Below, in pieces: positions 1 through 64,000 of a stretch of DNA of 64,000 nucleotides; position 1 is the first letter of the stretch, and each line of letters opens with the position of its first letter. The notes beneath the pieces were generated by a model. It ran no database searches and had not been told where the DNA came from. It worked only from the letters and a program-made list of their open reading frames with translations. The stretch is from Phyllobacterium endophyticum (GTDB lineage: Bacteria; Pseudomonadota; Alphaproteobacteria; Rhizobiales; Rhizobiaceae), in assembly GCF_003010935.1 (NCBI RefSeq), contig NZ_PGGN01000004.1, forward strand, positions 186,001-250,000, written 5' to 3'. A program made the position numbers and the translations under genes.

Positions 1-1848
1 GTATTGCAATAACCGGAACCTGTTGATGAGCGGATCGGTATCGCTCTTTTCGCTCCAGTCCGGAGTAGACACGTCCTCCGAAGATAAGAGCATATGGCGA
101 TCTATAACCTTGTACCGATCGCGAATCGACCCGAGAAAGCCCGTGTAATACGGGTGGCTTAAGCCGGCAAGTTCAAGTACATGCAAGGGCAGGAACGAGG
201 GACTGACCGTGCCGATACCATGGTCCGTTCCTGTCTGGTTTGACCAGATAACCAGGGGGGTTTCATGTTGTTTCAGCATATCTGCGAGAGGAGCGCGCCT
301 GTCTGCGACGCGTCCCTTCATATACCCTGTGGAGATATAGGCATCGCCCAGCGGAGGCAGATGATCGCCAAAAAATACCAGGATCGTGTGACGCTGGCGC
401 TTGGCAGCCCATCGCATGAGCTTCTTCAAACTCCGGTCCGCATCGGCGGCACCTTCAGAATAGGTCCTGATAGCTTCGCGTTCCGCAACGCCTGATTCTG
501 TCGCAACATCGATCGATGGATTCTTGTAGCGGTAGGGTTCGTAAGGGCCGTGACCCTGTAGCGTCACAGTAAAGAAAAAGAACGGACCTTCGGTTTCATC
601 GGCCTCACGAATGACTTCTTCAATAAGGGACGCATCGGAAACCAGCGGTCCCCGCGAGGCGAGCCTGGGCAGATTTTCCTCCGAGCGGAAGGTGTCGAAG
701 CCGAACGCCTGATATACGTTGCGGCGATTCCAGAACCATTCGCGATAGGGATGAATGGCTTTTGTCGCGTAGCCTTCGCTTTTCAGGAACGTTGCAAGGG
801 AAGGCAATGGGTGGCGGACATATTGCTGATAGGGAATGCTGCCATAGGGTAGAAAGGCGTTGGAGAAGCCGGTAAGCGCTTCAAACTCCACATTGGCCGT
901 CATCCCGCCGAACTCAGGGGAGAAAACTGCGCCCGACTGCCTGGCACGTACCGTCGGGATCGGATCGCGGTTGAAGCTTACCCCAGGTAGCCGCGTGGGG
1001 TCCCAGAAGGACTCGCTCATCACCATGATGATGTCGGGCTTCTCCCCTGTACCGGAGGCTGAAGACCGCACGGACATCGCGTTGATCGCCTCAGGCGAAT
1101 AGCCTTGCGGAGCGGATACATTGACCATCGGCAGATTGAGCGCGAAGGCCATGGTGAAACCATTATGCGCGTAGTTCTCCTTCTGGTCCCACATGATCGG
1201 CTGCACCCTTAGCCGATCGCGAGCCCACGAGAAATTGTTGTAGTCCATGATTGAGACGAACGAGACCAGCACCGGAACCACGACCGCGAGCCGCCACAGC
1301 CTGCCTTTGGCGTTCAATCTCAACGTGCGTTGGCGCCAGTACCGCCACGTCAGGATCAATCCGGCAACCGCCAGTATCGTAGCTACCGCAATGGCAAAGG
1401 CGGTCCATGGACGTTCTCTTGCCAGCAATGGCAGAAGATCGACAATCTGGCGTGAATAAAGAAAATCCGTCGGATAAAGCGGATCACCGAGATACAGCGC
1501 TTTCTGCCGGCCGATCCATGTGAACAGTAATGCGCCTGGAGCAACTACCAGCAACCCATTGTGGGAACGTCCAAGCAGCGCATCGAACGCGATCATGACA
1601 AGCGCGTACAAGCCAACAGTCGTCCACGCAGGCCTGTAGAGTTCCTGGAAAAACAGCATTGTATCCGAGAACGAGCCCCGTGATATCAGCTCCACGGCAA
1701 AAACCAGAAGTGTCGAGAGGACGAAAACCGCGAGGAAATGGCTGACGTGCCGTAGGTAAACAGGGATCGCAGGGGACTGAACCGTGGAAGTATCGGGTCG
1801 AAGCACACCATCAGTTTCAAGTTCAGCTCGCCCGATCTGCCTGTCCAC
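1..1848 (-). CDS. LTA synthase family phosphoglycerol transferase (3' truncated by window edge)
   Basis: Open from position 1848 to the window edge (616 codons, no stop), so the C-terminus is missing. Several hydrophobic segments fill about the first 230 residues and a sulfatase/alkaline-phosphatase-fold catalytic domain follows. Typical LtaS/OpgB landmarks are visible: PDIIMVMSESFW with the metal-ligand Glu, GGMTANVEFEALTG with the candidate nucleophile Thr, and FFGDHLPP near the C-terminus. Family members transfer phosphoglycerol headgroups from phosphatidylglycerol onto periplasmic glucans or other envelope glycans; rhizobial CgmB is a possible relative, but I cannot distinguish subfamilies. 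The GTG at 1848 is chosen because GGAG lies 6 nt upstream; GTG at 1860 is an alternative. It is divergent from btaA across a region with Pho-box-like heptamers. Confidence 0.85.
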   Translation of the reverse strand, partial: MDRQIGRAELETDGVLRPDTSTVQSPAIPVYLRHVSHFLAVFVLSTLLVFAVELISRGSFSDTMLFFQELYRPAWTTVGLYALVMIAFDALLGRSHNGLLVVAPGALLFTWIGRQKALYLGDPLYPTDFLYSRQIVDLLPLLARERPWTAFAIAVATILAVAGLILTWRYWRQRTLRLNAKGRLWRLAVVVPVLVSFVSIMDYNNFSWARDRLRVQPIMWDQKENYAHNGFTMAFALNLPMVNVSAPQGYSPEAINAMSVRSSASGTGEKPDIIMVMSESFWDPTRLPGVSFNRDPIPTVRARQSGAVFSPEFGGMTANVEFEALTGFSNAFLPYGSIPYQQYVRHPLPSLATFLKSEGYATKAIHPYREWFWNRRNVYQAFGFDTFRSEENLPRLASRGPLVSDASLIEEVIREADETEGPFFFFTVTLQGHGPYEPYRYKNPSIDVATESGVAEREAIRTYSEGAADADRSLKKLMRWAAKRQRHTILVFFGDHLPPLGDAYISTGYMKGRVADRRAPLADMLKQHETPLVIWSNQTGTDHGIGTVSPSFLPLHVLELAGLSHPYYTGFLGSIRDRYKVIDRHMLLSSEDVSTPDWSEKSDTDPLINRFRLLQY

Positions 1849-1875
1849 CACTATCTCCACCGCCTGCTTTGGCGG

Positions 1876-1893
1876 CTGTTACAAAACCGTCAT
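1876..1893 (+). promoter_or_regulatory. Pho-box-like site in the divergent promoter
   Basis: CTGTTAC-AAAA-CCGTCAT is two 7-nt units with a 4-nt spacer, matching the CTGTNAC/CTGTCAT direct-repeat layout of a PhoB site. The repeat points toward btaA but lies close to the start of the leftward phosphoglycerol transferase gene. A third CTGTCAC heptamer lies at 1978-1984. PhoB binding is inferred. Confidence 0.5.
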
Positions 1894-2056
1894 CGTAACG
1901 ACATATAACAACCAACGGTTCCCGGAAAAGTGGGAAAATCAACCAATTAGCTCAATTTGATCAAATATCCTGCAGCGCTGTCACATAGTGAGAACAACGG
2001 AGTAGCAACAACTTGCGCGGATAAGTTGAATCGATACAGCAAGTCACTAGGTCAGC

Positions 2057-2074
2057 ACGTCACCCGGCTGTTAC
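2057..2074 (+). promoter_or_regulatory. Pho-box-like site upstream of btaA
   Basis: ACGTCAC-CCGG-CTGTTAC, two heptamers with a 4-nt spacer, ends 50 nt before the btaA start, where a PhoB site replacing a -35 element would sit. The second half matches CTGTNAC completely; the first half is weaker. Control of btaAB by PhoB is established in Sinorhizobium meliloti; its application here is inferred. Confidence 0.55.
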
Positions 2075-2123
2075 ATCGAAATGTTAGGCGAGCAGGAATT
2101 TCCAACAAAGGGGATTCGATTAG

Positions 2124-3377
2124 ATGCCGTTTGCCAGACGATCCACAAATGCCCCTCTCCCGCGCCGCGCGAAGCTCGACAAGGCGATCCGTCAAAACAG
2201 CATCCTGTCACGTGCGGGGCTGTCCGAGCGGCTTTTTGCCTATGTCTTCAAGGGACTGGTCTATCCGCAGATATGGGAAGACCCAAAAGTAGACATGGAG
2301 GCCCTGCAAATCGGCTCCGGGCACCGTATTGTCACCATAGCGTCCGGCGGCTGCAACGCCATGTCCTATCTTACCGCTGATCCCGCGAGTGTCGAGGCCG
2401 TGGACTTGAACACCGCCCACGTCGCCTTCAATCGTCTGAAGCTTGCGGCAGTGGCGAACCTGCCAAATTACGATGCGTTCTACCGCTTCTATGGCACAGC
2501 CGACGACAAGGCCAATCTTGCTGCCTATGAGCGGTTTATTCGTCATCATCTGGATCCCACCAGCCGCGCCTATTGGGAAAAGCGCATGTTGTCGGGACGC
2601 CGGCGTATCACGATCTTTTCGCGCGACCTCTATCGCCACGGGTTGCTCGGACTGTTCATCGGCATGGGGCACCGCGTGGCGAAACTCTACGGCATCGATC
2701 CGCGCGACATCCTCAAATCATCGACGATGGAGGAGCAGCGCGTTTATTTCGACAGCGCGCTTGCCCCGCTCTTTGACAAGCGTATGATCCGCTGGGCAAC
2801 GAAACGAAAATCCTCGCTGTTTGGTTTGGGCATTCCGCCGCAGCAATATGATGCTCTGGCTACCGCCGGGAACGGCGACATGGCTCAGGTTCTGCGTGGT
2901 CGCCTGGAGAAACTCGCATGCGGCTTTCCGCTTTCCGAAAACTATTTCGCATGGCAGGCTTTTGGCCGCGGCTATAGTGACGACGCGGAAACGGGGCCCT
3001 TGCCGCCATATCTTTCACGCGGCAATTTCGCCACCGTGCGGGAGCGCGCCGGGAGAATGAGTGTCGTCAACGCGTCACTGACCGAATTCCTGGCGGCCAA
3101 GCCCGCGGCATCTGTTGACCGCTTCATACTCCTCGACGCGCAGGACTGGATGAACGACGCGCAGCTCAACGAACTTTGGCACGAAATCACGCGCACCGCC
3201 GCTCCGGAAGCCAGGGTCATATTTCGAACTGCGGCGGAGCCAACCATCCTGCCTGGTCGCATCGACGATGCCGTCCTTGGGCGATGGGAATACAAAAAGA
3301 AGCAATCGCTTGCCCTCCACGCGCGAGACCGCTCGTCGATCTATGGGGGCTTCCATCTCTACACGCTCGGGGATTGA
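2124..3377 (+). CDS. btaA: BtaA, S-adenosylmethionine:diacylglycerol 3-amino-3-carboxypropyltransferase
   Basis: This is the first enzyme of diacylglyceryl-trimethylhomoserine (DGTS) betaine lipid synthesis; it moves the aminocarboxypropyl group of SAM onto diacylglycerol at the inner membrane. The 417-residue protein has the DUF3419/BtaA organisation: an N-terminal region ending in YPQIWEDPKVD, a Rossmann SAM loop IASGGCNAMSYL at about 70-82, and an acidic strand end AVDLN at about 92-96. AAGGGG upstream supports the start. btaB follows after 5 nt in the same operon, and the upstream intergenic region carries Pho-box-like repeats, consistent with replacing phospholipids when phosphate is scarce. 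Confidence 0.93.
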   Translation: MPFARRSTNAPLPRRAKLDKAIRQNSILSRAGLSERLFAYVFKGLVYPQIWEDPKVDMEALQIGSGHRIVTIASGGCNAMSYLTADPASVEAVDLNTAHVAFNRLKLAAVANLPNYDAFYRFYGTADDKANLAAYERFIRHHLDPTSRAYWEKRMLSGRRRITIFSRDLYRHGLLGLFIGMGHRVAKLYGIDPRDILKSSTMEEQRVYFDSALAPLFDKRMIRWATKRKSSLFGLGIPPQQYDALATAGNGDMAQVLRGRLEKLACGFPLSENYFAWQAFGRGYSDDAETGPLPPYLSRGNFATVRERAGRMSVVNASLTEFLAAKPAASVDRFILLDAQDWMNDAQLNELWHEITRTAAPEARVIFRTAAEPTILPGRIDDAVLGRWEYKKKQSLALHARDRSSIYGGFHLYTLGD

Positions 3378-3382
3378 AGCTT

Positions 3383-4039
3383 ATGCTCGCCAAGATCGAA
3401 CATCGCACGCTGATGGACAGGGTCTATCGGCATCAGCGCCATTTCTACGATGTGACGCGCAAGTATTACCTTCTCGGGCGCGATCCCATGATCGCCGGCC
3501 TGAATCCTCCTGAGAATGGAAGTATACTCGAGATTGGGTGCGGTACCGGCAGAAACCTGATCCTGGCCGGCAAAAGCTACCCCCACGCTTCCCTGCATGG
3601 CCTGGACATCTCCAATGAAATGCTGGCGACTGCCGCCAGGAAGACCGCGGCAGCCGGGTTGAGCGATCGGGTTGGTCTCGCCTACGCCGACGCCGCCGAT
3701 TTCAACCCGGTAGCACTTTTCGGACGGGGTGAGTTCGACCGGATCTTCATCTCCTATGCAGTCTCGATGATACCGCAATGGCAAGACGTCATTCGCCAAG
3801 CCGCCAGCCATCTGGCGCCCGGTGGTTCATTGCACATCGTCGATTTTGGCGACCTGAAGGACCTGCCGGGATTCACCAGGACAGCGCTTTATAAATGGCT
3901 GGAATGGTATCACGTCACACCGCGCAAGGACCTGTTCGACGTGGCAGAGCGGATAGCCGCCGGAACGCATTGCGAAAGCGAGGCTCGCCGGCTCTACAGG
4001 GGATTCGCCTGGATCTCCGTAATCCGGCGCAGATACTGA
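3383..4039 (+). CDS. btaB: BtaB, SAM-dependent N-methyltransferase of betaine lipid synthesis
   Basis: BtaB methylates the diacylglycerylhomoserine made by BtaA three times to give DGTS. The 218-residue protein is a class I methyltransferase: motif I ILEIGCGTGRNL at about 50-61, an acidic ligand in GLDISNEML about 20 residues later, and the post-core VDFGDL region. The ATG at 3383 lies 5 nt after the btaA stop; longer readings overlap btaA and have no support. Immediate adjacency to btaA in the same direction makes the assignment strong. It ends 4 nt from the stop of the converging lipase-like gene. Confidence 0.92.
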   Translation: MLAKIEHRTLMDRVYRHQRHFYDVTRKYYLLGRDPMIAGLNPPENGSILEIGCGTGRNLILAGKSYPHASLHGLDISNEMLATAARKTAAAGLSDRVGLAYADAADFNPVALFGRGEFDRIFISYAVSMIPQWQDVIRQAASHLAPGGSLHIVDFGDLKDLPGFTRTALYKWLEWYHVTPRKDLFDVAERIAAGTHCESEARRLYRGFAWISVIRRRY

Positions 4040-4043
4040 GAAT

Positions 4044-5066
4044 CTATTTGCACAAATCTCCCTTCGAACCTTCCGAGTTCGGCCCGGCAAGACAGTAAAG
4101 CATCGACATATCCGCCGCCGTGCGGTTGCTTTGCGGGTTGGCTTCCGGAGCATCCCCGCTGGTGGTTTTGTTCAATTCGCAGTCGGAACGAAGCAGACAC
4201 ATGACCGGTATTCGCGCCATGGCAACGGCCGCCCTTTGCATCCCTTGCGGCCCGGAGAAGTTTCCGGCATTGCGGACGCGATACCATTGGTGCACGCGCG
4301 AAACACGGAAGAACGCACGGGGGTTTGGAAGGATTGCCATTCTCGAGGGAAGCGAGTTATCGGCAAAGAGATCGACGACCTGCCCATCATATTGCTCCGC
4401 CAAGCGGCGATTGTTCGATATGAACGATGAATTGAAAACGATGGCGGCCGTACAGGGAAACGCCGCTGCCATGTGGCGCGCGAGCCCACCACCAAGTCCA
4501 TGCCCGACCATGATATACTCGACCGGAACACCGTCCGAATTCCGCTGTGCCTCCCTGCGGATCCTGGCAAACTCCTTACGCGCTGTGCGGTATTGATCCC
4601 AGGGATTTATCATCTGGGTGAAGTAGGTGTTTTCGCTGATCAGATCGGTCAGGCTGGTGGCGCTGTCCTTGCCCCTGAAGACCACCATCACCGACAAGCG
4701 ATCAGCCGCCTTGCGGTAATAGAGCTCTGCATAGAAGCCGCCCGGCCTGACGATCGGTTCGCCTTGGGGCGTCCAGCCGAAACTGTCTGGCTGCAATTTG
4801 AAACGTTCGCGAGGGATCGGCTGATACGCGTTGGATGCATAGGCGGCGTAGATGCCAAAATAGTCGGCAATCAATTCATTATCATAGTCGGGATAGCCGC
4901 GATAATTCCTCCAGAAGCTGGGAATATCCGGGCGGACACAGCTTCCGGTCTGTCCGGTGGAAACTGCGAGGTCGTTCCGGTCGATCGTTACCCAGGTTGC
5001 CAAAAAGGCATTTGCGAACGCTACCAAGCCGACGAGCAAAACCAGCAAGCCAAGTCTTCTCATCAT
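4044..5066 (-). CDS. Lipase class 3-like alpha/beta hydrolase, nucleophile Ser replaced by Gly
   Basis: This 340-residue protein begins with a hydrophobic segment (LGLLVLLVGLVAFANAF), probably a membrane anchor or signal. The core resembles class 3 lipases: VMVVFRGKDSATS before a helical region and an elbow at VGHGLGGGLARH. Lipases have GHSLGG here; codon GGA gives Gly at the nucleophile position, so ordinary hydrolase chemistry looks impossible unless another residue substitutes. The ATG at 5066 is chosen because GGGGACAGGAA precedes it; a further ATG follows directly. It converges on btaAB with no room for a separate terminator. The function is unknown; a binding or structural envelope role is possible. 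Confidence 0.7.
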   Translation of the reverse strand: MMRRLGLLVLLVGLVAFANAFLATWVTIDRNDLAVSTGQTGSCVRPDIPSFWRNYRGYPDYDNELIADYFGIYAAYASNAYQPIPRERFKLQPDSFGWTPQGEPIVRPGGFYAELYYRKAADRLSVMVVFRGKDSATSLTDLISENTYFTQMINPWDQYRTARKEFARIRREAQRNSDGVPVEYIMVGHGLGGGLARHMAAAFPCTAAIVFNSSFISNNRRLAEQYDGQVVDLFADNSLPSRMAILPNPRAFFRVSRVHQWYRVRNAGNFSGPQGMQRAAVAMARIPVMCLLRSDCELNKTTSGDAPEANPQSNRTAADMSMLYCLAGPNSEGSKGDLCK

Positions 5067-5279
5067 TTCCTGTCCCCAAATGGCGATCCGAGCTGACAGA
5101 CTCAAACTCAGGTTGCAACGAGTAACACGGGCCAGAACATCATGCAGCCACCAAAATGGAGGCTATTATCTCTGCGACGATCGCCAGGGGCACAGTCGCT
5201 CACGATCTGTTAAGCATAATGAAGCATCAGTATCGATGCGTAAGTCGCACAGCCCACGATTCGATCACGGAACGCCTTC

Positions 5280-6098
5280 ATGAAACAACTTGCAGCCACT
5301 CTACTGACCCTCTTGCTTGCTGGCTGCACAACAGTTGACTATGACTTCTCGGAAGCCAAGCGGCCTTCGGCCATTCAACAGATTGCAGCCCCATCTGGCA
5401 GTATAAGCGCGCCGCGCTTTGGAGATAGCGATCCCCACGATTGGACAGGCAGGACGCCGTGGCGCTATCCGATCCATGGAACAGACGTTTCCAAATATCA
5501 ATCTACGATTGATTGGCAGACGGTACGCGGTAGCCGGATTTCCTTTGTGTTCATAAAGGCAACAGAAGGCGGCGACCGGTTCGACGAACGCTTCGCGCAG
5601 AACTGGGCGGGGGCACGTGCTGCCGGTATTCCACGCGGAGCCTATCACTTCTATTATTTCTGCCGTACTGCAAAGGAGCAGGCGCGCTGGTTCATCGAGC
5701 ATGTTCCCAATGATCCTGGCGCCTTGCCACCTGTGCTCGACATGGAGTGGAACGCCGCATCTCCTTCCTGCAAGCTCCGCCCGAACGCCGCCATTGTCCG
5801 CAGCGAAATGCGCACATTCCTGGATATCGTTGAACGCCACTATGGCAAGCGGCCGATCATCTATACGACTGTCGATTTCTTCGACGATAACGATCTGCGG
5901 CAACTCTCAGCCTATCCGTTTTGGCTGCGCTCGGTTGCGGGTCATCCGGACGAGAAATACGGACCGCATCCCTGGACGTTCTGGCAATATACCGGGACTG
6001 GAGCAATTCCCGGCATTCGGGGCGACGCTGACATCAATGTGTTTGCGGGCAATGAGAGCGCCTGGAAACAGTGGCTGGTGCGCAACAAAGTGCGATAA
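5280..6098 (+). CDS. GH25 muramidase lipoprotein
   Basis: A glycoside hydrolase family 25 (Chalaropsis-type) N,O-diacetylmuramidase that would cleave MurNAc-GlcNAc bonds in peptidoglycan. The 272-residue precursor starts with a lipoprotein signal whose lipobox LLAGC predicts acylation near Cys16. The GH25 barrel begins at HGTDVSKYQ (catalytic Asp region). It continues through FVFIKATEGG and GAYHFYYF and includes VLDMEW with the catalytic Glu. WTFWQYTG and DADINVF close the domain. Length is normal for the family. The neighbouring transglycosylase gene, 117 nt downstream in the same direction, suggests joint cell-wall turnover. Confidence 0.88.
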   Translation: MKQLAATLLTLLLAGCTTVDYDFSEAKRPSAIQQIAAPSGSISAPRFGDSDPHDWTGRTPWRYPIHGTDVSKYQSTIDWQTVRGSRISFVFIKATEGGDRFDERFAQNWAGARAAGIPRGAYHFYYFCRTAKEQARWFIEHVPNDPGALPPVLDMEWNAASPSCKLRPNAAIVRSEMRTFLDIVERHYGKRPIIYTTVDFFDDNDLRQLSAYPFWLRSVAGHPDEKYGPHPWTFWQYTGTGAIPGIRGDADINVFAGNESAWKQWLVRNKVR

Positions 6099-6215
6099 AG
6101 CTCAGAACCGGCGCCTTCTCCCGCTTCTTTGACTTCACGCCATCGGCATATTCGTGCATTAGCAGGAAAGTCCGCGCGTCATCTTGTTGCGCTCTGTACC
6201 CATGAGATTTTCCCG

Positions 6216-7427
6216 ATGAACAAACTATCGATTGCACTTGCCGCCAGCCTCTTCTCCCTATCAAGCGCCCACGCGCTGGATCACGTAGCGGCTGAGCAAC
6301 CGGTTGTTGCGAAGCCTGCCTGCGGCGGCGAACTGGAGCCGTGGTTCAATGGGCTGATTGCCGAGGCAAGAGCAGCAGGCGTGGGCGAGAAGGGGTTGAG
6401 TGAACTCCTCAAGGCATCGATGGATGACAAGGTGTTGGAGCGCGATCGCGCACAAGGTGTCTTCAATCAAACCTTTCTTACGTTTTCGTCGCGCATGGTT
6501 TCTGACTACCGTTTGAAACAGGGTGCGGCAAACCTGAAGAAATATGCGGACATTTTTGCCAGGGCCGAAGCAGAATTCGGCGTACCGGGCCCGGTGATCG
6601 CTTCCTTCTGGGGGCTGGAGACGGATTTCGGCGCGGTTCAAGGTGATTTCGACACGCTGAACTCTCTGCTCACTCTCTCATTCGATTGCCGTCGCCCGGA
6701 GCTCTTTCGCCCGCAGTTGATTGCTCTTCTGAAGCTCTTCGATCGCGGTGTCGTCGATGCCAAGACGACTGGCGCCTGGGCTGGCGAGATCGGCCAGATG
6801 CAGATGCTGCCAACCGATTATCTCGAACGCGGCGTCGATGGTGATGGCGATGGCAAGGTCGATCTGAAACACAGCGCACCGGACGCCATCATGACCGCTG
6901 CACGTGTGATGCGTGATCTCGGTTGGCGCAAGGGTGAACCATGGCTGGAAGAAGTAAAGCTCACGCAGGAACTGCCTTGGGAAAACGCCATGCGGACAAA
7001 CCGCCTGCCACATTCAAAATGGGCCGCGTGGGGCGTTACCGGCATGAAAGGACCGCTTGGTCCGGACGATGGCGATGCATCGCTATTATTGCCGATGGGG
7101 CGAAAAGGACCGGCATTTCTTTCCTACGCCAATTTCGATATTTTCGTCGAATGGAACAAATCGATCATCTATGCGACAACGGCAGCTTACTTCGCTACCC
7201 GGCTGGCTGGCGCTGGCCCGCTTGAGCCAACGACACCTGAACAGGGGCTGAGCCCTGAACAGATGAAAGAGTTGCAGCAGAAGCTTGCGGCCCGCGGACA
7301 CGATATGGGACCAAAGATCGATGGCGTGTTCGGCATTCTCACACGCGATGCGGTGCGCGAGGAGCAGATTCGGCTGGGTATGCCGGCTGATTCCTGGCCG
7401 ACACCGGAGCTTCTGAGCAGGCTATAA
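6216..7427 (+). CDS. MltB-type lytic murein transglycosylase with C-terminal peptidoglycan-binding domain
   Basis: Cleaves peptidoglycan glycan strands to 1,6-anhydromuropeptides in the periplasm. The 403-residue protein has a Sec signal peptide (MNKLSIALAASLFSLSSAHA). Its SLT/MltB domain contains FWGLETDFGA, whose Glu is the likely catalytic acid, and GEIGQMQMLPTDYL. A loop DGDGDGKVDL resembles the EF-hand calcium site of E. coli Slt35. A PG_binding_1 domain (GLSPEQMKELQQKL, PKIDGVFGILT) occupies the last 65 residues. No Cys follows the signal, so it is soluble rather than a lipoprotein. ATG 6216 is chosen because the signal peptide starts there; its Shine-Dalgarno is weak. Confidence 0.88.
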   Translation: MNKLSIALAASLFSLSSAHALDHVAAEQPVVAKPACGGELEPWFNGLIAEARAAGVGEKGLSELLKASMDDKVLERDRAQGVFNQTFLTFSSRMVSDYRLKQGAANLKKYADIFARAEAEFGVPGPVIASFWGLETDFGAVQGDFDTLNSLLTLSFDCRRPELFRPQLIALLKLFDRGVVDAKTTGAWAGEIGQMQMLPTDYLERGVDGDGDGKVDLKHSAPDAIMTAARVMRDLGWRKGEPWLEEVKLTQELPWENAMRTNRLPHSKWAAWGVTGMKGPLGPDDGDASLLLPMGRKGPAFLSYANFDIFVEWNKSIIYATTAAYFATRLAGAGPLEPTTPEQGLSPEQMKELQQKLAARGHDMGPKIDGVFGILTRDAVREEQIRLGMPADSWPTPELLSRL

Positions 7428-7441
7428 GTTCGATAGTCACC

Positions 7442-7466
7442 AGAGAATTGGAGCGCCCAATTCTCT
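7442..7466. terminator. Perfect 10-bp hairpin after the transglycosylase gene
   Basis: AGAGAATTGG-AGCGC-CCAATTCTCT forms a perfect 10-bp stem with a 5-nt loop, starting 14 nt after the transglycosylase stop and also lying just past the stop of the opposing GDPD remnant. There is no strong T-run on either strand, so it may terminate weakly or only stabilise the mRNA 3' end. Confidence 0.5.
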
Positions 7467-7484
7467 GACTGGGGCTATTGCTTG

Positions 7485-7786
7485 TTATTTCAGGCCCATA
7501 CAACTTGCGTAGTAGCTTACCGTTTCGGGCCAATTGGAGAATACGCCCTTTGCACCGTTCTTGGCGAGGACGTCAACGTATTATATATTTCATCGCCGCC
7601 CCTTGAGGGCGTCTGATACTCGACTGTCCATGCAATTACATCAAGTTTTGCTTTTGTTGCTGCTAAAAGTGTTTTTGTCGCAGAATATTTTCCATCCTTG
7701 TCCTTTGAAACAAGGTCGGGATAAAACACTGCTACAGTTCTGATGCCTTCATCGTAAAGATCTTGCATGTATCTATTCGCATGTCA
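7485..7786 (-). pseudogene. Glycerophosphodiester phosphodiesterase remnant (5' truncated, frameshifted)
   Basis: Only about 100 C-terminal codons of a GDPD remain. One frame reads from MQDLYDEGIRTVAVFYPD to KLDVIAWTVEYQ, the final strand of a GDPD barrel. The rest, [20 protein letters not shown] ending SCMGLK and TAA, is in another frame. Restoring one base near 7578 joins them as IYN-YVDVL. Upstream of about 7786 the frame closes, and no N-terminal half with the catalytic HRG motif exists before the decarboxylase gene. GDPDs hydrolyse glycerophosphodiesters to glycerol-3-phosphate. A single-base sequencing error would not explain the missing two thirds, so this is a true remnant. Confidence 0.72.
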
Positions 7787-7831
7787 GCATTATTACATCT
7801 TTAAATCGATAGGAACGTCAGGAAGCTGTAC

Positions 7832-9076
7832 TTACTGCGCAGGCGCCATCGTCTCCAGCGAGGCGAAGCCTTCCGGCCTGTCGCCCTCGTCGAAAGGTGT
7901 TTCCACCTCAACGAAAGTGTCGGGATAGAAACCGTTGAAGCGGGTGCGCAGCGACAGAGAATAGGCGCCGATATTTCCTATCTCGATCCAATCGCCAGTA
8001 TCGACTGTTTCCGGCAGCCAGAACGGGCGTGACAGAATATCAACTGAGTCACACGTTGCGCCACAGACGCGGAACGGCACAATTTCCTTTGGATCGCCAT
8101 TGCGGTGCTTCTTGGCAGGGTCGGGGATAAAGCGGGCGGGAAGCGTGATCTTGCCGGTCCAAGAGTCCGACAGGGATGCCCATATGCCATCGTTGATGTA
8201 GAGCCGCCTGCCCTTGCGCAAGAGCACTCGGACAATAAGTGAGAAAGAGCGGGCGACGATGACGCGGCCAGGCTCTGCCACAAGGGGCAAATTACCAAAG
8301 CCATATTCAACGATATCGCCGCGAAGCCGCGACATCAATTGGCCGAGTGAGGGCATTTCGACCTGCTTGCGTCGCGGATCATGTCTGTATTCGGCGGGAA
8401 AGCCACCACCGACGTCCAGACCAGCCAAGGGCACCCCGGCGCGGTTGCGCACCCAGTCAGCCGAGCTCAAGGCACGCTCATAGGTATCCGGATCCTCGAT
8501 CTGGCTGCCTACGTGGAAACACAGGCCAACCTTGTAGCCGACCTTGTCAGAACGCTGCAGAAGCTCGACTGCATGTGCCGGTGCCGCACCGAACTTCTTC
8601 GACAGCTCATAGGCCGCATGGCCTTTGGTTTGCAGGCGTATATAGAGCGTTATGCTGGCCGGATCGATGTCGAGCGCCCGAACGATACGCGTGATTTTGG
8701 CGATCTCATCTTCGTGGTCCACCGCCAGAACACGAATGCCATACGTCTCGAGAGCGAGCCGGATGTCCGACTGGGCCTTGATCGGGTGCATGTAAAGCAT
8801 TTGCGCGTCTGGCGCGACCTTGCGAACGGCGGCAAATTCCCCCGGCGAGGCTACATCGAACGTATTGATGCCATTGCGCGCGAGCGTCTCCAGCACAAGG
8901 TTTTCTCCATTGGTCTTGACCGCATAAGCGGTCTCACCCGGGAACATTTTCATGAACTGATGGGCATCCTCGATCAGAACCTGCGGGCGGAAGCAATATA
9001 CGGGCTGATCTGGCCGCAGGGTAAGCGCTGCATCGCGGGCGGAGGCGAATCGTTGCATCTGAGTGTTCTGCGTCAT
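7832..9076 (-). CDS. Ornithine/lysine decarboxylase, fold-type III PLP enzyme
   Basis: A group IV decarboxylase converting ornithine (or lysine/diamino acids) to putrescine or cadaverine, feeding the polyamine/homospermidine pathway of rhizobia. The 414-residue sequence has the alanine-racemase-type barrel with PLP lysine in YAVKTN (about residue 54), CFHVGSQ, the phosphate-binding glycine loop LDVGGGFP, and VAEPGR. VCGATCDSVD carries the C-terminal active-site Cys and Asp donated across the dimer. Length matches eukaryotic-type ODC. It is divergent from the EamA transporter gene. Substrate preference between ornithine and lysine cannot be fixed from motifs alone. Confidence 0.87.
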   Translation of the reverse strand: MTQNTQMQRFASARDAALTLRPDQPVYCFRPQVLIEDAHQFMKMFPGETAYAVKTNGENLVLETLARNGINTFDVASPGEFAAVRKVAPDAQMLYMHPIKAQSDIRLALETYGIRVLAVDHEDEIAKITRIVRALDIDPASITLYIRLQTKGHAAYELSKKFGAAPAHAVELLQRSDKVGYKVGLCFHVGSQIEDPDTYERALSSADWVRNRAGVPLAGLDVGGGFPAEYRHDPRRKQVEMPSLGQLMSRLRGDIVEYGFGNLPLVAEPGRVIVARSFSLIVRVLLRKGRRLYINDGIWASLSDSWTGKITLPARFIPDPAKKHRNGDPKEIVPFRVCGATCDSVDILSRPFWLPETVDTGDWIEIGNIGAYSLSLRTRFNGFYPDTFVEVETPFDEGDRPEGFASLETMAPAQ

Positions 9077-9200
9077 GTCAGCGTTCTAGCAAGGACACGT
9101 GACGGGCGAAAGTCGGATATTCTCGCAAGAAACGGGTGGCTTTTTACCGGCACATGCATAAAAGCGCTGGTACTGCACTCTGGCCGAAAGGTTGAGAATT

Positions 9201-10139
9201 TTGTCCACTACCCAAGCGGCTTCGCGCGATCCACTTTCGATGTCCGGATTCGTATGGTTCCAGTTGCTATTGCTCGGCACCATCTGGGGCAGTTCGTTCT
9301 TCTTTGCCCGCGTTGCAGTTCAAGTTGTGCCGCCGCTGACGCTCGTGCTGTTCCGCGTAGCGATTGCAGCTTTGGCTCTGCACCTCTATCTCCTTTGCCG
9401 CGGCATCCGTTTCTGGGATTACCGGGAGCATGCGCTCGGCTTTGCAGGGCTGGGGCTGCTGATGAACGTAATCCCTTTCTCGCTGCTTTTTATCGGACAG
9501 ACGGTTCTTGGCGCTGGTGTCGAGTCGATTCTCAACGCCATGACGCCGATCTGGACAGTGCTCATTGCTGCCGTGCTTACGGTTGACGAGAAGGTTACCG
9601 CGAACAAGCTTGGCGGCATTCTTCTCGGGCTGCTCGGTCTCATTGTCATGGTCGGGCCAGGCGCGCTTACCGGGTTGGGCGGTCCGCTTTGGGCAAAAGC
9701 AGCCGTAATCGGCGCAACCCTCTCCTATGCATTTGCCGGTATACTTGCCAAGCGCTTCAAAGAGGTTCCATCCACCGTAACGTCGACAGGCCAGATGACG
9801 GCGTCGACGCTGATCATGATTCCGACAGCGCTGATATATGACGGAGTACCGGATCTGGCATCGATTGATAGCGGCGTTTGGTCCGCCATTCTTGGTCTCG
9901 GACTCCTGTCGACTGCCTTCGCCTATATCCTGTATTTTTCCATCGTCCGCGCTGCCGGGGCGACCAACTCATCGCTCGTCACCCTGATCGTTCCTGTGAG
10001 TGCCATCCTGCTCGGAACGGTTTTTCTTGACGAAGTATTGGCCGTGCACGACTTCTTCGGAATGGCGTTGATCGGGCTCGGACTATTGACCATAGACGGA
10101 CGATTTGTTGCAGCTATCAGGAAGCGCTCAAAAGCGTAG
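9201..10139 (+). CDS. EamA/DMT family drug/metabolite transporter
   Basis: An inner-membrane permease with two EamA repeats and about ten transmembrane helices: first repeat from LLLLGTIWGSSFFFARVAV, second from AKAAVIGATLSYAFAGILAK. Family members export amino acids, metabolites or drugs; the substrate is unknown. TTG at 9201 is preferred because AAAGG sits 9 nt upstream; the ATG at 9240, which starts right at helix 1, has no Shine-Dalgarno. Its divergent position to the decarboxylase could hint at a polyamine or amino acid substrate, but this is only contextual. Confidence 0.85.
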   Translation: MSTTQAASRDPLSMSGFVWFQLLLLGTIWGSSFFFARVAVQVVPPLTLVLFRVAIAALALHLYLLCRGIRFWDYREHALGFAGLGLLMNVIPFSLLFIGQTVLGAGVESILNAMTPIWTVLIAAVLTVDEKVTANKLGGILLGLLGLIVMVGPGALTGLGGPLWAKAAVIGATLSYAFAGILAKRFKEVPSTVTSTGQMTASTLIMIPTALIYDGVPDLASIDSGVWSAILGLGLLSTAFAYILYFSIVRAAGATNSSLVTLIVPVSAILLGTVFLDEVLAVHDFFGMALIGLGLLTIDGRFVAAIRKRSKA

Positions 10140-10443
10140 AGTTTTCAACGTCTGGCTACTACCCTGCTGTTAAAGTCCGCGACTTAAATCTGTCTCAAAT
10201 GTGGCAGAGCTAAGCAATAGAGGGGTCGTGTGTCATTTTTGCTGCAGTGCAAAAATATACCGCTCGCATTACTATTTCTCGTCAAAGTAACATTTTTTAA
10301 CCGCTCTAAATGGGTTTAAATTCAGAAACTTAGTGTTGTTGCGCAAAAAAATTCTAGGCTAGATGTCACAGGAGCGTAATATTTGGGCTTTTTATGTGGC
10401 GAATTTGCGCTATGATGAATGGGTTAACTGCAGGAGACAAACG
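10140..10443. other. AT-rich intergenic region upstream of a small ORF
   Basis: About 300 nt with no credible reading frame. It becomes clearly AT-rich from about 10240. A plausible promoter element TATGAT lies near 10411-10416, 28 nt upstream of the 28-codon ORF. No hairpin or operator was convincing. Confidence 0.4.
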
Positions 10444-10530
10444 ATGGGACTAACTCGATCGATGAATGTCCTTATGATCTGTGCAGCGTTCGCATTTATC
10501 GGTGCAATGGTCGTAGGACTAATCCCCTGA
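10444..10530 (+). CDS. 28-residue single-helix membrane peptide
   Basis: Reads MGLTRSMNVLMICAAFAFIG then AMVVGLIP and stop: a short polar start followed by one hydrophobic stretch of about 20 residues, so a probable inner-membrane micropeptide. A strong AGGAGA lies 6 nt before the ATG, a promoter-like TATGAT lies upstream and a GC-rich hairpin lies downstream, so it looks like an independent unit. The function is unknown. Confidence rests on the ribosome binding site and hydrophobic profile, not on homology. Confidence 0.6.
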   Translation: MGLTRSMNVLMICAAFAFIGAMVVGLIP

Positions 10531-10587
10531 ATCAAAGAAAGAACGCTACAAAGATGGTCTCTGACCGTTAAGCGACTTAACAACTGG

Positions 10588-10614
10588 ACGGCCCGGTTAT
10601 AGCAACCGGGCCGT
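10588..10614 (+). terminator. Rho-independent-type terminator between the small ORF and metF
   Basis: ACGGCCCGGTT and AACCGGGCCGT form a perfect 11-bp stem around the loop ATAGC, followed on the plus strand by TTCCCTATTC. It lies 57 nt after the small ORF and 18 nt beyond the metF stop, so it may act in both directions, though the T-rich side favours the plus strand. Confidence 0.65.
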
Positions 10615-10632
10615 TTCCCTATTCACAATCCT

Positions 10633-11562
10633 TCAGGCAGCAGCACCAGCCAGATTGACCTCGACCGCGTTTCCACTGGCGGGACGAATGCCAATGAGAT
10701 GACAGATTGCGAAGGGCAGATCAGCCCGGTTCATCGTGTAGAAGTGGAAATCCTGGATACCGCGTTCGACCAGATCAAGCACCTGTTCGGCCGCAACCGC
10801 TGACGAGACCAGAGCATGCGTCTGCGGATCATTTTCCAGCCCATCAAACCGCTCGGCCAGCCAGGCAGGAATGTGCGTTCCAGCTTTGGAGCAGAAATTC
10901 GTAACCTGCGCGAAATTATGGATCGGCAGGATACCTGGCAGGATCGGAATATAGATGCCGGCGCGGCGAACCTTTTCTACGTAGCGTTCATAAAGATCGT
11001 TCTCGAAAAAGAACTGTGTGATCGCTCGCGTAGCGCCGTTATCGACCTTGCGCTTCAGCATGTCGATGTCTGTAGCAAAATCCGGGCTTTCCGGATGCTT
11101 TTCCGGGTATGCGGAAACGGAAATATCGAAATCGGCAAAGGCCTTCAAACCAGCCACCAGTTCGGCACCATTCTCATAGCCACCGGGTGTAGGTTTATAA
11201 TGAGCGCCCACGCCGCCAGCCGGGTCGCCGCGCAACGCCACGAAGCGCTTGACTCCCATGGCTGCAAACTCGCGAACAATCGCATCGACCTCTTCTTTGG
11301 TCGCATCGACGCAGGTCAAGTGAGCCGCCGCGTTGACGTCCGTTTCGGTCAGAATGCGCTTGATCGTGCGTGCCGTGCGTTCGCGGGTCGAGCCGCCGGC
11401 GCCATAGGTCACCGACACGAAGTCCGGATTGAGAGGCGCAAGACGCGTCACGGTTTCCCAAAGCCGCTCTTCCATGAGTTCGGTCTTTGGGGGGAAGAAT
11501 TCGAACGAAACCCGGATGTTCGTACCGAGATCGGAACGGCGGGACTGTCGGAAAAAACTCAT
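10633..11562 (-). CDS. metF: Methylenetetrahydrofolate reductase
   Basis: Reduces 5,10-methylene-THF to 5-methyl-THF, the methyl donor for methionine synthase. The 309-residue TIM-barrel flavoprotein shows SFEFFPPKTELMEE with the conserved catalytic Glu, FVSVTYGAGGSTR, HLTCVDATKEE, VALRGD and the FAD/substrate segment AITQFFFEND. Length is typical. Its ATG overlaps the stop of the upstream ArsR-methyltransferase gene by one base (TAATG), implying translational coupling and probable control by that regulator's operator. Confidence 0.95.
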   Translation of the reverse strand: MSFFRQSRRSDLGTNIRVSFEFFPPKTELMEERLWETVTRLAPLNPDFVSVTYGAGGSTRERTARTIKRILTETDVNAAAHLTCVDATKEEVDAIVREFAAMGVKRFVALRGDPAGGVGAHYKPTPGGYENGAELVAGLKAFADFDISVSAYPEKHPESPDFATDIDMLKRKVDNGATRAITQFFFENDLYERYVEKVRRAGIYIPILPGILPIHNFAQVTNFCSKAGTHIPAWLAERFDGLENDPQTHALVSSAVAAEQVLDLVERGIQDFHFYTMNRADLPFAICHLIGIRPASGNAVEVNLAGAAA

Positions 11563-12569
11563 TATACGCTCTCCGTGACGCGGGAGTTTAAATCAGGATC
11601 GGCCATAAGCAGGCGCGGGTCGCGTGCCAGCCACAACTTGACCGTAAGCTTATCTTTGTCTTTCGGCTCAAGCTCGTGACTTTCTTCAAGCATCAAACCG
11701 GCTTCGGTGAGCCATTCACGCATTTGCCTGTCATTGAAGCCCAGCCGCACATGCGCATGATTGTCGCGCAGGAATTCCAGCTCGTGCGGGGCAAAATCAA
11801 CGATCAGCATTCGCCCGCCCGCCCGCATGGCACGGGCCGCTTCGCGAATTGCTTCAGCCGGATTGTCGAGGAAGTGCAACACCTGATGAATGGTCACCAG
11901 GTCGAAAGACTCTCGCTCGACCGGCAGCGAATAAACGTCCCCGTGGCGCACCTGGGCGTTCGTGATGCCGTCCCGGTCCAGATTCGAACGTGCAATGGTC
12001 AGCATGTCACGATTGATGTCGATGCCGACACCGCGCACGTAAAGCGGCGAGAACAGTTCGAGCAGGCGGCCAGTGCCTGTCCCGACATCCAGCATGGCCT
12101 GGAAGGGCTTGCGACCGATGATCTTGATCAGAGCGTCTTCTACCGCTCCATCCGGAACATGCAGCGATCGGATCGCGTCCCAGCTGGTGGCATTGGCACT
12201 GAAATAGGCTGCAGCACGCTCGCGGCGTTGCAGTTTGACAGCAGAGAGGCGTTCAAGATCGCGCTCCAGCAGAGGATCGGCATAGTCGAGCCGATGCAGG
12301 AGCGAGCGAGCGATGTCGCCGACGATGAGCGATTCCGCCAAGCGGAAATAAGCCCAGGAACCCTCCTGATAACGATTGATGAGACTGGCTTCGAACAGCA
12401 GCTTGAGGTGTCGCGAGACACGTGGCTGTGACTGACCAAGAATGGTTGTAAGATCCGAGACGGTCAGATCGCCACGGGACAACAATGCCAGAATACGCAG
12501 ACGGCTTGGCTCCGCCGCCGCTTTGAGCGTATCGACCATCAGGTCAAGATTGAGATCACGTTTGTCCAT
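11562..12569 (-). CDS. ArsR-family regulator fused to a SAM-dependent methyltransferase
   Basis: A 335-residue two-domain protein. Residues about 8-85 are an ArsR winged helix (AAEPSRLRILALLSRGDLTV, recognition region QSQPRVSRHLKLL). Residues about 150-270 are a class I methyltransferase (MLDVGTGTGRLLELF, GVGIDINRDML). Such fusions next to metF in alphaproteobacteria are thought to sense methionine-cycle metabolites such as SAM or SAH. ATG 12569 is preferred over 12572 because GAGG is then 6 nt upstream. A palindrome 16 nt before the start suggests autoregulation of this gene and metF. Whether the domain catalyses methylation or only binds SAM/SAH is unknown. Confidence 0.88.
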   Translation of the reverse strand: MDKRDLNLDLMVDTLKAAAEPSRLRILALLSRGDLTVSDLTTILGQSQPRVSRHLKLLFEASLINRYQEGSWAYFRLAESLIVGDIARSLLHRLDYADPLLERDLERLSAVKLQRRERAAAYFSANATSWDAIRSLHVPDGAVEDALIKIIGRKPFQAMLDVGTGTGRLLELFSPLYVRGVGIDINRDMLTIARSNLDRDGITNAQVRHGDVYSLPVERESFDLVTIHQVLHFLDNPAEAIREAARAMRAGGRMLIVDFAPHELEFLRDNHAHVRLGFNDRQMREWLTEAGLMLEESHELEPKDKDKLTVKLWLARDPRLLMADPDLNSRVTESV

Positions 12570-12584
12570 CATTCACCTCAAAAG

Positions 12585-12604
12585 ACATAAAGATATGTTT
12601 ATGT
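12585..12604. promoter_or_regulatory. Palindromic operator upstream of the ArsR-methyltransferase/metF operon
   Basis: ACATAAA-GATATG-TTTATGT has perfect 7-bp arms and a nearly symmetric centre, the size and AT-rich character of ArsR/SmtB operators. It lies 15 nt upstream of the start codon, so binding would block transcription or initiation. Autoregulation is inferred. Confidence 0.6.
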
Positions 12605-12693
12605 GAGAAATCGCAATTTCGCAAGCTGTTTTTGCCGCTGACGACAAATTTCGCCGCGTTTGAAATATGGAAGGAATCATACAGGATAGCCGG

Positions 12694-13702
<1,009 letters not shown>

Positions 13703-14312
13703 TCAGGGATGATAAATCCACTGCTCGGGCACGCGCACATCGACCTTTTCGCCTGCCCGGATGATTCCCGGCTTTTCGACCCAGGCGACGATGCCGCGAA
13801 GACGTTTTGATACCCGGACGAAATCCAGCGCTGTCGTCAAATGATCGTCTGTGCCTGCACGTTCTCCGATGGAACGTCCTGCAACCTTGCACGGGGCATT
13901 CTGGCCATCCACCTTCAAGGTGACGCCGCCCTCGAAAAACATCAACGTCCGTGGCGGCAGCATGGAGAGGGAGGCAATGCCATCGAGAACCATATTGGCG
14001 CCTATCCATTCAGCCTTCAACTCCGGCAATCCCATACCAGCTGCAATATCGGCCAGTTCGTCCGATGCGAGAATGGACAGCTGGCGCTCATTGCGCATTT
14101 CCGTGCCGCGCGGATACCAGGGTTCGCGCCCCCCCCGACCTGCGGGTTGAACCGGCGTGGAAATCGCCGGTAATACCCTCGAAGGTGAGCTCGAGCGAAG
14201 CGGCTGGCGTCGTGACAAAATCGCCAGCGAGTGCTTCAAATAACCCGCTCACCCGGCCGCTGATCTTGCGGGAAGGAAGTATTTCTGTCCGGGTTCCAAA
14301 CAGGTCAGTCAT
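13703..14312 (-). pseudogene. MOSC domain protein, frameshifted at an 8-G tract
   Basis: The N-terminal frame from ATG 14312 (MTDLFGTRTEILPSRKISG to GDFHAGSTRRSGG) and the C-terminal frame (REPWYPRGTEMRNERQLSIL onward to WIYHP) are separated by one base at the C8 run 14129-14136 (G8 on the coding strand). With seven Gs the two join into one reading frame of about 202 residues typical of a MOSC protein, including the usual Cys in NAPCKVAG. MOSC domains bind molybdenum cofactor sulfur and act in Mo-enzyme sulfuration or N-hydroxyl reduction. Sequencing error, phase-variable slippage and a real mutation cannot be told apart here. Confidence 0.75.
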
Positions 14313-14432
14313 TCCGCTACTCCATGAATTTCCCGCATACTAGAAGTTCGGGCTACGATCACCAGCGAATATGTCTGATAGCTTCGTCAAAAACGGTGAT
14401 GGAAGGGCCTGTGTGCTTGCCCCCCTCACTAC

Positions 14433-16082
14433 CTAGCGCGTCAGCGGCTTGTAACTCGGGCGCTTGGGATTGACGCTGTCCGGACCTAGACGACGGATCT
14501 TGTCATTTTCGTAGTCCTCGAAGTTTCCTTCGAACCATTCCACGTGACTGTCGCCCTCGAACGCGAGAATATGCGTCGCCAGGCGATCGAGGAACATGCG
14601 ATCGTGGCTGATGATCACGGCGCAGCCTGCATATTTCTCCAAGGCGTCCTCAAGCGCCGCCAGCGTCTCGGTGTCGAGATCATTGGTCGGCTCGTCGAGC
14701 AATAGCACATTGCCGCCGGCCTGCAGCATTTTCGCCAGATGTACGCGATTGCGCTGACCGCCGGAGAGATTGCCGACCTTCTGCTGCTGGTCGCCGCCCT
14801 TGAAATTGAACGCCGAGACATAGGCGCGTGAATTCATCTCGTACTTGCCGAGCTTGATAATTTCATTGCCGCCCGAGATCTCTTCCCAGACGTTCTTGTC
14901 TGCCTTCAGGTGATCGCGGCTCTGATCCACATAGCCAAGATGAACCGTCTCGCCGATGCGGATCGTGCCGGAATCCGGCTTCTCCTGACCTGTGATCATC
15001 TTGAACAGGGTCGTTTTACCGGCACCATTCGGGCCAATAATGCCGACAATGCCGCCGGGCGGCAGCTTGAACGTAAGATTCTCGATCAATAGGCGATCTC
15101 CGAAAGACTTGGTGAGACCTTCCGCTTCGATCACTACCTGGCCGAGACGTTCGCCTGCCGGAATAAGGATTTGTGCATCGCCAGGGCGCTGATCGTTGGC
15201 GGCATCGACCAGGGCGTCATAGGCCTTGATTCGCGCCTTGGACTTCGCCTGACGGGCCTTGGGGCTCGCCGATATCCACTCGCGCTCACGTTCCAGAGCT
15301 TTCTGGCGCGAGTCGTCTTCGCGGCCTTCCTGCTGCATGCGCTTGGCCTTGGCGCCGAGATAGGCCGAGTAATTGCCCTCATAAGGAATACCGCGACCGC
15401 GGTCGAGTTCAAGAATCCAGCCGGTCACATTGTCGAGGAAATAGCGATCGTGGGTGATCAGCAGGACCGAGCCCTTGTATTCGCGCAGGTGCTTCTCAAG
15501 CCAGGCAGTGGTTTCCGCATCCAGGTGGTTCGTAGGCTCATCGAGGAGCAGGAGATCAGGCTGCGACAGGAGGAGCCGGCACAGCGCGACGCGGCGGCGT
15601 TCACCACCGGAAAGATTGGTCACTTCGCTATCGCCCGGCGGACAGCGCAGCGCTTCCATTGCCATCTCCACCTGCGATTCCAGATCCCAGAGGTTCTTGG
15701 AATCGATGATATCCTGCAGCTTTGCGCCCTCGTCGGCTGTTTCGTCAGAATAGTTCATCATGACTTCATTGTAGCGGTCGAGAATCGCCTTCTTGTCGGC
15801 GACCCCGTCCATGACATTGCCCATCACATCCTTGCTCGGGTCGAGCACTGGCTCCTGAGCGAGATAGCCGACAGTCGCGCCTTCGGCGAGCCACGCCTCG
15901 CCGGTATATTCCTTGTCCATCCCGGCCATGATCTTGAGGATCGTCGACTTGCCGGCGCCGTTCGGTCCGAGGATGCCGATCTTGGCATCGGGATAGAAGG
16001 AAAGATGAATGTTTTCGAGAACCTTCTTGGTTCCATATGCCTTGTTCAGGCCGGCCATATGATAGATGAATTGGCGTGCCAT
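14433..16082 (-). CDS. ettA: EttA, energy-dependent translational throttle ABC-F ATPase
   Basis: A ribosome-associated ABC-F protein gating the first peptide bond according to ATP/ADP ratio. The 549 residues hold two ATPase domains: Walker A GPNGAGKST and GPNGAGKTT, signatures LSGGERRRVAL and LSGGQRNRVHL, and Walker B LLLLDEPTNHLD and LLLDEPTNDLD. Between them are the EttA arm and the P-site tRNA-interaction linker (EREWISASPKARQAKSKAR). No transmembrane segments. The start at 16082 gives the usual MARQFIYHM; the GTG at 16094 would add four residues. Confidence 0.95.
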   Translation of the reverse strand: MARQFIYHMAGLNKAYGTKKVLENIHLSFYPDAKIGILGPNGAGKSTILKIMAGMDKEYTGEAWLAEGATVGYLAQEPVLDPSKDVMGNVMDGVADKKAILDRYNEVMMNYSDETADEGAKLQDIIDSKNLWDLESQVEMAMEALRCPPGDSEVTNLSGGERRRVALCRLLLSQPDLLLLDEPTNHLDAETTAWLEKHLREYKGSVLLITHDRYFLDNVTGWILELDRGRGIPYEGNYSAYLGAKAKRMQQEGREDDSRQKALEREREWISASPKARQAKSKARIKAYDALVDAANDQRPGDAQILIPAGERLGQVVIEAEGLTKSFGDRLLIENLTFKLPPGGIVGIIGPNGAGKTTLFKMITGQEKPDSGTIRIGETVHLGYVDQSRDHLKADKNVWEEISGGNEIIKLGKYEMNSRAYVSAFNFKGGDQQQKVGNLSGGQRNRVHLAKMLQAGGNVLLLDEPTNDLDTETLAALEDALEKYAGCAVIISHDRMFLDRLATHILAFEGDSHVEWFEGNFEDYENDKIRRLGPDSVNPKRPSYKPLTR

Positions 16083-16139
16083 AACGCGCGTCACTCCGGT
16101 GTTCGGGATTTTAGGGACATGAATTTGCGCCGTATGTAG

Positions 16140-16714
16140 GCGAAAGGGGCTCCTGTGGCAATGGATGGACGGACTATTTCGGGCAAATCACTGGGGTCAA
16201 GCTCTATCCTTCTCACGCCCTCACCCCAAGTCTGACCATTTGGTTTGACGCCGCCATTTGCGGGATAGCAATGCTGTGCGTGGCTATCCGGACAGAAGGA
16301 AGTGGATTCATAGGAAGCGACGTTGAATGATCAAAGCCAACCTCTCAAACGAGCGAAACCGGGCGCGGATATTTCCGTCACCCGGTTTCCCCTCTGGTGC
16401 CGCAGTCGGGGAGCGTCCTCTTCTCCCCTGAACGGCCATGTAACTGGCAGGCGTCGATCGTAATTGCCGCATCCCCGCGTGGCTCGCCTAACAGCGTACT
16501 TGCAGTTGCAACAATCGAGGATAAGACGTCCTTCGGACTGAACTTCTGAGGCATGTTTTTGAGGATTGCAAGGGGGTTTGCAAATTAATGTTGCATATGT
16601 TTTCTGATGATTATTATTTGTGCATCAGCGCTTTGAATTGAGCGCGTTTCATTGGAAATTATTCCGGATTGACTATTCATGCGCCACCGCTTCAACTGCG
16701 ACGGGAGGCACTGA
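16140..16714. other. Intergenic region between ettA and the hydrolase operon
   Basis: About 575 nt, mostly unassigned. It holds a 9-bp inverted repeat GAAACCGGG...CCCGGTTTC at 16355-16389 with a 17-nt loop and one possible minus-strand ORF (16378-16554). The last 150 nt are AT-rich and probably contain the promoter for the gene at 16715. Confidence 0.4.
16378..16554 (-). CDS. Possible 58-residue protein, unrecognised
   Basis: A minus-strand frame of 59 codons beginning MPQKFSPKDVLSSIVATAST and ending TRGETG. Composition is protein-like, with a helical N-terminal half, but there is no Shine-Dalgarno and no family I recognise. The stop lies inside the loop of the 16355-16389 inverted repeat. 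It may be a decayed end of a larger gene or chance. Confidence 0.25.
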   Translation of the reverse strand: MPQKFSPKDVLSSIVATASTLLGEPRGDAAITIDACQLHGRSGEKRTLPDCGTRGETG

Positions 16715-17671
16715 ATGACTTTCGAAGGCGTTGAAACGGTTGCGAGCCCGACAGGGGCGGCGCTTGCCATGCGGTTTTCCGCATCTCGCGGCCGAGCGCG
16801 CGCCATTGTTCAGATCAGCCACGGTGTCAGCGAGCATTCGCTGCGCTACATGCGTTTTGCCGAGTTCCTCAACGAACAGAGCTTTCATGTTTACGCCCAC
16901 GATCACCGGGGGCACGGACTGACCAGAGCGAACGGAGCTCCGTTGGGGCGTTTCGCTCCCGCAGACGGACCGAACTATGTTCTCGACGACCTTGACGCAA
17001 TCAATAACCTGGCACGCGCGCGTCACCCCGACCTGCCTGTTATCTTGTTTGGTCATTCCATGGGTGGTCTGATTGCTCTGAACTACGTCGTGACGCACCC
17101 GGATAAAGTGGACGCGGTGGCCATCTGGAATGCCAATTTCTCCGCGGGCCTTGCAGGCAGGATTGCTCAGGGTATCCTGCGCGCAGAGCGGATGCTTCTC
17201 GGATCAGATGTGCCGAGCATGATCCTGCCGAAATTGACCTTCCAGCAATGGGGCCGAAGCATTGCCAATGCACGCACGGCCTCCGACTGGTTGTCGCGCG
17301 ACCCGGACGAAGTAGACGCCTATCTCACCGATCCATTGTCAGGATGGAACCCGACTGTGAGCATGTGGCGTGACATTCTCGAGTTCATGTTCGATGGTGC
17401 AGATAATGCACGGCTTTCCAAGGTACCGCACTCGCTGCCTTTCAATCTCGTCGGAGGCTCCGAAGATCCTGCTACCGCGAAGGGCCAAGCTGTAAGGGAT
17501 CTTGAGAGCAGAATGGAGAAACTCGGATTCACGAATGTCACCACAAAGATCTATGAAGACACGCGGCATGAAGGCCTGAACGAGATGAACCGGGAGTCAA
17601 TCATGCAGGATTTCGCAGACTGGGCTTCGCGCTCGGTCTCAAAACGACCGACCAAACTGGCGAGTGCTTGA
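16715..17671 (+). CDS. Alpha/beta hydrolase, PldB/monoacylglycerol-lipase-like
   Basis: A serine hydrolase of the lysophospholipase L2/Hydrolase_4 group, probably cytosolic (no signal peptide). In the 318 residues: the oxyanion region VQISHGVSEHSLRY, the Asp-rich YAHDHRGHGLT, the nucleophile elbow VILFGHSMGGLIAL with Ser at about 117, an acid in LVGGSEDP, and a catalytic His in YEDTRHEGLNE. GGGAGG lies before the ATG. It is followed after 3 nt by the CoA-transferase gene, so the substrate may be an ester or thioester related to that pathway, though this is unproven. Confidence 0.88.
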   Translation: MTFEGVETVASPTGAALAMRFSASRGRARAIVQISHGVSEHSLRYMRFAEFLNEQSFHVYAHDHRGHGLTRANGAPLGRFAPADGPNYVLDDLDAINNLARARHPDLPVILFGHSMGGLIALNYVVTHPDKVDAVAIWNANFSAGLAGRIAQGILRAERMLLGSDVPSMILPKLTFQQWGRSIANARTASDWLSRDPDEVDAYLTDPLSGWNPTVSMWRDILEFMFDGADNARLSKVPHSLPFNLVGGSEDPATAKGQAVRDLESRMEKLGFTNVTTKIYEDTRHEGLNEMNRESIMQDFADWASRSVSKRPTKLASA

Positions 17672-17674
17672 AAT

Positions 17675-18862
17675 ATGGCTGATGCTCCTTTGACGGGTGT
17701 GCGGGTTATCGAACTTGCCCGCGTCCTGGCTGGACCATGGGCCGGACAGGTGCTTGCAGATCTCGGCGCTGACGTCATCAAGGTCGAGAATCCCGCCGGA
17801 GGCGACGAGACACGAGGCTGGGGGCCCCCCTTTATCAACAGCAGCGAAGGCGAGAGCCTTTCTGCGGCCTATTTCCACTCCTGCAATCGCGGCAAGCGCT
17901 CTATTACGCTTGATTTCACCACCCCGGGAGGGCGGGAGACCGTCAGGGCGCTTTGCCGTAGCGCTGATGTTGTTCTGGAGAATTTCAAAGTCGGTGGATT
18001 GAAGAAGTACGGGCTCGACTACGAATCCCTGAACACCGAAAACCCGCGTCTTGTTTATTGTTCGATTACCGGCTTTGGGCAGGATGGCCCCTATGCCAGC
18101 CAAGCAGGTTACGATTTCATCATTCAGGGCATGTCCGGCCTGATGTCCGTCACCGGAGAACCTGATCGCGAACCGCAAAAAGTCGGCCTGGCCGTCGCCG
18201 ATGTCTTCACTGGCCTCTATTCCGTCATTGCCATCCAGGCAGCGCTCGCACATGCAGCAAAGACAGGCGAAGGTCAGTTGATCGACATGGCACTGTTCGA
18301 CGTGCAATCGGCTGTCATGGCAAACCAGGCAATGAATTATCTTGCGACGGGCAAAAGCCCGCACCGAATGGGCAACGCACACCCGAACATCTCGCCCTAT
18401 GAGGTTGTACCGACATCAGACGGTCATATGATTCTTGCAGTTGGCAATGACGGGCAGTTCGCAAGGTTTTGCGCAATTGTCGGCCTGGAGGGACTTGCCA
18501 GCGATCCGCGTTTCCTGAGTAACCGCGCAAGGCTGGAGAATCGTGCCGAGCTGACCTTACTGATCAGAGCCGAAACGAGAAAGCGTACCCGCGCCGAGCT
18601 ACTGGACGCCTGCTCCCGCAATGCAGTGCCCGCCGGGCCCATCAACCAGATCGGCGAGATGTTCGACGATCCGCAGATCGTATCGCGGCGATTGCGCCTT
18701 GATCTCGAGGACAGTCACGGCAGCACGATCCCATCGGTGCGAACGCCGATCGTGATGTCGAAAACGCCGCTTTCCTACCAACGGCCCTCGCCGCGTCTCG
18801 GCGAGCACAGCGCTGAAATTCTCGGGGAACTCAAGGATGCATCTGATGAAAACGGGCGGTGA
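17675..18862 (+). CDS. CaiB/BaiF family (class III) CoA-transferase
   Basis: Transfers CoA between acyl-CoA and a free carboxylic acid through an aspartyl-CoA intermediate. The 395-residue protein shows VRVIELARVLAGPWAGQ, GADVIKVENPAGGDETRGWG, CNRGKRSITLD, SITGFGQDGPY, and the catalytic Asp in GQLIDMALFD (about 205). It is the middle gene of a three-gene operon: hydrolase upstream by 3 nt, ThDP enzyme overlapping its 3' end. Pairing with a ThDP enzyme recalls formyl-CoA transferase/oxalyl-CoA decarboxylase, but substrate residues were not sufficient to assign oxalate. Confidence 0.88.
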   Translation: MADAPLTGVRVIELARVLAGPWAGQVLADLGADVIKVENPAGGDETRGWGPPFINSSEGESLSAAYFHSCNRGKRSITLDFTTPGGRETVRALCRSADVVLENFKVGGLKKYGLDYESLNTENPRLVYCSITGFGQDGPYASQAGYDFIIQGMSGLMSVTGEPDREPQKVGLAVADVFTGLYSVIAIQAALAHAAKTGEGQLIDMALFDVQSAVMANQAMNYLATGKSPHRMGNAHPNISPYEVVPTSDGHMILAVGNDGQFARFCAIVGLEGLASDPRFLSNRARLENRAELTLLIRAETRKRTRAELLDACSRNAVPAGPINQIGEMFDDPQIVSRRLRLDLEDSHGSTIPSVRTPIVMSKTPLSYQRPSPRLGEHSAEILGELKDASDENGR

Positions 18863-20498
18863 ACTGATCGTCGAAGCCTTGGCTGCCAATCAAGTGGAGC
18901 GGTTGTTCTGCGTGCCAGGCGAGAGCTATCTTGCTGTTCTCGATGCACTTTACGATACAGGAATCGGAGTTACGGTGTGCCGCGCCGAAGGCGGTGCTGC
19001 CATGATGGCCGAGGCGTGGGGCAAGCTTACCGGCAAACCGGGCATCTGCTTTGTCACGCGTGGTCCAGGCGCAACCAACGCCTCTCCCGGTATCCATATC
19101 GCGAGGCAGGATTCAACCCCGCTGATCCTGTTTATAGGACAGGTGCAGCGCGACGCCCGCGAGCGCGAGGCCTTTCAGGAGGTGGAATATCGACGCTTCT
19201 TTGCTAATACTGCAAAATGGGTTGCTGAGATCGACGATGCGCGGCGTATTCCCGAATTCGTCACGCGCGCGTTTTCTGTTGCCACCTCGGGCCGACCGGG
19301 TCCGGTGGTCCTGGCTTTGCCGGAAGACATGCTGACGGACAAGGTTGAAGCAGTGGCCGCGCAGGGATGGCAACCGGTGGAGACCGGTCCCTCACCCGCC
19401 TGCATCGAGAAACTGGCCGATCTTCTGCAAGGCGCGACAAAGCCGTTCATGATCCTCGGCGGCTCGCGCTGGAGCGAACATGCTGTCCGGTCGATCACAC
19501 GGTTCGCCGAGAAATGGCATCTTCCTGTCGGCTGCTCCTTCCGGCGCCAGATGCTGTTCGATCATCTGCATCCCAACTATGCGGGCGATGTCGGCATCGG
19601 CATCAATCCGGCATTGGCAACGCGGGTGAAAGAAGCTGACGTGTTGCTGCTTGTTGGCGGGCGTTTTGGTGAAATGCCGTCCTCCGGCTATACGCTGATT
19701 GACAGCCCTTATCCGAAGCAGACATTAATCCACGTCTATCCGGACGCGGATGAACTTGGACGGGTATATCGCCCAAGCCTCGCGATCAATTCAGCACCCG
19801 ACACGTTTGCCGAAGCTGTCGAACATCTCGCACCGCCGTCCCACATCAACTGGCCGGGGGAAGCGGAAACCGCGCATGAATCCTACCTCGCCTGGTCGAC
19901 CCCGCCCAAGACCGGACCCGGCGAGGTCGCAATGGGACCGATCATGTCCTATCTCGAGAGCGTCCTGCCGGAGGATGCAATCATGACCAACGGTGCGGGC
20001 AACTATGCAACGTGGCTGCATCGGTTCCACCGCTTCCGGCGATTTGGGACGCAGGCAGCGCCGACATCCGGTTCCATGGGCTATGGTCTGCCAGCGGCGG
20101 TAGCGGCAAAGCAGCTTAATCCGGAACGGATGGTCATATGCTTTGCCGGGGATGGATGTTTCCTCATGAACGGCCAGGATTTTGCGACTGCTGTAAAATA
20201 CGGCCTGCCAATCATCGTTCTTGTCATCAACAACAATATTTACGGCACAATCCGCATGCATCAGGAACGGGAATACCCCGGCCGAGTGTCAGCAACTGAC
20301 CTGACCAACCCGGATTTCGCCATGCTTGCCCGCGCCTATGGCGGACACGGAGAGACAGTGGCCGCAACGGAGGAGTTTGAAGGTGCGTGGCAACGGGCGG
20401 TCGAGAGCGGCAAGCCCGCAATCATAGAGATTCAACTCGATCCTGAAGCGATTACACCGGCAAGGACCCTATCCGACATCCGCAACAAAAGGCCTTAA
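18846..20498 (+). CDS. Thiamine-diphosphate-dependent enzyme, acetolactate synthase/oxalyl-CoA decarboxylase superfamily
   Basis: A 550-residue enzyme with PYR domain (VERLFCVPGES, catalytic Glu in CRAEGGAAMMAEAWG), central domain (KPFMILGGSRWSEHA) and PP domain (TSGSMGYGLPAA; the ThDP motif begins GDGCFLMNGQDF and ends INNN). It overlaps the CoA-transferase by 17 nt. ATG 18846 has AGGA 8 nt upstream; ATG 18837 is equally possible. It could be a decarboxylase, carboligase or lyase on a 2-oxo acid or acyl-CoA; anabolic acetolactate synthase is unlikely given the operon and the absence of a regulatory subunit. Confidence 0.85.
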   Translation: MKTGGELIVEALAANQVERLFCVPGESYLAVLDALYDTGIGVTVCRAEGGAAMMAEAWGKLTGKPGICFVTRGPGATNASPGIHIARQDSTPLILFIGQVQRDAREREAFQEVEYRRFFANTAKWVAEIDDARRIPEFVTRAFSVATSGRPGPVVLALPEDMLTDKVEAVAAQGWQPVETGPSPACIEKLADLLQGATKPFMILGGSRWSEHAVRSITRFAEKWHLPVGCSFRRQMLFDHLHPNYAGDVGIGINPALATRVKEADVLLLVGGRFGEMPSSGYTLIDSPYPKQTLIHVYPDADELGRVYRPSLAINSAPDTFAEAVEHLAPPSHINWPGEAETAHESYLAWSTPPKTGPGEVAMGPIMSYLESVLPEDAIMTNGAGNYATWLHRFHRFRRFGTQAAPTSGSMGYGLPAAVAAKQLNPERMVICFAGDGCFLMNGQDFATAVKYGLPIIVLVINNNIYGTIRMHQEREYPGRVSATDLTNPDFAMLARAYGGHGETVAATEEFEGAWQRAVESGKPAIIEIQLDPEAITPARTLSDIRNKRP

Positions 20499-20719
20499 AA
20501 AATCCATTATGACGGTCATCTGATGCGTTTCTCTGCGCTTCAATGCTCATGGACAAGAATGTCCGCTGCGCTCCGGTCTCTCGAGAACCGCACCAATTGA
20601 CTCATCACATTGAATTTTTCAAAAGACCTCTCAGCGGTGATGACAGACAAATGAGGATGGCACGGCGGCGCTTTCGATGTTATGAGCGCGCCTGAAGTCC
20701 CACTACGAAAGCCTGCAAC

Positions 20720-21451
20720 TTGAGCAATCCGGCAATTACAATCGTCATTCCGTGCCGAAATGAGGCCGCCAATCTAGCCTTTCTCCTCGATGAAGTGGAT
20801 GCAGCCATGGAAGGCCGCAGCTACGAAGTGATCGTGGTCGATGACGGCTCGACCGATACGACGGGTGAGGCACTTTGCGAGCGGATCAAGGCCGGAAAGC
20901 CGTTGCGCCACGTCCGCCACGACAGGTCCGCAGGCCAAAGCGCAGCCGTTCGCTCCGGGGTATTCGCCGCGAAAGGCAAGGTTGTGGTTACCATGGATGG
21001 CGATGGTCAAAACAATCCGGCCTATCTGCCTCTGCTGGCCGATGCATTGCTGGAAGCGGGGCCGGCAACCGGTATCGCAGCCGGGCAACGGCTCAAGCGC
21101 ACGGACACCAAGCTGAAACAGCTTGCATCCAGGTATGCCAACAAGCTGCGCAGCGCGATCCTCAAGGATGATACGCGCGACAGCGGCTGCGGCCTCAAGG
21201 CCGTGCACACGCAGCTTTTCCGCGAACTGCCTTTCTTCGACGGCTGGCATCGCTACCTGCCTGCGCTGGTCCTGCGTGAGGGCTACGGCGTGGTTCATGT
21301 CGACGTCGTTGACCGCGAACGTCGTCACGGCAAGTCGAACTACGGCATTCTTGACCGCGGCCTGCGCGGTATTCTCGACCTATACGGTGTCTGGTGGCTG
21401 AGAAAACGTCGCAAGACCGTTCCAACGATTACGGAGATCAGTCATGGCTGA
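20720..21451 (+). CDS. Family 2 glycosyltransferase, polyprenyl-phosphate sugar synthase type
   Basis: A GT-A enzyme expected to transfer a sugar from a nucleotide donor to undecaprenyl/dodecaprenyl phosphate on the cytosolic face. The 243 residues start at a TTG (MSNPAITIVIPCRNEAANL) and show VIVVDDGSTDTT and the DXD-like VVTMDGDGQNNP. VHVDVVDRERRHGKSNYG is typical of DPM1/ArnC-like enzymes. There are no C-terminal membrane helices. Gene order with a LAB_N protein and a GT39 enzyme resembles rhizobial rgtE-rgtF-rgtD, which build and use dodecaprenyl-phosphate galacturonate for lipid A. That specificity is inferred. Confidence 0.82.
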   Translation: MSNPAITIVIPCRNEAANLAFLLDEVDAAMEGRSYEVIVVDDGSTDTTGEALCERIKAGKPLRHVRHDRSAGQSAAVRSGVFAAKGKVVVTMDGDGQNNPAYLPLLADALLEAGPATGIAAGQRLKRTDTKLKQLASRYANKLRSAILKDDTRDSGCGLKAVHTQLFRELPFFDGWHRYLPALVLREGYGVVHVDVVDRERRHGKSNYGILDRGLRGILDLYGVWWLRKRRKTVPTITEISHG

Positions 21452-21764
21452 TGCGATTACCAATTGGCTGCACTCGGTCTTCATCGCCCAGTTCGATGCG
21501 TGGGTTCTCCTCGGCTTTTTTGCCCAGGGATGTTTTACGATGCGCTTCGTCGTGCAGTGGATTGCCTCGGAGCGCGCCAAGCGCAGTGTCGTGCCAGTGA
21601 CATTCTGGTTCTTTTCGCTGTTCGGCGGAGCTTTGCTTTTCATCTATGCCGTCGTTCGAAAGGACCCTGTGTTCATCGCCGGTCAGGGACTCGGCCTTTT
21701 CGTCTACATCCGCAATCTTTGGCTCATCGCCAATGAAAAAAAGGCAATGACGCAGGACACGTAA
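21444..21764 (+). CDS. LAB_N (lipid A biosynthesis N-terminal domain) membrane protein
   Basis: A small 106-residue integral membrane protein with about three helices (AWVLLGFFAQGCFTMRFVVQ, FWFFSLFGGALLFIYAVV, PVFIAGQGLGLFVYIRNLWL). This is the domain otherwise seen fused to LpxB or standing alone beside polyprenyl-phosphate glycosyltransferases. It overlaps the GT2 gene by 8 bp, indicating translational coupling. In Rhizobium the equivalent RgtF is reported to support formation of the lipid-linked galacturonate. A flippase-like or accessory role is therefore likely. Confidence 0.85.
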   Translation: MADAITNWLHSVFIAQFDAWVLLGFFAQGCFTMRFVVQWIASERAKRSVVPVTFWFFSLFGGALLFIYAVVRKDPVFIAGQGLGLFVYIRNLWLIANEKKAMTQDT

Positions 21765-21777
21765 GCAAGGATAGCTG

Positions 21778-23460
21778 ATGACGAATTCCTATCCGGTTCC
21801 CGGCAGCATGAGGCTGCGCGCGGCTCACTATCTGTTGCTGATCTTCATTTGTCTCGTGTCGTTCGTTCCGGGAATCGCCTCCATACCGCCATTGGACCGC
21901 GACGAATCGCGCTACGTTCAGGCGACGCGCCAAATGGCAGAGAGCGGCGACTATGTCGACATCCGCTTTCAGGACGCATCGCGATACAAGAAGCCGATTG
22001 GTATTTACTGGTTGCAGAGTGCCGCGCTGAAACTGACTGGTTACGATACGAGCGCACCGGTTTGGGTTTACCGCCTCGTCTCGGTGACCGGTGCAACAAT
22101 TGCAGTTCTGGGAACTGCGGCCCTGGGGGCCTTCCTATTCGGGCAGAGCGCCGGACTCATGGCCGGCATCGCCCTTGCCGCCATCGTCATGCTCGGCTTC
22201 GAAGCTCGCGTCGCAAAGACCGACGCAACTGTGCTGGCAACCGTTGTCATCGCGCAGGGTGCGCTTGCATCAATCTGGATGGCGAGCCGCAGGCAGGCAG
22301 CGGGAAAATGGGCGCCAGCGATAATATTCTGGGTGGCGACGGCAATTGGGGTTCTTATCAAGGGACCGATAACGCCCTTCGTCGGGCTTTTGACGATGGG
22401 ATCGCTCAGCCTCTTCTACCGCGAGTGGCGATGGCTGAAACGACTGAAGCCTTTCAGCGGCATCCTCATCCTGCTGGCCATTGTGCTGCCTTGGCTAATT
22501 TTGATTACGATCAAGAGCGGCGGTGCCTTCTTCAACGAATCCGTCAACAAGGATTTCCTGTCTAAGGTCGGCGATGGGCAGGAAAGCCATGGCGCACCGC
22601 CAGGTTATTTTGCTCTGATCTTTGTTGTGTTCATCTGGCCGTTCGGCGTTCTTGCCATTCGTGGCGGCCTGCAAGCCTTGAGCCGCATTCGGGAAGATCC
22701 GCGATTAGCCTTTCTGATGGCCTGGTACGTGCCGTTCTGGCTGGTAACGGAACTCATCCCGACCAAGCTTCCGCACTACATCCTGCCAGCCTATCCGGCC
22801 CTTCTGTTGATGATGGCCTGGGCCATCGACACGGGTATCGCCACGCAGCCCTATCGCTGGCGCTGGCAGAAATGGATGGAACGGCTCACGCTGGTAGGTC
22901 TGGCCGCAGCCACACTCGGCTTCATGGGCGCCGGACTTGTCCTGCCCTATGTCATGACCGGATCGTTCTCATTTGCTGGAATCATCGCGTTCTTCACGGC
23001 GCTCGCTGCAGGGGTATTTGCCAGCGGGCTGGTGTTGAATCACAATCTGAAGCGTGCGCTGCAAGCTGCTGCAACCTTTGCGATTATTACCCTTGTACTG
23101 CTGACATGGGGCGTAGTCCCCGCACTTACTCCCATGTGGCTGAGCCCCGCAATCGCCAATGCATTCAACGCGGTCAAAAAATGCGAGAACAGCGTATTGG
23201 CCTCCGCCAGCTATGCCGAACCAAGCCTGGTATTTCTTGCCGGTACGCCGACAATTCTCACCGATGGAGCGGGCGCAGCCAAACATCTGACCGGCGATCC
23301 TGCCTGTGCCATTTCAGCGGTGGACGAACGAGAGCGCACCGCTTTCATCCAGGCTTTGCCAGAGGGCGAGAAGTCAGTTGCGGCAGTCGCAACCCTCACC
23401 GGGATCAATTATAGCAAGGGCCGCAACACGACTATAACTCTGTACAGGGCGGTCAAATAG
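21778..23460 (+). CDS. GT39/ArnT-like lipid-linked sugar glycosyltransferase
   Basis: A polytopic 560-residue GT-C enzyme that uses a polyprenyl-phosphate sugar on the periplasmic side. The first periplasmic loop carries PPLDRDESRYVQATRQM with the catalytic Asp/Glu pair; RYKKPIGIYWLQS and ELIPTKLPHYILPAYPALLL are ArnT/GT39 hallmarks. About 11 to 12 hydrophobic segments precede a soluble C-terminal domain. It starts 13 nt after the LAB_N gene and completes the GT2/LAB_N/GT39 operon. Lipid A or LPS core is the most likely acceptor; the sugar is probably a uronic acid given the facing ugd gene. Confidence 0.87.
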   Translation: MTNSYPVPGSMRLRAAHYLLLIFICLVSFVPGIASIPPLDRDESRYVQATRQMAESGDYVDIRFQDASRYKKPIGIYWLQSAALKLTGYDTSAPVWVYRLVSVTGATIAVLGTAALGAFLFGQSAGLMAGIALAAIVMLGFEARVAKTDATVLATVVIAQGALASIWMASRRQAAGKWAPAIIFWVATAIGVLIKGPITPFVGLLTMGSLSLFYREWRWLKRLKPFSGILILLAIVLPWLILITIKSGGAFFNESVNKDFLSKVGDGQESHGAPPGYFALIFVVFIWPFGVLAIRGGLQALSRIREDPRLAFLMAWYVPFWLVTELIPTKLPHYILPAYPALLLMMAWAIDTGIATQPYRWRWQKWMERLTLVGLAAATLGFMGAGLVLPYVMTGSFSFAGIIAFFTALAAGVFASGLVLNHNLKRALQAAATFAIITLVLLTWGVVPALTPMWLSPAIANAFNAVKKCENSVLASASYAEPSLVFLAGTPTILTDGAGAAKHLTGDPACAISAVDERERTAFIQALPEGEKSVAAVATLTGINYSKGRNTTITLYRAVK

Positions 23461-23470
23461 CGGCCTGAAG

Positions 23471-24790
23471 TCAGGCGCTATTGCCAACCAGCGGCCGCCC
23501 GACAGAGCGATATTCCAGGCCAGATCCGTCAAGGTCCTGCGCGTTGAAAACGTTGCGCAAGTCGAACAGGAGCTTGCCGCTCATAAGTGTCGAGACCCGC
23601 TTCAGATCCAGCGCACGGTAGGCATTCCACTCGGTCAGCAGAAGGGTGATCCCTGCCCCGTCGACGGCTTCGTAAGCGGACTTGCACCAGACAACGCCAG
23701 GCAGAACGGCCTCTCCCGCTGCACGTGCCTCTGGATCATGCGCCCGCACGGTCAGGCCAGCCTTTTGCAGCGCCGGAATGATGTCGAGCGCCGGAGCTTC
23801 CCGGATGTCATCGGTATTGGGCTTGAAGGCGATGCCGAGCACTGCAACCGAAGTCGCTCCGGTCTGCTTTGCTGCCTCAATCACACGTTCCGCCATGGAA
23901 CGCTTGCGCTGCTCGTTGATGGTAACGACCTGTTCGATGAGCGTCTGCGGCGCGTTCACCTTGCGTCCCGTCGCAGCATAAGCGCGTGTATCCTTCGGGA
24001 AGCACGATCCGCCAAACCCCGGCCCGGCGTGCAGGAACTTCGAACCGATACGATTGTCCATGCCGATGGCGCGCGCCACATCCTGTACGTTTCCTCCCGC
24101 TTTTTCGCACAGGTCGGCTACTTCGTTGATAAACGTAACCTTCATGGCCAGGAAAGCGTTGGCCGCGTATTTGATGATCTCGGCGTTTTCCAGCGTCGTG
24201 ACGATCATCGGCGTCTCGCGCAGGTATAGCGGCCGGTAAACGCGCTTCATCGCCGCTGCGCCGGCATCATCATGAACGCCGACAACGACACGATCGGGCC
24301 GCAGGAAATCTTCGACGGCGGAGCCTTCTCGCAGGAACTCCGGATTGGAAACCATCGAAAACGGCACATCCGGCCGCGCTTTGGCGATACGGGCACGCAC
24401 GTCGGCATTGGTGCCCACGACCACGGTGGATTTGATGACAATGACCGCGTTTGGCTTCATCGCTGCGGCAATCTCATCGGCAGCCGCATGTATATACTGC
24501 AGGTCGGCCTCGCCGTCGCCGCGCCGCGAGGGCGTGCCCACCGCAACAAAGATCACATCGGCATCGGCAACGGTGGCCGCAAGTTCAGTCGTGAACGTCA
24601 ATCGCCCGTCGCGCGCGTTGCGCACCAGCAACTCGTCCAAGCCAGGTTCATAGATCGTTACTTCGCCGGCCTGCAGCCGCTCGATAATCGATGGATTCTT
24701 GTCGACACAGGTAACCTGAAAACCAAACTCGGCAAAACAGACGCCCGACACCAGACCGACATACCCGGTACCTATCATCGCAATCTTCAT
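23471..24790 (-). CDS. ugd: UDP-glucose 6-dehydrogenase
   Basis: Oxidises UDP-glucose to UDP-glucuronate with two NAD+, supplying precursors for uronic-acid-containing surface sugars (rkpK in rhizobia). The 439-residue protein begins with a Rossmann loop MIGTGYVGLVSG. It contains KSTVVVGT, the central-domain Lys in IKYAANAFLAMKVTFINE, the catalytic Cys in GPGFGGSCFPKDT, and the C-terminal VLGIAFKPNTDDIREAPA. Start ATG 24790 begins exactly at the Rossmann strand; a TTG at 24802 is possible. It converges with the GT39 gene with only 10 nt between stops. Confidence 0.94.
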   Translation of the reverse strand: MKIAMIGTGYVGLVSGVCFAEFGFQVTCVDKNPSIIERLQAGEVTIYEPGLDELLVRNARDGRLTFTTELAATVADADVIFVAVGTPSRRGDGEADLQYIHAAADEIAAAMKPNAVIVIKSTVVVGTNADVRARIAKARPDVPFSMVSNPEFLREGSAVEDFLRPDRVVVGVHDDAGAAAMKRVYRPLYLRETPMIVTTLENAEIIKYAANAFLAMKVTFINEVADLCEKAGGNVQDVARAIGMDNRIGSKFLHAGPGFGGSCFPKDTRAYAATGRKVNAPQTLIEQVVTINEQRKRSMAERVIEAAKQTGATSVAVLGIAFKPNTDDIREAPALDIIPALQKAGLTVRAHDPEARAAGEAVLPGVVWCKSAYEAVDGAGITLLLTEWNAYRALDLKRVSTLMSGKLLFDLRNVFNAQDLDGSGLEYRSVGRPLVGNSA

Positions 24791-24879
24791 TGAACGATCC
24801 AATCCTTATCAGTTACTGACGAGACGTTTCGCACATTCGTAACGCCATGCCAATTTCACTTTGCATCGAGGGTGGTGTT

Positions 24880-25926
24880 TTACTTGCGCTGCGGGCCTTT
24901 GCGCTCTGCAGATGCGGCCCAGAGATTGACATTCGCGTCGCTGGCGAAGCTGTCGATCTCGGCAAGTTCAGCATCGGTGAATTCGAGATTTTCAAGTGAT
25001 TTCACGCAGTCGATCACCTGTTGCGGTTTGCTGGCGCCGATAAGCGCTGTGGTAATGCGGCCTTTCCTGAGAACCCAGGCAATTGCCATCTGAGCGAGCG
25101 TCTGGCCGCGCTTGGACGCAATCTCATTGAGCGCACGAATGTTCGCGATATTGCTTTCGGTCAGGAAATCTGGATTGAGCGACTTCCCCTGCGCGGCCCG
25201 GCTTTGATCCGGCACACCCTTCAGATACTTGTCGGTAAGCATGCCTTGCGCCAATGGAGAAAACACCATGGAGCCGATGCCGAGATCTTCCAGAGTGTCG
25301 ATCAATCCGTCTTCCTCGATCCAGCGGTTGATCATCGAATAGCTTGGCTGATGGATGAGGCAAGGTGTCCCGAGTTCCTCGAGGATAGCCGCCGCTTCGC
25401 GGGTGCGGTGCGAGTTATACGACGAAATGCCGACATATTGAGCCCGGCCGGATCGCACAATGTGATCGAGGGCCATCATCGTTTCTTCGAGAGGTGTATC
25501 CGGATCGAACCGGTGCGAATAGAAGATGTCGACATAGTCGAGGCCAAGACGCTTCAGACTTTGATCGCAGCTGGCGATGACGTATTTACGGCTTCCCCAT
25601 TCGCCGTAGGGCCCTGGCCACATGTTGTAGCCCGCCTTGGACGAGATAATCAGCTCGTCACGATAGCCCTTGAAATCACTTCGCAAGATTTCGCCGAACG
25701 CTTCTTCAGCCGCCCCTGGAGGCGGGCCATAATTATTGGCAAGGTCGAAATGCGTAATGCCGAGGTCGAATGCCTGCCGGCAGATCGCCCGCTTGACATT
25801 GTGCGGCGTATCATGACCGAAATTGTGCCACAGACCCAATGAAATAGCTGGAAGTTTTAGCCCACTCCTGCCGCAACGGTTATATTTCATCGAATCGTAG
25901 CGCTTTGAATCCGGCGTCCAGCCCAT
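24880..25926 (-). CDS. Aldo/keto reductase, YghZ/Kv-beta-like
   Basis: NADPH-dependent reductase of the AKR14 group (E. coli YghZ, L-glyceraldehyde-3-phosphate reductase). The 348-residue barrel has FDLANNYGPPPGAAEEAFG (catalytic Asp/Tyr), ISSKAGY (catalytic Lys), FYSHRFDPDTPLEETM, and the cofactor-binding end TALIGASKPQQVIDCV. Start 25926 is supported by AGGACGG; the later ATG 25890 has none. It appears to be a single-gene unit upstream of ugd on the same strand; substrate is uncertain. Confidence 0.9.
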   Translation of the reverse strand: MGWTPDSKRYDSMKYNRCGRSGLKLPAISLGLWHNFGHDTPHNVKRAICRQAFDLGITHFDLANNYGPPPGAAEEAFGEILRSDFKGYRDELIISSKAGYNMWPGPYGEWGSRKYVIASCDQSLKRLGLDYVDIFYSHRFDPDTPLEETMMALDHIVRSGRAQYVGISSYNSHRTREAAAILEELGTPCLIHQPSYSMINRWIEEDGLIDTLEDLGIGSMVFSPLAQGMLTDKYLKGVPDQSRAAQGKSLNPDFLTESNIANIRALNEIASKRGQTLAQMAIAWVLRKGRITTALIGASKPQQVIDCVKSLENLEFTDAELAEIDSFASDANVNLWAASAERKGPQRK

Positions 25927-26046
25927 AGCATCCGTCCTGTTCTCATCATGTATAGCAGCGCAGGGAAACGACTCCTGTTACGCGCGCCGGACTATGCCCC
26001 ATACGCATGGTGATGTCATGATATGAATAGTGGCTGTTCTGTGATC

Positions 26047-26436
26047 TCAATTTTCCAGAGTGAGGTGAGCAATATATCCCGAGCGGCTTTCTCCGGCCGC
26101 TTGAGCCAAGGCATCAAGGCGACGCAGGACACGGCGGGGAAGAGTAATGTTCACACGCTCGATAGTATCGTCCAGAAGCGCTGGGTCGAGGGTGATGACG
26201 CCAATCAGCCACCCTGCATATTCAGGATTGGTTCGCAGCGCCTCCAACCCCGAAGGAGCAGGAATTGACTCTCCGGCATCAAGCGCGGCATCGATCCATG
26301 CGGCTGCGGCTTCTTCGGCGCCCGACATCGCTTCGTCCAGAGTGTCACCTGCAGAAAAGCATCCAGGCAAATCAGGAACAACGACCCCGAATGCTGTGGT
26401 TTCAGAACCAGGTTCAATGGCAATGGGATAACGCAA
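26047..26436 (-). CDS. hicB: HicB-family antitoxin
   Basis: The antitoxin partner of HicA. The 129 residues comprise the partial RNase-H-like HicB domain (AFGVVVPDLPGCFSAGDTLD, AEEAAAAWIDAALD) and a C-terminal ribbon-helix-helix/HTH-like DNA-binding region (NITLPRRVLRRLDALAQAAG), as expected for an autoregulatory antitoxin. It lies 9 nt downstream of hicA on the same strand, so toxin-first order as in most hicAB operons. Confidence 0.9.
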   Translation of the reverse strand: MRYPIAIEPGSETTAFGVVVPDLPGCFSAGDTLDEAMSGAEEAAAAWIDAALDAGESIPAPSGLEALRTNPEYAGWLIGVITLDPALLDDTIERVNITLPRRVLRRLDALAQAAGESRSGYIAHLTLEN

Positions 26437-26445
26437 ATCTTCCTC

Positions 26446-26625
26446 CTACAAGCCGGCCTGTTTATAGATGGCCTTAGCGAGCCCCACGCCCAAATCCTTC
26501 CTTGGATGTGGTACAACGACACAACCAGGTCGATCCGGATGTTTGAAGACGTGGTGCGAACCACGAATGCGGTCCAAAATCCATCCTGCCATGACAAGTT
26601 CCCGGATAATGTCCGCACTCTTCAT
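26446..26625 (-). CDS. hicA: HicA-family mRNA interferase toxin
   Basis: A double-stranded-RNA-binding-fold toxin that cleaves mRNA. The 59-residue form starting at ATG 26625 (MKSADIIRELVMAGW) contains the conserved catalytic His in RGSHHVFKHP and the VVPHPRKDLGVGLAKAI ending. ATGs at 26634 and 26637 and a GTG at 26643 would extend it by a few residues without a better ribosome binding site. All hallmarks are intact, so the pair is probably functional. Confidence 0.88.
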   Translation of the reverse strand: MKSADIIRELVMAGWILDRIRGSHHVFKHPDRPGCVVVPHPRKDLGVGLAKAIYKQAGL

Positions 26626-26678
26626 GATGCGCATCATACACACTCAGACCTGATCCGTCAATTTCGAAGTGCTGAAGG

Positions 26679-27683
26679 CTAGCCATCCTTTATGACCTGG
26701 TCCTCATTGTCGAACCGATATATCCGGCCTGCATCAGGAGTTGCATAAAGTACGCCATCAACATCGAACCTGTGCTCTCCGAACAGGCGAACAGTCAGGG
26801 GGCCAAAATCGGTCTGAAGATAGATGATCGTATCGGCACCGAGGTGTTCGACATGGATAACCGCGCCTTTCCATTCGCCGGATGTCTTGCTGACCTGAAT
26901 ATGCTCCGGACGAATTCCAATCGTTTTGGCGCCACTTAGACCCAGCTTTGTGGCATCGATCAAGTTCATTTGCGGCGATCCGATAAAGCCGGCGACAAAC
27001 ACGGTCTGCGGCGCATTGTACAATTCCATGGGCGAGCCAACTTGTTCGATCCGTCCCTTGTTCAGCACGACGATCTTGTCGGCCAATGTCATCGCCTCGA
27101 CCTGATCATGCGTCACATAGATCATCGTCGCCTTGAGTTGCCGGTGCAGACGCGCAATTTCGATGCGCGTGTTGACGCGCAGGGCCGCATCGAGGTTCGA
27201 CAGCGGCTCGTCAAAAAGGAATAGCTGCGGCTCGCGAACGATGGCACGACCGATAGCGACGCGCTGACGTTGGCCACCGGAAAGCTCTGCCGGACGGCGT
27301 TCGAGATAGTCATCCAGCGACAACATGCTCGAGGCGATTCCAATGCGCTCCTTAATCTCTTCCGCGGGTTTTCCGGCCTGCTTCAGACCGAGCCCCATAT
27401 TGTCTCGAACGGAAAGATGTGGATAGAGCGCATAAGTCTGGAAAACCATGGCGATGCCGCGCTTGGCCGGCGGTGTATTATTGACCTTTTTGCCATCGAT
27501 GAGGATGTCGCCCGAAGTTGCGTCTTCAAGTCCGGCAATAACCCGCAACAATGTGGATTTGCCGCAACCGGACGGTCCGACAAAAATCACGAACTCGCCA
27601 TCCTTGACTTCAAGATCGATGCCTTTCAGCACATCGACCTGACCGAAGGATTTGCGGATATTTTCAATCTTCAAAGAACCCAA
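26679..27683 (-). CDS. Sugar ABC transporter ATP-binding protein (MalK/UgpC type)
   Basis: The ATPase of the amino-sugar importer encoded upstream. The 334 residues have Walker [11 protein letters not shown]-loop VFQTYALYPH, signature [13 protein letters not shown], Walker [14 protein letters not shown]-loop YVTHDQVEAM, and a C-terminal TOBE/OB regulatory domain (GIRPEHIQV). TTG 27683 is chosen because GGGA lies 9 nt upstream and because the longer frame overlaps the oxidoreductase gene. It is the last gene of the leftward operon starting at murQ. Confidence 0.88.
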   Translation of the reverse strand: MGSLKIENIRKSFGQVDVLKGIDLEVKDGEFVIFVGPSGCGKSTLLRVIAGLEDATSGDILIDGKKVNNTPPAKRGIAMVFQTYALYPHLSVRDNMGLGLKQAGKPAEEIKERIGIASSMLSLDDYLERRPAELSGGQRQRVAIGRAIVREPQLFLFDEPLSNLDAALRVNTRIEIARLHRQLKATMIYVTHDQVEAMTLADKIVVLNKGRIEQVGSPMELYNAPQTVFVAGFIGSPQMNLIDATKLGLSGAKTIGIRPEHIQVSKTSGEWKGAVIHVEHLGADTIIYLQTDFGPLTVRLFGEHRFDVDGVLYATPDAGRIYRFDNEDQVIKDG

Positions 27684-27711
27684 TGTCTTGTTCCCGCTTC
27701 TTGATTCAAAT

Positions 27712-28773
27712 TCATAGATCAACTGGTTGGCCGGTGCGGACGCTTTGGTCCGCAGCAAGGCAGACACCGAGCGAGCGCACGGCATCCTGCATGTGCCGGC
27801 CAAGGTCGAGATCTTCGCGTATGGCCTTGAGAACAAACGCCTGTTCCAGATCACACAGTTCCTGATGTTCCGGTTCGCCGGCCATGCTTAGAAGTTCGTC
27901 GGCCCCGGCGAAGCGGCCATCCCGGCCGGTCTTCGCCGAGTGCAGGCGGATGGTAGACGTCTTGGTATGCGAGTCGATATCATCCGACTTTGCGTTCTGG
28001 TCCATGACGATGGAAACGCAACCGTTAGGTGAAATCACATCCTTCACGAAGAAAGCGGTTTCTGAGATCATCGGTCCCCACCCGGCCTCGTACCAGCCGA
28101 CCGTCTTGTCATCGAACAACACCTGGAGATGACCGTAATTATACATGTCGGGGTCAATCTCATTGGAGAGGCGCACGCCCATGCCGCGCACCTGAACGGG
28201 GTTGGCGTCGGTAATTTGAAGCATGACATCGAGGTAGTGCACACCACAATCGACGATAGGCGACGTGGTCTTCATCAGCGACTTGTGCGTTTCCCACGTC
28301 GCGCCGCTCGATTGCTGATTGAGGTTCATGCGGAAAACATAGGGGCCGCCGAGTTTGCGTGCCTCGCTGATCAGTCGCATCCAGGAGGGGTGGTGGCGGA
28401 GGATATAGCCGATGACCAGTTTGCGTCCATGTGTTCTGGCGGCGGCCACAACGCGCTCTGCGTCTGCAACCGTCGTTGCCAATGGCTTCTCGACGAAAAC
28501 GTCCGCGCCTGCCTCCATGGCGGCAATCGCATATCCCGCATGGCTATCGGAATAGGTATTGATCGAAACAAGATCCGGCTTCAAGTCCACCAGCGCCTGC
28601 TCGAAGGAGGAGTGGATCGTGTAGCCGGCAAGTTCATCCGGCAATGGCACAACGGAACGGTTGACAAGCCCGACGATCTTGAAGCCGGGGTTGTTGTGAT
28701 AGGCGAGCGCATGGCTGCGCCCCATATTGCCCAGTCCCGCCACGAGTACCCGAACCGGCTTTTCTTCGATCAT
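27712..28773 (-). CDS. Gfo/Idh/MocA family oxidoreductase
   Basis: An NAD(P)-dependent sugar dehydrogenase-like enzyme. The 353 residues begin with the Rossmann loop VLVAGLGNMGRSHALAY and contain the family Lys motif ADVFVEKPLATTVADAE and the second-domain MKTTSPIVDCGVHYLDVM with the catalytic-type Asp/His. The start overlaps the upstream permease stop by 4 nt. Its position between importer permeases and ATPase indicates that the transported sugar or a derivative is oxidised or reduced; the exact substrate is not known. Confidence 0.87.
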   Translation of the reverse strand: MIEEKPVRVLVAGLGNMGRSHALAYHNNPGFKIVGLVNRSVVPLPDELAGYTIHSSFEQALVDLKPDLVSINTYSDSHAGYAIAAMEAGADVFVEKPLATTVADAERVVAAARTHGRKLVIGYILRHHPSWMRLISEARKLGGPYVFRMNLNQQSSGATWETHKSLMKTTSPIVDCGVHYLDVMLQITDANPVQVRGMGVRLSNEIDPDMYNYGHLQVLFDDKTVGWYEAGWGPMISETAFFVKDVISPNGCVSIVMDQNAKSDDIDSHTKTSTIRLHSAKTGRDGRFAGADELLSMAGEPEHQELCDLEQAFVLKAIREDLDLGRHMQDAVRSLGVCLAADQSVRTGQPVDL

Positions 28774-29609
28774 TTTACCGCTCCCGAGGTAATGCCGCGG
28801 ATGAGCTGCCGCGAGAAAATGAGATAGAGAACAAGAACCGGCACAATAGCCAACGTTAACGCCGCAAGCACCGCATTCCAGTTGGTCACGAACTGGCCAA
28901 TGAACACCTGCGAGCCGAGCGTCACGGTCTTGGTAGCGTCGCTCGGCGCAAGGATGAGCGGGAACCAAAGATCGTTCCAGATCGGGATCATGGTGAAAAC
29001 AGCCACAGTGGCCATAGCGGGCCGCACGAGTGGCAGCACCAGCCGGAAGAAGATCGAGTACTCAGACAAGCCATCGATGCGCCCGGCATTCTTCAAATCA
29101 TCCGACACGGTTTGCATGAATTCCGTTAGAATGAAGACGGCCAGGGGCAGGCCTTGTGCGGTGTAGACGAGTATGAGAGCGGTGAGCGTGTTGACCAGTC
29201 CGGCAGCAACCATGCCCTGCAGGATCGCCACCGTGCCGAGGCGGATCGGGATCATGATACCAAGCGCCAGATAAAGCCCCATCAACGTATTGCCGCGAAA
29301 GCGATATTCCGACAGTGCGAAAGCTGCCATTGCTCCGAACAGAAGGACGAAGAAGATCGAGACGCCTGTCACGATGAAACTGTTCTGGAAGTACAGAACG
29401 AAATCACCCTGTCCAAGTACAGTCTGGTAGCCGATCAGGCTGAAGGTCGACGGCGTAGGCAATCCCAGCGGATCGCGGAAAATCGATGCACGATCCTTGA
29501 ACGAGTTGATGACGGTCAGAAATACCGGAAACAACGCGATCAGCGTATAGATGATGAGCGCCAGATGGACGATACCGGTGCGGACGGGCGATGCTGTTGG
29601 CTTTGCCAT
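28770..29609 (-). CDS. Sugar ABC transporter permease, MalG family
   Basis: An inner-membrane permease of the carbohydrate uptake 1 (CUT1) family, 279 residues and six predicted helices (first: IVHLALIIYTLIALFPVFLTV). The EAA loop for ATPase contact reads DDLKNAGRIDGLSEYSIFFR. It follows the MalF-like gene by 12 nt and overlaps the oxidoreductase start. Together with its partners it would import GlcNAc, MurNAc or related sugars, judged from the linked catabolic genes. Confidence 0.88.
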   Translation of the reverse strand: MAKPTASPVRTGIVHLALIIYTLIALFPVFLTVINSFKDRASIFRDPLGLPTPSTFSLIGYQTVLGQGDFVLYFQNSFIVTGVSIFFVLLFGAMAAFALSEYRFRGNTLMGLYLALGIMIPIRLGTVAILQGMVAAGLVNTLTALILVYTAQGLPLAVFILTEFMQTVSDDLKNAGRIDGLSEYSIFFRLVLPLVRPAMATVAVFTMIPIWNDLWFPLILAPSDATKTVTLGSQVFIGQFVTNWNAVLAALTLAIVPVLVLYLIFSRQLIRGITSGAVK

Positions 29610-29621
29610 GATCTCGAGCCC

Positions 29622-30572
29622 TCAGAACTGATAGCGGCGCATTCGCCGCTGGATGGCAAACAGATAGAGGCAGACACCCGACAGAATGATGAGAAACATC
29701 ACTGTCGCGATCGTCGCGCCCATGGATTTGTCGCCGATTTGCAACTGAAAACCGAAGAACGTCCGGTAAAGCAAGGTGCCTAGAATATCCGTCGCGCCGT
29801 CCGGTCCCGCGAGCGCACCCTGAACTGTATAAACCAGATCGAACGCATTGAAATTGCCGACGAAAGTCAGGATCGAGATGATGCCGATGGACGGCAGGAT
29901 AAGCGGCAGCTTTATCTTCCAGAATTGGCTCCAGCCGGTAACGCCATCGCATTCCGCCGCCTCAAGAACCTCGTCGGGAATATTCAGCATGGCGGCATAG
30001 ATCAGCATCATCGGAATGCCGACATATTGCCAGACCGAGATCAGCGAAACAGCGATCAAGGCGCTGCCAGGCTTGCCAAGCCACGGCGAGAACAGCGATT
30101 TCAGTCCGACCAGATCGAGCAGGAAAGGCGAAACGCCCCATATCGGCGAGAGAATGAGCTTCCAGATAAACCCTACGATGACAAAGGACAGCAATGTCGG
30201 CAGGAACATTGCGGTACGATAGAAGGCACCGAAGCGCAGCTTCGGCACTGACAACAGCGCAGCAAGGGCTACCCCGATCGGGTTTTGAACCAGCATATGG
30301 ATGACAAAGAACACGAAGTTGTTGCGCAGCGCATTCCAGAAGCTGGCGGCCCATCGCGGATCGCCGAACAGGACCTGGAAATTGTCGAGGCCAACGAAGA
30401 CACTCTGGTTATCCCTGACGTTGAACAGCGAAAGCCGGAGCGTTTCGACAAGCGGCAGGATCATCACAGCCGTGTAGACGAGCAGGGCTGGCAACAGGAA
30501 AACAAGGATGTGCCAGCGCCGGCGCCGCTTATCCTCGCCTTGACTGACAAATGATTGTTCGACTGTGCTCAT
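29622..30572 (-). CDS. Sugar ABC transporter permease, MalF family
   Basis: A 316-residue CUT1 permease. A short basic N-terminus (KRRRRWHI) precedes helix 1 (LVFLLPALLVYTAVMILPLV); the EAA loop is PDEVLEAAECDGVTGWSQFW. It forms a heterodimer with the MalG-like protein. A hairpin separates it from the binding-protein gene upstream, probably lowering permease mRNA relative to the abundant binding protein. Confidence 0.88.
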   Translation of the reverse strand: MSTVEQSFVSQGEDKRRRRWHILVFLLPALLVYTAVMILPLVETLRLSLFNVRDNQSVFVGLDNFQVLFGDPRWAASFWNALRNNFVFFVIHMLVQNPIGVALAALLSVPKLRFGAFYRTAMFLPTLLSFVIVGFIWKLILSPIWGVSPFLLDLVGLKSLFSPWLGKPGSALIAVSLISVWQYVGIPMMLIYAAMLNIPDEVLEAAECDGVTGWSQFWKIKLPLILPSIGIISILTFVGNFNAFDLVYTVQGALAGPDGATDILGTLLYRTFFGFQLQIGDKSMGATIATVMFLIILSGVCLYLFAIQRRMRRYQF

Positions 30573-30684
30573 TGATTTTGAGACCCCTGCTTATGATTAT
30601 TGGTCGCAGAAGAACGCGGCCCGCGACTGCCGCTTTTCGATCATGGTAGCGCAAGGGCGGACCCGGCGACCAGATAAGGAAATA

Positions 30685-30713
30685 GCCGGGACCATCGCAA
30701 AGACGGCCCCGGC
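30685..30713 (-). terminator. Intra-operon attenuator hairpin after the sugar-binding protein gene
   Basis: On the minus strand GCCGGG and CCCGGC (extendable by inner GCC/GGT pairing) enclose a loop and are followed by TATTTCC, 10 nt beyond the binding-protein stop. It probably causes partial termination or protects the upstream mRNA. Confidence 0.45.
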
Positions 30714-30723
30714 AATAGACTAA

Positions 30724-31983
30724 TTATTTCGCAGGCTTGTACCAGCTGTCGAGACCGTCCTGAAGCTTCTTGGCGGCAGCCTCGGGCGTATCCGTGCCGT
30801 TGATGACGTTGGCCGCTTCAACCCAAGTTTCGTTCTCGAGATTCGGCGTGCCGCGCGACAGGATCTGATAGGTCGAACGGATTGTCGGCTTGCACTTTTC
30901 ACGCCATGACACGAATTCCTGTGCCAGCGGATCCTGCATCTTTACCGGCGTTGAATTCAGGCTGAAGAAGCCCGGCAGAGCGTTGGCATAGATTTCGGCG
31001 AATTCCGGCGAGGCGACCCAGTCCAGGAACTTCTTTGCTTCTTCCGCATGCGCGCTCTTGGCATTCAGGCCAACACCGATATCGTTGTGGTCCGAGATGT
31101 AGCAGGCGTCACCGGCATTCTTCACCGGCGGCGGGAATGCTCCCATCTTGAACTGCGCCTGCGTATTGAACAGGCCGATTTCCCACGAACCGGCCGGATA
31201 GATAGCCGCACGTCCAAGGGTGAACAGGTTCTGGCTATCCGGATAGGTCTGTGCTTCAAAGCCATCACCGAGATAATCCTTCCACTTGAGAAGAACCTTG
31301 TAGGGCTCGACCCACTCGGGATCAGTCAGCTTTGCCTCGCCTTTGATGAGCTTGGCGCGACCTTCCTCGCCCTTCCAGTATGTTGGCCCGATGTTCTGGT
31401 AGCCCATCGTCGCGGCTTCCCAGAGGTCCTTGGTGCCCATGGCCATCGGTATGTACGTGCCATCGGCCTTGATCTTGTCGAGAGCCGCGAAAAACTCGGC
31501 TTCTGTCGTCGGAACGGCAATCCCGAGCTTGTCGAAGGCGTCCTTGTTGTAGATGAAGCCGTGGATGACCGATGCCATCGGCACGCAGAACGTGTCCTTG
31601 CCGTCGTCGGTCGTCCACGCGGACTTGGCTACGTCAGAGAAGTTCTTCATGCCCGGAAGGTCATTGAGGCTCGTCAGATTGCCGCGCTTGAACTGTTCCA
31701 GTGACTTGTCGAAAGGACGGCAGGTGATGATATCACCAGCACTGCCGGCATCGAAGCGCGCACCGAGGGCAGCATCATATTCCGTCGGCGGCGTCGGAGC
31801 GAATTTCACTTTGATACCCGGGTTCTTGGCTTCGAAAGCGGGAATGAGTTTTTCCTGCCAGACGCTAAGGTCGTCGGTACGCCAGCTTTCGATCGTCAGA
31901 GTTGTGTCGGCAGCGCGCGCAAATCCGGCAGTAGCCAGAATGCTCGTCGCCATAAGCAAAGTTTTTAAAGTCGTGCTTCCCAT
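30724..31983 (-). CDS. Extracellular sugar-binding protein of the ABC importer
   Basis: A periplasmic solute-binding protein family 1 member, 419 residues. The signal peptide reads LLMATSILATAGFARA and the mature part starts near ADTTLTIESW. WEAATMGYQNIG and YPAGSWEIGLFN are typical of CUT1 sugar binders. Start ATG 31983 is preceded by CAGGAG; the longer frame upstream runs into murQ and has no support. Genomic linkage to murQ, nagA and an amino-sugar kinase predicts an amino-sugar ligand. Confidence 0.9.
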   Translation of the reverse strand: MGSTTLKTLLMATSILATAGFARAADTTLTIESWRTDDLSVWQEKLIPAFEAKNPGIKVKFAPTPPTEYDAALGARFDAGSAGDIITCRPFDKSLEQFKRGNLTSLNDLPGMKNFSDVAKSAWTTDDGKDTFCVPMASVIHGFIYNKDAFDKLGIAVPTTEAEFFAALDKIKADGTYIPMAMGTKDLWEAATMGYQNIGPTYWKGEEGRAKLIKGEAKLTDPEWVEPYKVLLKWKDYLGDGFEAQTYPDSQNLFTLGRAAIYPAGSWEIGLFNTQAQFKMGAFPPPVKNAGDACYISDHNDIGVGLNAKSAHAEEAKKFLDWVASPEFAEIYANALPGFFSLNSTPVKMQDPLAQEFVSWREKCKPTIRSTYQILSRGTPNLENETWVEAANVINGTDTPEAAAKKLQDGLDSWYKPAK

Positions 31984-32038
31984 TTTAGTCTCCTGTTGCA
32001 CCCTTTTGAGCAGTGCCGTTGATGAGAGCCCCGGATTC

Positions 32039-32950
32039 TTAACGAGAACCGAGACCCTCTTTGAGTTCCGAAAGCGCCGGGCGAAGCCTCTGTTGATTGC
32101 TTTCGAGAAGGTTTGATGCATTTTCGGCGTTCTCCGCACCAGCGGCGAGAAGAATCGCCAGCTTGACCGAGCCGCCGCTTGCTTTCAGCAATTTTGCTGC
32201 ATGGCTCTCATCACAAGCGCTGATCGCCGAGACGATGCGCGTTGCACGCTCGCGCAGCTTGATATTGTCCGCTACGAGATTGACCATATACCCGTCATGG
32301 ACATGACCAAGACGGATGGCCATCAAAGTGGACAACAGATTGAGTGCGATTTTCTGCGCGGTGCCCGCCCCCATGCGGGTTGAACCCGCAACCATTTCCG
32401 CCGGTGTTTCCAGCGCAATCGCTACGTCCGCCTTTTCAAACATCGGCACGGCAGGATTATTGGCGATCGAAATGACCTTGAGGCCGCGTTTCTTCGCTTC
32501 GTCGATTGCGGCGAGTGCATAGGGAGTTGTGCCGCTGGCGGAAATCGCGATCAGGCAATCACCTGCGACAAGTCCGGCCGCTGAAATATCGCTAGCGGCC
32601 TGGCTGGCGTCATCTTCGTAGGTTCCCGCCAGACGGTTGAGACTGGCGACACCGCCAGCCAACAGAATAACGACACGGTCGGGAGCAATACCATAGGTGC
32701 CGGGCAGTTCAAGCGCATCCGCCATCGCCATCAGCCCTGAACTGCCCGCTGCGGCATAGGCAAGACGCCCACCTGACGCGAGCGTGGTGGCAGCGATGAT
32801 GGAAGCTTCTGCGATTGATTGCATGGCCTGCACGACCGAAGCGGCAGCTTCAAGCTGCGCCTCATGCAGCAGCCGCAAAACATCTACTGGAGATCTTTCG
32901 TCCAGCCCCCATGCCTTGTCGTTGTGCTGCTCTGTGCGGGTAAGTGCCAC
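32039..32950 (-). CDS. murQ: MurQ, N-acetylmuramic acid 6-phosphate etherase
   Basis: Cleaves the lactyl ether of MurNAc-6-phosphate, yielding GlcNAc-6-phosphate and lactate, for cell-wall sugar recovery. The 303-residue SIS-fold protein shows GRLAYAAAGSSGLMAMADA, the motif ISASGTTPYALAA, and the conserved PAEMVAGSTRMGAGTAQKIA. GTG 32950 is chosen for GAGGAG 6 nt upstream. It is the first gene of the leftward operon and faces the divergent kinase gene; the promoter region carries paired TGGTATT repeats. Confidence 0.93.
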   Translation of the reverse strand: MALTRTEQHNDKAWGLDERSPVDVLRLLHEAQLEAAASVVQAMQSIAEASIIAATTLASGGRLAYAAAGSSGLMAMADALELPGTYGIAPDRVVILLAGGVASLNRLAGTYEDDASQAASDISAAGLVAGDCLIAISASGTTPYALAAIDEAKKRGLKVISIANNPAVPMFEKADVAIALETPAEMVAGSTRMGAGTAQKIALNLLSTLMAIRLGHVHDGYMVNLVADNIKLRERATRIVSAISACDESHAAKLLKASGGSVKLAILLAAGAENAENASNLLESNQQRLRPALSELKEGLGSR

Positions 32951-32974
32951 TGTTTGCTCCTCGTTCCCATAATT

Positions 32975-32992
32975 AATGCCAAAAAAATACCA
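32975..32992 (-). promoter_or_regulatory. Direct-repeat operator before murQ (probable GntR-regulator site)
   Basis: On the minus strand TGGTATT-TTTT-TGGCATT, two heptamers with a 4-nt spacer, ends 25 nt before the murQ start. The same arrangement occurs in the opposite direction before the kinase gene at 33108-33125. Symmetric placement in the divergent promoter next to a GntR-family gene suggests one regulator controls both arms. Confidence 0.6.
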
Positions 32993-33107
32993 CTTGTCCA
33001 GCAATTCTTAAAATAAATCGGCAATCATTTAGTCCATAGGCAATTTAGTAAGCAAAATCAGCTACATTAAGAAAACAGAGGTCACACAGAAATTAACGCT
33101 TGGCTAT

Positions 33108-33125
33108 TGGTATTTTATTGGTATT
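33108..33125 (+). promoter_or_regulatory. Direct-repeat operator before the amino-sugar kinase gene
   Basis: TGGTATT-TTAT-TGGTATT, 18 nt upstream of the start codon and just before the GGAGG. It has the same heptamer, spacer length and orientation relative to its gene as the murQ-side site. Likely target of the GntR regulator encoded at 34024. Confidence 0.62.
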
Positions 33126-33143
33126 CTGAGTGCTGGAGGACGA

Positions 33144-34031
33144 TTGAACGTGACTTATCTCCTTGGAATTGACGGTGGTGGAACGGCCTGCAGGGCGGCA
33201 TTGGCCGACTTGAACGGCAATGTTATTGGCATCGGCAGGAGTGGTTCGGCCAATATCATGACCGACATGAACACCGCGCGCCTGAACATACTTGATGCGA
33301 CGGAAGCAGCATTCAAGGCGGCGGGCATTGACGCTGCCGCCAGCGGAACGGTTTTTGCTGTGCTCGGTCTGGCGGGAGCCAATGTTGGCGGCAACGGCGC
33401 AAAGCTCGAAGCCTTGCTGCCGTTTCAAAAATCGCTTGTATATTCAGACGGGCTGATCGCGCTTCAGGGTGCACTCGGCGATCATGACGGTACTGTAGTG
33501 ATACTCGGCACCGGTTCGGCCTATGTGACGAGGCTCGGCAACGATATCCGTTTCGCCGGCGGCTGGGGCTTCAAGGTTAGCGATCTCGGAGGCGGCGCCA
33601 GGCTTGGTCGGGACGCCCTGGAAGAGACCTTGCTAGCCTACGATCGGTTTCACCGCCGCTCGTTGATGACGGATGCCATCATGGAACGATTCGGTGGGAA
33701 TCCGCACCGGATCGTTCAATTCGCTCATTCGGCAACGCCGAGTGATTTTGGCACGTTTGCTCCCCTTGTCTTCGAATATGCCTCGAAGAACGACGAAGTC
33801 GCGCTTGCTCTTTTGGACAAGACCCTTGCGCAGATCGAGGAAGGGCTGGACGCCATCATGCCCGATACCGGGATGCGCCTTTCCCTGTTGGGGGGCCTCG
33901 GCGCTCTCTACGGTGCGCGTCTGTCACCGCATTATCGCGCCATACTGCAGGCACCATCGAATGATGCGCTGACAGGCGCAGTCCAGCTCGCTGCGCGCAA
34001 TTTCGCATCAAGGGAGGTTGCTCATGGGTGA
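33144..34031 (+). CDS. BadF/BadG-type ATPase, GlcNAc/MurNAc kinase-like
   Basis: An ASKHA-fold sugar kinase, 295 residues: phosphate-1 loop YLLGIDGGGTACRAAL, phosphate-2 VVILGTGSAYVTR, and the adenosine-site LLGGLGALYGARLS. Homologues phosphorylate N-acetylglucosamine or glucosamine. Since the importer is an ABC system and not a PTS, a kinase is required to make the 6-phosphates used by MurQ and NagA. TTG 33144 (GGAGG 4 nt upstream) or GTG 33150 is the start. It overlaps the regulator gene by 8 bp. Confidence 0.87.
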   Translation: MNVTYLLGIDGGGTACRAALADLNGNVIGIGRSGSANIMTDMNTARLNILDATEAAFKAAGIDAAASGTVFAVLGLAGANVGGNGAKLEALLPFQKSLVYSDGLIALQGALGDHDGTVVILGTGSAYVTRLGNDIRFAGGWGFKVSDLGGGARLGRDALEETLLAYDRFHRRSLMTDAIMERFGGNPHRIVQFAHSATPSDFGTFAPLVFEYASKNDEVALALLDKTLAQIEEGLDAIMPDTGMRLSLLGGLGALYGARLSPHYRAILQAPSNDALTGAVQLAARNFASREVAHG

Positions 34032-34812
34032 CGGACTGATCGATATTCTCCCCTCGCTGAACGATAGTTCTGCAGTCGGCGGTCCGCTTTACGTCAAGCT
34101 TCAACGGTTGATTGAAAAAGCGGTGCGCGACGGGAGGCTTATGCCCGGAGATGCGCTGCCGCCAGAGCGAGAACTTGCTGCAATCGCGGAGATATCGCGG
34201 GTGACCGTTCGCAAAGCCGTTCAGGGCCTCGTGAATGAAGGCCTTCTTGTTCAGCGTCATGGGTCCGGCACGTTTGTTGCACCGCGTTCGGCACGCGTCG
34301 AGCAATCCTTGTCCCACCTCACATCTTTCACGGAAGACATGGCAAGGCGTGGAATGATCGTCCGCTCCACGTGGCTCGACCGCGGAGTTTATGCACCTTC
34401 GCCAGAAGAAATGGTAACGCTCGGGTTATCGTCCGGAGAAAAGGTGGCCCGGATCAGCCGATTACGCGTGGCCAACGATACGCCAATGGCTATCGAACGA
34501 GCCGCGCTGTCCATTCATGTACTGCCAAATCCGGAACTCGTCACACTTTCACTCTATGCGGTATTGGCAGAGAGCGGAAACCGCCCGGTAAGAGCCATCC
34601 AACGCATTTCAGCGGCCATACTGAAGGAAAATGATGCTAAACTGCTCCAGGTTCCGGCGGGTTCCGCCAGCTTGAACATCGAGCGGATATCTTATCTCGA
34701 GTCGGGGAAGGTGATCGAGTTTACCCGGTCGATATACCGGGCCGACGCCTATGAATTCGTCGCCGAATTGAAGCTCGGCGAATCTTCGGAAATATCAGGA
34801 GCAGTGCTGTGA
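34024..34812 (+). CDS. GntR family regulator, HutC/NagR (UTRA) subfamily
   Basis: A 262-residue repressor. The winged helix spans about 20-85 (DALPPERELAAIAEISRVTV, QGLVNEGLLVQRHGSGTFVA). The UTRA effector domain follows (FTEDMARRGMIVRSTWLDR, VARISRLRVANDTPMAIERA, IEFTRSIYRADAYEFV). NagR/DasR-type members bind GlcN-6-P or GlcNAc-6-P. The start has AAGGGAGG upstream. It likely controls the whole divergent amino-sugar locus through the TGGTATT repeats. Confidence 0.9.
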   Translation: MGDGLIDILPSLNDSSAVGGPLYVKLQRLIEKAVRDGRLMPGDALPPERELAAIAEISRVTVRKAVQGLVNEGLLVQRHGSGTFVAPRSARVEQSLSHLTSFTEDMARRGMIVRSTWLDRGVYAPSPEEMVTLGLSSGEKVARISRLRVANDTPMAIERAALSIHVLPNPELVTLSLYAVLAESGNRPVRAIQRISAAILKENDAKLLQVPAGSASLNIERISYLESGKVIEFTRSIYRADAYEFVAELKLGESSEISGAVL

Positions 34813-35840
34813 ACACCAAAACGACCCTCATGCGGGAAGAAATCGTATCGATCCCCGATGTGACAGCTCGGTTCCTCGACGCCTCCCGCGAGACCCTTGC
34901 TGCCGCTGGCGCAAAGTTGCGCGAGAAGAACCCGCCCTTCCTTGCATCGATCGCCCGTGGCTCGTCCGATCATGTAAGTGCGTTCCTGAAATATTCGAGT
35001 GAGCTTACCGCAGGTATTCCCGTCGCCTCGCTCGGTCCTTCCGTTGCATCGATCTACGGGGTGACGTTGAAGCTCGGCTCCGCTGCAACACTGTCCATCT
35101 CGCAATCGGGCAAAAGCCCGGATATTGTCAGCATGACCAAAGCCGCAAGCGACAGTGGAGCGCTTACCATCGCCATCACCAACGTCATCAACTCTGATCT
35201 GGCCAATGCCGTCGACTTCCCGATCGACATTCTGGCCGGGGCAGAACGCAGTGTCGCCGCCACGAAATCGTTCGTAAGTTCGGCCGTTGCCGGCCTGGCA
35301 CTGATCGGTCACTGGACGGGTGATCGGAAATTGCTGGCCGCCATTGACGATCTTCCGGCGGCTCTTGCCAAGGCAGTCGCCTGTGACTGGTCGCCCTTTG
35401 CAGGCGCGGTGACGGACGAGAATTCGCTATTCGTGCTGGGACGCGGTCCATCGCTGGCTATTGCTAACGAAATGGCATTGAAGTTCAAAGAAACAAGTGC
35501 GGTTCACGCGGAAGCGTTCAGTGCTGCGGAAGTCATGCATGGGCCCAAAGCGATTGTCGGCAAGGGCTTCCCGATCCTTGTTCTCGCGGCACGAGATGCA
35601 GCCGAAGATTCCCTGGTCGACGCTGCAGGTCGTTTGGCCGAGCAAGGCGCTGCGGTCTTTTTGACATCATCCAAACCATCGAAAGCGACTGGACTGCCGT
35701 TTGTGGCAACCTCACACCCGCTGACCGATCCACTGGCGCTGCTTGTCTCGTTCTATGCTTTCGTGGAAGGCTTCGCCCGCAGCCGCGGGCTCAATCCCGA
35801 CGAACCGCCGCATCTACGAAAAGTGACCGAAACCATATGA
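34809..35840 (+). CDS. Double-SIS protein, NagB-II-type glucosamine-6-phosphate deaminase
   Basis: A 343-residue protein corresponding to the isomerase half of GlmS without the glutaminase domain. SIS1 has IARGSSDHVSAFLKY and LSISQSGKSPD; SIS2 has FVLGRGPSLAIANEMALKFK and AFSAAEVMHGPKAIV. Such stand-alone proteins act as NagB-II deaminases (glucosamine-6-P to fructose-6-P and ammonia). GTG start overlaps the regulator's stop; the end overlaps nagA. Context with nagA and the absence of a classical NagB support the deaminase role. Confidence 0.87.
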   Translation: MNTKTTLMREEIVSIPDVTARFLDASRETLAAAGAKLREKNPPFLASIARGSSDHVSAFLKYSSELTAGIPVASLGPSVASIYGVTLKLGSAATLSISQSGKSPDIVSMTKAASDSGALTIAITNVINSDLANAVDFPIDILAGAERSVAATKSFVSSAVAGLALIGHWTGDRKLLAAIDDLPAALAKAVACDWSPFAGAVTDENSLFVLGRGPSLAIANEMALKFKETSAVHAEAFSAAEVMHGPKAIVGKGFPILVLAARDAAEDSLVDAAGRLAEQGAAVFLTSSKPSKATGLPFVATSHPLTDPLALLVSFYAFVEGFARSRGLNPDEPPHLRKVTETI

Positions 35841-36997
35841 GCACGATTTATGCCCTGACGGGCTCCGAGATTTTCGACGGCGAAATCTGGCACAGGGATT
35901 CAGCGCTGGTTGTCGAGGGTGGCGTGATCAAGAGCATCACGGCGCGATCGGATGTGTCGAATGACATTCGACATGTCGAATTGAATGGCGGCAAGCTGGT
36001 GCCGGGATTCATCGACGTCCAGGTCAACGGCGGTGGCGGCGTACTTCTCAACGACGGGCCAAATGTCGACGCTATTCGCACCATATGCGATGCGCATTTT
36101 GCGTTCGGCACCACTGCTTTGCTCCCGACGTTGATTACCGACACGCCAGAAATCACGGCAGCAGCTATCGCCGCTGGTAAGGCAGCCGCCCAGGAAAAAG
36201 TCGCAGGCTTCATTGGCCTGCACCTAGAAGGGCCGCACCTGTCATTGACGCATAAGGGTACGCACGACCCCAAATTGATCCGGCCAATGGGCGACGCCGA
36301 TCTGCTCGCCATCATCGAAGCCGTGCAGCATTTGCCGGTGCTGCTCACCACCGTCGCACCGGAAACCGTGCCGGCTGACAAGATCAGGGCGATGGTAGAT
36401 GCGGGGGTCATCGTCAGTCTCGGCCATAGCGGCGCCTCCTACGAAATAGCTATGGCGGCCAAGGATGCAGGCGCAACCATGGCAACGCATCTGTTCAACG
36501 CCATGAGCCAACTTGGCCATCGCAGTCCAGGCGTCGTGGGTGCCGTACTTGAATCAGGTGACCTGTCGGCCGGATTGATCGCCGACGGGTTTCATGTCGA
36601 CAAGGCGTCGATGAGGATCGCGCTGCGAGCGAAGAAGGGGCCGGCGAAGATATTCCTGGTCACGGACGCGATGTCGACGATAGGCACCGACATAACTTCG
36701 TTCACGCTCAATGGCCGTACGATAACGCGCGCCGGTGGTCGCCTTACACTGGACGATGGTACGCTTGCAGGTGCCGACCTCGATATGATCTCCGCCGTCC
36801 GCTTCGTGCACCGCGAACTCGGTCTACCGCTGGATGAAGCCCTCCGGATGGCATCACTCTATCCGGCCGAAAGCATCCGCATCGACCATCATTATGGCCG
36901 GCTCGCCCCGGGCTATAGTGCAAACATCGTACATCTCGACGACGAGCTGGAGGTCGATCACGTCTGGATTGGCGGAGACTCTCACTACGTCCGTTGA
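35837..36997 (+). CDS. nagA: N-acetylglucosamine-6-phosphate deacetylase
   Basis: Removes acetate from GlcNAc-6-P to give glucosamine-6-P. The 386-residue amidohydrolase shows metal-binding FIDVQVNGGGG and HLEGPHLSLTHKGTHD, His ligands in SLGHSGAS and THLFNAMSQLGHR, the substrate loop DGFHVD, and the catalytic Asp in LVTDAMSTIG. ATGA overlap with the SIS gene indicates coupling. Together with MurQ and the deaminase it completes conversion of cell-wall amino sugars to fructose-6-P. Confidence 0.94.
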   Translation: MSTIYALTGSEIFDGEIWHRDSALVVEGGVIKSITARSDVSNDIRHVELNGGKLVPGFIDVQVNGGGGVLLNDGPNVDAIRTICDAHFAFGTTALLPTLITDTPEITAAAIAAGKAAAQEKVAGFIGLHLEGPHLSLTHKGTHDPKLIRPMGDADLLAIIEAVQHLPVLLTTVAPETVPADKIRAMVDAGVIVSLGHSGASYEIAMAAKDAGATMATHLFNAMSQLGHRSPGVVGAVLESGDLSAGLIADGFHVDKASMRIALRAKKGPAKIFLVTDAMSTIGTDITSFTLNGRTITRAGGRLTLDDGTLAGADLDMISAVRFVHRELGLPLDEALRMASLYPAESIRIDHHYGRLAPGYSANIVHLDDELEVDHVWIGGDSHYVR

Positions 36998-37050
36998 CGG
37001 AACAGGCCCGCCGGCCATACTTATCACCATCACCTCATGGGAGAACCGAG

Positions 37051-37650
37051 ATGGCCAAGGACGCGCTGATCGTCGTCGATGTGCAGAACGACTTCTGTCC
37101 GGGGGGCGCCCTGGCGGTAGATGGCGGCGATGAGATCGTCCCCATCATCAACAAGCTTATCCAGCGCTTCGATCGCGTTATCCTCACGCAGGATTGGCAT
37201 ACACAAGGGCATTCGAGCTTTGCATCCTCGCATCGAGGCAAGGCACCGTTCGAAACGATCGTCATGCCCTATGGTGAGCAGACGCTCTGGCCGGATCATT
37301 GTATCCAGGGTTCGACAGGGGCAGACTTTCACCCCGATCTGGTCTGGACAAAAGCCGAGCTGGTGGTCCGCAAAGGTTTCCATCCTCACATCGACAGCTA
37401 CTCGACGTTCTTTGAAAACGATCGCAAGACCCCTACCGGCCTTGCCGGCTATCTGCGCGAGCGCGGTATCACGAATGTAACTTTCGCTGGCCTCGCGACG
37501 GATTATTGCGTCGCATATTCCGCGCTGGACGCTATCGAGCACGGGTTTACCGCAGAGGTGCTGCTCGATGCATGCCGCGGCATCGATCTGGGCGGTTCGC
37601 TCGCTGCCATGACGGCAAAGATGCGCAAGGCCGGCGTTGTGCTGGTTTGA
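37051..37650 (+). CDS. pncA: Nicotinamidase
   Basis: Hydrolyses nicotinamide to nicotinate for NAD salvage. The 199-residue isochorismatase-fold protein has the catalytic triad: Asp in IVVDVQNDFCPGG, Lys in VVRKGFHP, Cys in ATDYCVAYSALD. DWHTQGHSSF supplies the metal ligands. ATG 37051 has GGGAG upstream; extending to 36994 would overlap nagA without a binding site. It sits 53 nt after nagA and may be cotranscribed, but no metabolic link to amino sugars is obvious. Confidence 0.93.
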   Translation: MAKDALIVVDVQNDFCPGGALAVDGGDEIVPIINKLIQRFDRVILTQDWHTQGHSSFASSHRGKAPFETIVMPYGEQTLWPDHCIQGSTGADFHPDLVWTKAELVVRKGFHPHIDSYSTFFENDRKTPTGLAGYLRERGITNVTFAGLATDYCVAYSALDAIEHGFTAEVLLDACRGIDLGGSLAAMTAKMRKAGVVLV

Positions 37651-37723
37651 CAGGCCCTCAAGAGTGAACAGCTGAGCATTTTTCCACAGCCTTCAACCAG
37701 GATATGAGTTTGCGGCCATAAAA

Positions 37724-37741
37724 CTGTTGTTTGTCTGTCAC
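37724..37741 (+). promoter_or_regulatory. Pho box upstream of ugpB
   Basis: CTGTTGT-TTGT-CTGTCAC, two near-consensus heptamers with the 4-nt spacer, ends 63 nt before ugpB. The downstream half continues as CTGTCACATAATGAG, which closely matches CTGTCACATAGTGAG at 1978 in the btaA promoter region. PhoB control of ugp operons is established in E. coli and rhizobia. Confidence 0.75.
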
Positions 37742-37803
37742 ATAATGAGGATACTGCTCCCAAGCGCACCTAGATGACGCCTTGTATGTTATGGGAGATT
37801 CAT

Positions 37804-39114
37804 ATGACCTTTCGCGGCACTTCACTGAGCCTGGCCCTCGCCGTTGTCCTCGCCTCATCCACCTCCTCGTTCGCCGTCACGGAGATAAGCTGGTGGCATG
37901 CGATGTCTGGTGCCAACAACGAGGTTGTCAATACGCTTTCCAAGGAATTCAACGAAAGCCAGAGCGACTATAAGGTCGTTCCGGTGTTCAAAGGCACTTA
38001 TCCCGAGACGCTGAATGCAGGCATCGCGGCCTTCCGCGCCAAGCAGGCACCTGACATTATCCAGGTATTCGACGCCGGCACCGGGGTCATGATGGCTGCC
38101 GAGGGCGCGATCAAGCCCGTGGCCGACATCCTTTCCATGGGCGGTGCCAAGTTCGACAAGAGCCTCTACCTGCCTGGCATCGTCGCCTATTATTCCAAAC
38201 CCGACGGCACGATGCTGTCTTTCCCTTATAACAGCTCCTCGCCAATCCTTTATTACAACAAGGACATTTTCAAGAAGGCCGGGATCGACGACAGCAATCC
38301 GCCGAAGACATGGCCGGAAGTCTGGGAAGCAGCGAAGAAAATCAAGACAAGCGGTGCTGCCAAATGCGGCTACACATCGGCTTGGCTGACCTGGATCCAC
38401 ACGGAAAATTTCGCCGCCTGGAACAACCTGCCCTGGGGTTCGAACGAAAACGGCATCGGCGGCACCGATGTCGAGCTGGAGATCAACGCACCGATCTACG
38501 TCAAGCACTTCCAGGAACTCGCCGATCTCGCGAAGGATGGTACTTTCCGTTACGGAGGCCGTACTTCTGAAGCCAAACAGCTTTTCCTTTCGGGCGAATG
38601 CGGCATTTACAACGACTCGTCCGGCGGTCTTGGTGATGTCATCAAGTCGGGTATGAATTACGGCACCGGACAGTTGCCCTATGAGCCCGAGGCAAAGGAC
38701 GCTCCCCAGAACACGATCCCTGGCGGTGCAAGCCTCTGGGTCTTCGCAGGCAAGAGCGACGACCAGTACAAGGGCGTAGCAGCCTTCTTCAATTTCCTCT
38801 CCAAGACCGAAATCCAGGCCCGCCTGCATCAGGTTTCGGGCTATTTGCCGGTAACTCTGGCGGCCTACGAGGAAACGAAAAAGTCTGGATTCTACGACAA
38901 GAATCCCGGCCGCGAGACGCCGATCCAGCAGATGATGGGCAAGGCACCGACCGAAAACTCCAAGGGTGTCCGGCTTGTCAACCTGCCGCAGGTTCGCGAT
39001 ATTCAGAATGAGGAATTCGAAAACATGCTGTCTGGAAAGCAGACTGCCCAGCAGGCTCTCGACAATGCCGTCAAGCGTGGCAATGCTGCAATAAAACAGG
39101 CAATCGGCCAGTAG
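37804..39114 (+). CDS. ugpB: UgpB, sn-glycerol-3-phosphate-binding periplasmic protein
   Basis: Captures sn-glycerol-3-phosphate and probably glycerophosphocholine for the Ugp importer. The 436-residue precursor has a signal peptide ([16 protein letters not shown]) followed by [19 protein letters not shown], the UgpB start; [26 protein letters not shown] and [16 protein letters not shown] further match the family. ATG 37804 has GGGAG upstream. A Pho box precedes it and a terminator-like hairpin follows, so it is likely expressed more strongly than the permease genes. Confidence 0.95.
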
Positions 39115-39131
39115 ATTTTCACGTGGTGACC

Positions 39132-39164
39132 GCCCCGTCCGTAATCCTGCGGGCGGGGCTTTTT
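39132..39164 (+). terminator. Hairpin plus T-run between ugpB and ugpA
   Basis: GCCCCG and CGGGGC enclose a 16-nt loop and are followed directly by TTTTTA. It has intrinsic-terminator form but lies inside the operon, so partial termination after the binding-protein gene is the likely role. Confidence 0.65.
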
Positions 39165-39179
39165 ACGAACGGGACATTC

Positions 39180-40070
39180 ATGGCATCGTCAACGCGCGTC
39201 ACTTTCCCAAACAAGCTATTGCCCTATGTTCTCCTGGCACCACAACTCGCCATCACAGCAATATTCTTTTATTGGCCCGCATCACAGGCAATCTATCAAT
39301 CCGTTCTGCGGGAGGATCCTTTCGGGTTGTCCACGCAGTTTGTTGGTCTCGACAATTTCCGGCGGGTACTCGGGGACCCGAACTATCTTAATTCGCTCCA
39401 GGTCACTCTGATTTTCTCCGTAGCCACTGCGCTCATCGCTATGGCGCTTGCCTTGCTCCTTGCCGTAATGGCCGACAAGGTTATCCGCGGCAAAGGCATC
39501 TATCGAACGCTGATGATCTGGCCCTATGCGGTCGCACCGGCTATTGCCGGCATGCTTTGGCTTTTTCTGTTCAATCCGTCTATGGGCACTCTCGCCTATC
39601 TTGTCCGCTCGACTGGCTATAATTGGGACCCTCTACTTAATGGCGATCAGGCGATGGTTTTGATCGTCTCGGCAGCCGCATGGAAACAGATCAGCTATAA
39701 TTTCCTGTTCTTCGTCGCCGGCCTGCAGTCCATCCCGAAATCACTGATCGAAGCCGCAGCCATCGATGGGGCAGGCGAAACAAAGCGCTTCTGGACCATC
39801 GTCTTTCCGCTGCTTGCTCCGACAACGTTCTTTCTGCTGGTGGTCAATACCGTCTATGCCTTCTTCGATACGTTCGGCATCATTCACGCGGTAACCGGAG
39901 GCGGCCCAGGCAAGGCTACGGAAACACTGGTCTACAAGGTATACAATGACGGCTTCGTCAATCTCATCCTTGGCGACTCGGCCGCTCAATCAGTGATCCT
40001 CATGATCATTGTCATCGGTCTGACGGCGATTCAGTTCCGCTATGTCGAGCGCAAAGTGCACTATGGCTGA
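39180..40070 (+). CDS. ugpA: UgpA, glycerol-3-phosphate ABC permease
   Basis: A MalF-type permease, 296 residues with six helices ([20 protein letters not shown] as the first). The EAA loop reads [38 protein letters not shown] is typical of UgpA. GGGAC 5 nt before ATG 39180 fixes the start, downstream of the hairpin. Operon order ugpB-A-E-C matches the standard one. Confidence 0.94.
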
Positions 40071-40079
40071 GGACAGATC

Positions 40080-40928
40080 ATGATCCAGAACAATCCCATC
40101 GGCCGGCTGATCGCCCATGCCATATTGATCATCGGTATATTGATCGTGGCGTTCCCGATCTACTATACGTTCATCGCCTCGACCCAATCGCTCCAGGAAA
40201 TCCTGCGCCCGCCATTATCATTGCTGCCCGGTGGGCACTTTTGGGAGAATTACTCGGCAGCGCTCTTCGGTGGCGTAGGCCGCATCGGTGGTGTCGGCGT
40301 GGATCGGCTCCTGTTCAACACTCTGGTCATGGCTCTCGGAATTGCGATCGGCAAGATCTGTATTTCGATCCTGTCGGCTTACGCGATCGTCTTTTTCCGC
40401 TTTCCCGGGCGCATGATCTTTTTCTGGCTCATCTTCATAACCCTGATGCTGCCCGTCGAAGTCCGCATATTGCCCACCTACAAGATTATGGTCGATCTCG
40501 GTCTGATCGACACTTATACGGGGTTGATCCTGCCGCTCATGGCCTCTGCAACCGCAACCCTGCTCTTTCGCCAGTTTTTCATGACAATCCCCGGCGAACT
40601 TGTCGAAGCTGCACGCGTCGACGGCGCAGGACCATGGCGGTTCTTCAAGGATATTCTGCTACCGCTGTCGAAGACCAATATCGCGGCCCTCTTCGTGATC
40701 CTCTTCATCTATGGCTGGACGCAATATCTCTGGCCCCTTTTGATGACGAACCGCAACGACATGTCGACCATCGTCATTGGTCTGCGAAAAATGATTTCCT
40801 TCGCCGATGCCGATACCGAATGGCACCTGGTGATGGTGACCTGCATTCTCGCCATACTGCCTCCAGTCCTCGTCGTCGTGTTGATGCAGCGATGGTTCGT
40901 GCGCGGTTTGGTCGAAACGGAGAAATGA
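40080..40928 (+). CDS. ugpE: UgpE, glycerol-3-phosphate ABC permease
   Basis: The MalG-type partner of UgpA, 282 residues, six helices ([20 protein letters not shown] first). The EAA loop reads [20 protein letters not shown], and [20 protein letters not shown] lies before the last helices, as in UgpE. It starts 9 nt after ugpA and ends 7 nt before ugpC. Confidence 0.94.
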
Positions 40929-40935
40929 TACCGAT

Positions 40936-42015
40936 ATGGCAAATGTAGAATTGACAAATGTCCGCAAAGTCTATGGTAGCTCCGTCGAAGCAGTGAAGGG
41001 CATCAACATCGCCATCGATGATGGTGCGCTGTGCGTGCTGGTCGGTCCCTCGGGTTGCGGGAAATCGACCCTCTTGCGCATGATCGCGGGGCTCGAATCC
41101 ATTACGGATGGCACCGTCAAAATCGACAACAAGCTGGTCAATGACCTCGGACCTGCCGAACGCGATATCGCGATGGTATTTCAGAATTATGCGCTCTATC
41201 CGCATATGAAAGTCTACGACAACATGGCCTACGGTCTGCGAAACCGTGGAATGCCAAAGGACCAGATCGACAAACGTGTGAAAGATGCGGCCCAAATCCT
41301 TGAACTGACTCAGCTTCTGGAACGCCGCCCCAAGGAACTCTCAGGCGGCCAGCGCCAGCGTGTCGCCATGGGCCGCGCTATAGTGCGCAGTCCGAAAGTG
41401 TTTCTTTTCGATGAGCCACTTTCCAACCTTGATGCCAAGCTGCGCGGCCAGATGCGGGTCGAGATCAAGAACCTGCAGCGGCAGTTGGGCGTGACGAGCG
41501 TCTATGTTACCCATGACCAGCTTGAAGCCATGACACTTGCAGACATTCTTGTTGTCATGAACGCCGGTTCGGTAGAACAGATCGGCGCACCGCTCGATAT
41601 TTACGAGAAGCCGGCCAGCACGTTCGTCGCCAGCTTCATCGGCGCACCGCCCATGAATCTCGTGCCGGTCACAGCCGACGGCTCGGGACTGGTGCTGGGT
41701 GATGGCACACGCATCGGTGCTGAAGGACTGGTTATTCCAGGCAATGGAGCGTTGATCGGTTTCCGTCCCGAAGACCTTGAAGTATCCGCTGGCACAGACA
41801 CGCATGCCGGAGGGCTGGCTCTTGATCTCAAGGTCCTCGGCGTCGAGCCGGTGGGCGCGGAAAGTTACGTCTATGGCATGGTTGGCGGTGAACGTGTTGT
41901 GGTGAGGGTTCCTGGCCGCTCAACCTCGCAGACCGAGGATCACCTGCGTGTGATCATACCGGCGGACAAGCTGCATCTCTTTGGAACCGACGGAAAGAGA
42001 ATCTCATCCGAGTAA
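40936..42015 (+). CDS. ugpC: UgpC, glycerol-3-phosphate ABC ATP-binding protein
   Basis: The ATPase of the Ugp importer, 359 residues: Walker [21 protein letters not shown], signature [13 protein letters not shown], Walker [13 protein letters not shown]-loop [10 protein letters not shown], and C-terminal regulatory domain with GFRPEDLEV. The last gene of the operon. The stop lies within a bidirectional terminator shared with metQ. A UgpQ phosphodiesterase is absent from this locus; the only GDPD seen in the window is the remnant near 7.6 kb. Confidence 0.94.
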
Positions 42016-42030
42016 GCTGAGACTCTCTTT
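41996..42030. terminator. Bidirectional terminator between convergent ugpC and metQ
   Basis: AGAGAATCTCA and TGAGACTCTCT form an 11-bp stem with one mismatch and an 11-nt loop; both strands continue into TTTC. It spans the ugpC stop and sits 11 nt from the metQ stop. Confidence 0.55.
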
Positions 42031-42040
42031 CAACTGCACG

Positions 42041-42823
42041 TTACCAGCTTGGAACAGCGGCACCCTTGTACTTTTCAAGAATAAACTGCTTCACCGGATC
42101 CGAGTGGTAGGACTCGATGAGCGTCTTCACCCAAGGCTTGTCCTTGTCGGCGGTGCGAACAGCGATAAGATTGATGTAGGGTGCTTTTTCGCCTTCCTTG
42201 AGGATCGTGCCGTTCATCGGATCGAGACCCGCCTCGAGTGCGTAGTTGGTATTGATCGCGGCGGCATCCACGTCGTCAATCGAACGCGGCAATTGGGCGG
42301 CATCAAGCTCGACGAACTTGAAGTTCTTCTTGTTTTCCGTGATGTCGGCAGGCGTCACCTTCAGGCCTGTGCCTTCCTTCAACTTGATCGCGCCCCTGTC
42401 GGCCAAGATCAGCAGGGCACGGCCACCATTCGTCGGATCGTTCGGAATTGCGATGGTTGCCCCATCGGCCAACTCATCGAAACTCTTCACCTTTTTCGAA
42501 TAGACGCCCATGGGAAAATTGACTGTATAGGCGACATCGACCAGATCGAACTTGCGATCAGCGATCTGATTGTCGAGGTAAGGCTTGTGCTGGAATGAGT
42601 TTGCATCGAGCTCACCGTCGTTCAGCGCCTGATTTGGTACGACGTAGTCTGAGAACTCCAGAATCTCTATATCGAGACCCTTCGGCTTGGCGACCTCCGC
42701 GACCTTTTCCAGAATTTGCGCGTGCTCGCCGGGTGTAACTCCGATCTTGATAGTTTCGGCCAGCGCACCGGTCGCGCCGAGGATAGCCGCCAGGGCTGCT
42801 ACGCCAAGTATTTTTTTCAACAT
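42041..42823 (-). CDS. metQ: MetQ, methionine-binding protein
   Basis: Periplasmic NlpA-family binding protein for L- and D-methionine. The 260 residues start with a signal peptide (ILGVAALAAILGATGALA) without a lipobox Cys, so it should be a free periplasmic protein rather than the usual lipoprotein. TIKIGVTPGEHAQILE, NSFQHKPYLDNQ and AIPNDPTNGGRALL are hallmark segments. Last gene of metN-metI-metQ. Confidence 0.94.
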   Translation of the reverse strand: MLKKILGVAALAAILGATGALAETIKIGVTPGEHAQILEKVAEVAKPKGLDIEILEFSDYVVPNQALNDGELDANSFQHKPYLDNQIADRKFDLVDVAYTVNFPMGVYSKKVKSFDELADGATIAIPNDPTNGGRALLILADRGAIKLKEGTGLKVTPADITENKKNFKFVELDAAQLPRSIDDVDAAAINTNYALEAGLDPMNGTILKEGEKAPYINLIAVRTADKDKPWVKTLIESYHSDPVKQFILEKYKGAAVPSW

Positions 42824-42849
42824 TTCATACTCCTGCTTTTTATATGAAT

Positions 42850-43515
42850 TCAACGGGGCCGGCTGCGCTTGTCGAATTGCCGCGCCAACCGGTCGCCTGC
42901 GCTCTGGACGAGTTGGACCAGCACGATAAGCACCACGACCACCACCGCCATGACGTCAGGCATGAAGCGCTGATAGCCGTAGCGAATACCGAGGTCGCCC
43001 AGACCACCGCCGCCAATCGCGCCGACCATTGCCGCATATCCTATCAGGCTTACGATCGTCAGGGTGAGCGCGGACGCAATGCCGGGCCGGGCCTCGGCAA
43101 GCAGCACCTTGAAGACGATCTGCATCGGGCTTGCACCCATGGCACGCGCTGCTTCAGTCAGACCAGGATCGACTTCGCGAACTGCTGTTTCGACCAGTCG
43201 GGCAACGAAGGGAATTGTCGCAATCGTCAGCGGAACGATTGCAGCAGTGGTTCCGATCGAGGTCCCGGCGACGAGCCGTGTGAACGGAATGATGGCAACC
43301 ACAAGGATGATGAATGGCGTGGAACGCGTCGCGTTGACGATGGCGCCAAGCACCTTGTTGACCCAAGGTGCAGCAAAAAGTTCACCCCGGCCGCTCGTCG
43401 CCAGAAAAACGCCGAGGGGGATACCGAACAGGGAACCGATCAGGCCAGCGACCGCCACCATGTACAATGTCTGACCCGTAGCCTTGACGATAAGAGCGAT
43501 GATGTCAGCGGACAT
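42850..43515 (-). CDS. metI: MetI, methionine ABC permease
   Basis: A 221-residue inner-membrane permease with five helices. Landmarks are [40 protein letters not shown] and the EAA loop [20 protein letters not shown]. It overlaps the metN end by 11 bp and precedes metQ by 26 nt. Confidence 0.94.
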
Positions 43516-44650
43516 AACCTACCACCTCCGATAACAGGCCGTGAGTGGCGAGGAACTGCCGGGCCGCAGCAATTTTTACCTCGTCGGCACGCAGGGAAAC
43601 CACCAGCATACCGAATGGACGTCCGGCAATTTCATCGACCGCACCGGCCATGATGTTGACTTCGATACCCAGTTCGCTGCCGAGTCGAGCAAGCATGGGC
43701 TCCGTCGCATTCTCGCCCTTGAATATGACACGGAGAATGGTGCGCGAGCCGGGCTCGGGTTGCGGCGACATACGGCTCGTCAGGAACTCCGGCAGGTGCA
43801 TGCCCGCAAGGCCGCCGAGCAGCGCCTGCGTCGTTTCGTGTGTATGTCCGGTGAACACATCGAATGTCGACCCCTTCTCGACGATGCGGCCACCGTCGAT
43901 GACCGCCACATGGTCGGCGATGGCCTTCACAACTTCCATTTCATGGGTGATCAGAAGAACGGTAAGGCCGAGTTCCTTGTTGATCGTCCGCAGCAAGGCA
44001 AGGATTGAACGCGTAGTTTCCGGGTCAAGTGCCGAGGTGGCTTCGTCGGAGAGCAAAAGCTTCGGCTCGGTCGCAAGCGCTCGGGCGATGCCGATGCGCT
44101 GCTTCTGACCGCCTGAAAGCTCCGAAGGATAACGCCCACGCTTGTCAGCCAGGCCGACCAGATCTAGCAGAGGCCCCACGCGGTTTTCTATGTCTTGCTT
44201 GCCCATGCCGGCAATCTCCAGCGGCAAGGCGACATTGCCGAAGGCAGTACGCGAGGAGAGCAAATTGAAATGCTGGAAGATCATGCCAATCGAACGGCGC
44301 ACAGCGCGCAAGTTCTTTTCGTCCACTCCCGAAATATCCACACCGTCGACGAGAACACGGCCTGAACTTGGCTTTTCCAGTCCATTGACGAGCCGGATCA
44401 GAGTTGACTTTCCCGCGCCGGAACGTCCGATGATTCCGGTTACCGACCCACGGGGTACCACGAGTTCGATGTCGTCCAGCGCCACCACTTCGGCGCCGGT
44501 TTTCCCAGCGGCAAAGCGCTTGGAGACGCGTTCGAACGCAACCATTGGATTGGTCGTCCTGGACATGGTCGCTTTGTCAACCGGAAGCACTTGCGGCGCG
44601 CTCGTTGCCGCGTCTCTTATAACAGCCATATTCATTTGCGGCGCTCGCAC
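43505..44650 (-). CDS. metN: MetN, methionine ABC ATP-binding protein with NIL domain
   Basis: The ATPase of the methionine importer: Walker [10 protein letters not shown], signature [15 protein letters not shown], Walker [13 protein letters not shown], followed by a C-terminal NIL domain ([20 protein letters not shown]) that binds methionine and shuts off transport when internal methionine is high. Starts considered: GTG 44650 (AGGG 5 nt upstream, used here), ATG 44635, ATG 44566 and ATG 44545; the ATPase fold itself begins at [11 protein letters not shown] (44545), so the first 35 residues are uncertain. I saw no SAM riboswitch upstream. Confidence 0.92.
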
Positions 44651-45257
44651 GTCCGCCCTGTTGCCTTTTTACGGCCGTCTATACAGACCATCTGCGAGTT
44701 TCGATAGACCTTGACGGAAGACATCGACATTTTCGGCTCTGATTGGGGAGAACAACACATTGTTGAACAGACGATAAGCAATGACGTGTGTCGCTTACAC
44801 ACAGCTCATTTCATATTTGCCCAGGTTTCGGGAATGTCTTTCCAGTAAGGAGGCATCAGATAGAACATCGACTTCCGATCCTGCTCGATGACATAATTCG
44901 ACTTGAAAGCGCTTGATATTTGCTCAATAAGAGCTAATGCCTAAGAGCTACCCGATCGGTCTGGTCACAGATTGAAAAAACCTTGGTCACCGAATATATT
45001 TGAGTAACAAAAGAATTTTTGAGCAATATTACTTTTGAGGTTAAGCCTAAATTCAACATATAGTTGCAAATAAAGAAATAGCCGCGTTTTCAGGTGTTAA
45101 TACCGTGTAGTCCCCAAATTTTATCTTAACCACGCTGCACCACAAAGGGATAAAGACATTGGTAACTAACAGAAAAAATGCTAAGTATATTAACCAATGC
45201 CGAACGCAAAAAAACTAACATGGGTCAAAGATGAACTCACCTGCCTGAGGTCTGTGC
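44651..45257. other. AT-rich intergenic region between metN and the GGDEF-EAL gene
   Basis: About 600 nt. It contains a 6-bp hairpin GTGTGT-CGCTT-ACACAC near 44787-44803, a minus-strand gene remnant at 44806-44943, and a clearly AT-rich stretch from about 44985 to 45220 that probably holds the promoter of the GGDEF-EAL gene. Confidence 0.45.
44806..44943 (-). pseudogene. Short C-terminal gene remnant of unknown family
   Basis: An open minus-strand frame with no start codon reads ALALIEQISSAFKSNYVIEQ, continues DRKSMFYLMPPYWKDIPET, and ends WANMK and TGA. The amino acid pattern (aromatic- and proline-rich PPYWKDIPETW) looks like a genuine protein terminus rather than chance. A stop closes the frame upstream at about 44946. 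I do not recognise the family; it is most likely what is left of a deleted gene. Confidence 0.35.
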
Positions 45258-47600
45258 GTGCGATTGTCCAATTTCCATACATTTGAGGCTATCCGATCGA
45301 TGTTCGGAATGCGCGGGGCCATCAACCCGGCAGTAAAACGTCGTGTCTATGCCGAGCAGATGGACGTCGCACTCAGACTGGCACCCTTTACAGTCCTGGT
45401 GGCGATGTGCGTCGTATTCGTCGTGGCGTTCGTATTCTGGGATCTCGGCCCCCGCCCCTATCTTGCCGGCGTATCCATCATGGTCGCGCTCATGACCGCG
45501 GGCTCGCTCGTTGCCTGCTGGCAGTGGTACACGGTCCCCAAGGTCAAGGAACTTGGCTTCGATGCGATTAAATATCTGATCATCATCTCGGCCCTCTATG
45601 GCATCTGTCTCGCCAGCATACCGCTGATGCTGTTTCTCGACGCCGATGCCTACCACCGGCTTTTGATCGCCTGCACGGCAGCAGGTCTGATGGCCACGGG
45701 GATAGGCGTGGCTGTGGTCCCCCTTGCCGCAATCGCCTATTCTGGCACGATCATTACAGGTTCGTTCTTCGCCCTCGCGTCTACTGGCGAAGATTTCTTT
45801 CTTTTCATAGCCATCCTGCTGGCATTTTATGCGCTCTTCATTCTTTTCACCATCGTTCACATGAGCAATCTTATCGTCATGCGTACGCTCGACCAGATCA
45901 AAGTCGAGCAGCAGAAGGAAGTCATCAGTCTGCTTCTGTATGATTTCGAAGAAAACGCCAGCGACTGGATCTGGGAAACCGACGCGGATCTCAAGCTGCA
46001 GCATACATCACCCCGCTTGGCGCAGATCGCGGCCAAAACGACCAAAGAGCTCCAGGGGATGCCGTTTGCCCAACTGTTCAAGATCGACCAGTCGCATGCG
46101 GAAGAAGCCGTCAAGGTTGGCTCCATCTGGCAGGCAATTGAGAACCGCACGACGTTTCGCAACCATATTCTGCCGATCAATATAAAGGGAGAGACACGCT
46201 GGTGGTCTCTGACCGGCAAGGCGATCTTCGATAATGCGGGCCAGTTTGTCGGCTACCGCGGCGTGGGTTCCGATGTGACCGCTGCAAAGCAGTCGGACGA
46301 TCAACTCTCCTATCTTGCCCGCTATGACGTTCTGACGGACCTGCCGAACCGCACGCTGTTTACTGACCAGCTTTCGCAGGCCACCAAAGACCTTGAGAAA
46401 GGGCTCCGCAGCTTTGCAGTATTCTGTATCGATCTCGATGAATTCAAGACGGTTAATGACAGTTTCGGTCATGGCATAGGTGATCAGTTGCTCAAACAGG
46501 TCGCTGATCGCCTGCGTGGTGCAGCCCCGGCAACTTATGTGGTCGCCCGCCTGTCGGGCGACGAATTTGCCATCCTGGCTCGCGGCGCGGACCAGACCGC
46601 CGCCACCGAGCTAGCCGAGCAGCTTGTCCAGAGCATTGCCCAGCCTTTCTGGATCGATGGTATTCAGATCAACATTCACATCAGTGTTGGTATCGCAATC
46701 GCGCCGACCGACAGCGTCAACGATATCATGCGCTGTGCTGATCTCGCCCTTTACCGTACCAAGAACGAAGGCCGCAACAGCTTCCGTTTCTACGAGGTGG
46801 AGATGGACGCGCGGATTGAAGCCAAACGCGCGCTGGCCATGGATCTGCGCGGGGCACTGGCCCGGGATGAATTCATCCTGCATTTCCAGCCGATCATTTC
46901 GGCTCAGACGCTGAAAACTGTTGGATTTGAGACGCTCCTGCGCTGGAAGCATCCCGTGCACGGTTTCATCTCCCCGACCATCTTTATTCCCATCGCGGAA
47001 GAGACAGGCAACATCATTCCGCTTGGCGAGTGGATCATTCAGGAAGCCTGCCGTATCGCCGTCTCATGGCCGCAGGACATCCACGTCGCGATCAATATAT
47101 CGGCGATACAGTTTCGGCATTCCGACCTTGCTTCAATCGTTCGCGATGCCTTGACGAAGAACAAACTGAAGCCGAACAGGCTTGAACTTGAGATCACTGA
47201 GTCCGTTTTCCTCGAGGCCAACGTCGCCGCAATTTCGCTGCTGCGCCAGTTTCGCGCCATGGGCGTCAGCATCGCGCTCGATGATTTTGGAACCGGCTAT
47301 TCCAGCTTGAGCTACCTGCGCAAGATGCCGTTCGACAAAATCAAGATCGACCAGTCCTTCGTGCGCGATCTCCCACACAATCGGGGCAGTCTTGCGATCA
47401 TTCGTGCCGTAATGGGCCTAGGCGCTAGCATGGGCATGAAGATAACTGCCGAAGGAGTCGAAACGCGCGAGCAACTTGCCTGCCTCCAAAAGGAAGGCTG
47501 CGATCAGGTGCAAGGCTTTCTGTTCAGCCCGGCAGAACCGGTCGAAAAGACTTTCGAATTGCTCGCTTTCGATCGTGATCGTTACCAGGTAGCCAGCTGA
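45258..47600 (+). CDS. Membrane PAS-GGDEF-EAL cyclic-di-GMP signalling protein
   Basis: A 780-residue protein: about six membrane helices (residues 35-210), a PAS-like domain (FEENASDWIWETDADLKLQH), a diguanylate cyclase domain (TDLPNRTLF, CIDLDEFKTVNDSFGHGIGD, signature SGDEF), and a phosphodiesterase domain (VGFETLLRWKHP in place of EAL, INISAIQFRH, LDDFGTGYSSLSYL, DKIKIDQSFV). Both catalytic cores look largely intact, with ETL replacing EAL but the Glu kept. No RxxD inhibitory site is seen just before SGDEF. GTG 45258 has GAGG 7 nt upstream. It converges with the transporter-thioesterase gene. Confidence 0.9.
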   Translation: MRLSNFHTFEAIRSMFGMRGAINPAVKRRVYAEQMDVALRLAPFTVLVAMCVVFVVAFVFWDLGPRPYLAGVSIMVALMTAGSLVACWQWYTVPKVKELGFDAIKYLIIISALYGICLASIPLMLFLDADAYHRLLIACTAAGLMATGIGVAVVPLAAIAYSGTIITGSFFALASTGEDFFLFIAILLAFYALFILFTIVHMSNLIVMRTLDQIKVEQQKEVISLLLYDFEENASDWIWETDADLKLQHTSPRLAQIAAKTTKELQGMPFAQLFKIDQSHAEEAVKVGSIWQAIENRTTFRNHILPINIKGETRWWSLTGKAIFDNAGQFVGYRGVGSDVTAAKQSDDQLSYLARYDVLTDLPNRTLFTDQLSQATKDLEKGLRSFAVFCIDLDEFKTVNDSFGHGIGDQLLKQVADRLRGAAPATYVVARLSGDEFAILARGADQTAATELAEQLVQSIAQPFWIDGIQINIHISVGIAIAPTDSVNDIMRCADLALYRTKNEGRNSFRFYEVEMDARIEAKRALAMDLRGALARDEFILHFQPIISAQTLKTVGFETLLRWKHPVHGFISPTIFIPIAEETGNIIPLGEWIIQEACRIAVSWPQDIHVAINISAIQFRHSDLASIVRDALTKNKLKPNRLELEITESVFLEANVAAISLLRQFRAMGVSIALDDFGTGYSSLSYLRKMPFDKIKIDQSFVRDLPHNRGSLAIIRAVMGLGASMGMKITAEGVETREQLACLQKEGCDQVQGFLFSPAEPVEKTFELLAFDRDRYQVAS

Positions 47601-47613
47601 TACTTCGCTGAGA

Positions 47614-49434
47614 TCACGCCTGCCGCTTGGCGGCATCCTGAATGTTGGCAGGGCGGTAGCTCGCAGACAGGCGCGAGTCCTTGGGCCAATATGGCAGGAA
47701 CCCTTTGATGACTTCACCCGGAATATCGAGAGGATTATAGTGTTCGCGGTCGACGAACATCAATGACTGCTCGCCGTGCCCCAGCAAGCCCTGCGCAGCG
47801 CTGTGGATCTCATGCTGCAATGTCACGAACTTCCGGTTGTGGCGAGCGATCTTGATGCGAACGGTGATCTGCTCGAATTCTTTCGACTCGCGCCGGTAGT
47901 CGTGGGTGAACGAGCGCGTGAGGATGTAGAACCGCGTCGTTGCCAGGTCAAAATCGGGCATGCAAACATTGAAGAATAGTTCCCGCGCTTTGCCGACCCA
48001 GCGCACGTAGTTGGCAAAATATACATTGCCGACGGAGTTCGTGTCGTCATAGGTCGGAACGAGTTGCATGACGAACCATTCGCCGTCAAATCCATGCGAA
48101 GGCGTGGCGTCCTGGCTGCCCGCGACGGTGGCAAGCGGCGAAGGCGACATCATGCGGATAGGTTGATCGACTATTTCAACGGGGATGGCCTTGGAGGCAG
48201 GCCTGAACAGCTCGATCATTGCCGGCAAGGCGCCTATCAGGCCGATAAAAGGGGAAATGAGCAAGAAACCCGGCACCGGTTGAATATAGCCGATGATGAA
48301 GATGAGTGACGAGCCGCAACCAATCATGAAGCTGAGCACAGGATCAAACTTTGGTTTGGTACCCAAGGCCTCACATACGAGGTTGGCAGACGCGCTCACG
48401 AACAAGGTCGCAAACGGCATCATGAAATACATGAGCGAGAAATTGGCGGGAACCGCGGTGAAAGCGATCCACGTGGCGCCGATCAACAGCCAAAGCGGCG
48501 ATGAAGCGACCCCATCAGGGATGAGGGCTAGCAACGGACTGTTACTGCGCAGATTCTTGCCCTTCAGGAACCAGGATGTTGCACAATAAAAACTGTCGAC
48601 GGTCGATGCCAGGGCAATGACTGTCCAGATAACGAAAGCAAGTGCGAGGTATGGCTGCCCGTTTTCCGCGGCGAGGACCGTTGCTGCCGATACCGAACCC
48701 TGGGCACTGGGCAGGCCATCGATGGACAGTATACTGCCTATCGGGCCGACTGCCGAAGCGGTAAGCGCATTGAGAAACAGAAAGCCGAAGAACAACAGGG
48801 CGCCGACACCGTAGGCCATGCCGACATCGCCGCCTTCCCGCTTGATGGTAACCGCCCGGTGCCAATGCTGAATATCTAGCCAGGGTCCGAGCAAGAACCC
48901 GATGAGCGTAGGCATGATAAGCCCATAGAAGCGGCTGTCGAACTGCTCAAGCGGTACGCCCGGGTAGTCTGATGTTTGCCGCAGCCCAAGGAGCAGCACA
49001 ATGCCGGCCGCGACCCCAACGATCGTATAAAAGATATGCAAGAGCTTGAGCTGCTGTAACGACAGCGCATGGCCGATGGCACATGCAAACAACAACAATA
49101 GCGCAACGCCGACCGGAGACCCCTCCCCGACGATTGGCTGCCAAAGATACGCGACAAACCCGAAGATCGTCACTACCAGTGCGGCCATCTGAAACAGCAG
49201 GAATACGCCGGCGTAACGGCCTTCTATATCCTTGATGATCTGATCGGGCGATCGCTTGGTGCGCCCGAGAATATAGCCAAACAGCCACAGCCCTGCGACA
49301 TTGGCTATGGCGAAGCCAAAAAAACCCAACCAGCCATAGGTCAATGTGACGTGGATGGAGTAAAAGAAACCCAACCCCCACAGCCAGGATAAGCCTATTG
49401 TTGGTGCCCACAAAAGATTCCGCACGACCGTCAT
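47614..49434 (-). CDS. Fusion of a multi-helix transporter-like domain and a hotdog thioesterase
   Basis: A 606-residue protein. Residues about 1-430 form roughly 12 hydrophobic helices resembling sodium:solute-symporter/LeuT-fold permeases (LWLFGYILGRTKRSPDQI, FVIWTVIALASTVDSFYCAT). After a linker, residues about 455-606 are a 4HBT-type hotdog domain: TNSVGNVYFANYVRWVGKAR then ELFFNVCMPDFD, closest in pattern to enediyne-polyketide thioesterases such as CalE7/DynE7. VTLQHEIHSAAQGLLGHGEQ follows, where acyl thioesterases carry the second strand. One continuous frame covers both parts. The role is unknown; hydrolysis of an acyl thioester at the membrane coupled to uptake or export is possible. 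Confidence 0.75.
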   Translation of the reverse strand: MTVVRNLLWAPTIGLSWLWGLGFFYSIHVTLTYGWLGFFGFAIANVAGLWLFGYILGRTKRSPDQIIKDIEGRYAGVFLLFQMAALVVTIFGFVAYLWQPIVGEGSPVGVALLLLFACAIGHALSLQQLKLLHIFYTIVGVAAGIVLLLGLRQTSDYPGVPLEQFDSRFYGLIMPTLIGFLLGPWLDIQHWHRAVTIKREGGDVGMAYGVGALLFFGFLFLNALTASAVGPIGSILSIDGLPSAQGSVSAATVLAAENGQPYLALAFVIWTVIALASTVDSFYCATSWFLKGKNLRSNSPLLALIPDGVASSPLWLLIGATWIAFTAVPANFSLMYFMMPFATLFVSASANLVCEALGTKPKFDPVLSFMIGCGSSLIFIIGYIQPVPGFLLISPFIGLIGALPAMIELFRPASKAIPVEIVDQPIRMMSPSPLATVAGSQDATPSHGFDGEWFVMQLVPTYDDTNSVGNVYFANYVRWVGKARELFFNVCMPDFDLATTRFYILTRSFTHDYRRESKEFEQITVRIKIARHNRKFVTLQHEIHSAAQGLLGHGEQSLMFVDREHYNPLDIPGEVIKGFLPYWPKDSRLSASYRPANIQDAAKRQA

Positions 49435-49813
49435 GACTACCCAGCTTTACAAGACACGCTGATTTACAGCACCCTACTTTAGTCGATGTTATTCGCCGAA
49501 ATAAGTCAAATGTTCTGTTCTTGCGCCGCCTTGAAGAAATACCGTTTCAGTAATGTTGCAGGTACTTGGCGTTAGACGATGAGCAGACCATGAAACTTGT
49601 CCGTGGCGAATTCACAACTTGTTCACCATGCTAGCACGCAAAGGTGTCCAAACCGTTGCACACCGGCAAAATGCACGGCGAGCGTCGGATAAATTTTAAA
49701 GTCAGCCTGGCAAACAGAAAGCTCGTTGATCGAGACGAATTCTGGCTGCTTGTCATGTTCCGTCACAGATGCTCTAACGCCTGGCAAACATGCGGACGTA
49801 GAGGGACAGTTTC
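49435..49813. other. Intergenic region upstream of a small membrane protein gene
   Basis: About 380 nt without a supported gene on either strand. It presumably contains divergent promoters for the fusion gene (leftward) and the 48-residue protein (rightward). No repeats or operators recognised. Confidence 0.4.
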
Positions 49814-49960
49814 ATGAATCGCAATATGCTTTATCTGGTTATCGGCGGCCTTATCGTTATCGTTGCAGGTCTCGGCTACTACGTCTATGACAAGGAAACC
49901 AGACCTCAGGGCATCGAGCTGAAGATCGGCGAGGGTGGCGTTTCGATACAGGAGAATTGA
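49814..49960 (+). CDS. 48-residue single-pass membrane protein
   Basis: Starts MNRNMLYLVIGGLIVIVAGL, one transmembrane helix near the N-terminus. It is followed by a short charged tail YDKETRPQGIELKIGEGGVS and then IQEN. The tail, with its IGEGGVSI motif, resembles a small conserved Rhizobiales membrane protein of unknown function. GAGGGACAG precedes the ATG. It converges on the HAL-like gene with a 2-nt gap. Confidence 0.72.
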   Translation: MNRNMLYLVIGGLIVIVAGLGYYVYDKETRPQGIELKIGEGGVSIQEN

Positions 49961-49962
49961 TC

Positions 49963-51435
49963 TCAAAGACGGCGCAGACTTTCCGCGAGTGCCGAAACAT
50001 CCGCTCCAAGCGCCCTGTCGGTTTCCAGCCCAGGCGAGATCGTCCGAACGCTATCACAGCCTAGCCTGGCGCCCTTTCCGCAGCGATGCTCCGGCCTCAA
50101 ATCCATGGCCTGAGCTGCAGCCAGCATTTCGCAGGCAACGAGCTGTCGCCAAAGGTCGACGATCTCAGCACATTTCGCCACCGCGAGCGGAGTCTGCGTC
50201 GCATGATCCTCCACGCCCTCGGAAACTGCAAGGAAATCCAGCAGTACAGGATTGGCCTTGTGGCGAATGGCACCGGCGAGTGCGGCCACAGTTTTTTGCA
50301 ACGGCACAAATCCGGCCGAAGCTCCGCCAACAGGACTCAGATACCGCGGCAGGCCATGACGGCCAGAACCAGTGATCTGAATGAAACGCGCAGCACTTGC
50401 CAGCGCCGTTTGCGCGATCGCGAGCCCAAGGGTTTCGAAAGCCAGCGCCAATGATGGCGTGTGAAAATTCCCCGTCGAAAGTACCCGCTCTTCATCGATG
50501 ATCACCAGCGGATTGTCCGCCGCCGAATTGAGCTCGATTTCGACCGCACCCGTGGTCGTCTCCAGGGTATGCGCAAGCGCCCCCTGGATTGAAGCCACGC
50601 AACGCAGGCTCAGCGCATCCTGTATGGCTGTCTTTGTTTCGAACAATGACGAGCCGTCAAGCAGAGCCAGAAGCTTTTCCGCCTCTTCCACCTGACCCGC
50701 TGCGGGGCGCGCGCGCTGGATCGCCGGCGTCAGAATTTGTGGGTTGCCGCCCAAAGCTTCAAAGCTCATGGCAACCGCTCGCCGCTGGAGCTCCAGAAGC
50801 AACGTTGCGTCGGCGGCAACCAGCGCACCTTGGCCGACAGATACAGCCGAGGCGTTGAGCAGCGACAACCCGTCTTTGGGTCCAAGCGAAGCCGGTTCGA
50901 GACCTGCCATTTTCAAAGCGCGAGCGGACGGATGAACCGTTCCCATATATTCTGCTTCGCCTTCGCCGATCAGCGTTTGCGCCAAAGCCGACAGCAAGAC
51001 CAGATCGCCAGCGCCTATGGAACCAATGGAGGGAAGGACCGGGTGAATCTGTTTGTTGAGCAATGCGAGCAAATCATTGAAAACAGCAGGGGAAATTCCG
51101 GATCCGCCGACCGAGAGCATTGCGAGCCTCGCGGCCAAGACAGCCCGGGTGACGTCGCGTTGCATAGACGGCCCGACGCCCATGCCGCGTCCGCGCACCA
51201 GTTGCTGCTGGAATGCGGCTATGCCATCGGTCACCGGCGTTTTCAGGTTTGCGCCAAGCCCCGTATTCAAACCATAGATTTGCTGTCCCGATGCTGCGGC
51301 CCTGTCGAGAATTACGCGTGCCATTTCCAGTCTGCCATAAACGTCGGGCTCGACTTCGATCAACGCATTCTCGCGCGCGATCGCGGCGATATCAGCGATC
51401 GTGGTGGCCGCACCACTGAAGACCACCCGTTTCAT
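49963..51435 (-). CDS. HAL/PAL-family protein lacking the MIO-forming serine
   Basis: A 490-residue aromatic-amino-acid-lyase-fold protein. Overall similarity is clear (IYGLNTGLGANLKTPV, QLVRGRGMGVGP, LNSAADNPLV). The catalytic MIO site, normally GSxGASGDLxPL, here reads GSIGAGDLVLLS with the Ser codon absent. The active-site segment QDxYSLRC is QDALSLRC, and LLNGT is LLNAS. Classic MIO-dependent ammonia elimination therefore looks unlikely, and the name histidine ammonia-lyase should not be used. Its ATG overlaps the cyclodeaminase-like gene, and it is the last of an eight-gene operon. Confidence 0.82.
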   Translation of the reverse strand: MKRVVFSGAATTIADIAAIARENALIEVEPDVYGRLEMARVILDRAAASGQQIYGLNTGLGANLKTPVTDGIAAFQQQLVRGRGMGVGPSMQRDVTRAVLAARLAMLSVGGSGISPAVFNDLLALLNKQIHPVLPSIGSIGAGDLVLLSALAQTLIGEGEAEYMGTVHPSARALKMAGLEPASLGPKDGLSLLNASAVSVGQGALVAADATLLLELQRRAVAMSFEALGGNPQILTPAIQRARPAAGQVEEAEKLLALLDGSSLFETKTAIQDALSLRCVASIQGALAHTLETTTGAVEIELNSAADNPLVIIDEERVLSTGNFHTPSLALAFETLGLAIAQTALASAARFIQITGSGRHGLPRYLSPVGGASAGFVPLQKTVAALAGAIRHKANPVLLDFLAVSEGVEDHATQTPLAVAKCAEIVDLWRQLVACEMLAAAQAMDLRPEHRCGKGARLGCDSVRTISPGLETDRALGADVSALAESLRRL

Positions 51436-52445
51436 GCAAAGCGCAACCGCTGGCCGATATTCAATGCGTGGGCCTTCTCCAGCATGGCATAGCCCAAGGC
51501 GATATCACTTAGCGACAACCCGCGGTGCCAGAAAAGAATAGTCTCATCCTCACTCTCCCGCCCAGGCTTGTGCCCGGCAACGATCTGTCCAAGCTCGGCA
51601 TGCAATGTCTGTTCAGACAGCCTGCCCGCCTCCACATGCGCACGCAGCGATCCAAATTTTCCACCCTTGCATTGACCCCAGTCATCGACGACAAGCTTGT
51701 CCATTATATCCGTCAGCGACAACTCCACTGCGCTCATCGTTCCATATGGCACGACGAATGCGCCGGGCTTGATCCATTCTGTTTTCAGCATTGGCTGTGG
51801 CTCCGGCAGGCGCGACGCCTCGACGACGATGTCGGCGCCTTCGACACAGGAGCGCCAGTCGTCGGTAACGATGATCCGCTTGCCGAGGTCATGCGAAAGC
51901 TTCTTGGCAAATGCGCCGCGGCTCTCGGGACGGCGCGAATGCACACGAATTTCATCAAAATCATAGAGATGATCGAGCAGCCTTACATTCCAGTATGCCG
52001 TGCCACGTGCACCGATATGGCCAAGCACCTTGGAATTCTTCCGCGCGAGATACTTCGCCCCCAGTGCTGTTATGGCACCCGTACGCATATCGGTGATGAC
52101 AGTGGCGTCGAGGATGGCGCGAGGCACGCCTGTACGCGGATCGAAAAGGTTGAGTACGCCAAACTCCGAGGGAAAATTCAGCTTGTAGTTATCGACAAAG
52201 TCCCCGACGATTTTCACGCCCGCCAGATTCAAAGGAGCAACATATCCGCGCAACACGTTGAAATGACCATTGAAAGTTGCATCAGGTTCCAAATGCACCC
52301 GTGGCTCTATCACAGTCTGGCCATTCCCCTGCGCGGCGAGCGAAGTTTCGATTGCGGCAAGTATCTCTTCATCGGTCAGCGCCAGCGCGTCAATGTCGAG
52401 TGCATTCAGATAGTCGATGTAAATAGGTTTCATGTCTTTGCTCAT
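51432..52445 (-). CDS. Ornithine cyclodeaminase/mu-crystallin family protein, non-canonical
   Basis: A 337-residue NAD(P)-binding protein of the OCD/mu-crystallin family: PSEFGVLNLFDPRTGVPRAI, ITDMRTGAITALGAKYLA, and the nucleotide loop VLGHIGARGTAYWNVRLL. The segment that carries the catalytic Asp in true ornithine cyclodeaminases (GADxPGKxEL) reads GTMSAVELSLTD, so that Asp appears to be missing. Family relatives also act as imine reductases or amino acid dehydrogenases. Both ends overlap neighbouring genes by 4 bp. Confidence 0.85.
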   Translation of the reverse strand: MSKDMKPIYIDYLNALDIDALALTDEEILAAIETSLAAQGNGQTVIEPRVHLEPDATFNGHFNVLRGYVAPLNLAGVKIVGDFVDNYKLNFPSEFGVLNLFDPRTGVPRAILDATVITDMRTGAITALGAKYLARKNSKVLGHIGARGTAYWNVRLLDHLYDFDEIRVHSRRPESRGAFAKKLSHDLGKRIIVTDDWRSCVEGADIVVEASRLPEPQPMLKTEWIKPGAFVVPYGTMSAVELSLTDIMDKLVVDDWGQCKGGKFGSLRAHVEAGRLSEQTLHAELGQIVAGHKPGRESEDETILFWHRGLSLSDIALGYAMLEKAHALNIGQRLRFA

Positions 52446-53758
52446 GCTGCGCGTGCCGGGATACTGATTCCGAGATTTTCCCGCAATGTGCGCCCTTCAT
52501 ACTCATCGCGGAAGAGCCCACGGCGGCGGAGTTCGGGGATGACCAGCTCAATGAAATCCTCAAGCGCACCAGGGAAATACGCGCCCATGACGTTGAAGCC
52601 ATCAGCGGCTTTACCATGAAATCGCTCTTCAAGTTCATCGACGATCTGAGCCGGCGTGCCTATCAATTGCCAATGCCCGCGTGCGCCGGCGAACTGGCGC
52701 GCCACTTGACGGATAGTGAGGTTCTCACGTCGCGCGAGATCGATGATCAATTGCTGACGGCTCTGGATACCGTCTGTGTCAGGCATTTGTGGCAATGGCC
52801 CTTCCAGCGGATATTGCGACAAGTCCTTGATGCTGAGATAGCTGGCGAGCAACGCCACCCCCACCTCGTCGGGTATGAGTTCCTGCAAGGCATCATATTT
52901 TGCCCGCGCTTCGCTTTCGGTTCGCCCGACGATGGGAGATACGCCGGGAAGTATCTTCAGATCATCGGGAACGCGACCGAAAGCTGGCATGCGTGACTTC
53001 AAGTCGGCGTAGTAGGTTTGCGCTTCCTGCAAAGTCTGCGCCGCCACGAACACAACGTCCGCCGTTCGCGCCGCAAGGTTCTTGCCTGCGTCCGAAGCAC
53101 CCGCCTGTACCATCAGCGGTCGGCCCTGAGGCGAACGCGGACTGTCCAGCAAGCCTTGGACGGTGAAATGCGCACCGTGATGATCGACGGGACATAGCTT
53201 GGCTCGATCCGCGTAGGTTTTTCCATCAACAACGTAGGCACCTGCATCGACGCTGTCCCAAACCGCCCTTGCCGCTTTCTCGAACTCCTCTGCGCGTTCA
53301 TAACGCTGCGCATGAGGCCGCAAGCCGCTTGACACGAAATTTTCGGCCTCGAGTTCACTCGCCGAGGTTACGAGATTCCAGCCAACCCGGCCACCGCTCA
53401 ACTGATCGATGGAGGCCAAAGTCCGGGCCAGACCATAGGGCTCGTTGTAGGTCGTGGAGGCTGTAGCGACCAACCCGATGCGTGATGTGTTGACCGCCAA
53501 TGCTGCAAGCAAGCTAAGCGGCTCGAACATGGTTGATCGCGCCGCCTGACTTGCCGTATTGACGTTGCGCTCGCGGATCGCAGCCGCGTCTTCAAAGAAG
53601 ACCATGTCGAATTTGCCAGCTTCGGCCATTTGCGTCAGGTCAATGAAGTGGTCGACATCCACACCGGCTTCAGCAACCGCATCTGGATGCCGCCAGGCCG
53701 CAATGTGATGCCCGCCCGCCATGAGAAAGGCACCAAGCTTCATATGGGCCTTGCTCAT
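52442..53758 (-). CDS. NtaA/SnaA/DszA-type FMN-dependent monooxygenase (LLM)
   Basis: A two-component class C flavoprotein monooxygenase, 438 residues: KLGAFLMAGGHHIAAWRHPD, MVFFEDAAAIRE, FEPLSLLAALAVNTSRIGLV, GGRVGWNLVTSASELEAENF, and PLMVQAGASDAGKNLAARTA. These are typical of NTA monooxygenase component A and relatives that oxidise amines or thioethers with FMNH2. No flavin reductase is encoded in the operon, so a reductase from elsewhere would be needed. The 4-bp overlaps on both sides indicate coupled translation. Confidence 0.9.
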   Translation of the reverse strand: MSKAHMKLGAFLMAGGHHIAAWRHPDAVAEAGVDVDHFIDLTQMAEAGKFDMVFFEDAAAIRERNVNTASQAARSTMFEPLSLLAALAVNTSRIGLVATASTTYNEPYGLARTLASIDQLSGGRVGWNLVTSASELEAENFVSSGLRPHAQRYERAEEFEKAARAVWDSVDAGAYVVDGKTYADRAKLCPVDHHGAHFTVQGLLDSPRSPQGRPLMVQAGASDAGKNLAARTADVVFVAAQTLQEAQTYYADLKSRMPAFGRVPDDLKILPGVSPIVGRTESEARAKYDALQELIPDEVGVALLASYLSIKDLSQYPLEGPLPQMPDTDGIQSRQQLIIDLARRENLTIRQVARQFAGARGHWQLIGTPAQIVDELEERFHGKAADGFNVMGAYFPGALEDFIELVIPELRRRGLFRDEYEGRTLRENLGISIPARAA

Positions 53759-54825
53759 GAGATTCGCCTCTCTGCGATTGCGGGATGTTCCGGATACGAA
53801 AGTCCAAGATGCTCCCGCAGGGTGCCACCCTCATAGGCGCTACGGAACAATCCGCGCCTTCTCAGTTCAGGTATGACGTGGTCTACGAATGCATCGGTGC
53901 TCTCCGGCACCAGCGGTGGCAGAACGGTAAAGCCATCAACGATGCGGGACCACTCCTCCAACACATCCGCAATCTCCGCTGGCGTGCCGGTAATTTCCAG
54001 ACCCGAAGGCTTCTCTCCATCGAAGCTCAGCGCATCCAGCCTCTCGTGCAGCTCCTTCGCGTCAGCTTTCGTCGTGCCGATGAATGGGATTACATTTGCA
54101 AGGACCCTTACATCCGACCGCGAGCGACCATGGCGCTGAAGTCTTTGCGCAAGGTCCAGGACGAGGGTCTCGGCCTCGTCCGCGGTCGACGGATCGATGA
54201 AGACAAGTTCAGCCGAGCGTGCCGCAATTTCCAAGGTATCGGCTGTCAGCACGTGCGAAACGACTGGCTTGCCCTGAGGCGAGCGATTGACGTTAAGCGG
54301 ACCACGTACGGAGAAATATTCTCCCCTATGGTCAAGGACGTGCATCTTTTCCGGCAGGAAAAAGCGCCCTGACGCTTTGTCATAAGCAAAGGCGTCGTCC
54401 TCCCAGCTGTCCCAGAGACCGTTGATAACGTCGATATATTCCAGATCCCGTGCGGCTGCTTCCGGCGATACGACGACGTTCCACCCCGCCTTGCCCTTGC
54501 TGATAATGTCCAGCGAGGCAAAGCGGCGCGCCAGGTTGTAGGGCTCGTGCTGGCTGGTCGCAGCGGCTGCTATCAGTCCGATTTTGCGGACTAGCGTGGC
54601 AAGTGCCGCGACCAGCGTTGTTGGCTCGAATGGCACGGCTTGCGGCGACAGATCGTTCAGAGGGCGCTCGCCAAGCTGATCGGTGAAGAATACGAAGTCC
54701 AAACCGCCTTCTTCTGCTTTCTTCACCTGCGCTGCCAAGGCGTTGAAATGAATCGCATCTTCCGTCTTTTCACGCCAAGCGCCGGGATGATGGCCGAATG
54801 GCGTGATCGATACTCCGATGTGCAT
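53755..54825 (-). CDS. Second LLM-class flavin-dependent monooxygenase
   Basis: A 356-residue bacterial-luciferase-fold protein: MHIGVSITPFGHHPGAWR, DFVFFTDQLGERPLND, PTTLVAALATLVRKIGLIAA, KGKAGWNVVVSPEAAARDLE, VVSHVLTADTLEIAARSAEL. It is shorter than the adjacent paralogue but ends with the same RRRGLFR-AYEGGTLREHLGL pattern, so the pair may have arisen by duplication or act on successive intermediates. ATG 54825 has AAGG 9 nt upstream; ATG 54846 is an alternative. Confidence 0.88.
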   Translation of the reverse strand: MHIGVSITPFGHHPGAWREKTEDAIHFNALAAQVKKAEEGGLDFVFFTDQLGERPLNDLSPQAVPFEPTTLVAALATLVRKIGLIAAAATSQHEPYNLARRFASLDIISKGKAGWNVVVSPEAAARDLEYIDVINGLWDSWEDDAFAYDKASGRFFLPEKMHVLDHRGEYFSVRGPLNVNRSPQGKPVVSHVLTADTLEIAARSAELVFIDPSTADEAETLVLDLAQRLQRHGRSRSDVRVLANVIPFIGTTKADAKELHERLDALSFDGEKPSGLEITGTPAEIADVLEEWSRIVDGFTVLPPLVPESTDAFVDHVIPELRRRGLFRSAYEGGTLREHLGLSYPEHPAIAERRIS

Positions 54826-54854
54826 GTTGAGAACCCTTGCTTTCATACTGGCTG

Positions 54855-55787
54855 TCAAACCGCAAAAATAGCGTCCCGCGTCACCTCGCCTTTCACTGCC
54901 CCGCTTTCGTCCACCACAGCAAGCACATCGCTATTGGCGGCAACCATCAACGCCAGCGCATCGCGCAGATTACTGGTCAGCGCCACTGTGCTGGTACCGG
55001 ATCGAGGCGAAGCAACATTCATTGCATCGCTCACAGTGAACAGGCTGAGCCGCTTGATCGCGCGGTCTATTCCGACAAAGTTTTCGACAAAAGCGTCGGC
55101 GGGACGAGACAACACTGCGTCCGGCGTATCATATTGAACGATCTTGCCGCTTTTCATGATGGCGATGCGGTCTCCAAGCCGGATAGCCTCGTCGAGATCA
55201 TGGGTGACGAGCACAACCGTCTTGCGCACACGCTGCAGAATCTGGCGAAATTCGTCCTGGAGCCTCGTCCGGGCGATTGGATCGATCGCCCCGAAGGGTT
55301 CGTCCATCAACAGCACTGGCGGATCAGCTGCAAGCGCGCGTGCCACGCCGATGCGCTGGCGTTGCCCGCCTGAAAGCTGGCGCGGGTACCGCTTCAGCAT
55401 TTCACCCGCGTCAAGCCCGACCAGATCCAACAATTCTTCCGTGCGCTTCTTTGTTCTTGTTTCGGCCCAGCCCAGCAATTTGGGAACGGCAGCGATATTC
55501 TGGGCGATTGTCATGTGGGGAAACAGACCGACCTGCTGGATCACATAGCCAATGTGCCGGCGCAGTTCGACCGGGTCGACCTTGGTGACGTCCTCGCCAT
55601 TGACAATGATCTTTCCTTCGCTTGGGTCAATCAGACGATTGATCATGCGCATAGTTGTCGTCTTTCCGCAGCCGGATGGTCCGATGAGCGCCGTCGTTGT
55701 CCCTTCCGGAACAACAAGTGAAAGATCGTCGACCGAGGCGGGTCCGTCTGCGACGAAACGTTTGGTCACATGTTCCATGTTGATCAT
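54855..55787 (-). CDS. ABC ATP-binding protein, OpuCA/ProV osmoprotectant type
   Basis: The ATPase of a quaternary-amine-uptake importer, 310 residues: GPSGCGKTTTMRMINRLIDP (Walker A), VIQQVGLFPHMTIAQNI (Q-loop), [47 protein letters not shown]. The C-terminal part retains a reduced CBS-like region (SDVLAVVDESGAVKGEVTRD). It overlaps the permease by 4 bp. Family ligands are betaines, choline, carnitine or ergothioneine. Confidence 0.9.
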   Translation of the reverse strand: MINMEHVTKRFVADGPASVDDLSLVVPEGTTTALIGPSGCGKTTTMRMINRLIDPSEGKIIVNGEDVTKVDPVELRRHIGYVIQQVGLFPHMTIAQNIAAVPKLLGWAETRTKKRTEELLDLVGLDAGEMLKRYPRQLSGGQRQRIGVARALAADPPVLLMDEPFGAIDPIARTRLQDEFRQILQRVRKTVVLVTHDLDEAIRLGDRIAIMKSGKIVQYDTPDAVLSRPADAFVENFVGIDRAIKRLSLFTVSDAMNVASPRSGTSTVALTSNLRDALALMVAANSDVLAVVDESGAVKGEVTRDAIFAV

Positions 55788-56425
55788 GCGGTAGATCTCT
55801 CAGCAAAAAAGAACTTTTCGGCCAGGCCGAGGGTGAACTCGGTTGTGAGCGCGAGCAGCGCAATGGGAACGGCACCGACCAGCAGCCTCGACATATCCAT
55901 CATACTGATGCCGACGGCTATGAAATCGCCAAGTCCGCCACCGCCGATGAACGGGGCGAGTGTTGCGCCAGCAAGAACCTGCACCGCCGCTGTACGTGCG
56001 CCCGCAAACATTGCCGGTGCTGCAAGGGGAACACGAATTTTCCGCAGAACCTGGCCGCGGCTCATCCCCATGCCAATCGCCGCCTCGACGGCATCCGGGT
56101 CAACATCGCGCAGTCCGATGAAGGCATTGAGCAGGATCGGCGGCAATGCGAGAATGGTGAGGGCAACGATGGAAGGCCATAATCCTATTCCGAGCAAGGG
56201 CATCATGATCGCGAGGATGGCAAGACTTGGAATGGTTCTCAGGGCATTGATTATGTTGATGACAGCGAAAGCAAGTCCGCCGCGATTGATGATCAGGATC
56301 GCCAGCGGCAGGCCGATGGCCAAGGCAAATGCCAGCGAGACGCCAGACATGATTAGATGCTGGCCAAGGGCCTGGTAGAATTCGGGTTGATGATCGATGA
56401 TCCAGTTGAAGGCGGTCATCAGCAT
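55784..56425 (-). CDS. ABC permease, OpuC/YehY osmoprotectant type
   Basis: A 213-residue permease with five to six helices. It shows NIINALRTIPSLAILAIMMP, ALPPILLNAFIGLRDVDPDA and the [17 protein letters not shown] motif typical of the QAT family. ATG 56425 is chosen because GGAGG lies 7 nt before it, within the end of the upstream permease gene. Confidence 0.9.
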   Translation of the reverse strand: MLMTAFNWIIDHQPEFYQALGQHLIMSGVSLAFALAIGLPLAILIINRGGLAFAVINIINALRTIPSLAILAIMMPLLGIGLWPSIVALTILALPPILLNAFIGLRDVDPDAVEAAIGMGMSRGQVLRKIRVPLAAPAMFAGARTAAVQVLAGATLAPFIGGGGLGDFIAVGISMMDMSRLLVGAVPIALLALTTEFTLGLAEKFFFAERSTA

Positions 56426-56426
56426 G

Positions 56427-57047
56427 TCATGACCTCCCCCGAACCAGATATTTTTCAGCCTGGCTGAGCACGACATCGAAAAAGATAGCCATCAAGGATG
56501 TCAGGATACCGCCGACCAGTATTTTCTCCGTGTAGTTCTGATCGATCCCCATCAGGATGATAGTACCCAGTCCGCCCCCGTCGATGAATGCAGCTACGGT
56601 GGCAATACCGATCACGGTCACGAGCGCGATGCGTATACCAGACACGATGAGCGGCAACGCAAGCGGGAGTTCAATGCCAATTAGCCGCTGCCAGGGACTG
56701 TAACCCATGCCGTCTGCCGCATCGAGAACATCGGCGGACACGCCGCGCAACCCCGTAACGACGTTACGCAGAAGTATGAGCAGGCAATAGGAAGAAAGCC
56801 CGACCAGCGCGGGCTTGGTGCCGAGTCCAAGCCAAGGGATCAGAAGCGCGAACAGCGCCAGACTGGGAATGACGAAGATAATCCCGGTTATCGTCAGGAC
56901 GACGGCATAGAGCTTTGGACGGCGGGCGCTGATGATCCCGAGAATCAACGCGATCAAAAGTCCTATCAGCACCGAAGACACCGAGAGCACCAGATGCTGC
57001 CACGTTGCGGTGAGTATTTCCGGAATGTTCTTAGGGGCCCAGTTCAA
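56427..57047 (-). CDS. ABC permease, OpuC/YehW osmoprotectant type
   Basis: A 206-residue paralogue of the downstream permease: HLVLSVSSVLIGLLIALILG, FVIPSLALFALLIPWLGLGT, TGLRGVSADVLDAADGMGYS (cytoplasmic coupling loop) and AAFIDGGGLGTIILMGI. Start is a TTG at 57047 with AGGA 8 nt upstream. The two permeases probably form a heterodimer. Confidence 0.9.
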   Translation of the reverse strand: MNWAPKNIPEILTATWQHLVLSVSSVLIGLLIALILGIISARRPKLYAVVLTITGIIFVIPSLALFALLIPWLGLGTKPALVGLSSYCLLILLRNVVTGLRGVSADVLDAADGMGYSPWQRLIGIELPLALPLIVSGIRIALVTVIGIATVAAFIDGGGLGTIILMGIDQNYTEKILVGGILTSLMAIFFDVVLSQAEKYLVRGRS

Positions 57048-57158
57048 GGGTGCCGTCCTGCCTGCGTCGTCGCTCTAGCAATGAAATAGCGGAGATGTGG
57101 CCATCTCCGCCATACGTTTGGATCATGGGCGGGACGGAATGCGCCGCCGACGCCGAAA

Positions 57159-58040
57159 TCAGATATTTTTTTCCTTCAGGAACTCCGCAGCAACTTCCTT
57201 CGGCTCTTTCTTGTCGCGCTCGACTGCGGCGTTGAGGTCGCGCATGATTTCATTCGTCAGAAGCGGGCTCACTTTATTCAGGACTTCGGCGATCTTCGGA
57301 TTCTTCGTCAAAGCATCCTGACGAATTACAGGCACGAGATAGTAGGGCGGGAACAGATGCTTGTCGTCATCGAGTACGACCAGGCTGCTGTCGGCGATCT
57401 GCCAGTCTGTGCTGAAACCATAGGATACATCGATGTTCTTGCTGGTCAGAGCGCTGTAGCGGATGCCAAGCTTGGCGAAGATGCGGAAATCCTTGAACTC
57501 GATGCCGTAAACCTGTTTCAGCCCAGGCAGTCCATCCTTGCGCTCGCCGAAACCGCCTTCGGCACCAAAGGAGAGCTCCTTGGAGGCTGGACCAAGATCC
57601 GTGAGCGTCTTGAGCTTGTATTTCTCCGCGGTCTCGGGGAGCGTAATAATGGCATAACCATTGTTGATCTGCGTCGGTTCGAGCAGGGTCAATTGCAGGT
57701 TCTTCTCGTAATAGTCTTTGACATCTTTGTAGATCTTGTCGGCAGAGCCTGAGAGATCACCCTTGACGACTGCAGCAAGCGCGGTCCCGGTATATTCCGG
57801 ATAAAGATCAATTTCGCCGCTCGTCAAAGCCGAGTGAGCGATGAGCGTAGCGCCGAGATTGAGCCGCCGCTCGACTGTGACGCCAGCCTTCTCCAGCGCC
57901 TGCGCATAAATTTCGGCTACGACGAACTGTTCCGTAAAATTCTTGCTGCCGATTTTCACGGTCTGGGCAAAGCCGGACGTAGCCGCGGTCAATGCGACCA
58001 ACACGCCGAACCCAATGGAGGCGACACTTCTCAAGATCAT
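57159..58040 (-). CDS. Osmoprotectant-type solute-binding protein (OsmF/OpuCC family)
   Basis: A 293-residue periplasmic binding protein with signal peptide (ASIGFGVLVALTAATSGFAQ). TVKIGSKNFTEQFVVAEIYA, HSALTSGEIDLYPEYTGTAL and VSYGFSTDWQIADSSLVVLD are family signatures. Members use aromatic or Tyr/Asp cages to bind quaternary ammonium compounds, and some relatives (EgtU) bind ergothioneine. It is the first gene of the operon, preceded by AGGG and an 8-bp inverted repeat. Confidence 0.9.
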   Translation of the reverse strand: MILRSVASIGFGVLVALTAATSGFAQTVKIGSKNFTEQFVVAEIYAQALEKAGVTVERRLNLGATLIAHSALTSGEIDLYPEYTGTALAAVVKGDLSGSADKIYKDVKDYYEKNLQLTLLEPTQINNGYAIITLPETAEKYKLKTLTDLGPASKELSFGAEGGFGERKDGLPGLKQVYGIEFKDFRIFAKLGIRYSALTSKNIDVSYGFSTDWQIADSSLVVLDDDKHLFPPYYLVPVIRQDALTKNPKIAEVLNKVSPLLTNEIMRDLNAAVERDKKEPKEVAAEFLKEKNI

Positions 58041-58059
58041 GGTTTTCCCTGCAGCTACT

Positions 58060-58082
58060 GTGGGATATCGTTTTTATCCCAC
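58060..58082. promoter_or_regulatory. Inverted repeat upstream of the quaternary-amine-type operon
   Basis: GTGGGATA-TCGTTTT-TATCCCAC, perfect 8-bp arms with a 7-nt spacer, 20 nt before the binding-protein start. It could be a repressor operator or a leader hairpin. No regulator gene is linked. Confidence 0.5.
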
Positions 58083-58284
58083 TGGTTTCGTTGTTCGCAT
58101 GCTAGCAATCTCGGGTATCAAGGGGGCAGAACGATATGCCAATGTTTCCCGTGGAAGTAGAAATTATTTACCAGACGATTGCAACTGGCGATCGGCGCAA
58201 ATCCTGACAGGGCTCCTACTCTGGCGCCATCGCCCTCCTCCCGTTACAATGCAGGTCACGATGCAAATTCGCAGGGAGGAACTT

Positions 58285-58779
58285 ATGTCAGACGATCACC
58301 AACATGGCGGCACAGTCGACCACGATCATCTGATTGACTGGCGCGAGCATGGCGTGAAAATCATCCCTGGCGATTCACTTGATCCCAACACGGCCCAGAC
58401 GCCGGGCATGAACCGTGCTGCTGCGATCAATCGCGCTCGAGCCGGGGCAGAGAAGATCTGGGCTGGAACAGTTATCATCGATGCCAACGCCAAGACGGGA
58501 GCGCATCATCACGGCGATCTGGAAAGCATCATATACGTCGTCAAGGGCCGGGCGCGCATGCGCTGGGGTGACAAACTGGAATATGTCGCAGAAGCCGGGC
58601 CAGGCGATTTCATCTTCGTTCCGCCCTATGTGCCGCACCAGGAAATCAATGCCAGCCGGGACGAAGTGCTCCAATGCGTTGTCGTTCGATCAGGCCAGGA
58701 GCCGATCGTCGTGAATCTGGACATCGAGCCTGTCGAAAAGCCTGAAGGCGTTCTGTGGAAAGATCCTATTCACAAGTGA
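58285..58779 (+). CDS. Cupin domain protein
   Basis: A 164-residue single-cupin protein with a His-rich N-terminus (DDHQHGGTVDHDH). Cupin motif 1 is TGAHHHGDLESIIYVVKGRA with His/Glu metal ligands, and motif 2 is GDFIFVPPYVPHQEINAS with the last His. It may be a metal-dependent dioxygenase/isomerase or a binding protein. GGGAGG lies 5 nt before ATG 58285. It is divergent from the amine-type operon, 244 nt away, and could belong to the same pathway; its end overlaps the PDF-like gene by 10 bp on the opposite strand. Confidence 0.82.
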   Translation: MSDDHQHGGTVDHDHLIDWREHGVKIIPGDSLDPNTAQTPGMNRAAAINRARAGAEKIWAGTVIIDANAKTGAHHHGDLESIIYVVKGRARMRWGDKLEYVAEAGPGDFIFVPPYVPHQEINASRDEVLQCVVVRSGQEPIVVNLDIEPVEKPEGVLWKDPIHK

Positions 58780-59273
58780 GCGCGCTGCAGCTTTTCATAG
58801 CGTTTTACCACACGGTCACGCCGCAGTTTCGACAGGCGATAGATCCAGAATACTCCATCGAGTTGATCAATTTCGTGCTGAAGGCAGACTGCCAGAAGGC
58901 CGCTCGCCTCTTCTGTGCGTGACATGCCTGACAGGTCTTGATAACGAAACCGGATGGCGGCCGGCCGCTCGACCTCGTCCGAAACGCCGGGCATGGAAAC
59001 GCTACCCTCCTCGTGCCTGACCAACTCCGGGGACGACCATTCGATAACGGGATTGACGTAGAAGTCGGGCATTCTTGCACGATCGATTTCAAGAGCGACA
59101 AGGCGGCTCGAGATGCCGATATGCGGGGCAGTGATCCCTATCCCTGGAGCATTGCGCATCGTGTCGAGGAGATCCTCGCTCAGCAGGTGAAGCTCATCCC
59201 CGAACTCGGCAACCGGCTGTGCAGGTGAACGGAGCGCCGGATGTGGAAATTTCATGATGGGTCGTATCGTCAA
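58770..59273 (-). CDS. Peptide deformylase-like protein lacking canonical metal ligands
   Basis: A 167-residue PDF-fold protein. Motif 1 GxGxAAxQ appears as GIGITAPHIG. Motif 2 EGCLS appears as EGSVSMPG, with the metal-binding Cys changed to Ser. Motif 3 HExDH appears as QHEIDQLDG, with the second His changed to Gln. Two of three metal ligands are therefore missing while the catalytic Glu remains, so true deformylase activity is doubtful and the essential Def must lie elsewhere. Divergent from the NtrY-type kinase gene. Confidence 0.85.
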   Translation of the reverse strand: MTIRPIMKFPHPALRSPAQPVAEFGDELHLLSEDLLDTMRNAPGIGITAPHIGISSRLVALEIDRARMPDFYVNPVIEWSSPELVRHEEGSVSMPGVSDEVERPAAIRFRYQDLSGMSRTEEASGLLAVCLQHEIDQLDGVFWIYRLSKLRRDRVVKRYEKLQRAHL

Positions 59274-59398
59274 AAATCTGCGCCTTTTTGCATATCAGTG
59301 CTCTGATGGCGGCATCGCCGCGAACTCTGTTGCCGCAAATCCGGCACCAGACGCAAGCTTCCTTTACAACTAACGCTGCGAGAGATAATCGACAGCAG

Positions 59399-61579
59399 AT
59401 GAGCAAGACCCTTGTCAAACCGCAGGTTCTGCCGAAAGGCGCGTTGATCATGACGCTCCTCTCGCTGGCAACGACCATTGTCTCGTTCGTCATCATGATG
59501 GGCGTCACCGACATTTCACCCACGAAGCAGACGACGCAGATCGTTATCGCCGCCAACGCTGTCTCGATTTTGGTGCTCGTCTACCTGTCCTACGCCACCC
59601 TTCGGAAGTTGTTCCTCTTCAAAAGCAAGGAAAAGCACAGAGATCTTCATACGAACCTTGCGATCATCTTCGCATTGATCGCTTCTATTCCCTCTATCAT
59701 AGTCGCCTGTTTCTCGCTCGTCGTACTCGATAGCCGGTTGAACTCCTGGATCAATCCAGAGAACAACCAGATCATCGACATGTCGATCAAGGCGGCGCAA
59801 TCCTACACGGAAGACAACGCGCAGAGCCTTTTGACTACCACGCTCTCCATGGCAATCGATCTCGATCAGCGCCGCATGCTCTACAGCCTCGATCGCGGGG
59901 CTTTCGCCAATTGGTTGACCTATGATGCCGACCGCAACAATTTGCTGGGCGCATCCTTGGTCAAGTCGAATGGCGAGGTTGTCGTGAGCGCGCAGCTCGT
60001 TAATGACCACACCTTGCCTCCACCCCCCCTGGAGGCCCTGAGGAGCGCAGCGGGCGACAGGCCAGTGCTGATACCGCCCGGGTCCACCAGCCTTGTGGGT
60101 GCAATCATCAAGACGCAGGCACTGCCGGATTTGTATCTCTATACGATCCGCGCGGTCGACTCGTCCGCTCTCAATAATATGCGCGTGATGACCGACAATA
60201 ACGCCGAGTACCAATCCCTCGCCAGCAACAGGAGGAACACGCAGATCGCCTATGCGCTGCTCTATATCGAGTTGACGTTGTTGCTGCTGCTGACTGCCGT
60301 GTGGACGGGAATTGCCGTTGCCAATCGCGTGGTCAGGCCCATTCGTCTGCTAATCGGCGCAGCCAGCGATGTTTCGACCGGCAATTTCGACGTCTCCGTG
60401 CCGGTTCGAGCATCGGATGGCGATATCGGTTCGTTATCACACACATTCAATAATATGGTCGGGCAACTCAAAACCCAGCACCATGATCTGATCTCTGCGA
60501 AGGACGAAATCGACGAGCGCCGGCGCTTTACGGAAGCGGTGCTTTCCGGCGTCACGGCCGGCGTCATCAGCGTAAACTCACATGGCGATATTGCAGGCCT
60601 CAACCGGCCGGCCGAACAAATGCTCTCGATTGATGGCGGAGAGGCGATAGGCAAAAATCTCATCGATATACTTCCGGAAATCGGCGCTGTCTTCGCGGCG
60701 GCACGCGAAAATGGCAGGTCTTCCAGCCGCAAACAGGTCAGCATTACCCGCAACGGATTGGCGCGCTCGTTCAACGTGCAGATCACACGCGAAGACGCCG
60801 ACACGCAAAACACCTCATATGTCGTCACCGTCGACGATATTACGGATCTTGTCGCGGCGCATCGTTCCTCAGCATGGGCCGACGTAGCGCGGCGCATTGC
60901 CCACGAGATCAAGAACCCGCTGACACCTATCCAGCTTTCCGCCGAACGGATACGCCGTCGCTATGGAAAGGTGATTACCGAGGATCGCGAGGTTTTCGAC
61001 CAATGCACCGAGACCATCATCCGTCAGGTTGGCGACATAGGCCGCATGGTGGACGAATTTTCGGAATTCGCACGGATGCCCAAGCCGCAGCTGGCGCCGA
61101 CTGACATCCGCGATGTGCTACGTGATGCGTCGTTCCTCGTGGAAATCAGCAATAGTCAGATCAGGTTTCAGCATGACTTTGCCGACGAACCGCTCGTCGG
61201 CAATTTCGATAATCGCCTGCTCGGTCAAGCCTTCGGCAATATCATCAAGAACGCTTCAGAAGCCATCGAGGCGGTGGTCAAGGCTGGAACAGTCGAGGAG
61301 GGGCTTATCCTCGTTCGCGCGGCGAGCACCGGTTCATCTATCATTGTCGAGGTTCTGGACAATGGCAAAGGGCTGCCTGCGGAGAACCGTCATCAACTGC
61401 TGGAACCTTACGTGACAACCCGTGAAAAGGGCACCGGGCTCGGGCTCGCCATCGTCAAGAAAATTGTCGAGGACCATGGCGGCCACTTGGAGATGCTCGA
61501 CGTGCCGGCGAGTTTTGCGGGGCGTGGGGCAATGGTGCGAATGACCTTTCCCAAGCTTGTCGAGGCGAACGCGGCATAG
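59399..61579 (+). CDS. NtrY-type membrane sensor histidine kinase
   Basis: A 726-residue kinase. Membrane helices lie near residues 15-110, a periplasmic domain at about 110-280 and a further helix at 285-310. These are followed by HAMP (VVRPIRLLIGAASDVSTGNF), PAS (VLSGVTAGVISVNSHGDIAG), HisKA with phosphoacceptor His in ARRIAHEIKNPLTPIQLS, and HATPase (NIIKNASEAIE, DNGKGLP, GTGLGLAIVKKI). Domain order is that of NtrY of nitrogen regulation and envelope redox sensing. No NtrX-type response regulator follows and no ntrBC lies beside it, so it is an orphan here, possibly a paralogue. Confidence 0.88.
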   Translation: MSKTLVKPQVLPKGALIMTLLSLATTIVSFVIMMGVTDISPTKQTTQIVIAANAVSILVLVYLSYATLRKLFLFKSKEKHRDLHTNLAIIFALIASIPSIIVACFSLVVLDSRLNSWINPENNQIIDMSIKAAQSYTEDNAQSLLTTTLSMAIDLDQRRMLYSLDRGAFANWLTYDADRNNLLGASLVKSNGEVVVSAQLVNDHTLPPPPLEALRSAAGDRPVLIPPGSTSLVGAIIKTQALPDLYLYTIRAVDSSALNNMRVMTDNNAEYQSLASNRRNTQIAYALLYIELTLLLLLTAVWTGIAVANRVVRPIRLLIGAASDVSTGNFDVSVPVRASDGDIGSLSHTFNNMVGQLKTQHHDLISAKDEIDERRRFTEAVLSGVTAGVISVNSHGDIAGLNRPAEQMLSIDGGEAIGKNLIDILPEIGAVFAAARENGRSSSRKQVSITRNGLARSFNVQITREDADTQNTSYVVTVDDITDLVAAHRSSAWADVARRIAHEIKNPLTPIQLSAERIRRRYGKVITEDREVFDQCTETIIRQVGDIGRMVDEFSEFARMPKPQLAPTDIRDVLRDASFLVEISNSQIRFQHDFADEPLVGNFDNRLLGQAFGNIIKNASEAIEAVVKAGTVEEGLILVRAASTGSSIIVEVLDNGKGLPAENRHQLLEPYVTTREKGTGLGLAIVKKIVEDHGGHLEMLDVPASFAGRGAMVRMTFPKLVEANAA

Positions 61580-61591
61580 GAATCGGCTGGT

Positions 61592-61625
61592 ATCACATTC
61601 CTTTCACTCGATATCAAAATGTGAT
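61592..61625 (+). terminator. Inverted repeat after the NtrY-type kinase gene
   Basis: ATCACATT and AATGTGAT form a perfect 8-bp stem with an 18-nt loop, 13 nt after the stop. There is no T-run, so its terminator function is uncertain; protein binding is an alternative. Confidence 0.35.
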
Positions 61626-61837
61626 GAAACGGAGGCATGGCGCAAATTGCAGTCTACATTGAAAGCGCTATAATCCCCTCCGGTGAAGTAGGCGATGGGA
61701 TGGATTTTCCGTTGTTCTGGTTCGCACATGATCACAAAAATTCAGATTGATCGCTGGCAGAGAATGTCAGCGACGGGTGCTCATGATTTTTTGAGAACGC
61801 GCCGGTCCCCCCGGCTACGCTCATGAGGAGTCAGGCG

Positions 61838-61939
61838 ATGCGACATACGAAAGAAAACGGCGATATCTCCAATTGGATGACATGCTCTATGATTTTGTTT
61901 GGCGCACTGGCGGTTGCAGCTGTCGTCTTCGCGGTTTGA
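61838..61939 (+). CDS. 33-residue single-helix membrane peptide
   Basis: Reads MRHTKENGDISNWMTCSMIL followed by FGALAVAAVVFAV: a charged N-terminus, then one hydrophobic helix to the end. GAGGAG lies 7 nt before the ATG. It lies alone between the kinase and the next membrane gene. Function unknown. Confidence 0.55.
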   Translation: MRHTKENGDISNWMTCSMILFGALAVAAVVFAV

Positions 61940-62015
61940 CAGTCATATTGTAAACTCGCATTGACAGTTCATCCACTTGATTACAGGCGCGCATGAACCT
62001 TGTTCGTGCGCCGTT

Positions 62016-62459
62016 TCAGTTCGTTCTGATTATCGAAATGAGCATGGCGACAAGTGCAATGAAATTCAGGATTGCGCTTGCGGCGTGTGAGTACTCCCAT
62101 TGTAAACGGATCGCCTCCCAACCTTCCGGTAAAACGGTCCAGTTATGCGTCGCCCTGTTGGCTGGAAAAGTGAACAGCCAGAAAACGGCCTGGGTGCCGG
62201 CGACGCAAAGAAATGCCGTTACCGTCAGTGCATAAGGCTCCCCTGAGCGATAAAGCCTTACGGCAAGCGCGAACAACAAGATCAACGCGCCGAACACCAC
62301 AATCCCAAAGAGGCTCCATCCATCGTAGGCCCTTTGCGCGGCTAGGTATTCCGCGCGGCTGAGCCGCAACTTGCCAAGCATGGAGAAAAGATGAGCACCT
62401 GCCGGAACGAGGGCGAGCACGACAAACAGCAGACTTGTAAATCTCAGCGCGTAGGTCAC
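62016..62459 (-). CDS. Four-helix membrane protein of unknown function
   Basis: A 147-residue integral membrane protein with about four helices (FTSLLFVVLALVPAGAHLFS, LFGIVVFGALILLFALAV, ALTVTAFLCVAGTQAVFWLF, AILNFIALVAMLISII). Conserved-looking polar spots FPANRATHNWTVLPEGWEAI and QWEYSHA suggest a DUF1772-like fold, though I am not certain. GTG 62459 is preferred because AGGAGG is exactly 6 nt upstream; longer frames to 62492 or 62540 place that sequence inside the gene. Confidence 0.7.
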   Translation of the reverse strand: MTYALRFTSLLFVVLALVPAGAHLFSMLGKLRLSRAEYLAAQRAYDGWSLFGIVVFGALILLFALAVRLYRSGEPYALTVTAFLCVAGTQAVFWLFTFPANRATHNWTVLPEGWEAIRLQWEYSHAASAILNFIALVAMLISIIRTN

Positions 62460-62642
62460 AGCGAACCTCCTCACCCCCATTTGCCTCATGTAACGCGAAA
62501 GCTGCCACACCAATCCATCAGACTTGAATAGTGGAACCAAAAGCCTCTAACGACAGTTTGGGGATGAGCGTTGGACTTTGTTGTAGATGGGGGGCTATTC
62601 ACTTATATTGGATAGTCGATACGTTACCGAGCAGGAAAAATA

Positions 62643-64000
62643 GTGGATATTGCGCAAAGCAATTTTGCTTCTTCACTTGCGGCTTTGCATAGCCTAGACA
62701 GCTTCAGCCGTGATTCCTTGGTCATGTCTTTACCGATTCCGGTCTATACGACGGATAAGTCTGGTGTCATCACATTCTACAATCGTGCAGCAGCCGAGTT
62801 CTGGGGACGCGAGCCCCGGATCGGCGAGGAAATGTGGTGCGGTACGTGGAAGCTGTATTACACAGACGGAACGCCGATGCGGCACGACGAATGTCCGATG
62901 GCAATAAGCTTGCACGAGGATCGCGAAGTTCGAGGACTTGAGGCTATAGCCGAGCGCCCGGATGGCAGTCGGATTATCTTTCGCCCCTTCCCCGTGCTGC
63001 TCCGAAATGGCTTCGGCGAAACCATTGGCGCTCTGAACATGCTGGTCGATGTTACGGACCAGAAACGAAACGAAGAGTCGGCGCAGCATCTCGCGGCAAT
63101 CGTCGAATCGTCTGACGACGGCATCGTCAGCAAATCCCTCCAAGGTATCGTACGCAGCTGGAACAAGGCCGCGGAGCGTATTTTTGGCTACACGGCCGAA
63201 GAAATGGTCGGCGCTTCAATTACCAAGATCATCCCGCCGGAAAGATTGAGCGAAGAGGCGTCGATCGTCAATAAGGTCGGCAAGGGCGAGCGGATAGATC
63301 ATTATGAGACGATCCGCAGGCGGAAGGATGGAACGCGTATTCACGTGTCGCTAACCGTATCGCCAGTCAAGGATTCCACGGGGCGGATTGTTGGAGCCTC
63401 CAAGATCGCTCGGGACATCTCCGAAAGGAAAGAGAAGGAAGATCGCATCGTCATGTTGATGCGCGAGGTCAACCATCGCGTTAAAAACCAATATGCCGTC
63501 ATCCTTTCCATGATCCGCGAAACCAGCAATCGCGCTGGAGACAGCGCTGAGTTCGAGCAACAGGTTCGCGAAAGGATCATGGCGCTCGCGCGCTCGCATG
63601 ATCTTCTCGTCCACGCCGAATGGCGCGGCGCAACCGTGGCGGATTTGCTTCTGGCGCAAATCAAACCGTTCGGCGATGAGAATAGCATAGCCATCTCTGG
63701 TCCCTCGATTGTCCTCCAGCCCAATGCTGTTCAGTATCTGGGAATTGCGTTCCATGAACTTGCGACGAATTCGGCCAAGTATGGCGTTTTTTCGGCTGAG
63801 CGCGGTAATATCGCCGTCGACTGGCATGTTGGCGATAGCGGCAAAACCTTCTATCTCGCCTGGACGGAGACTGAAGGACCACCGGTAAAGCTCCACCCCA
63901 ACAAGGGATTTGGCAGGGTTGTTCTGGAGCGCGTGACGCCGCTGTCGCTTGGCGGAGAAGGCATCCTTGAGCAAACACCGACCCGCGTCGTCTGGACCGT
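62643..64000 (+). CDS. PAS-PAS HWE-family sensor histidine kinase (3' end beyond window)
   Basis: Open from GTG 62643 (AGGA 6 nt upstream) to the window edge, 452 codons read. Two PAS domains: one from SLPIPVYTTDKSGVITFYNR, one from VESSDDGIVSKSLQGIVRSW through GYTAEEMVGASITKIIPPE. The HWE kinase core has the phosphoacceptor His in MREVNHRVKNQYAVIL, an N-box FHELATNSAKYGVFS and LAWTETEGPPV. No membrane helices, so cytosolic. HWE kinases often work with single-domain or PhyR-type regulators in the alphaproteobacterial general stress response; no partner is visible before the edge. Confidence 0.9.
   Translation, partial: MDIAQSNFASSLAALHSLDSFSRDSLVMSLPIPVYTTDKSGVITFYNRAAAEFWGREPRIGEEMWCGTWKLYYTDGTPMRHDECPMAISLHEDREVRGLEAIAERPDGSRIIFRPFPVLLRNGFGETIGALNMLVDVTDQKRNEESAQHLAAIVESSDDGIVSKSLQGIVRSWNKAAERIFGYTAEEMVGASITKIIPPERLSEEASIVNKVGKGERIDHYETIRRRKDGTRIHVSLTVSPVKDSTGRIVGASKIARDISERKEKEDRIVMLMREVNHRVKNQYAVILSMIRETSNRAGDSAEFEQQVRERIMALARSHDLLVHAEWRGATVADLLLAQIKPFGDENSIAISGPSIVLQPNAVQYLGIAFHELATNSAKYGVFSAERGNIAVDWHVGDSGKTFYLAWTETEGPPVKLHPNKGFGRVVLERVTPLSLGGEGILEQTPTRVVWT

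Follow-up and report, generated by a model that had tools for sequence, protein, structure and literature searches.

A conserved eight-gene operon of Phyllobacterium endophyticum with a predicted role in the import and breakdown of a betaine

Operon Structure and Conservation

The window, a stretch of 64,000 nucleotides from Phyllobacterium endophyticum, carries an operon of eight co-directional genes on the minus strand (positions 49963-58040), the products of which are predicted to take up a betaine and to release trimethylamine from it. Tentatively, and at somewhat less than an even chance, we propose that the substrate is a sulfur-bearing histidine betaine (ergothioneine or its sulfonate), which would be converted to urocanate and then processed by the hut pathway.

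The first gene (57159..58040) encodes an OpuC/OsmF-type substrate-binding protein (SBP) of 293 aa (PF04069, 229.9 bits). It is followed by ABC permease 1 (56427..57047; 206 aa, TTG start as listed) and ABC permease 2 (55784..56476; 230 aa as listed, or about 213 aa with a later Met as start), which matched PF00528 (permease scores of 75.6 and 69.4 bits), and by a ProV-type ABC ATPase (54855..55787; 310 aa; TIGR01186, 341.3 bits against a cut-off of 326.6). Two proteins of the NtaA/DmoA family come next: LLM-A (53755..54858; 367 aa; 328.9 bits against a cut-off of 279.7), a predicted partner subunit of LLM-B, and the monooxygenase LLM-B itself (52442..53758; 438 aa; 530.9 bits against 279.7), the predicted catalytic subunit. 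The last two genes encode an OCD/mu-crystallin-superfamily protein of a distinct subfamily (51432..52445; 337 aa; PF02423, 180.6 bits) and a MIO-less, ergothionase-like lyase of the HAL family, predicted to be a trialkylamine (trimethylamine) lyase (49963..51435; 490 aa; PF00221, 434.5 bits). All eight ORFs were recovered on the minus strand and each matched its family, in agreement with the first-pass annotation, which had also counted five overlapping junctions out of seven; each of the five (HAL/OCD, OCD/LLM-B, LLM-B/LLM-A, LLM-A/ATPase and ATPase/permease 2) is an overlap of 4 bp. The permease 2/permease 1 junction is an overlap of 50 bp as listed, or a gap of about 1 bp if the later Met is the start, and 111 bp separate permease 1 from the SBP gene.

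All 11 Phyllobacterium loci and three rhizobial plasmids carry the full set in identical order; its grouping is therefore not due to chance, and the set is conserved together outside the window, against the refuting condition named in the first-pass annotation. P. trifolii CECT 7015 and P. bourgognense 31-25a also possess the operon. The set does not occur everywhere: in six genomes of one sister genus, whose lyases are 58-61% identical, just the OCD and lyase genes were adjacent, and neither LLM genes nor an operon-type importer was found near the pair. Among 397 genomes of the order, both OCD and the MIO-less lyase were detected in 22, OCD only in 3, the lyase only in 6 and neither in 366, so that the lyase was present in 22/25 OCD genomes versus 6/372 others; the two genes lay at most 10 kb apart in 20 of the 22 genomes carrying both. 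Since scoring was confined to the top three to five candidates of each genome, second copies may be missed. Genes in the G+C-rich loci of relatives were called by GC3 score and then by tblastn. Outside the order, no lyase of the window type was among the matches listed for 16 of 28 OCD genomes, two of these 16 containing a HutH-like GSVGY protein. OCD was the most conserved enzyme of the set in the relatives' loci. No similar DNA was found in E. coli genomes, and phage records gave only OCD matches, all below 60%. In 12 of 73 loci a desaturase-type gene lay no more than 10 kb from OCD, and this 'oxygenase slot' remains a lead.

The Lyase Resembles Ergothionase and Lacks the MIO Serine

By sequence, the closest solved structure to the lyase was the ergothionase of Treponema denticola (6s7j; E 7e-76; 31% identity) and the second was a HAL (7e-71). 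Lyase residues 137-145 (IGSIGAGDL; 51001..51027, minus strand) occupy the place of the MIO triad Ala-Ser-Gly, where the Ser is missing (GSIGA-GDL). A HAL fold without the MIO triad is an ergothionase-type trait, and PMC13405746 describes ergothionase itself as lacking MIO. The earlier assignment of this gene as HAL-like was correct as to family; HutH, the MIO-dependent histidine ammonia-lyase, was ruled out by the missing MIO Ser and by a score of 354 bits versus 539 for the hutH equivalog cut-off.

Lys381 and Glu409 of the lyase correspond to the Lys of QKT and the Glu of EDH in ergothionase, positions that we take to be catalytic, and both were invariant in 25/25 aligned lyases; three MIO-less lyases from genomes with OCD (L180, L182 and L183) do not have the Lys381 equivalent. 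A Leu replaces the second active-site Tyr of HAL, presumably a functional residue in that enzyme. The AlphaFold model of the lyase superimposed on ergothionase with a TM of 0.95 and on an ordinary HAL equally well; the fold thus does not discriminate between them. In the tree, the Treponema ergothionase did not join the clade that holds the window lyase but grouped with L159 and L160 (100/100; long branches).

Because the lyase is classed among the MIO-less ergothionase-like proteins, elimination of a trialkylamine rather than ammonia is expected, and the predicted MIO-less elimination of trimethylamine is supported by the family, the missing MIO Ser and the shared Lys and Glu. Several rhizobial genes named 'hutH, histidine ammonia-lyase', among them those on plasmids of R. 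acidisoli, CC-CFT758, R. johnstonii and R. lentis, are without the MIO triad and probably misnamed.

At the position of Arg83 (51187..51189, minus strand), HAL and ergothionase have the His of an 'SH' motif. With the window lyase included and many near-copies among the 44, Arg was present in 41/44 OCD-linked MIO-less lyases and in 7/14 that had no OCD gene within 10 kb. This count excludes HutH rows that bear MIO as well as three distant proteins, two of L137 and one of L144. Arg83 is a weak marker of OCD-linked lyases.

The Importer Is Predicted to Transport a Betaine

Judging from its residues, the SBP is a quaternary-amine binding protein of the OpuC/ProX type, in which the carboxylate-binding K33, T86 and R167 (the Arg placed by spacing) and part of the cage (N127 and Y129) are kept. 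Import of a betaine by the SBP, the two permeases and the ATPase is well supported by the family and these conserved residues, and the proposal in the first-pass annotation of uptake and degradation of a cationic compound containing nitrogen, perhaps nitrogen and sulfur, likewise finds support at the sequence level.

The SBP has F35 and Y83, aligned to Phe15 and Tyr63 of AfProX, where EgtU has G244 and F293, positions 244 and 293 of SpEgtU being equated with these AfProX residues in PMC9732360. It has I125 and G163 where EgtU has Y337 and E375, both placed by motif spacing (G163 by R-x-D); Glu375 of EgtU contacts the imidazole according to the same paper. Membership of the SBP in EgtU was ruled out by F35 and Y83. 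With its AfProX-type F35 and Y83 and, by motif spacing, apparently no equivalents of Tyr337 and Glu375, the SBP does not point to ergothioneine itself as ligand.

The LLM Pair and the OCD-Like Protein

Both LLM proteins exceed the NtaA/DmoA cut-off, as expected of the two monooxygenases annotated at first, but they are not read here as two separate enzymes: although LLM-A passes the family cut-off, its FMN-binding His is missing in 15/15 copies, and for this reason LLM-A and LLM-B probably form one heterodimer with a single flavin site. The lid region is shortened in LLM-A. LLM-B keeps 7 of 8 FMN contacts of NtfO2 in 15/15 copies, contacts that derive from docked FMN (PMC8027225); NtfO1-NtfO2 is a precedent for a heterodimeric flavin hydroxylase. 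The surroundings of two LLM-B relatives were read: one (57%) accompanies msuE, a TauD-type gene and an ABC importer, and the other lies amid acyl-CoA-dehydrogenase-type and LLM genes with no clear sulfur gene.

The OCD-like protein belongs to the superfamily first proposed, but imine reduction is only a candidate activity for it, the protein forming a separate subfamily in which H51, H61, R66, R268, W306, H307 and R308 are near-invariant. An HSRR stretch (residues 169-172) predicts a preference for NADP(H). Met237 aligns with the alanine-dehydrogenase Asp, an active-site residue in alanine dehydrogenase and ornithine cyclodeaminase; reference 6t3e is also without Asp in that column. OCD is not tied to a betaine, because it neighbours a MIO-bearing HutH in three loci (L148, L164 and L167).

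Genes Neighboring OCD and the Lyase

Of 29 regions picked by OCD alone, 5 had hut genes within 10 kb of OCD, where a rough calculation based on a single hut operon in each genome predicts about 0.2. Such genes were also found in 5/9 plasmid regions chosen for lineage spread from the best 60 of 84 records, one of these five having a hutC-type gene only. A lyase-SBP-OCD-PhnD-permease-permease-ATPase block adjoins hut genes in L149, and a hutC-type gene is next to the lyase on pRL12 of R. johnstonii. No lyase, hut, PhnD or TctC match was detected in 18/29 OCD-picked regions, some of which are cut by contig ends.

A YeiH/PF03601 putative sulfate exporter occurred in Rhizobium, Polaromonas and Paracoccus clusters, and a CysN/C-type gene next to OCD in L085 and L086; few lineages stand behind these YeiH and CysN links. 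As a link to methylammonium compounds, an MTTB gene, of the quaternary-amine methyltransferase kind, lies roughly 6 kb or less from the lyase in six loci (L066, L073, L075, L082, L083 and L086), the first four of which also carry a DMGDH-like gene alongside it. Near the operon, no hut, YeiH, MTTB, CysN or PhnD match was found in 11/11 Phyllobacterium loci. The P. endophyticum genome has one hut operon, away from the window operon, and its one urocanase match lies inside it; searches of this genome for PF03601 and for PF10017/EgtD gave no match. The neighbours in relatives suggest a substrate derived from histidine and perhaps carrying sulfur, and the operon may therefore extend the published catabolism of ergothioneine or ergothioneine sulfonate.

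Proposed Route and Alternative Explanations

In the route that we tentatively prefer, the SBP, the two permeases and the ATPase would take up a quaternary-ammonium histidine derivative with sulfur on the imidazole ring. Before the lyase step, LLM-B with LLM-A may oxidise either this sulfur, taking the thione to a sulfonate, or a different part of the substrate; LLM-A would bind no flavin, and the flavin would be reduced by an enzyme encoded elsewhere (the genome contains three flavin-reductase candidates). In a 1,2-elimination, the MIO-less lyase would expel trimethylamine and leave a urocanate with a substituted ring, and the OCD-like protein might use NADPH to place a hydride on the imidazole carbon that bears the sulfonate, with loss of sulfite and formation of urocanate. 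Urocanate would then pass to the hut operon found elsewhere in the genome, a connection that we infer. The specific version, in which LLM-A/B convert thione to sulfonate, the lyase expels trimethylamine and OCD performs an NADPH-dependent reductive desulfonation of the aromatic ring to yield urocanate, trimethylamine and sulfite, is rather doubtful; we know of no other member of the OCD/mu-crystallin superfamily that carries out a reductive desulfonation of an aromatic ring.

It is conceivable, though not probable, that a histidine betaine without a sulfonate (hercynine, ergothioneine or a ring-methylated histidine betaine) is taken up and loses trimethylamine, with OCD and LLM-A/B changing the ring or side chain in some other way. 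The lyase, importer and hut evidence needs no sulfur, no YeiH or CysN neighbours were found in the Phyllobacterium loci, and the company of OCD with MIO-bearing HutH is in line with it. However, conversion of hercynine to urocanate needs neither LLM-A/B nor OCD, yet OCD is the most conserved enzyme; the SBP is without the ergothioneine residues of EgtU, and YeiH turned up in three lineages. A betaine of other than histidine origin (hypaphorine, another aromatic one, or a cyclic one such as stachydrine), from which the lyase would produce an acrylate to be oxidised further, is unlikely, given that hut genes near OCD in several lineages point to imidazole chemistry. It would nevertheless agree with the CoA-transferase, SDR and MaoC genes flanking the R. 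johnstonii lyase and the SDR and MaoC annotated in R. lentis, all of which fit beta-oxidation of an acrylate, with lyase residue 83, which differs from the His of HAL/ergothionase, and with the many source strains that are legume-associated.

Ordinary ergothioneine uptake followed by the known ergothionase/thiourocanate route seems very unlikely. Ergothionase is the nearest solved structure of the lyase, and EgtU is placed among OpuC-type importers in PMC9732360; nevertheless, the EgtU-specific residues were not found in the SBP, the Treponema ergothionase is not in the clade of the window lyase, and, with the single urocanase match residing in the hut operon, the genome has no candidate thiourocanate hydratase of the urocanase family. 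To our knowledge, that route has no place for LLM-A/B or OCD. Least credible is an osmoprotectant importer followed by metabolic genes that have nothing to do with it: the importer belongs to OpuC/OsmF and the genome has 12 PF04069 matches, but 4-bp overlaps join importer and enzyme genes in the window and gene order is kept in 11 loci and three plasmids. Plain osmoprotectant uptake was rejected on operon structure and conservation.

If the preferred route through a sulfur-bearing histidine betaine is true, rhizobia and their relatives could obtain nitrogen and sulfur from histidine betaines such as derivatives of ergothioneine, with release of trimethylamine around plant roots, and a new reaction would be added to the OCD superfamily.

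Comparison with Known Systems

The first-pass annotation had placed the route apart from known catabolism. A literature search over titles and abstract openings returned no description of the eight-gene operon, in keeping with that view, but the possible extension of ergothioneine or ergothioneine-sulfonate catabolism qualifies it.

Like ergothionase (6s7j), the lyase has the fold, the missing MIO Ser, the Lys and Glu and the Leu at the second Tyr of HAL; unlike it, it has Arg instead of His at 83 and OCD-like and LLM partner genes. With EgtU importers, the SBP shares the OpuC type, N127/Y129 and the carboxylate residues K33/T86/R167, and it differs at the four positions F35, Y83, I125 and G163 and in being encoded by a separate gene, whereas EgtUBC is fused. 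The OCD-like protein shares PF02423 and the conserved Arg121 and Lys78 with the alanine dehydrogenase/OCD/mu-crystallin superfamily, while 52 near-invariant positions of its subfamily differ from both references used.

LLM-B matches YtnJ with an E of 2.5e-101, and both LLM proteins pass the cut-off of YtnJ and the other NtaA/DmoA-family monooxygenases, from which LLM-A departs by the loss of the FMN His. Of NtfO1-NtfO2 and StmO1-StmO2 (7e36), NtfO2 is the best solved match of LLM-B and NtfO1, like LLM-A, is without the lid; these pairs act in polyketide biosynthesis, whereas the LLM pair lies in a putative catabolic operon. The ergothioneine sulfonate catabolic pathway of Agrobacterium radiobacter (Yan, Huang, Zhang 2022, ACS Catal.), compared through its title and citing sentences, resembles the proposed route in its sulfonated histidine betaine substrate, and that work is cited for a trimethylamine lyase in PMC13405746; as far as these sources go, the pathway may already cover part of the route of the operon.

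Organization and Conservation of the Operon

The window corresponds to positions 186001-250000 of contig C7 in a genome of 5.5 Mb, and the operon runs on its minus strand from the gene of the substrate-binding protein (SBP; 57159-58040) to that of the HAL-like lyase (49963-51435). Its eight genes lie in one direction with five 4-bp overlaps, in agreement with the first-pass annotation, and the joint conservation which that annotation had left to be checked was found. The importer, LLM-A, LLM-B (NtaA/DmoA-family monooxygenase-like proteins), OCD (PF02423) and lyase genes occurred together in 11/11 loci whose lyases share 69-84% identity with that of the window (10 Phyllobacterium and one Rhizobiales isolate), and the full set was also present on plasmids of Sinorhizobium sp. 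B11, Rhizobium acidisoli and Rhizobium sp. CC-CFT758. The same three plasmids provided the top three plasmid matches of LLM-A (48-54%; next 41% among the best 25 of 788 records) and of LLM-B (72-76%; next 57% among the best 15 of 620). Six genomes of a sister genus carry adjacent OCD and lyase genes without the rest of the set.

A minus-strand gene (47614-49434) follows the lyase after a gap of 528 bases. Since an ORF alike in size and position was present after the lyase in loci L009-L012 and absent from the remaining Phyllobacterium loci, this gene was excluded from the operon. Its product of 606 aa, with a C-terminal 4HBT thioesterase domain and a long hydrophobic N-terminal part without Pfam match, is predicted to be an unusual membrane-thioesterase fusion.

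The HAL-Like Protein Resembles Ergothionase

The top sequence match of the window lyase among solved structures was Treponema ergothionase (6s7j). The lyase lacks the Ser of the Ala-Ser-Gly (MIO) triad, carries Leu where HAL has its second Tyr, and keeps the Lys and Glu of ergothionase; we take this Tyr and the Lys/Glu pair to have active-site roles. Its AlphaFold model (pLDDT 91) had ergothionase as first structural match (TM 0.95), with ordinary HAL about equal. According to PMC13405746, ergothionase itself has no MIO. Because of this, together with the top match, the missing Ser and the retained Lys and Glu, we infer elimination of an amine from a quaternary ammonium compound. The earlier HAL-like label held, and HutH was rejected on the missing Ser; ammonia-lyase activity is not expected.

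In a 62-row lyase tree, ten HutH rows formed one side of a branch (support 100/99), one of which, from L149, likewise lacks the triad. The window lyase fell within a set of 22 rows (support 99/94), 21 of them OCD-linked; ergothionase was placed outside it with two burkholderial rows, in a tree with several long branches. GSVGY replaces the triad in HutH-like proteins of L149 (14978-16612, minus strand), L188 and L191, apparently a further HAL lineage without ASG. Distant HAL-family proteins without the triad (25-27% identity) lie a few kb from OCD in L137 (13442-16506, minus strand; two in tandem) and L144 (6777, minus strand).

OCD Is Linked to the Lyase

By sequence comparison, OCD is the most conserved enzyme of the operon. 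Plasmid copies from Rhizobium, Cupriavidus, Paraburkholderia, Polaromonas, Paracoccus, Rhodococcus and Streptomyces showed 63-86% identity (60 of 84 records listed), and the adjoining lyases drop to 34-60% outside full-set clusters. An alignment of 65 sequences, near-copies included, revealed 52 near-invariant positions that set the protein apart from both references. H51, H61, R66, R268, W306, H307 and R308 belong to these, and the cationic residues could accommodate a doubly anionic substrate. We read the HSRR stretch at 169-172 as a predicted NADP(H) preference. Met237 aligns with the Asp of alanine dehydrogenase, a residue that the other reference, 6t3e, lacks as well.

Both genes were sought in one set of 397 genomes from the order, calling OCD at E up to 1e-120 and the lyase from matches whose motif was read as MIO-less. 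OCD was present in 25 genomes, the lyase in 28 and both in 22 (Fisher 1e-27, kinship being accounted for by genus count alone: both 13, OCD only 3, lyase only 1, neither 125), and in 20/22 the two lay within 10 kb. The link is looser outside the order, where the inspected hits included a MIO-less lyase of this kind in 12/28 OCD genomes, and 4/29 class/phylum regions picked by OCD had one nearby. On a plasmid of the actinobacterium Streptomyces chartreusis (L163), OCD adjoins a MIO-less lyase and lies near matches to permeases and an SBP of the same importer type, which suggests transfer across phyla.

LLM-A and LLM-B as a Predicted Heterodimer

NtfO2 (7e36), described in PMC8027225 as part of an NtfO1-NtfO2 heterodimer, was the top solved-structure match of LLM-B. 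Scored against the eight NtfO2 residues touching docked FMN, LLM-B keeps seven in 15/15 copies; LLM-A lacks the FMN-contact His in 15/15 copies and, in the window, most of the lid region. On these grounds, a single heterodimeric enzyme is expected; the two LLM monooxygenase genes first annotated are confirmed and probably encode one enzyme. No flavin reductase was found among the operon genes; three candidates lie elsewhere in the genome. Two regions of 57% LLM-B relatives were read, one with msuE, a TauD-type gene and an ABC importer, the other with acyl-CoA-dehydrogenase-type and LLM genes. At about 12.6 kb in L015 and L017, just past the operon, one more stand-alone LLM protein (44-45% to LLM-B) has all eight contacts.

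Possible Substrates and Comparison With Known Systems

Hut genes lay within 10 kb of OCD in 5/29 class/phylum regions and in 5/9 plasmid regions chosen for lineage spread. In the comamonadacean OTU4NAUVB1 the order is hutC-hutH-hutU-OCD-PhnD-TctC, with hutI-hutF-hutG farther along, and in Paracoccus saliphilus hut genes surround OCD, adjoined by a putative sulfate exporter, with PhnD nearby. A LysR-YeiH pair precedes MIO-less lyase, TctC, OCD and PhnD in Polaromonas, and CoA-transferase, SDR, MaoC, hutC, lyase, SBP, OCD, PhnD and transporter genes in R. johnstonii pRL12. MTTB, a quaternary-amine methyltransferase family, occurs near the lyase in L066, L073, L075, L082, L083 and L086; L066, L073, L075 and L082 also have a DMGDH-like gene. 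A CysN/C-type gene adjoins OCD in L085 and L086. These neighbours suggest a methylated ammonium and imidazole acrylate and, more weakly, sulfur. Counting against this, no lyase, hut, PhnD or TctC genes were found in 18/29 class/phylum OCD regions, nor hut, YeiH, MTTB, CysN or PhnD in the Phyllobacterium operon loci.

A PhnD/SsuA-family protein (PF12974) was near OCD in 22/73 loci, including L051, L052, L054, L160, L162, L164 and L167; a signal peptide was not obvious by eye in the two sequences from L052 and L054, and instead of belonging to a transporter the protein may act as an enzyme or a sensor. Desaturase-type genes lay within 10 kb of OCD in 12/73 loci (L056-L061, L133, L134, L140, L146, L165, L166), in seven of these loci together with a ketopantoate-hydroxymethyltransferase-like gene; possibly the desaturase-type gene is an oxygenase in the LLM-A/B slot. 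Elsewhere in the genome (contig C6, 173972-174643; L008), a single in-frame TAA interrupts a PF04069 match.

The gene set is best read as an operon for betaine catabolism of the kind that uses a MIO-less trimethylamine lyase; its new parts would be the OCD subfamily and the predicted LLM heterodimer. Some relatives suggest urocanate as end point, and a sulfonate and its desulfonation would be putative steps. The catabolism of ergothioneine sulfonate by Agrobacterium radiobacter is the subject of a 2022 paper, cited in PMC13405746 and PMC9967237; that paper may lower the novelty of the operon. The SBP keeps the betaine-carboxylate residues and part of the cage. A sulfonated ligand would be in keeping with the apparent loss of an acidic contact, and a small betaine is just as possible. 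The SBP has I125 and G163 (placed by motif spacing) against Tyr337 and Glu375 of the ergothioneine importer EgtU, and it matches the glycine-betaine protein AfProX at F35 and Y83, where EgtU has Gly and Phe.
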